In this document: piece after piece, positions 1 through 25,364 of the stretch
Numbering within the stretch: position 1 is the first letter of the stretch
Layout: every line of letters starts with the position of its first letter
Origin: a virus
Reading direction: 5' to 3' (one strand)
IMG/VR virus record: IMGVR_UViG_3300000313_000081
Span: 1 to 25,364 of that record
DNA: 25,364 nt
Notes under the pieces: generated by a model
Database searches by the model: none
What the model saw: only the letters and a program-made list of their open reading frames with translations
Told to the model about the DNA's origin: nothing
Program-made: the position numbers and the translations under genes

Positions 1-747
1 ACCACCATCAATTTAGCGGCGGCTCTAGCAAATCTAGGCAAAAAAACTCTCATTATCGACCTAGACCCACAGGGACATGCTAGTTTAGGGCTTTCGTTCC
101 ATTTTTTAGGCTCTAAATCAGCTAAATTTACTATAGCAGATGCTCTACTCGATGCCGATAAGATGAAAGAAGCGTGGATCGATCTGAATATTCCAAATCT
201 GTCTCTTTGCTCAAGCGATATTTCCTTGGCTGTGGCCGAAATGAAGCTGGCCGCAACCGGCGCCAAAGAGTTCCGATTGAGAAACTGCATTGAGAAACTT
301 CCCAAGGGACAATTTGATTTGGTAATCGTGGATTGCCCACCAACATTTGGGACCCTAGCTATCAATGCTATGGTAGCTTCGGATTTTTTGATCATGCCGA
401 TCTCTCTTTCCTATTTTAGCCTAGAGGGAGTGAATAGCTTTTTGCAAACTTTGAACTTCATAAACAAAGAAGTGTCAAGTGTTATAAAACATAATACAAA
501 AATAGCTGGTATATTATTAACATTCTATAATCTACATACTTGCATATCAAGAGAGATAGATAGTGAGATTAATAATACATTCTCAGAGTTGACGTTCTCG
601 ATTAAGATACCTCAAAATGTCTCAGTGAATGAAGCTCAAGCAGAAGGAAAAACAATCTTCGCACATAACGCATCTAGCAAGAGCGCTGTGGCTTATCAAG
701 GTCTAGCCAAAGAGGTTATAGATAGAATTAAAGGAGGAGATCGATGA
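1..747 (+). CDS. parA: ParA/Soj-type partition ATPase, 5'-truncated
   Basis: This is a deviant-Walker ATPase that would segregate the replicon by ATP-dependent DNA binding with a centromere-binding partner. The reading frame is open from base 1, so the start codon and most of the P-loop lie upstream; the visible protein opens with the Thr-Thr that ends a ParA Walker A motif. About 20 residues in comes the family hallmark DLDPQGHAS, and near residue 110 the Walker B-like stretch VIVDCPP, followed by a typical helix and the FLIMP strand. The 248 visible residues fit a normal ParA of about 260-270. The stop overlaps the next start (ATGA at 744), as in par operons. Chlamydial pGP5-D and many phage-plasmid ParAs share this motif set, so lineage cannot be fixed by eye. 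The family call is firm; the role in stable inheritance is inferred from family and context. Confidence 0.93.
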   Translation, partial: TTINLAAALANLGKKTLIIDLDPQGHASLGLSFHFLGSKSAKFTIADALLDADKMKEAWIDLNIPNLSLCSSDISLAVAEMKLAATGAKEFRLRNCIEKLPKGQFDLVIVDCPPTFGTLAINAMVASDFLIMPISLSYFSLEGVNSFLQTLNFINKEVSSVIKHNTKIAGILLTFYNLHTCISREIDSEINNTFSELTFSIKIPQNVSVNEAQAEGKTIFAHNASSKSAVAYQGLAKEVIDRIKGGDR

Positions 748-1016
748 AGAAACTAAGGAATTTAGGGGAATCCATCAAGCAGAATTTGAAGCTACAGGAC
801 TACCCATCCGATCATAAAATTTCAGATGACAAAAAAATCCAAACCAACCAGTCTTCTAAAAAAAGAATGACATTCTACTTGGATGCACTTGATGAGGATA
901 GGCTCAACGATCTGATACTTAAATATTTGAACAAGAAAATAAAGTGCGATCGATCAAAGGTTATGTCTCTTGCACTTGAACACTTTTTTAATCATGAAAT
1001 GGGAACTAATAAATGA
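744..1016 (+). CDS. Small ribbon-helix-helix-like partition partner (ParB-type candidate)
   Basis: A 90-residue basic protein encoded directly after parA with an ATGA overlap. The first 40 residues are polar and probably flexible. From about residue 41 the pattern RMTFYLDALDEDRL reads as a beta strand followed by a helix, then a second helix containing KCDRSKVMSLALEHFF. This strand-helix-helix order is that of ribbon-helix-helix DNA-binding proteins that bind parS/parC centromeres and repress their own operon. Position and size match type Ib par systems, in which a short RHH protein follows a ParA. In chlamydial plasmids the gene after parA is pGP6-D, which is longer. DNA binding was not tested and the RHH call is by secondary-structure pattern only. 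No clear centromere repeats are seen inside the window; they could lie upstream of base 1. Confidence 0.65.
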   Translation: MKKLRNLGESIKQNLKLQDYPSDHKISDDKKIQTNQSSKKRMTFYLDALDEDRLNDLILKYLNKKIKCDRSKVMSLALEHFFNHEMGTNK

Positions 1017-1255
1017 AACTTGAATTCACCGTTAGAATGAAACTAGAGGATTCCTTTGAAAAGAGAATCTTCAATGACAATCAAGATATGCTTGGCCCTC
1101 AATTTAGAAAAGAATTCCTTAGCTTTTTGGGTTTTATAATGAAGGTTGAAAGAGAGGATAACGCTGAGGTAGAATGCTTCATCATTAAGAGGCTGGCAGA
1201 CGATGCCCCAGCCCATCCAGACATTCCAAACGACATTACAGGAGATGCCCAATGA
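1013..1255 (+). CDS. Small protein of unknown function in the par operon
   Basis: An 80-residue product that I do not recognise. It begins at an ATG overlapping the previous stop (ATGA) and ends with another ATGA overlap, so it is translationally embedded in the par operon. The N-terminal half is charged and contains alternating hydrophobics (LEFTVRMKL). The middle has a hydrophobic helix (FLSFLGFIMKV), and the tail is acidic and proline-containing. There is no signal peptide or obvious transmembrane segment. The tight coupling argues that it is real despite its length. Function could be linked to segregation or plasmid maintenance, but nothing in the sequence shows this. Confidence 0.6.
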   Translation: MKLEFTVRMKLEDSFEKRIFNDNQDMLGPQFRKEFLSFLGFIMKVEREDNAEVECFIIKRLADDAPAHPDIPNDITGDAQ

Positions 1256-1608
1256 CACAACCCGAGACAGATGCAGTTCCAGTTTTACAAAAGAAGATGA
1301 GCGCCTCATTTTTAGACAAAGTGGCTTCTCACCTGTATCAAGAAGAGGAGCATGAACAGGATCGATTCGAGATTCCAGAAGCGGCCCGGGTGATCATCAC
1401 GCCTGAGTCAGTTGAAATCTATACCTTTGATGACTTCATGTATCTTGTCGAGTTTAAAGAAAGAGTCTTCCGCCGCTTCAAGATGGAAGAGACTGGAATG
1501 GTAGAAGATGACAACCCCGTTTGGAAAAAAGCTGCCAAATCTTTGAACATCGAAGAATTATTGAATCAAAAAATTAATGAATCAAAGAATCAATATACAA
1601 AAGTATGA
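1252..1608 (+). CDS. Unknown acidic protein in the par operon
   Basis: A 118-residue acidic, soluble-looking protein with no family I recognise. After about 15 polar residues it has a predicted helix (SFLDKVASHLYQEEE), a beta-rich stretch (ARVIITPESVEIYTF) and a second helical region rich in Arg/Lys and Phe. The last residues contain NQKINESKNQ. A similar NINES-type motif occurs near the N-terminus of the - strand gene at 4688-5059, which may be coincidence in Asn-rich tails. It overlaps both neighbours by ATGA, the third such junction in a row. No toxin or antitoxin signature can be identified. Confidence 0.6.
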   Translation: MTQPETDAVPVLQKKMSASFLDKVASHLYQEEEHEQDRFEIPEAARVIITPESVEIYTFDDFMYLVEFKERVFRRFKMEETGMVEDDNPVWKKAAKSLNIEELLNQKINESKNQYTKV

Positions 1609-1835
1609 TTGAAGACATGCAAGAGCCAAACCATCAACGATCTATGGTTCTTTCAATACATGAAATTGAAATAATTATAGACTCACTGGAAATGTACATA
1701 AACTACATGTCAGATATATGTGATATAAATAAGTATAAATTAACTTTTCCTGTTAAAGAAAAGTTTAGTAACGAAAAAAGAAAATACTTTTATGAATTTA
1801 TAAAAGCATATAGAGATAAGTTTCCTATTTGTTGA
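1605..1835 (+). CDS. Small AT-rich hypothetical protein closing the par operon
   Basis: A 76-residue protein whose ATG overlaps the previous stop. The coding sequence is markedly more AT-rich than the phage structural genes, with many AAA, TAT and ATA codons. The product seems all-helical: SIHEIEIIIDSLEMYINYM followed by a Lys-rich amphipathic helix around KEKFSNEKRKYFYEFI. It ends with a Cys. No family is recognised. A downstream in-frame Met near residue 14 is an alternative start, but the ATGA coupling favours the first one. After its stop there is a 58-base gap, which probably ends the tightly coupled unit. Confidence 0.5.
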   Translation: MIEDMQEPNHQRSMVLSIHEIEIIIDSLEMYINYMSDICDINKYKLTFPVKEKFSNEKRKYFYEFIKAYRDKFPIC

Positions 1836-1893
1836 TCTGGAGAAAAATAAAAGGAGATTTGGTAAACAGAGTGTATGCGGCCAAGGAGGCTAT

Positions 1894-2133
1894 ATGCACG
1901 CGATACTAGAGTTCTTTTATTCTTGGGTAAATTCAGAGCAATATTATAAAGATAAATGCAGGATTGCTACGAGAGAAATGGTAAAGGGAATGTCTCTTTC
2001 AGACTTGATTGAGAATTGTAAAAATCCCTGCGCTCTTCAAGATGGGATAGCCCAAGTCTTTTTAGAGGAGATCGTTAATCGGGGCCTTCTATCTGGACCA
2101 CAACGATTTCAAAAGAATCCTTTGCAAAAATAG
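1894..2133 (+). CDS. Small helical hypothetical protein
   Basis: A 79-residue protein with the best ribosome-binding site in this part of the window: AAGGAGG at 1883-1889, four bases before the ATG. The composition is mixed, with three Cys, an aromatic N-terminal helix (AILEFFYSWV) and two further predicted helices. The last 15 residues are basic and probably disordered. No domain is recognised. It stands apart from the par operon by 58 bases and could be transcribed with the two structural paralogues that follow. Confidence 0.55.
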   Translation: MHAILEFFYSWVNSEQYYKDKCRIATREMVKGMSLSDLIENCKNPCALQDGIAQVFLEEIVNRGLLSGPQRFQKNPLQK

Positions 2134-2221
2134 CGCCGTTCGATAGGGTAAGGATAGAACCTTGGGAGTAAGGTATGACATCCATTTGTCATCTGGGCGG
2201 AAACAAAGGAAAAGGCACTAT

Positions 2222-2398
2222 ATGAAAAGCAGACCATCTATTAAAGGCGCACCTATTAAGTCAGGCGGCGGACATGATAGTACAATGGCTAATGAGAAAG
2301 GATGCCACCCGCTCAAGAAGCCCGGTGAATCTAAATATGGCTCTAATACAATGAGCCCCGGCCAAAAAGAAGGCCGCGTAAATACTTACGGCGAATAA
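2222..2398 (+). CDS. Short basic Gly/Ser-rich protein
   Basis: I place the start at the ATG at 2222, preceded by a GGAAAAGG-type Shine-Dalgarno about six bases upstream. An in-frame TTG at 2162 would add 20 residues but lacks a convincing site. The 58-residue product is basic and glycine-rich (KGAPIKSGGGHD, KPGESKYGS), with almost no hydrophobic core and no membrane segment. It lies 57 bases before the first lectin-like paralogue, so a small virion or DNA-binding role is conceivable but unsupported. Its reality rests on the ribosome site and on gene spacing. Confidence 0.45.
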   Translation: MKSRPSIKGAPIKSGGGHDSTMANEKGCHPLKKPGESKYGSNTMSPGQKEGRVNTYGE

Positions 2399-2455
2399 GT
2401 TAGGTTTCCGTCTGGGTAATGTTGGAACTCTAAAAATTAGGCGTTAAGGAGCATT

Positions 2456-3226
2456 ATGCCAGTATCTCAAGCTAAAATTAATCAATGGCAATATTCTCAG
2501 GCGATTAACCGTCGCGTGTGGGATAACCAGTATAACTTTGAAAACTTCGTCCAGAACCCCGTGGTTTCTGCTCTCGGCGGTGGCGCTTCCAGCGGCACAG
2601 GCGGAGTAGTAAACGTCATGCTGTTCCCGTACACGACTTTTGAGTATGTCCCAAAAGGCACTCAGACGATTACGGCCCCTGTGATTGCGAGCGTCGCCGA
2701 AGGCGTTTCCGCTCTTAACTCAGAGATGGATCAAACTGACAATGATGGCGTAGAAATTTGCGCCGGTATTCTCAGTTCAAACCCGAATGCTTTCAAGATT
2801 GCAAGCGCAGCCCCTTTCTTCTTCCGAGCTAGAGTCTCCATGACAACTCCGACAAACACGGATGATTGTGCATTTGGATTCCGCCTAGCAGAAGCATATC
2901 AGGCGAACATCGATGACTACAATGACATGGCCGTGTTGAACGTAATCAACAACGTTATCACCATTGAAACCATCCTCAACGGCGCTGCAACAGTCAGTAC
3001 AAGCACTACTCAAAACTTCGGCACGAGCTCTACACATGATTTAAAAGTCATGGTCGATGCGACTGGCGCAGTGACTTATTCAATCGATGGTCAGCCACCT
3101 ACCGTGACTGCTGCATATTCCTTCCGCAGCGGCATCTATGTTGTTCCTTTCCATTTCTTCCTCCACTCCGCATCTGCTGCCGTTGGCATCAGAATCTTGG
3201 AATGGGAATGTGGATTGGGATCGTAA
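2456..3226 (+). CDS. Lectin-like beta-sandwich structural protein, paralogue 1
   Basis: A 256-residue protein with an AAGGAG site four bases before the ATG. It begins with a helical segment (INRRVWDNQYNFENF) and then a glycine-rich linker (ALGGGASSG). From about residue 55 onward alternating strands resemble concanavalin/LamG-like jelly rolls; the stretches FFFRARVSM, AFGFRLAEAYQ and VTYSIDGQPP are typical edges of such sandwiches. It ends with GIRILEWECG. No signal peptide is present. Proteins of this type are common among tailed-phage virion proteins, so a capsid decoration or head-fibre role is my inference. It is immediately followed, after nine bases, by a diverged tandem copy. It lies about 8 kb from the portal gene, outside the main structural operon. 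Confidence 0.7.
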   Translation: MPVSQAKINQWQYSQAINRRVWDNQYNFENFVQNPVVSALGGGASSGTGGVVNVMLFPYTTFEYVPKGTQTITAPVIASVAEGVSALNSEMDQTDNDGVEICAGILSSNPNAFKIASAAPFFFRARVSMTTPTNTDDCAFGFRLAEAYQANIDDYNDMAVLNVINNVITIETILNGAATVSTSTTQNFGTSSTHDLKVMVDATGAVTYSIDGQPPTVTAAYSFRSGIYVVPFHFFLHSASAAVGIRILEWECGLGS

Positions 3227-3235
3227 GGGGGAAAT

Positions 3236-4300
3236 ATGGTAGTACCACAAAGTAAAATCAATCAATTTGACTATAGCCTTGCGATCAATCGCCGGGTTTG
3301 GGACAACCAATACACGTTTGAGAATTTCTGTCAGAACGGCGTAGCGACAGCTTTAGGGGGCGGTGCTTCCTCTGGCGTGACAGGCGCGACCAATCTATTG
3401 CAATTCACCTATAGCGATTTTGAATACAACATCAAGGGTACTCAGACAATCACAGCGCCGGTAACGGCTCTTGTTTCTGAGACTATTCCGGCGCTCAATC
3501 CAGAAATGGACTTGACGGCGGGCGATGGTGTAGAGATTTGCGGGGGCATTTTAAGTGGCTCTCCAAATGCTTACAAAGTCGCGGCGCAGAATGGCAAACC
3601 TTTCTTCTTCCGAGCTCGCGTTGGCATGTCCACTCCGGAACATGCTATCGAATGTGCTTTTGGATTCAGAAAGCAAGAAGCCTACCAAGCAAACATCGAT
3701 GATTATGCCGATATGGCCGTGTTGAACGTGATCAGTGGAAACATTTTCATTGAGACGATCAAAGGCGGAGCGGCAACAGTCACAACAGACACTACAGATG
3801 ATTTCGTTCCGGGCTCTGTGGTCGATTTTGAAGTTGCGGTTGATGAAGCCGGAGCAGTGACGTACACGATCAACGGAAATCCCGTTACCGTGACGGCTGC
3901 CTACAGCTTCACCGCTGCACTATTCGTTTGCCCATTCTTCTTCCTATTGCATGACGCAACCAACACTGACGTCATCGAATTTGATGGAGATTTCGTTGCA
4001 TTGAATAGCATTGTTGCGACGGTAAACGCGGTTCCAATGACTCCTGTTGTTTTCAACACTGACCAAGCGACAACTATAGCTGCCGTAGCAGCCATGATTG
4101 CCTCTAACCCGGTAGTTGCATCCGCAACTGTTACAGATACCCGTGAGATCACAGTGGTATTCAATACAGGCGGAGCTAACGTGGTCAACTCAGTGGTGAC
4201 AACCCTTGGTGTAAGTCAACCAACAGCCACAATTACCGCTTCCGTAGATGCTGCCACAGGCATCCGCATCTTGGAATGGGAATGTGGTCTTGCAGGATGA
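3236..4300 (+). CDS. Lectin-like beta-sandwich structural protein, paralogue 2 with inserted domain
   Basis: A 354-residue tandem paralogue of the previous gene, with a GGGGGA site before the ATG. Matching blocks run along the whole length: INRRVWDNQY, LGGGASSG, KGTQTITAPV, FFFRARV, EAYQANIDDY, DMAVLNV and the final GIRILEWECGL. The extra length comes from one block of about 90 residues (roughly 245-337) inserted between the last jelly-roll strand (FFLLHDATN) and the C-terminal motif. That block is related to residues 143-230 of the fibre protein at 16338-18194. The product is probably a virion surface protein like its sister; the insert could extend outward from the shell. A strong terminator follows 31 bases after the stop, ending this transcription unit. 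Confidence 0.72.
   Translation: MVVPQSKINQFDYSLAINRRVWDNQYTFENFCQNGVATALGGGASSGVTGATNLLQFTYSDFEYNIKGTQTITAPVTALVSETIPALNPEMDLTAGDGVEICGGILSGSPNAYKVAAQNGKPFFFRARVGMSTPEHAIECAFGFRKQEAYQANIDDYADMAVLNVISGNIFIETIKGGAATVTTDTTDDFVPGSVVDFEVAVDEAGAVTYTINGNPVTVTAAYSFTAALFVCPFFFLLHDATNTDVIEFDGDFVALNSIVATVNAVPMTPVVFNTDQATTIAAVAAMIASNPVVASATVTDTREITVVFNTGGANVVNSVVTTLGVSQPTATITASVDAATGIRILEWECGLAG
3968..4246 (+). other. Inserted beta-rich domain, related to one in the fibre gene at 16764-17027
   Basis: This segment encodes about 93 residues present in paralogue 2 and absent from paralogue 1. Diagnostic blocks are NSIVATV, VFNTDQATT, ASATVT, then a strand with ITVVF, then VNSVVTT and QPTATI. The same series in the same order and spacing occurs in the fibre protein at 16764-17027. 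This type of small beta domain with a central helix (QATTIAAVAAMI) recurs in phage virion proteins; the exact Pfam name is not assigned here. Confidence 0.7.
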
Positions 4301-4331
4301 GTTTTATCTCCATTTTTCTCCTCCTGAATGG

Positions 4332-4361
4332 TAGGGGGGCACATGCCTCCCTATTTTTTTT
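4332..4361 (+). terminator. Rho-independent terminator after the lectin-like pair
   Basis: A ten-pair stem (TAGGGGGGCA with TGCCTCCCTA, one G-T wobble) with a very short loop is followed directly by eight T residues. This is a textbook intrinsic terminator on the + strand. It closes transcription from the 2456-4300 genes. Confidence 0.88.
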
Positions 4362-4364
4362 CTT

Positions 4365-4607
4365 ATGATGCTTCAACTAAACCCACCGATTCCTTTAAAC
4401 ACACCTTTAGGACCAGCGCTCGCTCACGTTTTAATTGACTATGGCATAGAGCATGATCTAATATGGGTTTGTTTTCAACGAGAAACGGGTCGAAATTGGT
4501 GTTGGGGTAATAAGGATGTCAGGGCTGAAACAAATGTCACAATCGGAAGAACAAACCCAGAAAAACCAGAACGTAAACGAGAAGATAATCAAGGGAATGC
4601 TCCTTGA
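4365..4607 (+). CDS. Small conserved-looking phage protein
   Basis: An 80-residue protein. The first 62 residues look well ordered: LNPPIPLNTPLGPALAHVLI, then DYGIEHDLIWVCF, then a Trp-rich strand and NVTIGR. This pattern (Pro-rich start, IDYG, W, then an R-x-x-x-N-x-T-x-GR end) is one I associate with a small uncharacterised protein found in several tailed-phage genomes. The last 18 residues are low-complexity, charged and overlap the next frame. Oddly, the ATGATG start begins three bases after the terminator T-run and has no visible Shine-Dalgarno site, so translation may be weak. The molecular function is unknown. Confidence 0.6.
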   Translation: MMLQLNPPIPLNTPLGPALAHVLIDYGIEHDLIWVCFQRETGRNWCWGNKDVRAETNVTIGRTNPEKPERKREDNQGNAP

Positions 4608-4716
4608 CTTCTTCATCGATGCTATTCAGGAAGGTTTTACGAAAAAAACTCAATTAGGCCACGTCAGAAAATTCGTTGATGATTGGACTAAGCAGAAGTT
4701 TCAACTTCCTTCTTAA
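4516..4716 (+). CDS. Small helical protein overlapping its upstream neighbour
   Basis: A 66-residue frame that overlaps the previous gene by about 92 bases in another phase. From the second Met (4534) onward it is polar and Gln-rich, then amphipathic helix (IIKGMLLDFFIDAIQEGF) and a basic segment ending KFQLPS. No good ribosome site is visible for either start; AAGG lies too close to the first ATG. The ordered C-terminal half extends well beyond the overlap, which supports it being coding. Its 3' end overlaps the convergent - strand gene by 29 bases. Function unknown. Confidence 0.42.
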   Translation: MSGLKQMSQSEEQTQKNQNVNEKIIKGMLLDFFIDAIQEGFTKKTQLGHVRKFVDDWTKQKFQLPS

Positions 4717-5059
4717 ACATTTCTAAAACCTTGATCTCCATAATCACAACTCGGTTGACCGGGATCGCTGTTATGTCATGATAACTTTTTGTTGAGCCGA
4801 GGAAATTGAAAAATCCCTCTCTCTTCTCAAAAACTGCCAAGAAATTCTGCTTTAACTTTTCAAGGTCTTTGAAGGCGACAACCATTGGGTTTTTGTAAGT
4901 GAACCCATTATCCAGCTGTAAGCTGACCTCATATTTCACCTGAACATCTGCCATTTCATCTTTTTTTTCTTCTTTAGACGTCGTAGAAGATTCATTGATG
5001 TTTTGATTCATTGATTCATTGATGTTTTGAGGTAAAACTTCTTCATTTTGCTCTGTCAT
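4688..5059 (-). CDS. Hypothetical protein with Asn-rich repeat N-terminus
   Basis: A 123-residue acidic protein read on the - strand. Residues 1-35 are disordered and contain a duplicated NQNINES-type motif, matching an imperfect direct repeat in the DNA at about 4988-5030. From residue 36 (an internal Met that could be an alternative start) a folded-looking region begins: VQVKYEVSLQL, a helix DLEKLKQNFLAVFEKR, then VNRVVIMEIKVLEMF. There is no signal peptide. No family is recognised. It is divergently arranged from the outer-membrane-like gene at 5160, and the 100-base gap holds a hairpin. It overlaps the + strand gene ending at 4716 tail to tail. Confidence 0.6.
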   Translation of the reverse strand: MTEQNEEVLPQNINESMNQNINESSTTSKEEKKDEMADVQVKYEVSLQLDNGFTYKNPMVVAFKDLEKLKQNFLAVFEKREGFFNFLGSTKSYHDITAIPVNRVVIMEIKVLEMFKKEVETSA

Positions 5060-5084
5060 AATCCCTTCCGTTCAAAAATTTGGA

Positions 5085-5142
5085 GTGTATCAATAAGAGA
5101 TTTTATGCGATAAGAGAAAATTAAGTCCCCATGACGGGGGAC
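5085..5142 (+). promoter_or_regulatory. Divergent intergenic control region with GTCCCC hairpin
   Basis: The gap between the divergent genes at 5059 and 5160 holds a perfect six-pair inverted repeat, GTCCCC at 5125-5130 and GGGGAC at 5137-5142, in the leader of the outer-membrane-like gene. Upstream is a weak + strand promoter-like pair, TTGGAG with a 17-base spacer to TTATGC. The hairpin has no T-run behind it on the + strand, so an operator or a leader structure is more likely than a terminator. Promoter assignment is tentative. Confidence 0.3.
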
Positions 5143-5159
5143 AAAAACCCAGAGGAACT

Positions 5160-5813
5160 ATGAAAAAATTCTTTATTCTTTTCGCTTTATTCACAGCAAT
5201 GAACGGCATGGCAGCGGAAACATGCGAGCTAGTGAGCACGGTCACTCCAACAGCTACTTTGCAACAACACACTCATAATGGCGTTGTTGTAAAAAACGTT
5301 CTAGCTGGCGTGGAACACCGTTATGAAAAAGCGGAAGGATTGAACACAAGACTTCACCTTTCAGGGATGAAGCAATCTGAGAAAACACACTATACATTTC
5401 TTGTAGAGGGCCTGTACAAATTTCAAGCCCAAAACAACATCGCTGTCTACCCATCTGTGGGCCTCTCGTGGTCCAGATATGGCACGACGCCAGACACAGA
5501 GTCAAAATCAGAATACTTGATCAAGAATGCGATTCATGCCGGTCTTGGGATCGAGAAATCGTTCTACAAGTTTTTGGTGCTTGGTGTTAAGGGCTGCCTG
5601 TCTCAAGACTTAGCAGTGCGTACTTATCAACACACATCCGGCTACTTCGCGGGAGAAACCCATGCAAATTCAACGGGATATCGCGTAACCGGCTATTTCC
5701 ACCTGTCTCTCTTCGGAAAGGGTGTAGTCGAGCTTGAGCCGTTCTATGGAAAATGTTTTGAAGGCAGATACGAAGAGCATGGCGCTAAGATCGCGTACAG
5801 CTTCTCTATCTAA
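5160..5813 (+). CDS. Exported outer-membrane beta-barrel-like protein
   Basis: A 217-residue protein with a clear Sec signal peptide: MKK, a hydrophobic core FFILFALFTAMNGM, then AAE with likely cleavage after an Ala near residue 20. The mature part is made of alternating strands with aromatic girdles and short polar turns (LNTRLHLSGMK, YTFLVEGLYKF, VYPSVGLSWSRYG, GYRVTGYFHLSLF), ending in KIAYSFSI. This is the pattern of a small outer-membrane barrel of about 8-10 strands. The start is supported by GAGGA just upstream. It is followed by a perfect terminator and faces another barrel-like gene. In a phage-plasmid such a protein may alter the lysogen surface or block superinfection; that is inference, and no named family is recognised. 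Confidence 0.7.
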   Translation: MKKFFILFALFTAMNGMAAETCELVSTVTPTATLQQHTHNGVVVKNVLAGVEHRYEKAEGLNTRLHLSGMKQSEKTHYTFLVEGLYKFQAQNNIAVYPSVGLSWSRYGTTPDTESKSEYLIKNAIHAGLGIEKSFYKFLVLGVKGCLSQDLAVRTYQHTSGYFAGETHANSTGYRVTGYFHLSLFGKGVVELEPFYGKCFEGRYEEHGAKIAYSFSI

Positions 5814-5817
5814 TCAG

Positions 5818-5846
5818 CAAGGGAGAGCAACCCTCTCCCTTGTTTT
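5818..5846 (+). terminator. Perfect-stem intrinsic terminator between convergent barrel genes
   Basis: A perfect ten-pair stem, CAAGGGAGAG at 5818-5827 and CTCTCCCTTG at 5833-5842, with a five-base loop is followed by TTTT. It terminates the + strand gene ending at 5813. The last T coincides with the end of the - strand gene that stops at 5846, so the two units are packed with almost no spare DNA. Confidence 0.82.
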
Positions 5847-6589
5847 CAAAGTTCATCGGTTTTTATAATCTCTGCCGCTTGAGTCGTGGACGAGCAAGTA
5901 GGTCCATGAATCTCTATGCTCTTGAAATGATGGGACGACGATCCGTTTCCCCCATCTTTGATTGGGAATTTGAAAGACACAAAAAAAGATATGAAGGGAT
6001 CAACCCTGTAGTCCGGGTACTTTCTTACCTCAGCGCCCACATCGATGTCGGGCAGATGATAAGAAATCCTGAACAAAGAGCCCCACTCCATTTTTCTGAC
6101 ATCTAGAATGGGTCCCACCGTCAAAGACGTCTGTTGCAAATGGGCCGTGAACTCCCCGTCGATCTGCACGCCTGACACGATCTTACCCCAGAAAAAATCG
6201 GGCGCTTCTCCCGGGTAATAGTAATGCGCCTTCACTTCCCACAAACGATGCAAAAACTCTAAAGTATGTCCGTATTGCTGCACGGAGATGCCATCAAAGC
6301 TGTGGAAGTGTCCAAAAAAATGATAACCGATTTTAGTTCCCAAAATGGGAAATTGAGCACCCGCTGAGATGGCGCTAGAAACGGGCGTGTCTGGTGAAAA
6401 GTACAATGAAGGCTCGACGATCCATCTTAGTTTAGTTCCCTTTATTTCATCGTACATCGTGCCAGTTAGGCACATCCAAGACATCGTTGTCGAATAGACG
6501 GGGCTCACTTGAAGATGAGTCGATGCGCTGAAATCAAAGGCGCTCAAAAAAAGGGGCCATAAAGCCCCCATTAATTTCACTATGCTCAT
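5846..6589 (-). CDS. Exported outer-membrane protein, intimin/inverse-autotransporter-like barrel candidate
   Basis: I place the start at the ATG at 6587-6589, one base after the upstream stop, because it gives a good signal peptide: MSIVKLMGALWPLFLSAF followed by a polar Ser-rich stretch. An in-frame start 13 codons earlier would bury the signal behind polar residues and overlap the neighbour. The mature sequence is beta-strand-rich with many Tyr/Phe/Trp. The stretch from IGYHFFGHFHSF through TLEFLHRLWEVKAHYYYP resembles the beta domain of inverse autotransporters, where a GxN/FYD-like turn is followed by an E-x-x-x-x-W-x-x-x-x-x-Y-x-P strand. No passenger domain follows. A final 35-residue polar tail follows the last strand (FFVSFKFPI), unusual for a barrel. 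It is the last gene of the - strand rep operon. Confidence 0.6.
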   Translation of the reverse strand: MSIVKLMGALWPLFLSAFDFSASTHLQVSPVYSTTMSWMCLTGTMYDEIKGTKLRWIVEPSLYFSPDTPVSSAISAGAQFPILGTKIGYHFFGHFHSFDGISVQQYGHTLEFLHRLWEVKAHYYYPGEAPDFFWGKIVSGVQIDGEFTAHLQQTSLTVGPILDVRKMEWGSLFRISYHLPDIDVGAEVRKYPDYRVDPFISFFVSFKFPIKDGGNGSSSHHFKSIEIHGPTCSSTTQAAEIIKTDEL

Positions 6590-6590
6590 A

Positions 6591-6803
6591 CTATTCTCTT
6601 GGAGGCCAGTTCCACTGACACGGGCCATCGCCTTGTGTCAAGCCATCGTCCATATGCTGCCCCTTTGGACCAAACACAAACAAGCGCACGGTCCCGTCCG
6701 CCGCCACGTTTTGAATGATCGCGGGAGATTGGGTTGGAGGATATTTTCCGTCAGCACTTCCGGGATGGTTGTAAAGAACGATTCTACCTTTGGTCGGTTT
6801 CAT
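6591..6803 (-). CDS. Small phage protein of the GRIVLYN...WPP type
   Basis: A 70-residue product starting KPTKGRIVLYNHPGS, continuing with PAIIQNVAADGTVRLFVF and ending with GPCQWNWPP. This matches a recognisable pattern of a small uncharacterised phage protein: a compact beta fold with an N-terminal GRIVLY strand, a middle xAIIxxV...VxLxVF block and a C-terminal W-x-WP motif. The biochemical role of that family is not known to me. It is encoded in the - strand operon between an RHH-like gene and the barrel gene, with a single base separating its stop from the next start. Confidence 0.65.
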   Translation of the reverse strand: MKPTKGRIVLYNHPGSADGKYPPTQSPAIIQNVAADGTVRLFVFGPKGQHMDDGLTQGDGPCQWNWPPRE

Positions 6804-6817
6804 GCTACTTCCTTTTT

Positions 6818-7096
6818 TTATTTTCTGGTTGGTTTCTTAAGCTTTGGAATGTCATGGAAAAGATCGAGCTGATTGGGATCAAATTCAGGCTCCGTCTTGT
6901 CTAGTTGCTGGTATGGGAACATCGCCTCGGCTGCAAGACGGAAAAGACGGGAAAAACTAGGCTTGGAGTCGGTCTGATCAGCCAATCTATTGACGAAGAT
7001 TTCCAAGTGTTTTTTGTACTCTTGAGAAATCGTCACGATGATGGTAGCGTTCTTTCCTTTGAACAGCTTCGGTCGGCCATTTTTCTTTTTAAGCAT
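6818..7096 (-). CDS. Small basic protein, possible DNA-binding regulator
   Basis: A 92-residue protein with a strongly basic N-terminus (LKKKNGRPKLFKGKN), then a short strand ATIIVTIS, a helix EYKKHLEIFVNRLA and another helix FSRLFRLAAEAMF. Strand-helix-helix with a basic leader suggests a ribbon-helix-helix-type DNA-binding protein, though the loop between the helices is long. The C-terminal 30 residues are acidic then basic and probably disordered. GGAG lies about seven bases before the ATG, and it overlaps the previous gene by eight bases. It could regulate the rep operon, which is inference only. Confidence 0.5.
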   Translation of the reverse strand: MLKKKNGRPKLFKGKNATIIVTISQEYKKHLEIFVNRLADQTDSKPSFSRLFRLAAEAMFPYQQLDKTEPEFDPNQLDLFHDIPKLKKPTRK

Positions 7097-7496
7097 GTGT
7101 CGCTCCGCTGAATGTTGGATTCGGATAAGGGACTGTCGATCCGTATGCCTGATTTGCCACTTCTTTTGGCTTACAATCGATTAACGCGGGGTGGGCGATA
7201 CCTTTTCTGGCGCAATAACTTTTGATCGATTCTAGGGCCGTTTTTTGAAACTCGTCAGAATTTTTCGGGCCATACCAGCAAAAGTTTGAATAGGCATCTT
7301 GTCCCGTTTTTGGATCGGTATACTTTTCGCTTGGGAAGGCGATAAACACTTCGCCGCTCTTTTTTTGGATCAATTTTAGCTTTGCCATGTAGAAGTCTCT
7401 CTTTACCTCTTGGCAACCAAAAAGAGCAATCACGGATGAATTTTGATCCGAGATGAGATTGAAGTAAGTGATTTTTATTTTATCTTCTGGATTCAT
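7089..7496 (-). CDS. Unknown protein of the rep operon (SpoVG-like strand pattern)
   Basis: A 135-residue protein with its ATG overlapping the stop of the rep gene (ATGA). Its core is a beta-hairpin-like stretch, FYMAKLKLIQKKSGEVFIAF, followed by PSEKYTDPKTGQ, which resembles the K-x-I-x-x-x-G-x-F-I-A-x-P-S block of SpoVG-like nucleic-acid-binding proteins. The rest has a Trp-Tyr block and a helix FQKTALESIKSYCARKG. There is no membrane segment. Coupling to the replication gene suggests a role in replication or its control. The SpoVG resemblance is short and could be fortuitous. Confidence 0.5.
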   Translation of the reverse strand: MNPEDKIKITYFNLISDQNSSVIALFGCQEVKRDFYMAKLKLIQKKSGEVFIAFPSEKYTDPKTGQDAYSNFCWYGPKNSDEFQKTALESIKSYCARKGIAHPALIDCKPKEVANQAYGSTVPYPNPTFSGATHA

Positions 7497-8563
7497 GCGT
7501 ATGCCTTCATGCTGTCAACTTTTTCACACAAAACAATCAAAAAGTCACGCTGCGTATAGTCATAACTCCATCCTGATGTGTGAGATACATATTTTTCAAG
7601 AGCTTTGAAAGAAGGGTTGTCAAAGCAAATCTTCTTTGCCATCTCCCGATTTTGATAAGCCTCATCGGTCATTGGCCTAAACCCTTTATCCAAAGCCACT
7701 CGCACCATACCACCAAACGAATTTTTGATCTCGGTTTTAATGCACGCTTGCTTTGAGTGTTCAAAAGCATCCTTGACTCTGGCCGCTCCATGTTTTTTTA
7801 ACATGGCAGTCAAAAAGTTCTGCTCAAGCTTTGGACCCTTGGGAGGGACGAATCGAATGGCTTCATCGAACACTTCCCTTTGATCCATCGGAAGCGCCGT
7901 ATACCAATTCTTATCGGCATTTAAAGCAGTGACTTTTTTTCTATCTTTCTGAAAGGGCAGTGATTTTTCAGAGAACCCAGAGACAGGGGGTAGGGGGGGG
8001 GATATAGTCTTATGAGTCTCTGTTATCTCTGCTCTTATAGATACAGCAGAGTCTCTGTTCTTCTTCTCTGTTTCTTCTTTGGGTGCATTTGCTGCACCAC
8101 CCTGGTGCATTTGCTGCACCACCCCTGGTGCATTTGCTGCACCACCCCCTAATTGGTCTTTTTCGGCTTGTTTTTTTGCTAACTTTTCTCGGTAAAAGGT
8201 TCCGTTAACATCCCAAATATTAACTATATGGATTATGCTTGTGTCCCAACTTCCGTCTGGTTTTTTTCTTTTCTGTAGTTTTATGAGCGGGCGATTCTTA
8301 AGTATGGGAAAATTGACGCATAGACTGGCTAGATTGGTTTGTAGGGCTCTTATACTGCATCCGCATCTCTTGGCGATTGCATCCATAGACTGCCAGCTCT
8401 TTCCTTTGTCGCCAGCTACTTTTTTGATAGCCCAATAAATTCTAAATTGAAGATGTGATAAAGAAATCTCTTCCAGAATATTAGGAAGCTCTGTCCTAAA
8501 GTGATGATCCGGAAACTCTTCTTCGATTATAAAGTTTTCATTTACAATTTCTTCTGAACTCAT
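7493..8563 (-). CDS. Winged-helix replication-initiator-like protein
   Basis: A 356-residue protein at the head of the - strand operon, with AGGAG five bases before its ATG. Residues about 27-120 form a replication-type winged helix: LPNILEEISLSHLQFRIYWA opens it, the recognition region is SMDAIAKRCGCSIRALQTNL (59-78), and a wing with PLIKLQKRKKPDGS is followed by IIHIVNIWD. This layout occurs in helix-turn-helix Rep/DnaD-like proteins of plasmids and phages. Residues 125-210 are a low-complexity linker encoded by a tandem repeat and by homopolymer tracts. Residues about 215-300 are helical and could be a helicase-loader-like or DNA-binding domain. It probably initiates replication of the element; RepA-like, DnaD-like or transcriptional alternatives remain possible. 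Its leader looks structured and may be attenuated. Confidence 0.62.
   Translation of the reverse strand: MSSEEIVNENFIIEEEFPDHHFRTELPNILEEISLSHLQFRIYWAIKKVAGDKGKSWQSMDAIAKRCGCSIRALQTNLASLCVNFPILKNRPLIKLQKRKKPDGSWDTSIIHIVNIWDVNGTFYREKLAKKQAEKDQLGGGAANAPGVVQQMHQGGAANAPKEETEKKNRDSAVSIRAEITETHKTISPPLPPVSGFSEKSLPFQKDRKKVTALNADKNWYTALPMDQREVFDEAIRFVPPKGPKLEQNFLTAMLKKHGAARVKDAFEHSKQACIKTEIKNSFGGMVRVALDKGFRPMTDEAYQNREMAKKICFDNPSFKALEKYVSHTSGWSYDYTQRDFLIVLCEKVDSMKAYA
7993..8001 (-). repeat. Homopolymer tract (G9 on +, C9 in the rep coding strand)
   Basis: Nine consecutive G on the + strand form a C9 run in the coding strand of the rep gene, in the Pro-rich linker (ISPPLPP, residues 187-193). A second G5 run lies two bases away at 7986-7990. 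Slippage by one base would shift the frame and remove the C-terminal third of the protein while leaving the winged helix. Confidence 0.75.
8082..8150. repeat. Three tandem 22/23/24-bp repeats with internal dyad, inside rep (iteron-like)
   Basis: Three direct copies of GGTGCATTTGCTGCACCACC plus a C run and T lie at 8082-8103 (22 bases), 8104-8126 (23) and 8127-8150 (24). They differ only in the C run, which is three, four and five long. Each copy contains a perfect dyad, GGTGCA and TGCACC around a five-base centre. The three lengths sum to 69, so the frame is restored, giving GGAANAP, then VVQQMHQ, then GGAANAP in the Rep linker. Size and tandem order resemble replication iterons; chlamydial plasmids carry four tandem 22-bp repeats at their origin. 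Iteron function is inferred. Confidence 0.85.
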
Positions 8564-8596
8564 AGAACGCTCCTAAAAAGTCAGAGCGAACAAGAC

Positions 8597-8626
8597 TTGT
8601 CGAAAAAATTGCCGAGACGGTATGAT
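8597..8626 (+). promoter_or_regulatory. Candidate sigma70 promoter for an antisense RNA of the rep leader
   Basis: TTGTCG at 8597-8602 and TATGAT at 8621-8626 are separated by 18 bases, matching four and five of six consensus positions. Transcription would start near 8633 on the + strand, with no + strand gene downstream until 10482. It points into the hairpin-rich region opposite the rep leader. Confidence 0.45.
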
Positions 8627-8649
8627 GCTTGGCATCGCTTAACTGTCGG
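8603..8649 (-). terminator. Candidate attenuator/terminator in the rep leader
   Basis: Read on the - strand, a hairpin with a perfect inner stem (GATGC at 8624-8628 and GCATC at 8632-8636) and outer pairings (CCGA with TCGG, or GACGGT with ACTGTC) is followed by AATTTTTT at 8610-8603. It would stop transcription about 40 bases before the rep ATG. It could terminate read-through from terminase or attenuate rep. Confidence 0.45.
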
Positions 8650-8711
8650 TGTGTTTTTCGGCTCATTGGCCCTAACTAAAATCGGTTGGTTATCCGATCG
8701 TTATGGTTGAA

Positions 8712-8763
8712 CCTCTTGAACCAAATCTGCGTTGCTAGTAACATCACAGACAAGAGGCTTTTT
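8712..8763 (+). terminator. Long-stem hairpin with T-run on the + strand
   Basis: A seven-pair closing stem, CCTCTTG at 8712-8718 and CAAGAGG at 8751-8757, encloses a 32-base loop that has further partial pairing (TCTG with CAGA) and is followed by CTTTTT. It could be the first terminator of the proposed antisense RNA. The large loop makes it weaker than the one at 8812. Confidence 0.45.
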
Positions 8764-8811
8764 AGGTCGGTCACTGGACCGTTGGCTTTTTAACTCACTG
8801 CATCACTCAGA

Positions 8812-8836
8812 CCCTTCGGACAACCGAGGGGTTTTT
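8812..8836 (+). terminator. Intrinsic terminator on the + strand, with no + strand gene before it
   Basis: An eight-pair stem, CCCTTCGG at 8812-8819 and CCGAGGGG at 8824-8831 (one G-T pair), with an ACAA loop is followed by TTTTT at 8832-8836. Both flanking genes run on the - strand, where no T-run follows the stem. The terminator therefore implies a + strand transcript in this gap. Confidence 0.7.
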
Positions 8837-8844
8837 CATTTATA

Positions 8845-8873
8845 AAGATAATTTGAAAGTTATTTTTCATCAA
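8845..8873 (-). promoter_or_regulatory. Candidate promoter for the rep operon
   Basis: On the - strand TTGATG (8873-8868) and TATCTT (8850-8845) are spaced by 17 bases, each matching four of six consensus positions. The start would lie near 8838, giving a leader of about 275 bases before rep that covers the whole hairpin region. The -35 element overlaps the terminase stop codon. The sequence is AT-rich, so chance matches are likely. Confidence 0.3.
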
Positions 8874-10402
8874 GTGAATTTTCCGCGATATGGTCTTAAC
8901 CCCTTCTGCTTAGGCACATTGACTACTAATCCGGCATCACGGAGTGGTTGCAATCGATCCCATTGCTCCTTTTCCCAATTGTTCATCGAGGCTGGCTGGT
9001 AATATTCGTTGGCTATCATGGCCATCGCGCAAATGTGCGGGAAATCCTTGAGCTCGTCCTCTTTAAGCATATTTTGCGCCTCGACTCCGAGCTTGGCGGT
9101 TTGGGTGGAAACGATGAGCTTTTGGCTGTGGATCATTTCCCGGAGGAGTGGGACGCCGCGCTTCGACCATTTCAGGTCTTTGCGGGATTCTGAAAAACCG
9201 GAAACGATGTCGCAAAAAGATGAACTTTCATCGTAGACGATCTTTCGCCAAGGCTTTTTGAATGTTGAGGAGTAACTATCCATTTTCTTTGACATCTCTG
9301 CAAATATGCTTCCATAACCTTTGTCCCAAATTTTATTCAAATGATCGCTTTCTAGGGTATAAATTTTTGATCCAGTGTACTTTGTGTGGAAGAGAACGGC
9401 GTAGATCGCGGTGAGGTGGTGCTCATTGACAACCAAGCCGAAAATCGGCTGGAAAATAGTTGGGTCGGTCGATTTGAGCTCGAAGAGGAGCTGATCAAAA
9501 TCAGTAAGTTGGAGGTCGGGCAGTACCCGATCATCAGACCGGAAGCAGTCCTCCGCCATATATTCGCGGAGCCAAACATCTTCCTTTCCAGCGTCTCGCA
9601 GCTCATTTCTTTTACTGTCCAACCATCCTTTGAGGTGGGGGAGAGCGGTATTGACATATGAAGAATAGTGTACATGAAATCCTTCCGGATTTTTCTTAAT
9701 TCGTTCTTCCCAAACATGATAGTGGTTTTTTTTCTTGGGAGGAGTGCCGCTCAAAATCCAGACTGAATGAGGTTTGGCAGCCATGTTCGGTTCCATCGCG
9801 TCGAGGTATTCCGGCGAGCAGTCTTGAATCTCGTCCCCTACGAACACGTCCGGCTGTGTACCGCGCCCGCGCGCCTCATTCCACGTTCCGATCAGCTTGA
9901 TGATGGACCCGTTCACCATCGTCATTTTGTACTTTTGGTTGTTCACCGCCTTAACGTATTTGGAGAACATTCCCGGGTCCGGACTGTCGCACCATTGGAG
10001 GCGGTTTTCTTCCCAATAAATCTCAAAACCTTGCTCGATGGTCGGACAGCAAATGTAGACGGTGCGCCGGGGTTTTTTGAACGCCAGCGCCCATGCTAGG
10101 TCTATGTTTGTGGAGGTTTTGGCGCCTTTTCTGCCGATGCGGAGGAAGACATATCGTTTACCCTTGTCGAGTACGGCATCGAGGATTTTCTGTTGTCCCG
10201 GATGTCTTGTGCGGAGGGCCTTCCAGTCCTCAAGGAATTGGCGCGTGAGCTTGCTTTCTGCTTCTTCTCCGCTTCCTCCTTCGCTATCTGCTCCCTCGTC
10301 TTGCGTGGCGGTATCGTATGTCTCATCGTCATCCTCTTTTTTAGGTTTGGGCTTCCAAAATCGGTTATGCCCTTGGTTTGTTACATCTTTGAAAAATGAC
10401 AT
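8870..10402 (-). CDS. terL: Terminase large subunit
   Basis: The motor that packages phage DNA into the prohead and cuts it. It is 510 residues. After a disordered acidic N-terminus (about 20-50) the ATPase domain shows a P-loop-like GRKGAKT at 90-96, a Walker B VFVGDE at 186-191 with catalytic Glu, and the coupling motif LSGTPP at 218-222. The C-terminal half has the RNase H-like nuclease layout, with VYDES at 389-393 supplying an Asp and KDFPH near 452-456 supplying a late acidic site. The first catalytic Asp is not seen where it would be expected, in FGLVVNEHHLTAIY at 321-334. It is on the opposite strand to portal and capsid genes, and no small subunit is recognisable beside it. The only Shine-Dalgarno-like site (GGGAAG) is rather far from the ATG. 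Confidence 0.88.
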   Translation of the reverse strand: MSFFKDVTNQGHNRFWKPKPKKEDDDETYDTATQDEGADSEGGSGEEAESKLTRQFLEDWKALRTRHPGQQKILDAVLDKGKRYVFLRIGRKGAKTSTNIDLAWALAFKKPRRTVYICCPTIEQGFEIYWEENRLQWCDSPDPGMFSKYVKAVNNQKYKMTMVNGSIIKLIGTWNEARGRGTQPDVFVGDEIQDCSPEYLDAMEPNMAAKPHSVWILSGTPPKKKNHYHVWEERIKKNPEGFHVHYSSYVNTALPHLKGWLDSKRNELRDAGKEDVWLREYMAEDCFRSDDRVLPDLQLTDFDQLLFELKSTDPTIFQPIFGLVVNEHHLTAIYAVLFHTKYTGSKIYTLESDHLNKIWDKGYGSIFAEMSKKMDSYSSTFKKPWRKIVYDESSSFCDIVSGFSESRKDLKWSKRGVPLLREMIHSQKLIVSTQTAKLGVEAQNMLKEDELKDFPHICAMAMIANEYYQPASMNNWEKEQWDRLQPLRDAGLVVNVPKQKGLRPYRGKFT

Positions 10403-10481
10403 AGTAAAATTTTTCTTCCCAATTTAATTTGGTATTGATATGTCTGGGGTGTAGGACAACCCTAACTTCTGGAATATCATT
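10403..10481. promoter_or_regulatory. Divergent intergenic region between terminase and virion operon
   Basis: These 79 bases separate the - strand terminase from the + strand virion operon and must hold, or be downstream of, promoters for both. It is AT-rich on the terminase side, with a CCAA/TTGG dyad around 10416-10430. I see no convincing sigma70 hexamer pair on either strand, so late expression may use a phage-specific or host-alternative factor. Confidence 0.3.
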
Positions 10482-10856
10482 GTGAAACTTTTTTTGATAG
10501 TAATGTGTTTCTTGGGTCTGGTTGGACTATCAATAAACGGATTCCTATTCCTTCAATTTTATGTCCTGAAAAGCTCCGTCAAAAATATTTTGGACAAGCT
10601 CGATTATCTCGAAAATGAGATCGACGACGTTCATCGCGAGATGCACAACCGATTCGAGGCGCTAGACGCAAAATTGGATCGGGAAGTAGTAAGTTTGCAG
10701 TTGGATATTGAGACTGCTAAAAACGAACTCGTCCTTTTGATCCAGAAAAAGGATGTCGAGGCTCAAAACGAGCGAACAAAAAACACCAAGACTCAATTCA
10801 AAAATCTGCGGACAGCTTTCGGACACACCTCCGTCGCAACAGACGAGGATAACTGA
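10482..10856 (+). CDS. Membrane-anchored coiled-coil protein
   Basis: A 124-residue protein starting at GTG. It has an N-terminal transmembrane helix (about residues 3-27: LFLIVMCFLGLVGLSINGFLF) and then a long heptad-like helix from about 32 to 95 (LDKLDYLENEIDDVHREM and onward), with a polar tail. The shape, one N-terminal membrane helix plus coiled coil, is that of inner-membrane spanins or phage-encoded envelope anchors. No outer-membrane spanin partner is seen beside it. Its TGA overlaps the portal ATG by one base, so it is the first gene of the virion operon. Spanin, assembly factor or entry protein are all possible. Confidence 0.6.
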   Translation: MKLFLIVMCFLGLVGLSINGFLFLQFYVLKSSVKNILDKLDYLENEIDDVHREMHNRFEALDAKLDREVVSLQLDIETAKNELVLLIQKKDVEAQNERTKNTKTQFKNLRTAFGHTSVATDEDN

Positions 10857-13027
10857 TGTCGATTAATTCGCAAGCCGATCGTTTTTTCGCGAACCGACAA
10901 GTACCTTATGTTACGCCCCTTTACGACATTGATTATAAAAATGATGACGCTGTACTTACTTGGTTTAAAGAGAATGATCCCCTTCTCTCCAACTATTACA
11001 TGCCGCTCTTTCGAGAGCAGAAAAACAATCTAAGAATCTTCCTCAATACCGGGGTGAACCCCAACTATTTCTCTCCGATGGCGGCGGTCTATATCCAACA
11101 GGGCTTGATCAACGATCAGCCGGATGAGATCAACGTCAACGAATGCAATCGCATGGTAATGGAGCAGGTCAGCTTGATCGTGGCCAATGAGCTCACGCCG
11201 CAGGTCTTGCCGACGAATGAAGATTACAAAGACAAGATGGCGGCCAAGATCACAAAGCTCTGGCTCCAATCGATGAGCTACGACCTCGATCTCGACTTGC
11301 AGCGTACCCGGTGGGAGACGCAAAAGTGCATTTTCGGGGAATGCTTCGTCGTCCCGGTCTGGAACCCTCACAAGGGCGATCTGGTCAAAGAATCCAAAGA
11401 ATACATGGACGAGGACCTCCCGTATTTAGATGAAGACGGTAAGAAGGTTTTCGACGACAAAGGCGAGCCCTATAAGGTAAAAAAGGGACTTCGGCAAGGC
11501 GACATCGATCTTTTGAATCCGCTGCCGTTCGAGACGATGATCGACCCAAAAGGTAGATTTGAAGACAGTAATTGGTTTTACTGGGTCGATTGGGTTGAAA
11601 CCGCAGGGCTCAAGAAAGAATATCCCAACAAACAATTCCGCCAAAACCCGCTCGCCTCCAAATACGATGGCGTTTCCGACACGACGAAGGGAACATCGAA
11701 TCATACGAAGGTCTGGTATCTTTTTCACCGAAGCTGCCAGTTCATGCCGCAAGGCCGCTACATCATGTGTACCGAGGACACCGTTCTCGAAAACAAAGAC
11801 CTCAAAGACCAACCTTCCCTTATAGAATCCCAAAAACTGCCGCTGATCCGCTTCACCGACCTAGAGTTGGGCGTGGGTAGCCGGGCAGTCCCGATCATGT
11901 TCCGCAACTTGCGCAGCATCACGGGTGGATATAACAGACTTACTAATCAGATTTATAATAACTTACAGGCGGAATCGCCAAAATTATTAGTTCACGAGTC
12001 GGCGGCGGTAGATGCCCAACGGATGCCGACAGGTATCGTTGCGATGGAATGGCGGGGTAATCACCAGCCTGTGTGGACTGTCCCTCAAACGAACACGAAC
12101 TCCATATTCAAGTTCAGAGAAGATTTAAAGCAAAACATCACCGAGATGGGGCTTTCCACGCCGATTGTGCGCGGGCAGACACCGAATGCACAGCTCGACA
12201 GTTTTGTTGCTTTACAACACTTCGAGGATCAGCGCATCCAGCTCAACACACCGGCGATCAAAGGCCATATAAAGGCCATTGAGCATCTTTACCGCCGCAT
12301 GATCTCTCTGGGCCGGGATCACTACGACAAAGACGATCCGCGCATGATCAAGATCGTGGGCCGGAACAATAAGTACAGCCTCAAATATTTCGATCCAGAA
12401 AATCTCGATAAAAACTACGACATAACGCTGACCACGACAAGCAATCTTGCCAACTCGAAGGCGGCGCGCACCCAATTCATGCTCACGATCAAGCGGGAGT
12501 TCCCCGGATTGGTCGATGACCAATTTTTCATTGACACATTGGGCTTGGGCGAATCGGAGAAATTCCAAAATGCGATCACGCAAGCGGTCAACTCGGCCGA
12601 GGCGGAAAACGAAGAGATGTTGAATGGGGTTGCAGTATTACCTCCCGAAAGATATGAGGACCTTATAGCCCACTGGGAATCGCATCGCATCCCTATGCAG
12701 GGGCTAGAGTACAAAAATTCGTCGCCAGACATTAAAGAACTGTTCGAGCGGCACATGACGGCCACAGAAAAGCTAATGATGGAACAAGCCACCGAGTCCC
12801 AGACTTTCGCCGCGCGCATCACCAATCTCCGACAATTCCCATTATTCTACACCGCTATCCCAACTAATGAGCCTCCACAAATTCCGATGGAAGGCGAAGA
12901 GCTTGGAGGAGTTCCTGAACAAACATCTGCCCAGACGGAAAATCTGGAATCTCCTCCTTTTAATGAAGGGGCCCAAGCCCCCCCAACCGACGAGGGTATC
13001 GCCGAACAACAAGAACAACCATTTTAG
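10856..13027 (+). CDS. Portal protein (P22 gp1-like size and context)
   Basis: Twelve copies of this protein would form the ring at the head vertex through which DNA enters and leaves. At 723 residues it matches the P22 portal (725). The N-terminal third contains a helix-rich block, NECNRMVMEQVSLIVANELT, then DLDLDLQRTRWETQKCIFGE leading into FVVPVW, a pattern typical of portal clip/wing regions. A long middle region includes SITGGYNRLTNQIYNNLQ and LSTPIVRGQTPNAQLDS. The C-terminal part has long helices (HMTATEKLMMEQATESQTFA) and ends with a Pro/Glu-rich tail of about 50 residues. Directly downstream are scaffold and coat genes, as in P22-like phages. No frameshift is seen. Confidence 0.85.
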   Translation: MSINSQADRFFANRQVPYVTPLYDIDYKNDDAVLTWFKENDPLLSNYYMPLFREQKNNLRIFLNTGVNPNYFSPMAAVYIQQGLINDQPDEINVNECNRMVMEQVSLIVANELTPQVLPTNEDYKDKMAAKITKLWLQSMSYDLDLDLQRTRWETQKCIFGECFVVPVWNPHKGDLVKESKEYMDEDLPYLDEDGKKVFDDKGEPYKVKKGLRQGDIDLLNPLPFETMIDPKGRFEDSNWFYWVDWVETAGLKKEYPNKQFRQNPLASKYDGVSDTTKGTSNHTKVWYLFHRSCQFMPQGRYIMCTEDTVLENKDLKDQPSLIESQKLPLIRFTDLELGVGSRAVPIMFRNLRSITGGYNRLTNQIYNNLQAESPKLLVHESAAVDAQRMPTGIVAMEWRGNHQPVWTVPQTNTNSIFKFREDLKQNITEMGLSTPIVRGQTPNAQLDSFVALQHFEDQRIQLNTPAIKGHIKAIEHLYRRMISLGRDHYDKDDPRMIKIVGRNNKYSLKYFDPENLDKNYDITLTTTSNLANSKAARTQFMLTIKREFPGLVDDQFFIDTLGLGESEKFQNAITQAVNSAEAENEEMLNGVAVLPPERYEDLIAHWESHRIPMQGLEYKNSSPDIKELFERHMTATEKLMMEQATESQTFAARITNLRQFPLFYTAIPTNEPPQIPMEGEELGGVPEQTSAQTENLESPPFNEGAQAPPTDEGIAEQQEQPF

Positions 13028-13048
13028 ACCTGAAAGGGGAACTTGGCC

Positions 13049-14338
13049 ATGACAACAGAGACGCAATCACACACTGAGAATCAAAACGGCGAAAGCAATA
13101 TTGATGTATTGAAGCAAAAAATCCTCGACAAGAGGGAATCCGACAAAAAACAAAAGATTGCGGACGCTGCGGAAACTGCAAAGGAAAGGGAAGATTATGA
13201 GAGAGCGCGAAACAGAGAAGAGAACGGTGAAACCTCCGAGGGGTCTTCGTCCAGTGAAAGAGTATCATCCTCTCGTTCAGAAGAAAGTGATGGACAAGGT
13301 GCTGAAAAAAGGCAAGAAAATCGGAAGCAAGGTCGTCGGAATGGCGAAGAAGAATCTCAAGGGAATCAGGGACAAGATTCTTCCGGGGATGACTTGGAAA
13401 CACGATCCTTCACGTTCACGAAGGGAGACAGACATGTAGAAGTACCCGAGGACGCAGAATTTGAGTTTAGAGCGGACAAAAAATTCGTTCGCATGACACT
13501 CAGAGAAATGCGCGATGCAGCGGCCGGAGGGCTCGCTGTTCGAGATCGGATGCGGAAAGTGTCGGAACAAAAGAAAGCGCTCGAAGAGCCTTTCAGACAA
13601 TTTAGCGGGCTGGCTTCCAAAGACCCATTAGCCGCCCTACAGAAGATGTTTGGAGTAGTCCAAACAATTGATCCAGATGCGGATTTTAAGAGCTTTATCG
13701 AGGGATTAGGAAAGCAAGCGCAGCAAATAGCCAAGATGGGACCTGACGCGCGGAAAGCCTACGAACTTGAAAGGCAAGTAAAGGATCAGGAAGAGCAGCT
13801 CACGGAAACGGAGCAGCTAAGCCGCATATCAGAACTCAAAGTAGACCTAATGGAAAATTTAGGACTCAGCGAAGAGACGATTTATACGCTCGGCGAAGAG
13901 ATTCTAAATAGTCCAGCTCTATCCGAGGGCGTCGAGGACGAAGTAGACCTAATGAATAAAGTAGGACAGCTTGCAGAGGAAATCGAGCTTCAAAAAATCT
14001 CTTACGAGACATTGAAGGGCGTAAAACCTGATGCAAAGCACAACGATCCACTTGTTTTTGAGTTGACGAAGATCCTGAGACAAAATCCCGACTTTGACGA
14101 AGACGATTTGGCAGAAATAGCCGAGGATGTCGTCAATTCGGTAAAGAGAACAGGCGCAGCTCAAAAGCTGTCTAATAAACAGCGCGGCGCGAATAGATCA
14201 GGTTTAGCCGGACGGTCAAGACCGCCTCGGAACGAGACTCCTGACTACTCACGCATGAGCTCGGTTGATGCTCTAAAAGATCAGATAATGAAGAAAAAAG
14301 AACAACAAAAAAACAATCTCGCTAGTAAGCGAATTTAA
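13049..14338 (+). CDS. Scaffolding protein
   Basis: This protein would guide coat assembly into proheads and then leave or be degraded. I choose the ATG at 13049, which has AGGGGA about nine bases upstream; a TTG six bases earlier is too close to that site. The roughly 429-residue product is highly charged and mostly helical or disordered. Residues 1-125 are Glu/Lys/Ser-rich, followed by a short folded segment (RSFTFTKGDRHVEVPEDAEF and MTLREMRDAAAGGLAVRDRM) and then long helices containing EKQ-rich heptads. The C-terminal part is basic (KQRGANRSGLAGRSRPP and a Lys-rich end), like the coat-binding helix-turn-helix of P22 scaffold. Position between portal and coat strongly supports the call. 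Confidence 0.8.
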   Translation: MTTETQSHTENQNGESNIDVLKQKILDKRESDKKQKIADAAETAKEREDYERARNREENGETSEGSSSSERVSSSRSEESDGQGAEKRQENRKQGRRNGEEESQGNQGQDSSGDDLETRSFTFTKGDRHVEVPEDAEFEFRADKKFVRMTLREMRDAAAGGLAVRDRMRKVSEQKKALEEPFRQFSGLASKDPLAALQKMFGVVQTIDPDADFKSFIEGLGKQAQQIAKMGPDARKAYELERQVKDQEEQLTETEQLSRISELKVDLMENLGLSEETIYTLGEEILNSPALSEGVEDEVDLMNKVGQLAEEIELQKISYETLKGVKPDAKHNDPLVFELTKILRQNPDFDEDDLAEIAEDVVNSVKRTGAAQKLSNKQRGANRSGLAGRSRPPRNETPDYSRMSSVDALKDQIMKKKEQQKNNLASKRI

Positions 14339-14351
14339 GAGGTAATTTATG
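14338..14351 (+). promoter_or_regulatory. Recurrent AAGAGG-AATT translation start of the virion genes
   Basis: The coat gene start is AAGAGGTAATTTATG, directly following the upstream stop. Nearly the same string precedes the genes at 15606 (AAGAGGGAATTATG) and 19905 (AAGAGGGAATCATG). The repeat suggests a favoured strong initiation site in this operon, or that these genes share a duplicated leader. Confidence 0.55.
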
Positions 14352-15596
14352 AGTTCAGTCGTCCAACAGATCAGCATTGCCGATCTGTCACAACTCTACC
14401 AGATTTCGTACGGTGGATTTGAGGTAGATGCAGCAGGTTGGGATAACCGTCAATTGATCGGTACTATCCGCAAAAACGAAAAATTTAACGGCTCTAAGCT
14501 AGTGATGGCTCAGTTGCAAGATTACGGCGGGGGCCAATCTTCTGGCGCTCTTCCTTCTTCGAGCACAGCGTCTATCATCCAGCCAGAGCTCTTTGCCAAG
14601 GCTGTATATAGTACAACTGTCATGGACAACCAGTCTATGAAAGCTGCTCGCAGAGCTGGCACAAACCTCGGCGCGTTCGAGGATGCAACAGAACTTTCTA
14701 TGCAAATCCTGAAAGAGTCTTTCAGCTCACAGGTTGCAAGACAGTTTTTCGGCGATGGAACAGGCTCTCTGGGTGTTATTCAGACAGTCACGACCAACGC
14801 TCCGGGAGATTACACTCTCTTGATCACAGCCACTTCGTTCATTCAAGCGAACTGGATTCTCCTCGACCTGACAAACGTCGGCACAGGAACATCTCTCTTC
14901 TTGACAACTGCAATCGATCTGGATGCCAGAACGATCCGCATCGTCAGACAGAGCGGCGCGGATGTACCGCTTCCAGCACAAAACGTCTACAAGCAAAAGT
15001 CTCGCGACAACGAGATGATGGGCTTGAAGGGCGTTGCGGATGCAGTAGCACCAGCGTCTATCTATGGCGTGCCAGTGGGATACCGTTGGAGATCAACTCG
15101 CGTCGATGCGGGTGGAGCTTCTCCAAGCGTAGCTCTCTTGCGCGAGCTGGATCAGAGAATGAGATTCCAATCACGCGGTGTACTCTGCACAGATTACATC
15201 ATGAGCTACACAGCTCTCCGCCAATTGGAAAACTCCGAAGATGCTAAGTCGATCATCTACGTTGAGCCGACAATCGCTCCTGAAAGAGAAGCAGGTTCTT
15301 CTATCGCTGCCATCAAGATCAACGGCCGCGTAGTAAGAATTCACGCATCTCCTTGGATCGAGGAAGACCGCCTCTACGCGATTAACCGCAACAAAATCTC
15401 TCTCGAACTCCGTCCAGATACGGTCGGTGCGGGCGAGCAGTGTGGCGGATTCATCGAGAACGGAGATTCGATCTTCTTCCCATTACAAGTCAGCGGTACA
15501 CCGTTAGACAGCTTCCAAATGTTCTATGCGACATACGGAAACTTCTACATCCCGCCAACTTTCTTGGGCGTAATCTTCAACCTGTCAACTGTATAA
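14349..15596 (+). CDS. Major capsid protein (HK97-fold, P22-coat-like context)
   Basis: The shell subunit, 415 residues. It is preceded by AAGAGGTAATTT directly before the ATG. The N-terminal part ends in MDNQSMKAARRAGTNLGAFE and ELSMQILKESFSSQVARQFF, which looks like the long spine helix of HK97-fold coats. The middle (130-235) is beta-rich with Asp/Thr-rich loops, and the region from VALLRELDQRMRFQSRGVLC to YTALRQLENS matches the P-domain/A-domain helices. It ends with beta strands. There is no cleavable pro-domain hint. Place after scaffold, size and fold pattern agree. Its codon use is biased toward GCT, TCT, ATC and CGC, as expected for a highly expressed gene. Confidence 0.86.
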   Translation: MSSVVQQISIADLSQLYQISYGGFEVDAAGWDNRQLIGTIRKNEKFNGSKLVMAQLQDYGGGQSSGALPSSSTASIIQPELFAKAVYSTTVMDNQSMKAARRAGTNLGAFEDATELSMQILKESFSSQVARQFFGDGTGSLGVIQTVTTNAPGDYTLLITATSFIQANWILLDLTNVGTGTSLFLTTAIDLDARTIRIVRQSGADVPLPAQNVYKQKSRDNEMMGLKGVADAVAPASIYGVPVGYRWRSTRVDAGGASPSVALLRELDQRMRFQSRGVLCTDYIMSYTALRQLENSEDAKSIIYVEPTIAPEREAGSSIAAIKINGRVVRIHASPWIEEDRLYAINRNKISLELRPDTVGAGEQCGGFIENGDSIFFPLQVSGTPLDSFQMFYATYGNFYIPPTFLGVIFNLSTV

Positions 15597-15605
15597 GAGG
15601 GAATT

Positions 15606-15986
15606 ATGACCACAGAAAGCTCATTTCCAATTTTTGCGGATCAGGGCGGTGGCGTAACACACTTTTTCTCGATTGATGGATCGGCCGTCACTACTTCTCA
15701 AAGTAGTGCCGGTCTTGATGGTCGCGGGTCTATGCTCGCGACTATTGCCGATTCTTCTAACGTGCAAACGGTGCTGTTTAAACGTCCCATGATAAATTGC
15801 TATATTTATCTGACCCCTTTTACAGCAAACGGCGCTGCCACAATTGCCAAAACGGTCAATTCGGCAGGACTCGTTACAGGCTTCACCCTGACAGGGGTGG
15901 AGAGAGATGACAACACTACTCCTCTTGCAGACCAAGATTGGGATGTTTTTGTCATGGAGTACACCACAACACAATACGTTCAATAA
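15606..15986 (+). CDS. Small head-associated protein after coat
   Basis: A 126-residue protein, nine bases after the coat stop, with AAGAGGGAATT before the ATG. It is Thr/Ser/Gly-rich and mainly beta: FPIFADQGGGVTHFFSIDG, MLATIADSSNVQTVLFKR, YIYLTPFTANGA and ending FVMEYTTTQYV. There is no signal peptide or transmembrane helix. The position directly after the major coat gene is where capsid cement or decoration proteins are found in many phages, so that role is likely but inferred. No family name is claimed. Confidence 0.6.
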   Translation: MTTESSFPIFADQGGGVTHFFSIDGSAVTTSQSSAGLDGRGSMLATIADSSNVQTVLFKRPMINCYIYLTPFTANGAATIAKTVNSAGLVTGFTLTGVERDDNTTPLADQDWDVFVMEYTTTQYVQ

Positions 15987-16002
15987 GTAAGGAGCAATCT
16001 CA

Positions 16003-16338
16003 ATGTCAAACTCAGGTAATGGTTTAAAGAACGAGGCGATCAGAGAGATTGCTGCTACTGATTTAACGAGTGTGTATCAAGACCTTGGGGGCCCTTTATT
16101 ACATAGGGCCTTCATTCCTACTATCGTCAACAACACAAATTGCGATGTGTATGTAAGACGCCTTTCAGATGCAGCGGTGGGCAACTCAAAAAGATTGCCA
16201 CCAGAAACGCAACGAGTTACAGACGCGAAAGCGAACGATGCCGTGGAATTAGCCGGCACACAATTTCAGGTTTGCATAGCGGGCGATCCTCCGGAAGACC
16301 CATCAGGAACATTTTGGATTGAAATCGAGTACGTCTAA
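16003..16338 (+). CDS. Small beta-rich virion protein
   Basis: A 111-residue protein with AAGGAG upstream; its last base overlaps the ATG of the fibre gene (TAATG). After a short polar start it seems beta-rich: SVYQDLGGPLLHRAFIPTIV, CDVYVRRLSDAAVGNS, and a closing strand TFWIEIEYV that resembles a virion beta-sandwich with a C-terminal edge strand. It probably belongs to the head exterior or the base of the fibres, since it is coupled to the fibre gene. The exact role is unknown. Confidence 0.55.
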   Translation: MSNSGNGLKNEAIREIAATDLTSVYQDLGGPLLHRAFIPTIVNNTNCDVYVRRLSDAAVGNSKRLPPETQRVTDAKANDAVELAGTQFQVCIAGDPPEDPSGTFWIEIEYV

Positions 16339-18194
16339 TGAGCCAGTTGGCCAAATTACAAGTCCGAAGCGGAACAGGTTCAGGGGATGTAGTCGGTCCG
16401 GATAGCTCCACCGACAATGCTCTCGCCCGTTTCGACGGGATCACTGGAAAGCTGATCAAAAACAGCGGCGTCATTCTCGACAACAGCAATAACATGTCGG
16501 GCGTGAATACCCTCACGATCACTTCCTTTGTTCCTAATCGCATGGTGATGACCGGACCAGCCGGTATTCTTCAAGCACCTTCTTTCATAACAGACGGACA
16601 TTTCTTCATCGGGCAAGTTGGCGGACAGCCGATCCCCGGGACTTTAACATCGAATGATGGCACTGTCCAAATTACTCGCGGCCCCGGCACTATAGACTTG
16701 TCAGCAGCCGGAGAAAATACTTCCTATACCCCTTTCGTGGTAGATAACTCTCCATCCGAATCTCTGATCGATTTCGACTCAAATTTTGTCGCCTCCAACT
16801 CAATCGTGGCCACAGTTGATGGGACACCGCTCACAGCGGTTCCTTTCAATACGAATCAGGCGACCACCATGAACGACTTGGCGACCGTGATCGGCGCTGC
16901 AACCGGCGTTTCTTCTGCCACAGTCACCGGCGCTCGTCAAATCTTGGTTGTTTTCACTGCCGCAGGGCATTTAGTCAATAGCGTCGTCACCACAGGCGGT
17001 TTGACGCAGCCGACCGCATCTATCATCAACGATCAGGCGGCTCCTTTCTCTACCATCCAAGCAGCTCTCGATGCAGCCAATGCGTTGAGTGCAAAGCTAG
17101 TTTTAGTCCGATATGGAACAGGAAATTATGCCGAAGACCTCGCTCTATATTCTGACATCACGATCATGGGTGTCTTGCAGGATGTAGCCTCTAACGTGCC
17201 GGTTTTAGTCACCGGAACGCACACCCCGGCGACAACCGGATCGATGTCTTTCGTCAATCTCCGCATGAACGATGCCACTTCCGTCATAAGCAGCGCTTCG
17301 GCGGGATCGGCTTCGATCTCCTTCCTAAATTGCAATGTGGGCGTAACAAACGGATTCACTTGCGATACGACCGCATGGACTGGAACGATCACCTTTGAAA
17401 ATTGCACCTTCTCTGGACTTGATGACGGGCTCGTGAACAACGCGACCGGGACTTCGACGGTACAGCTCCTTCAATCGAATGTGGGCGGCGGAGCGGGTGT
17501 ATTAATAACCGGCGGTGCTCTTGTTTTGAAGAGCTCAACATTGAATTGCGAATCCTCTCTCACCGGATCGGCGTCAGGCCAATCCTTGCAATCCGTTTTA
17601 TCTGGCATCACATTGGCCGGGACTTCGGTATTACAGGCTTCCGGAGGGATTTTGAACGGCTCCTCTAAGCCAGCTATCACACAAAACTCAACCGGGATGA
17701 TTTCTATCGTCAACGTAGAGATCGATTCGAACAACAATCCGGCAATCGATGGCACAGGCTTAGGTCTTGTGCAGATGGGCGATGTGGTCTTTTCGAATAA
17801 TGCGAATATTTCGACTGATTTGCTCGTCTCCTACTACGGAGTGGACGACAAGAGATACGGCGCTGTTCAGACAACCGATGACACCCCTACCTCAGCCTTT
17901 TCTTTGGATTTAGGGGCAATCGACAATGCCTTCACCTTTGAGATAAGTGTTTCAGGGATCGAGGGGACCGGAGCTGCCGCTATCGGCGTTAGCCTTTATG
18001 GAGCGGTCCGCACTGATGGCGCAACTGCCGTCCTGATCAGCACTCCATCAAAAGACATTTTTTCAGATACCGCCCTTTTAGCTGCCTCGGTGGATTTAAT
18101 CGTCAGTGGCAACAATGCAGTGGTCCAAGTTACCGGCATCCCGGCGACCACGATTGATTGGGAAGTAAAACTTCAATCGGTAAAGGCACTCTAA
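16338..18194 (+). CDS. Multidomain fibre/tailspike-like protein with beta-helix
   Basis: A 618-residue protein. Residues 10-60 carry a fibre-type repeat, DVVGPDSSTDNALARFDG then TGKLIKNSGVILD. Residues 143-230 are a small beta domain shared with the lectin-like protein at 3236-4300. Residues about 235-495 look like a right-handed parallel beta-helix of the pectate-lyase/tailspike class: FSTIQAALDAANAL at its entry, then many short SISFLNCNV-, TITFENCTF- and VQLLQSNVG-type rungs. Residues about 510-618 form a C-terminal beta domain similar to that of the next protein (GAVRTDGATAVLIS, then VQVTGIP and a W). Such proteins bind, and sometimes cleave, host surface polysaccharide. No catalytic residues can be identified with confidence. 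Confidence 0.75.
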   Translation: MSQLAKLQVRSGTGSGDVVGPDSSTDNALARFDGITGKLIKNSGVILDNSNNMSGVNTLTITSFVPNRMVMTGPAGILQAPSFITDGHFFIGQVGGQPIPGTLTSNDGTVQITRGPGTIDLSAAGENTSYTPFVVDNSPSESLIDFDSNFVASNSIVATVDGTPLTAVPFNTNQATTMNDLATVIGAATGVSSATVTGARQILVVFTAAGHLVNSVVTTGGLTQPTASIINDQAAPFSTIQAALDAANALSAKLVLVRYGTGNYAEDLALYSDITIMGVLQDVASNVPVLVTGTHTPATTGSMSFVNLRMNDATSVISSASAGSASISFLNCNVGVTNGFTCDTTAWTGTITFENCTFSGLDDGLVNNATGTSTVQLLQSNVGGGAGVLITGGALVLKSSTLNCESSLTGSASGQSLQSVLSGITLAGTSVLQASGGILNGSSKPAITQNSTGMISIVNVEIDSNNNPAIDGTGLGLVQMGDVVFSNNANISTDLLVSYYGVDDKRYGAVQTTDDTPTSAFSLDLGAIDNAFTFEISVSGIEGTGAAAIGVSLYGAVRTDGATAVLISTPSKDIFSDTALLAASVDLIVSGNNAVVQVTGIPATTIDWEVKLQSVKAL

Positions 18195-19099
18195 TGGCAG
18201 GGACAAAAAACGGGAATTTATTCGGGAATCGAGCAGGAGTAGGCTTAGGCGAGACTCCTCCGACCGCTTTGATCCAGACCGGAGCTGGAACGGCCGCACC
18301 CGGGACCGCTCCCTATAAATTCACCCTCGGAACACTCTTAGGAACGCCCGAAGCGGGAGCCTTTGAATACGACGGGACCAATCTTTACATCACCAATAAT
18401 GCGGCGGCTAGATCGCCTCTAAACACATCCCTTGCGGACGTGATCGGTCCGAATACCTCGACTGATCGAGCGGTCGCTCGATGGAACAGCACAACCGGGA
18501 CTGTGCTTTTAGATTCAGGGGTCATCATATCGGACACCGATGAAGTAACGGGCGTCGCCTCTTTGACTATCGATGGGATCACCGGTAATGGCCTAGTGGT
18601 CAAAACGAACGTCTTGGTGGTAGATACGGACAATGATCGAGTGGGCGTTGGCACAGCGACACCGCAGACCTTCTTCCACTTGGTCGGGACAGATGGGCAA
18701 ACTTTCAGGGGAGTAGCTTCTGGATTCACGGGAAGCGAAGATTTAAAGATGCAAGCCGTCATTCAAACAACGAATGCTACTGTAACCACTCTAATTTCAG
18801 TCCCTCTTGCGCAAGGGGAGATGATAGGAATTTGCGCCCGAGTAAATGGATTTCAGAGTGATTTTTCAGATGCCATTTTTGGCACTGTAACAGTAGGGGC
18901 GAGAAGGGCAACGGGTGGAAATATCACGCTGATAGGTAATCCTGTCGTAGATATTTTACAGAGCGACGTCGCCACAAATATTTCGGTTGCAGTTGACACG
19001 GGGACTCAAACCCTGTTAATTCAGGTGACAGGGGTGTCGGCGCAAAACTGGAACTGGGCAGCCACTTTCAATTATCAAAAAGTTTTGACGAATACTTGA
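18194..19099 (+). CDS. Short fibre protein sharing end domains with its upstream neighbour
   Basis: A 301-residue product starting at the ATG that overlaps the upstream stop (TAATG), with AAAGG eight bases earlier. It carries a fibre repeat, DVIGPNTSTDRAVARWNS then TGTVLLDSGVIIS, of the same type as the previous protein. It then has VGVGTATPQTFFHLVGTDG, the G-x-G-T-x-x-P pattern seen before fibre heads, and ends with a C-terminal beta domain (GARRATGGNITLIGNP, VDILQSD, QVTGVSAQNW) alignable with the end of the 618-residue protein. A receptor-binding or fibre-tip function is likely. The gene may have arisen by duplication and loss of the beta-helix. Confidence 0.7.
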   Translation: MAGTKNGNLFGNRAGVGLGETPPTALIQTGAGTAAPGTAPYKFTLGTLLGTPEAGAFEYDGTNLYITNNAAARSPLNTSLADVIGPNTSTDRAVARWNSTTGTVLLDSGVIISDTDEVTGVASLTIDGITGNGLVVKTNVLVVDTDNDRVGVGTATPQTFFHLVGTDGQTFRGVASGFTGSEDLKMQAVIQTTNATVTTLISVPLAQGEMIGICARVNGFQSDFSDAIFGTVTVGARRATGGNITLIGNPVVDILQSDVATNISVAVDTGTQTLLIQVTGVSAQNWNWAATFNYQKVLTNT

Positions 19100-19106
19100 G
19101 GAAAAA

Positions 19107-19616
19107 ATGAGTACACCAGTCGGTTTTAAAAATGGAATTTTAACAGCACTTCAATGGAAAGCTACGGGACAGCCTTGTTTTTTCGCTAACCTTTTAGCAG
19201 ACGTCAACAACCAGACGGGTAACGGAGGGGTGGCCACAGTGGCATTCGATCAGCTTCTCTGGAACACAGGTGGGCAATTTTCGGCTGGCACAACTTTTAC
19301 TCCTCTCTATGAAGGGAACTACGTTTTTTCAGCCAATATTCTGGTGCAAGCCATTAGCGCTGCCATGACGATTGGACAGCTTTATATGACCGTTCAGGGA
19401 AGTTCTCCTATCCTTCTTCAATTGACTAACCCGGCCGCCGTTCGAGAAGCTTCAATTTCGGGGACTACTTTGGGAAACACTATTTATACCCGACTTTCAG
19501 CCGGTCAGCAATGTACTTTGCAATGCACTCTAGTCAACGGAGCAGGAAATACCGCAGGTTTTAGAGGCGATGCAAGCAGCATTATTACATATTGGTCAGG
19601 AATGTTTTTAGGATAA
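19107..19616 (+). CDS. C1q/TNF-like jelly-roll fibre-tip protein
   Basis: A 169-residue protein with GAGG before its ATG. The core fits the C1q-like signature: NNQTGNGGVATVAFDQLLWN, then GGQFSAGTTFTPLYEGNYVF, strands LQLTNP and a closing ITYWSGMFLG. In that family the NxTG...F...FN..G.F...TF..P..G.Y.F spacing marks the first four strands of a trimeric jelly roll. In phages such domains are often found at the tips of fibres and bind surface sugars or proteins. It follows two fibre genes, so it may form a separate trimeric knob. Only one domain is present, without a collagen-like stalk. Confidence 0.65.
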   Translation: MSTPVGFKNGILTALQWKATGQPCFFANLLADVNNQTGNGGVATVAFDQLLWNTGGQFSAGTTFTPLYEGNYVFSANILVQAISAAMTIGQLYMTVQGSSPILLQLTNPAAVREASISGTTLGNTIYTRLSAGQQCTLQCTLVNGAGNTAGFRGDASSIITYWSGMFLG

Positions 19617-19631
19617 TTACAGGAAATTTAT

Positions 19632-19895
19632 ATGGCAAAAAGATGTTATCTATCCACCGGAAGAATTTGGATTTCCGATGAAGACCCCACTACCAATGAA
19701 GAGGGCGTAGAGGCTTGGAACTTCTTCTATAGCGAAGAATCTGGAAAGCTTTTTATTTGCTTAAGCGATGTACCCGAAGAATATAATTTCTCGGAGATAC
19801 CGCTCACCCCATTTTCTCCCGGACCGCCTCCCGTTCCTCCTGTAGTGAAAGGCGAGGAGAAGCCGGGTTTTTTCAAACGCTTATTTGGAATTTAA
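19632..19895 (+). CDS. Small acidic protein with Pro-rich linker and C-terminal helix
   Basis: An 87-residue protein with AGGAAAT upstream. The first 55 residues look like a compact beta unit rich in Trp, Tyr and Cys (CYLSTGRIWISDEDPTT, WNFFYSEESGKLFICLS). A proline run follows (SPGPPPVPPVV), and the last ten residues are a short amphipathic basic helix (KPGFFKRLFGI). Such a linker plus a terminal helix is often used to dock a small protein onto a larger virion partner. The function is not known. It sits between the fibre cluster and the tail genes. Confidence 0.55.
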   Translation: MAKRCYLSTGRIWISDEDPTTNEEGVEAWNFFYSEESGKLFICLSDVPEEYNFSEIPLTPFSPGPPPVPPVVKGEEKPGFFKRLFGI

Positions 19896-19904
19896 GAGGG
19901 AATC

Positions 19905-20180
19905 ATGGAGCCAACAACAGCAGTCGCCATAGCAACGGCAATGGGAAAAGCCTTAGAGGGACTTGGAAAGTATCTCGGTGAGAGAGAAAAAACCAAAGTG
20001 GAAAAGAAAAAAGTAAAAGAGATAAAACGCAAGACATTTGCCGATTTGCTCAATGAATCTCTCAACCGTTCGCATGATCTTGGAAAGGATGTGCGTCGGT
20101 CGCAAGGTGAATTTGCCGGGGCTCGCGCAAAGGCGATGCAGGATACAGCGGCAGGAATCAGACAATCATTAATTCGATAG
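19905..20180 (+). CDS. Small basic helical protein with hydrophobic N-terminus
   Basis: A 91-residue protein preceded by AAGAGGGAATC, the same leader type as the coat and post-coat genes. The N-terminus is Ala/Gly/Thr-rich and weakly hydrophobic (TTAVAIATAMGKALEGLG), then a Lys-rich helix (KTKVEKKKVKEIKRK), and a helical tail with Arg. The Ala/Met/Gly-rich start resembles internal-virion or membrane-active segments found upstream of ejection proteins. No domain is recognised, and the role in DNA ejection or packing is speculative. Confidence 0.5.
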   Translation: MEPTTAVAIATAMGKALEGLGKYLGEREKTKVEKKKVKEIKRKTFADLLNESLNRSHDLGKDVRRSQGEFAGARAKAMQDTAAGIRQSLIR

Positions 20181-20188
20181 GGTAAATC

Positions 20189-20599
20189 ATGGCACAAAAA
20201 GATATGAGTGAACTCAGCAAGCGGTTCAAAAAACGTTTTCGGAGAGAAGACGAAGATCAAAACGATGATGAAGTAAAGCCAATGCAGCTTTACCAAGGCA
20301 AGAAAGATCGCGACGTCTCCTTGAATAAATCGTTCGACGATGAGGTAGAGCCTCATTCTTCCGTGTATAGCTCCGACGGTCATTCTACCGACGAAGACCG
20401 CATGTATGGGGAAAACGACGAAAGCAATGACGAAGGGTACACTACTCTTTCTCCGGACAGCGATGCTGAGTACGAGAGCAAACAGAAAAGAGAGATGGAA
20501 GAAAGCACCTCTCCTATGCTTTCTAAATCACAGCGGAAGCGTTTTGCGGCATCATCTCTTTCTAAAAAAATGTCCAAGCCGAAGAAAAACGGCTATTAA
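20189..20599 (+). CDS. Disordered, highly charged small protein
   Basis: A 136-residue protein, nine bases after the previous stop, with only a weak GGGT site. It is almost entirely polar: a basic start (LSKRFKKRFRREDEDQ), a long acidic Asp/Glu/Ser middle (residues about 50-110) and a basic end (KSQRKRFAASSLSKKMSKPKK). There is no hydrophobic core, so it is likely intrinsically disordered. It could be an assembly chaperone, an internal-head protein or a second scaffold-like protein. None of these is shown. A continuous frame among packed virion genes supports it being a real gene. Confidence 0.5.
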   Translation: MAQKDMSELSKRFKKRFRREDEDQNDDEVKPMQLYQGKKDRDVSLNKSFDDEVEPHSSVYSSDGHSTDEDRMYGENDESNDEGYTTLSPDSDAEYESKQKREMEESTSPMLSKSQRKRFAASSLSKKMSKPKKNGY

Positions 20600-20624
20600 T
20601 CAGTGATGGCCAGCGGAGGGCATT

Positions 20625-21632
20625 GTGGGTACAAGACGAGCAGAACTTTTACTTCAAACGGCGCGCCAACTTTCCTACACGGAGCAATACTCCGAGACGG
20701 AAGGATGGAACGACAACGTGGGCGTAGAGTTGCTCAACTTGGGCCAAGACAAGCTCTATAAGGCCATCACCGAGATCGATAACCCGGCGAACATCGAAGA
20801 GTATGTTCAGGATGTGGTGTCAGGCCAGCAATCCTACGACATTCCGATGGAAGTCCAAATGTACGTCCGCATTATGGACGTGCGCTTCATTTGGGGTACG
20901 CAAGCCTACGAATTCGTCACTTTGAATCAAGGGATGATTCAGGACCGGCTCGATTTCCCTATCAACATTCCGAGCACCTACTGCATCCGGAATGGAAAGA
21001 TTCTTTTGAGCCCTACTCCGAACATCACCAAAGAAGCATCTCTAGTCATCAACTATCAAAAGAGAATGCGTAGCCTCGACGTCCGAAGAGGGCGCGTGGT
21101 CAGCCGAACTCTAAACCCGGTTGTGTTCACCCTTTCCTTTACCGCGCAGAGCGAAAAAGATGCAAACATGAGAGCCAATGCCGATAGCGTATTGGACAAA
21201 GTGGACTATTGCTGCATCGTAGATGTCCACGGGGAGCCCGTGGTAAGCGGCATCCCTATTTTCAACTACGACTTCGATGCACAGGAGATCAATGCACTAC
21301 CCGATTATGTCATTCCGGCCGCTCAATTGGCGGCGCTGGATCAAGCTATTATGGCAGGAGATCAACTCTATGTCACCCAAGGAATCTACTCCTCGACAAA
21401 CTCACAGCTAGATTCCCAATGCGACGACTTCATCATCGAGTACACGGTGAAGAGGTTTTTACGCCTCCAATCCAACACATCGGAGATGGAGCAAGCGATG
21501 CTCGAAGAGGAACAAACCCTCAAGAGCCTTGTCAACCAGTATAGACGCTACCGGCCGACTCAATATCCGATCCGCTGGATGCAGAACTACAGGAACACTT
21601 CTTATCCATTCGGTTCGCGGGGTGTATATTGA
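20625..21632 (+). CDS. Head-tail adaptor / tail accessory protein (P22 gp4- or T7 gp11-like role)
   Basis: A 335-residue protein starting at GTG, with GGAGGG four bases upstream. The first 50 residues are helical (RAELLLQTARQLSYTEQY, VELLNLGQDKLYKAITEI), the usual beginning of adaptor proteins that dock under the portal. The middle is beta-rich (YVQDVVSGQQSYDIPMEV, MYVRIMDVRFIWG, YCIRNGKILLSPTP, LVINYQKRM), and the C-terminal 80 residues are again helical with an acidic stretch and end in a Tyr/Arg/Pro-rich tail. The xxSYDIP and GKILLSPTP elements are typical of phage tail-tube A / head completion proteins. Its stop overlaps the TTG start of the next, nozzle-like gene, so the two are probably made in proportion. 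Confidence 0.65.
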   Translation: MGTRRAELLLQTARQLSYTEQYSETEGWNDNVGVELLNLGQDKLYKAITEIDNPANIEEYVQDVVSGQQSYDIPMEVQMYVRIMDVRFIWGTQAYEFVTLNQGMIQDRLDFPINIPSTYCIRNGKILLSPTPNITKEASLVINYQKRMRSLDVRRGRVVSRTLNPVVFTLSFTAQSEKDANMRANADSVLDKVDYCCIVDVHGEPVVSGIPIFNYDFDAQEINALPDYVIPAAQLAALDQAIMAGDQLYVTQGIYSSTNSQLDSQCDDFIIEYTVKRFLRLQSNTSEMEQAMLEEEQTLKSLVNQYRRYRPTQYPIRWMQNYRNTSYPFGSRGVY

Positions 21633-24535
21633 CCAACCATGTCATCACGAAAGACTACAAGCAGCTTAAAGGATTCTCGACCGCTTCGATCTTTAAGAGG
21701 CCCGCTTTCGTTGCGGAAACGGCTGTCAACATCCAGAGAAACCCGGACGATTCTTTTGGTCCGCGCCGGGGCTATCAATATCAGACTGCGGGTATCGGCG
21801 GATTAGGGTGCGGTTTTTTCAAAAACATCGTGTCGGGCCAAGTTCAAGACATCTGCATCAGCTCCGACGGCAACCTCTATAAAAAGACGACAGGAACTCT
21901 AACCATCACCTTCACGGGAGCGACTCCAAGCGAGTACGTCGCCTATGAAATCTATGTCGATCCGACAGTGAGCTCCGACAATCAGAATAAGCGCTTCGAC
22001 CCATTCAGCGTGATCGCTCAGGCGGCACTCGTCACCGACTCAATCAACTTTCTTTTCGGGAAAGTGACCGCCCATCTCGGCGAGGCAGTCGGTACGGGCT
22101 CCACCACTTACACAGGAACATTGCCGGGAGCGCCTCTAGGACCCGGACAGATCAAAATGACCGACGGGACCCTCACTATTTACGATCAGCCTTTGAACAC
22201 CAAGGCCGGAGATATAGGGACTTTCTTCGGAGATGTGGGCGTCGGCACGAACGTCATCAACTATACCACCGGCGATTATACAGTGACCTTTTCCGGAGTG
22301 ACCGGGGCAGTGACCGCAGATTATGAGAGCGCGCTGACTACCGTGTTCAATCAGGCGATGGGGAAGGGGTACGGCGTCGGATCGCCCTATCTGATCTCTA
22401 CCCTCATCACCGAGCTCATCGCTGTCCCGGGTGTGAGTGTCACCTCGACCGGAGACACCGCGCAGCCGGGGGCGTTCCTTACAGTGACCGAGATGTCGAT
22501 CATCGCCGATGGCGTGAGCGTCGTCTTAGAATATTTCTATTGGGAGGCAGTCAATCGAACAGTCGGCGTTACCTTCCCGGGTCTTTTGGCAAGCCTCGAT
22601 ACAGAGGATTTCCGGATCGCCACCTTCGCTCCCTTTCAGGACTTGGTTTACATCGGAAGCGCTTTCGACGACCCTCAGAAGTACGACGGGCAAACAGTAT
22701 ACCGCGCCGGGATGCCGAATGGAGTTCCGGTCGCTCTGGCCAATATGGGCGGAGGTAATGTCAATGCCGGTACGCATACTTACTACATGACGTATGAGCA
22801 GATCGATGCCACCGGCCGTCTTGTGCAGGGCGTCATCTCTGATGGCGTAGACATCACTTTGGGCGGCAATAGCATCGTCGGTGTCACCGTCGATAATTTA
22901 GTCGATGGAAGCGGATGGAACACGAACGGGGCTATCATAAACGGAGCACAGGGACCCACTAACACGATCAACGTCGATCCAAATCCAACTCTTCGTGTGG
23001 GGGACTCCGCTTTCTTTCTCGATACGTCAGGAGTCGAACATGTACGCAACGTCACGGCTGTCACTAACACCACCATCACCATCGACGGAGCGCCTGTGAG
23101 CGTCACCGACGCAACTCCTTGGCAAGAACCTATCTCGAATAACCTTCGCATTACCATCTATCGGACACTCATCGGAGGTACTGAGCCATTCTTTGTCTTC
23201 ACGATCCCGAACAACTCCGAAGCAGCGACGACACAATATCAAGATAACGTAGCCGATTCGACCCTGTTCCAGCAATACATCTTCCCGGTGAATCGGCGTG
23301 ATCCTCCTCCGCGTGCCGCCATCGTTTTTCCTTTCCAGAGCATTATGATCTACACCGCCGACCCATTGAACGACGACACCGTGTGGTATAGCGATCCTAA
23401 TGAGCCGGAATATGTGGACCAGCTTCGATCACCCACCAATGAGCCCAACCGATTCCTAGTCCCACCCAATGCGGACGACATCACCGGCGTCGGAATCTCG
23501 GGCTCAACTCTCGTGATCTTTAAAAAGAACTCCATCTATGCGATCAGCGGCGACATTGCGACCGAGCAGTACACAGTCGTCGGCGTGGCCGATGGAACGA
23601 ACGTCGGCTGCATCGCCCACTCATCGATTGCGAGCGCCTCGGGCCTCCTCTACTTCCTCGATGAAAACTCCGGGGTCTATTGCATGGCGGAGAACACGAT
23701 CTTTCCGACGGATGCGAACGGGACGCCGATTGCGATTTCCACGCCCATCGATGCGATCTTCCGCGACAATCAGCGTCAAGATTCTCCGAGCCGAAAATTC
23801 CACCTCACTCGCGCGGTGGGCATCAACTACTCAAAAGACAATCAATACCTCCTCTTCTTACCGGCTGAGACGCCATGCGGCTGCCCGGTCAACATCGGTC
23901 CGAGAGCGGCGAATGAGAACTCGGTCATTCTGGCCTACGACTATCAGGGCAAGAACTGGTTCACATGGACCAACATGAACGCAGCCGGGGGCATGTACGT
24001 CATCAACGACAACCTCTACTGGCAAGAGCGTAGGCTTTCTCAGACAGGGGGCATCACCTCGAACACCGCCAAGCAGCACCGAGAGTACGAGCTTTTCGAC
24101 TATGCCGACCACGTTTGCCCGATCCGGACGACATGGGTGTCTTCATGGGAAGACTACGGCCAGCCTCGCGTGAGAAAGAAATTCATCCGCGCCGCCATGC
24201 TATTCGATAACGTGACCTCGATGTTCAAGGTCAATGCGCCGGAGATATTTTTCTTTAGCGCAATCAATTGGATTTCAGGGATGAATGCGGGCATTTACTC
24301 TACGCAGTCGGTGATCACTCCGAAGATCGAAGCGAATCCTTGGGACATCTCCGATTGGGACTGGACAACGTGGTCCGGATATCAGGATACGTTCGTGACG
24401 ATCAACCTTAAAGGTGGAACAGTTGCAAAATCTATTCAAATCGGATTGCAACTTAACCAGCTAAATACTACGTTTAGCTTGCAGGGGTTCCAGCTCGAAC
24501 TATCCCCCGACTTTGGAAGGACAATCGTCAGATGA
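21629..24535 (+). CDS. Tail nozzle/stabilisation protein (P22 gp10- or T7 gp12-like)
   Basis: A 968-residue protein, overlapping its upstream partner by four bases and starting with TTG; the only ribosome site is weak, so it is probably translationally coupled. The N-terminus (KGFSTASIFKRP, RNPDDSFGPRRGYQYQ) is typical of tail-tube B/nozzle proteins. Residues about 165-305 are an inserted phage beta module (TDGTLTIYD, then VGTNVINYTTGDYTVTF and AVTADY). From about 325 the propeller-like part starts: FQDLVYIGSAFDD, QKYDGQTVYRAGMP, then FPFQSIMIYTAD with DTVWYSDPNEPEYVD and TLVIFKKNSIYAISG. Such proteins form the hollow tip that touches the host. It is longer than the P22 (472) and T7 (794) counterparts because of inserted beta domains. 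Confidence 0.72.
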   Translation: MTNHVITKDYKQLKGFSTASIFKRPAFVAETAVNIQRNPDDSFGPRRGYQYQTAGIGGLGCGFFKNIVSGQVQDICISSDGNLYKKTTGTLTITFTGATPSEYVAYEIYVDPTVSSDNQNKRFDPFSVIAQAALVTDSINFLFGKVTAHLGEAVGTGSTTYTGTLPGAPLGPGQIKMTDGTLTIYDQPLNTKAGDIGTFFGDVGVGTNVINYTTGDYTVTFSGVTGAVTADYESALTTVFNQAMGKGYGVGSPYLISTLITELIAVPGVSVTSTGDTAQPGAFLTVTEMSIIADGVSVVLEYFYWEAVNRTVGVTFPGLLASLDTEDFRIATFAPFQDLVYIGSAFDDPQKYDGQTVYRAGMPNGVPVALANMGGGNVNAGTHTYYMTYEQIDATGRLVQGVISDGVDITLGGNSIVGVTVDNLVDGSGWNTNGAIINGAQGPTNTINVDPNPTLRVGDSAFFLDTSGVEHVRNVTAVTNTTITIDGAPVSVTDATPWQEPISNNLRITIYRTLIGGTEPFFVFTIPNNSEAATTQYQDNVADSTLFQQYIFPVNRRDPPPRAAIVFPFQSIMIYTADPLNDDTVWYSDPNEPEYVDQLRSPTNEPNRFLVPPNADDITGVGISGSTLVIFKKNSIYAISGDIATEQYTVVGVADGTNVGCIAHSSIASASGLLYFLDENSGVYCMAENTIFPTDANGTPIAISTPIDAIFRDNQRQDSPSRKFHLTRAVGINYSKDNQYLLFLPAETPCGCPVNIGPRAANENSVILAYDYQGKNWFTWTNMNAAGGMYVINDNLYWQERRLSQTGGITSNTAKQHREYELFDYADHVCPIRTTWVSSWEDYGQPRVRKKFIRAAMLFDNVTSMFKVNAPEIFFFSAINWISGMNAGIYSTQSVITPKIEANPWDISDWDWTTWSGYQDTFVTINLKGGTVAKSIQIGLQLNQLNTTFSLQGFQLELSPDFGRTIVR

Positions 24536-24864
24536 TTATCAGAGTGCCGCCTAAATTCGCCGGAGGAACAAACATCGCCAATTATCTGGTCGATCTGTTT
24601 GTGTGGATGAAGGACTTGAATACCGGCTTGATGAAACTGAACTTTTCTGACAACTTCCAAGCCTACCATACCGAATCCTTAGACATAGCTTCGGGCGCAA
24701 CCATCCAGATCACAAACCCCCTTCCTTTCGTGCCGCAAAGCCGGTTGATCGTGAAGCAGGTAGGAAACGGCCTCGTTACAGATGGCGCGTGGGATCGACA
24801 AGTTTTAGAAATGATAAATAACGGGCCAGACCCGGTAACAGTATCAATCATATTTTTTAGGTAA
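24532..24864 (+). CDS. Small virion-associated protein after the nozzle gene
   Basis: A 110-residue protein whose ATG overlaps the upstream stop (ATGATT, TGA at 24533-24535). It starts with a short Pro/Gly segment (RVPPKFAGGTN), a helix (YLVDLFVWMKDLNTGL) and then a beta-rich half (SLDIASGATIQITNPLPFVP, RLIVKQVGNG, VTVSIIFF). Phages with this gene order often have a small protein here that helps tail completion or DNA injection, but I do not recognise a family. The overlap means it is expressed with the nozzle protein. Confidence 0.6.
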   Translation: MIIRVPPKFAGGTNIANYLVDLFVWMKDLNTGLMKLNFSDNFQAYHTESLDIASGATIQITNPLPFVPQSRLIVKQVGNGLVTDGAWDRQVLEMINNGPDPVTVSIIFFR

Positions 24865-24869
24865 TTTTT

Positions 24870-25364
24870 ATGGTGCATCTTCCTTGGCGTATTAAAGAAC
24901 TAGATTTCATCGGTCTTGGGGGCCAGAGTAACAAGCAGCGCAAGCGAGCGGAGCAAGAGGCTAAAGACCAAGAACGCAGAAAGCGTGAAGATGAAGAACG
25001 CGAGCGAGTGGCAAGGGATATTGCTTTTGGGGAACTATCTAGGCCAAAATCCAAAGAAGAACAAGATGCCGAAGATTTACGAGAGAGAGAGATCATTGGT
25101 CGCGATCGTGCGGAAGAAGAAGAGCGCCGTAAGAAGCATAAAGAAGATGCTATGGATGACCTCAATACTCCCATGACAGGACTGACGCCTCAACAGCGTC
25201 TCGCTATGGAAGAGAGAGCCAATAAGCAGATCGGCGCGCAGCTTCAAAACTACTCTCGCATGTTGGCGTCGGCTCAAGGGTCGCGCGGCATCCGAGGCGG
25301 TAAGGCGCAAGCGGATTTGAGAAGACAGGCATTGAGCGCGCAAGGTGATGTGATGAACAGCTTG
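24870..25364 (+). CDS. Internal virion / DNA-ejection-like protein, 3'-truncated
   Basis: The ATG at 24870 opens a frame that runs, without a stop, for 165 codons to the edge of the window, so only the N-terminus is seen. Residues 1-20 are mixed (HLPWRIKELDFIGLGG). About 21-110 are extremely Glu/Arg/Lys-rich helical repeats (ERRKREDEERERVARD, EEERRKKHKED), then a turn (NTPMTGLTPQQRL) and the segment SRMLASAQGSRGIRGGKAQ, typical of ejection or internal-core proteins of podoviruses. It probably encodes a large internal protein expelled with the DNA. The opposite-strand frames here are its shadows. Confidence 0.6.
   Translation, partial: MVHLPWRIKELDFIGLGGQSNKQRKRAEQEAKDQERRKREDEERERVARDIAFGELSRPKSKEEQDAEDLREREIIGRDRAEEEERRKKHKEDAMDDLNTPMTGLTPQQRLAMEERANKQIGAQLQNYSRMLASAQGSRGIRGGKAQADLRRQALSAQGDVMNSL

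Follow-up and report, generated by a model that had tools for sequence, protein, structure and literature searches.

The 306-base gap ahead of the replication initiator gene (rep) in IMG/VR virus record IMGVR_UViG_3300000313_000081 is, in the reading that we consider likely, a gene for a small + strand antisense RNA that would cover the rep leader, repress rep and so provide negative feedback on copy number in a phage-plasmid. The whole record, of 25,364 bases and possibly incomplete, was analyzed and is called the window. The statistics obtained from it and its relatives establish a commonly placed antisense promoter-like site, an inverted repeat, predicted antisense terminators and the linkage of these elements, together called the module, to rep. 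From these elements we infer that an RNA is produced, pairs with the rep mRNA and represses rep.

Ten loci were compared, namely the window and nine relatives (L001, L002, L003, L004, L009, L011, L012, L013 and L017) that were retrieved through the large terminase subunit (TerL) or the portal protein and in which the region upstream of rep could be read. Their TerL proteins are 42-59% identical to that of the window where aligned. The portal protein of the window used as a lone query retrieved no relatives, and an alignment was required.

The gap and its setting in the window

The features of the window that bear on the proposal are the following.

1 to 747, + strand: ParA-type partition ATPase (PF13614, E 5.7e-38), cut by the contig end
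7493 to 8563, - strand: rep-like replication initiator with an HTH_36 domain (PF13730, E 4.5e-8; PHROG replication initiation families)
8078 to 8145, no strand assigned: three direct repeats of ~22 bp within rep, core GGTGCATTTGCTGCACC, with an internal dyad, from a repeat search
8569 to 8574, - strand: Shine-Dalgarno sequence AGGAGC of rep, which can pair with CGCTC immediately upstream (hairpin z -0.12, not above chance)
8597 to 8626, + strand: promoter-like pair TTGTCG-18-TATGAT for the antisense RNA, at a position relative to rep common to 8 of the 10 loci
8599 to 8662, no strand assigned: imperfect inverted repeat (rod), from the fold, with counterparts in all ten loci
8603 to 8649, - strand: hairpin followed by T6, a possible attenuator, not above chance in the window, with a stronger counterpart in L009
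8633 to 8763, + strand: proposed antisense RNA, short form of ~131 nt, from the predicted start to the first terminator
8712 to 8763, + strand: hairpin with CTTTTT, first terminator; the hairpin appears in the fold
8768 to 8791, + strand: hairpin CGGTC-ACTG-GACCG with T5 downstream, second terminator, from the terminator search
8809 to 8838, + strand: hairpin CCCTTCGG..CCGAGGGG with TTTTT, third and strongest terminator, its score matched by 0 of 40 shuffles of the gap
8845 to 8873, - strand: candidate rep promoter TTGATG-17-TATCTT, overlapping the terminase stop, start at ~8838, statistically unsupported
8870 to 10402, - strand: TerL (phrog_2, E 5.7e-13), the upstream neighbor of the gap

The original prediction described a switch for the replication gene lying between two - strand genes and carrying + strand signals. 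Its anatomy was borne out: the gap is flanked by the rep-like gene and by TerL, the promoter-like pair is present and is the top-scoring + strand site of the region, and the first and third terminators lie where they had been placed, with the second as an additional hairpin. Folding of both strands, which had been proposed as a check, gave z values of -2.3 for the + strand and -3.1 for the - strand. The rod holds the antisense promoter in its left arm and the predicted start near its center, and when read on the - strand it belongs to the rep leader.

The claims made for the rep strand fared less well. The hairpin with T6 exists but is outscored by another - strand terminator candidate in the gap, and the score of the top candidate is itself reached by 9 of 40 shuffles. 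A rep promoter at the terminase stop can be written, but comparable sites in the six terminase-adjacent loci score no better than shuffles. In the wider region of the window 6 promoter-like matches were counted against 7.0 in shuffles and 8 terminator-like matches against 6.8; because these counts are no higher than in shuffles, the window by itself is no proof of an antisense gene. Considered alone its signals are suggestive only, moderately better than chance at most, and it is solely through the comparison with relatives that chance is ruled out.

Profile matches (Pfam and PHROG) identify a portal and a head protein in the window as well, and a search for a tyrosine integrase (PF00589) in the window and nine other viral records found none. 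With ParA, rep, TerL and portal genes and no integrase, the features by which a phage-plasmid is judged, the window, whose record may be incomplete, reads as a ParA-bearing, integrase-lacking phage-plasmid; ParA was found in L002, L003 and L009 as well. The nearest ParA proteins on known plasmids are chlamydial, from Criblamydia and Protochlamydia, at 36-47% identity, and we take these matches as a hint toward the host, nothing beyond. The plasmids of C. trachomatis have two antisense RNAs, to CDS2 and CDS7, which shows that chlamydial plasmids carry such RNAs and is no evidence of kinship with the window.

Two groups of neighboring genes recur. A tandem pair of paralogues in the window (2456-3226 and 3236-4300; MPVSQxxINQWQYSQSINRR...) has similar genes near rep in L001, L002, L011, L012 and L017. 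A small SpoVG-like protein is encoded at 7089-7496, its Pfam match being weak (E 0.004) and under the cut-off, and look-alikes lie beside or near rep in L001-L004, L009 and L017.

Comparison of ten loci

The window, L001, L002, L003, L009 and L013 have the same order of terminase, gap and rep. The rep gene of L004 and L017 is inverted and diverges from a SpoVG-like gene, and in L011 and L012 rep adjoins yet another gene. These rearranged gene orders make it possible to test whether the module tracks the terminase or rep, and we found that it tracks rep: the module is present before rep in all four of the loci in which the terminase is not adjacent. The idea that the module is part of the terminase could thus be ruled out. 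The suggestion that read-through from the packaging genes is coupled to replication is disfavored by the same four loci.

All ten regions upstream of rep contain a long inverted repeat and antisense-strand terminators, whatever gene adjoins. The conservation of structure rests on fold energies, as the loci are too dissimilar in sequence for covariation. The terminators of L004 (GAGGGAAAGC..GCTTTCCCTC-TTTTTT) and L017 (CCACGC..GCGTGG-TTTTTTT) lie between divergent genes, and hence can serve only a transcript born in the gap or one running antisense out of rep.

Terminator scores were compared at each locus with 40 shuffles of its own gap. Those of the antisense strand exceed all 40 shuffles in 7 of the 10 loci and 36-38 of the 40 in the remaining three, while rep-strand terminators are missing or weak in most of the loci. 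In eight loci the predicted start of the best antisense promoter-like site is 67-93 nt away from the start codon of rep, and eight loci within one 26-nt window were reached by 0 of 400 shuffle sets; the mean antisense promoter score is 8.57 against 6.90 (sd 0.43) in shuffles. The rep strand, used as a control, gave 4 loci, the same as shuffles. The promoter matrix is approximate and may not suit the sigma factor of the host, and the comparison holds because the shuffles were scored with the identical matrix. No good antisense promoter was found at the common position in L001 and L004.

The 160 nt before rep have fold z values between -2.0 and -7.1 in the ten loci, compared with a mean of -0.68 in 120 segments drawn at random from the same records (Mann-Whitney p 2.7e-6). 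The longest repeats are those of L001 (50 pairs) and L009 (57 pairs). The predicted antisense start lies 3-6 nt from the center of the repeat in the window, L003, L009, L013 and L017, and 15-23 nt from it in L002, L011 and L012; an alternative, higher-scoring promoter site in L011 would start 6 nt from the center.

The predicted RNA of the window could also end near 8799 or 8838, which gives a range of 131-206 nt overall. Measured to the first terminator, the predicted RNAs are 83-123 nt long in the compact loci L012, L011, L004, L001, L009 and L003 (with hand-placed starts for L001 and L004) and 234-378 nt in L002, L013 and L017. Rfam returned no relevant family for the whole window at the gathering score, and relaxed thresholds for the window, L001 and L009 gave no ctRNA family even among the weak matches. 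A coding role of the + strand RNA was considered and rejected, the frames being only short and overlapping and none evidently common between loci. A 6S-like reading of the rods was also dropped because the promoter lies in the left arm, so that the RNA would not include the rod. At 6461-6638 L001 carries a further antisense promoter-like site (TTTACA-17-TAGCAT), together with another very strong terminator close to the terminase stop, and possibly has two antisense transcripts.

The rep protein of the window gave no match in searches against viral contigs, plasmids and phages. The rep proteins behind the module in the ten loci match PHROG families 11233, 9773, 270, 186, 4707, 13246 and 2514, that of L012 being without a clear family match, and from these differing families it follows that the arrangement either moved with, or was rebuilt before, different initiators. 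In L009 (7636-8917) there are two successive HTH_36 rep-like frames and then a DnaC-like loader, and the antisense module precedes the first frame. The direct repeats within the rep gene of the window are probably origin iterons. Three copies are present inside rep in the window and in L002, two in L001 and L009, where they are weak since they do not exceed the codon-shuffled maximum; none were found within rep in L003 and L004.

Proposed mechanism and alternatives

In the proposed mechanism the antisense RNA of the window would start near 8633, a position close to the center of the inverted repeat and ~70 nt ahead of the start codon of rep, and would end at one of the three terminators. Only ~20 bases separate the antisense promoter from the Shine-Dalgarno sequence of rep, too few for a separate rep promoter; the rep mRNA would therefore most likely start further right, or come from the terminase side, and its leader would be complementary to the antisense RNA. 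It is this lack of space before rep that leads us to infer the overlap of the two RNAs. On the model of plasmid countertranscripts, it would be the antisense RNA that pairs with the upstream arm of the leader rod, refolds the leader and reduces rep expression. Its dose would track the genome copy number and exert negative feedback on replication, and the phage would persist as a ParA-bearing plasmid with its origin within rep.

The original prediction had cast this arrangement as countertranscript-driven attenuation. An antisense RNA over the rep leader is well supported by the architecture common to the ten diverged loci and by a module that tracks rep, whereas attenuation of the pT181/pIP501 type is not supported as a family trait. 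The rep-strand terminator before rep is clear in L009 (0 of 40 shuffles) and L003 (2 of 40) only, and no - strand terminator candidate was found before rep in L001, L002, L004, L011 and L012. Premature termination would thus fit L009 and L003.

Masking of the ribosome site would fit L001 and L009, and L004 in part. If the part of the leader that the antisense RNA would cover is removed, the predicted accessibility of the Shine-Dalgarno sequence falls from 0.53 to 0.01 in L001, from 0.56 to 0.17 in L009 and from 0.70 to 0.38 in L004; at the other loci it changes little (0.21 for the full leader and 0.17 for the uncovered part in the window). One segment could pair either with the upstream arm or with the Shine-Dalgarno sequence in L001 (GGGAGAG / CUCUCCC / AGGAGAG) and likewise in L009 (CAGGUAAA / UUUCCUG / CAGGAAA), and only these two loci have a significant local hairpin ahead of rep (z -4.1 and -2.8, respectively). 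As a family trait the masking hairpin was rejected, being strong in L001 and L009 only, with a mean z of -0.85 against 0.15 at other starts. An automatic search for a segment common to the Shine-Dalgarno sequence and the 5' arm returned mostly AT-rich chance matches. Ribosome-site masking is a lead and not a result, because the start of L001 was set by hand and the rep start of L004 was moved to an internal ATG. The predictions for the window favor neither masking nor premature termination.

Other explanations of the same signals were weighed. The antisense promoter and its short transcript may act on replication mainly through transcription, either by interfering with that of the rep strand or by affecting the origin inside rep, and not through RNA pairing with the rep leader. 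The precedent is lambda, in which pO, the 77-nt OOP RNA and iterons in O occur together and loss of pO affects plasmid replication (PMC3985674, PMC3349717), and here too repeats lie inside rep and a promoter lies just before it. We nevertheless regard this explanation as unlikely: lambda pO overlaps the first codons of O, whereas the start here is ~70-90 nt upstream; OOP overlaps the 3' end of cII, whereas the RNA here ends before a neighbor that varies; and the strong inverted repeats of the leader would be left unexplained. Autoregulatory dyads are common before rep genes, and the very long repeats of L001 and L009 would suit a DNA element, an operator or a dyad for Rep or a host factor, with terminators that insulate the neighbor from stray antisense transcription. 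Such an element is very unlikely to account for the module, given that the arms are imperfect and their sequences unrelated between loci, and it explains neither the commonly placed promoter in the left arm nor the terminators between divergent genes in L004 and L017.

Strong + strand terminators and a promoter would be expected of any small RNA gene, including one that acts in trans on other phage or host genes and lies beside rep incidentally. What makes an independent RNA of this kind highly improbable is that the RNA sequence is not conserved among the loci and matches nothing in Rfam, yet its place and orientation relative to rep are conserved. Promoter-like and hairpin-T patterns that arose by chance in an AT-rich gap would agree with the region-wide counts of the window, which equal those of shuffles; set against the ten-locus statistics with their shuffle, opposite-strand and random-segment controls, they are hardly credible.

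As a more speculative extension of the antisense RNA proposal, which we put forward tentatively and think somewhat doubtful, one inverted repeat, with the antisense promoter hidden in its left arm, would serve both as that promoter and as leader switch in ParA-bearing tailed phages, and the antisense RNA would set their copy number, the design having been kept through several replacements of rep. If the antisense proposal is true, it could explain the low copy number of a phage that lives as a plasmid. The control of copy number in phage-plasmids with lytic replication kept available is little studied, and if an antisense module is kept before different rep genes of phages seen only in metagenomes, RNA copy control would appear to be a portable element in the design of phage-plasmids. 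If the hosts are chlamydia-like, as ParA faintly hints, the module would also bear on how replication is controlled in bacteria for which genetic tools are scarce.

Comparison with known systems

In RNAI of pT181 (87 nt) and RNAIII of pIP501 (136 nt, with a leader of 329 bp), as predicted for the loci described here, an antisense promoter lies in a long rep leader, the RNA is ~90-140 nt long and ends at a terminator, and the target is the mRNA of the initiator (PMC4981023, PMC5703833). The RNAs predicted for the compact loci, 83-131 nt with the window included, fall in the same size range, and some loci have a hairpin with a T-run before rep. The differences are that the attenuator here is not general and is not above chance in the window, that the carrier is a tailed phage and that the initiators are others: none homologous to those of pT181 or pIP501 (Rep_trans or RepR type) was found among the loci, whose initiators are HTH_36, O-like or DnaD-like.

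RNAI of pSK41, of about 83 nt, is complementary to the leader ~100 nt upstream of the translation start and is proposed to induce a stem-loop that hides the ribosome site (PMC5703833), much as modelled for L001 and L009; pSK41, however, has a RepA_N initiator and belongs to the staphylococcal plasmids, and a masking switch is not predicted in the window. RNAII of pMV158, too, is short and antisense to a rep leader; its 5' part is single-stranded, and it acts on translation (PMC4485353), but pMV158 is a rolling-circle plasmid with CopG and its RNAII is smaller, with a single hairpin.

In lambda, pO is located at the beginning of O and directs transcription away from it to tO, the origin iterons are inside O, and loss of pO alters the replication of lambda plasmids (PMC3985674, PMC3349717). 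Similar to pO and OOP is the predicted short antisense-strand transcript that leads away from the initiator gene and has its own terminator, as are the origin-type repeats inside the initiator gene, in the window and L002 and more weakly in L001 and L009. In contrast to pO in the first codons of O, the start here is 67-93 nt upstream of rep and is surrounded by a long inverted repeat. The predicted RNA does not overlap the neighboring gene as OOP does, stopping short of it in the window, and is not antisense to the 3' end of a cII-like gene, the upstream neighbor being TerL, a SpoVG-like gene or another gene.

The mycobacteriophage example that involves an RNA works differently. The prophages of the non-RepA parABS mycobacteriophages are extrachromosomal and carry partition genes, and a noncoding RNA is important for their replication (PMC7157519); there the RNA region is required and no rep gene was found, whereas here a rep gene is present and the predicted RNA is antisense to its leader. 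No equivalent was found in the open-access literature on phage-plasmids with ctRNA or antisense control of replication. Judged by its sequence, the anatomy of the module is that of plasmid countertranscript control, in a layout that recalls lambda pO and OOP.
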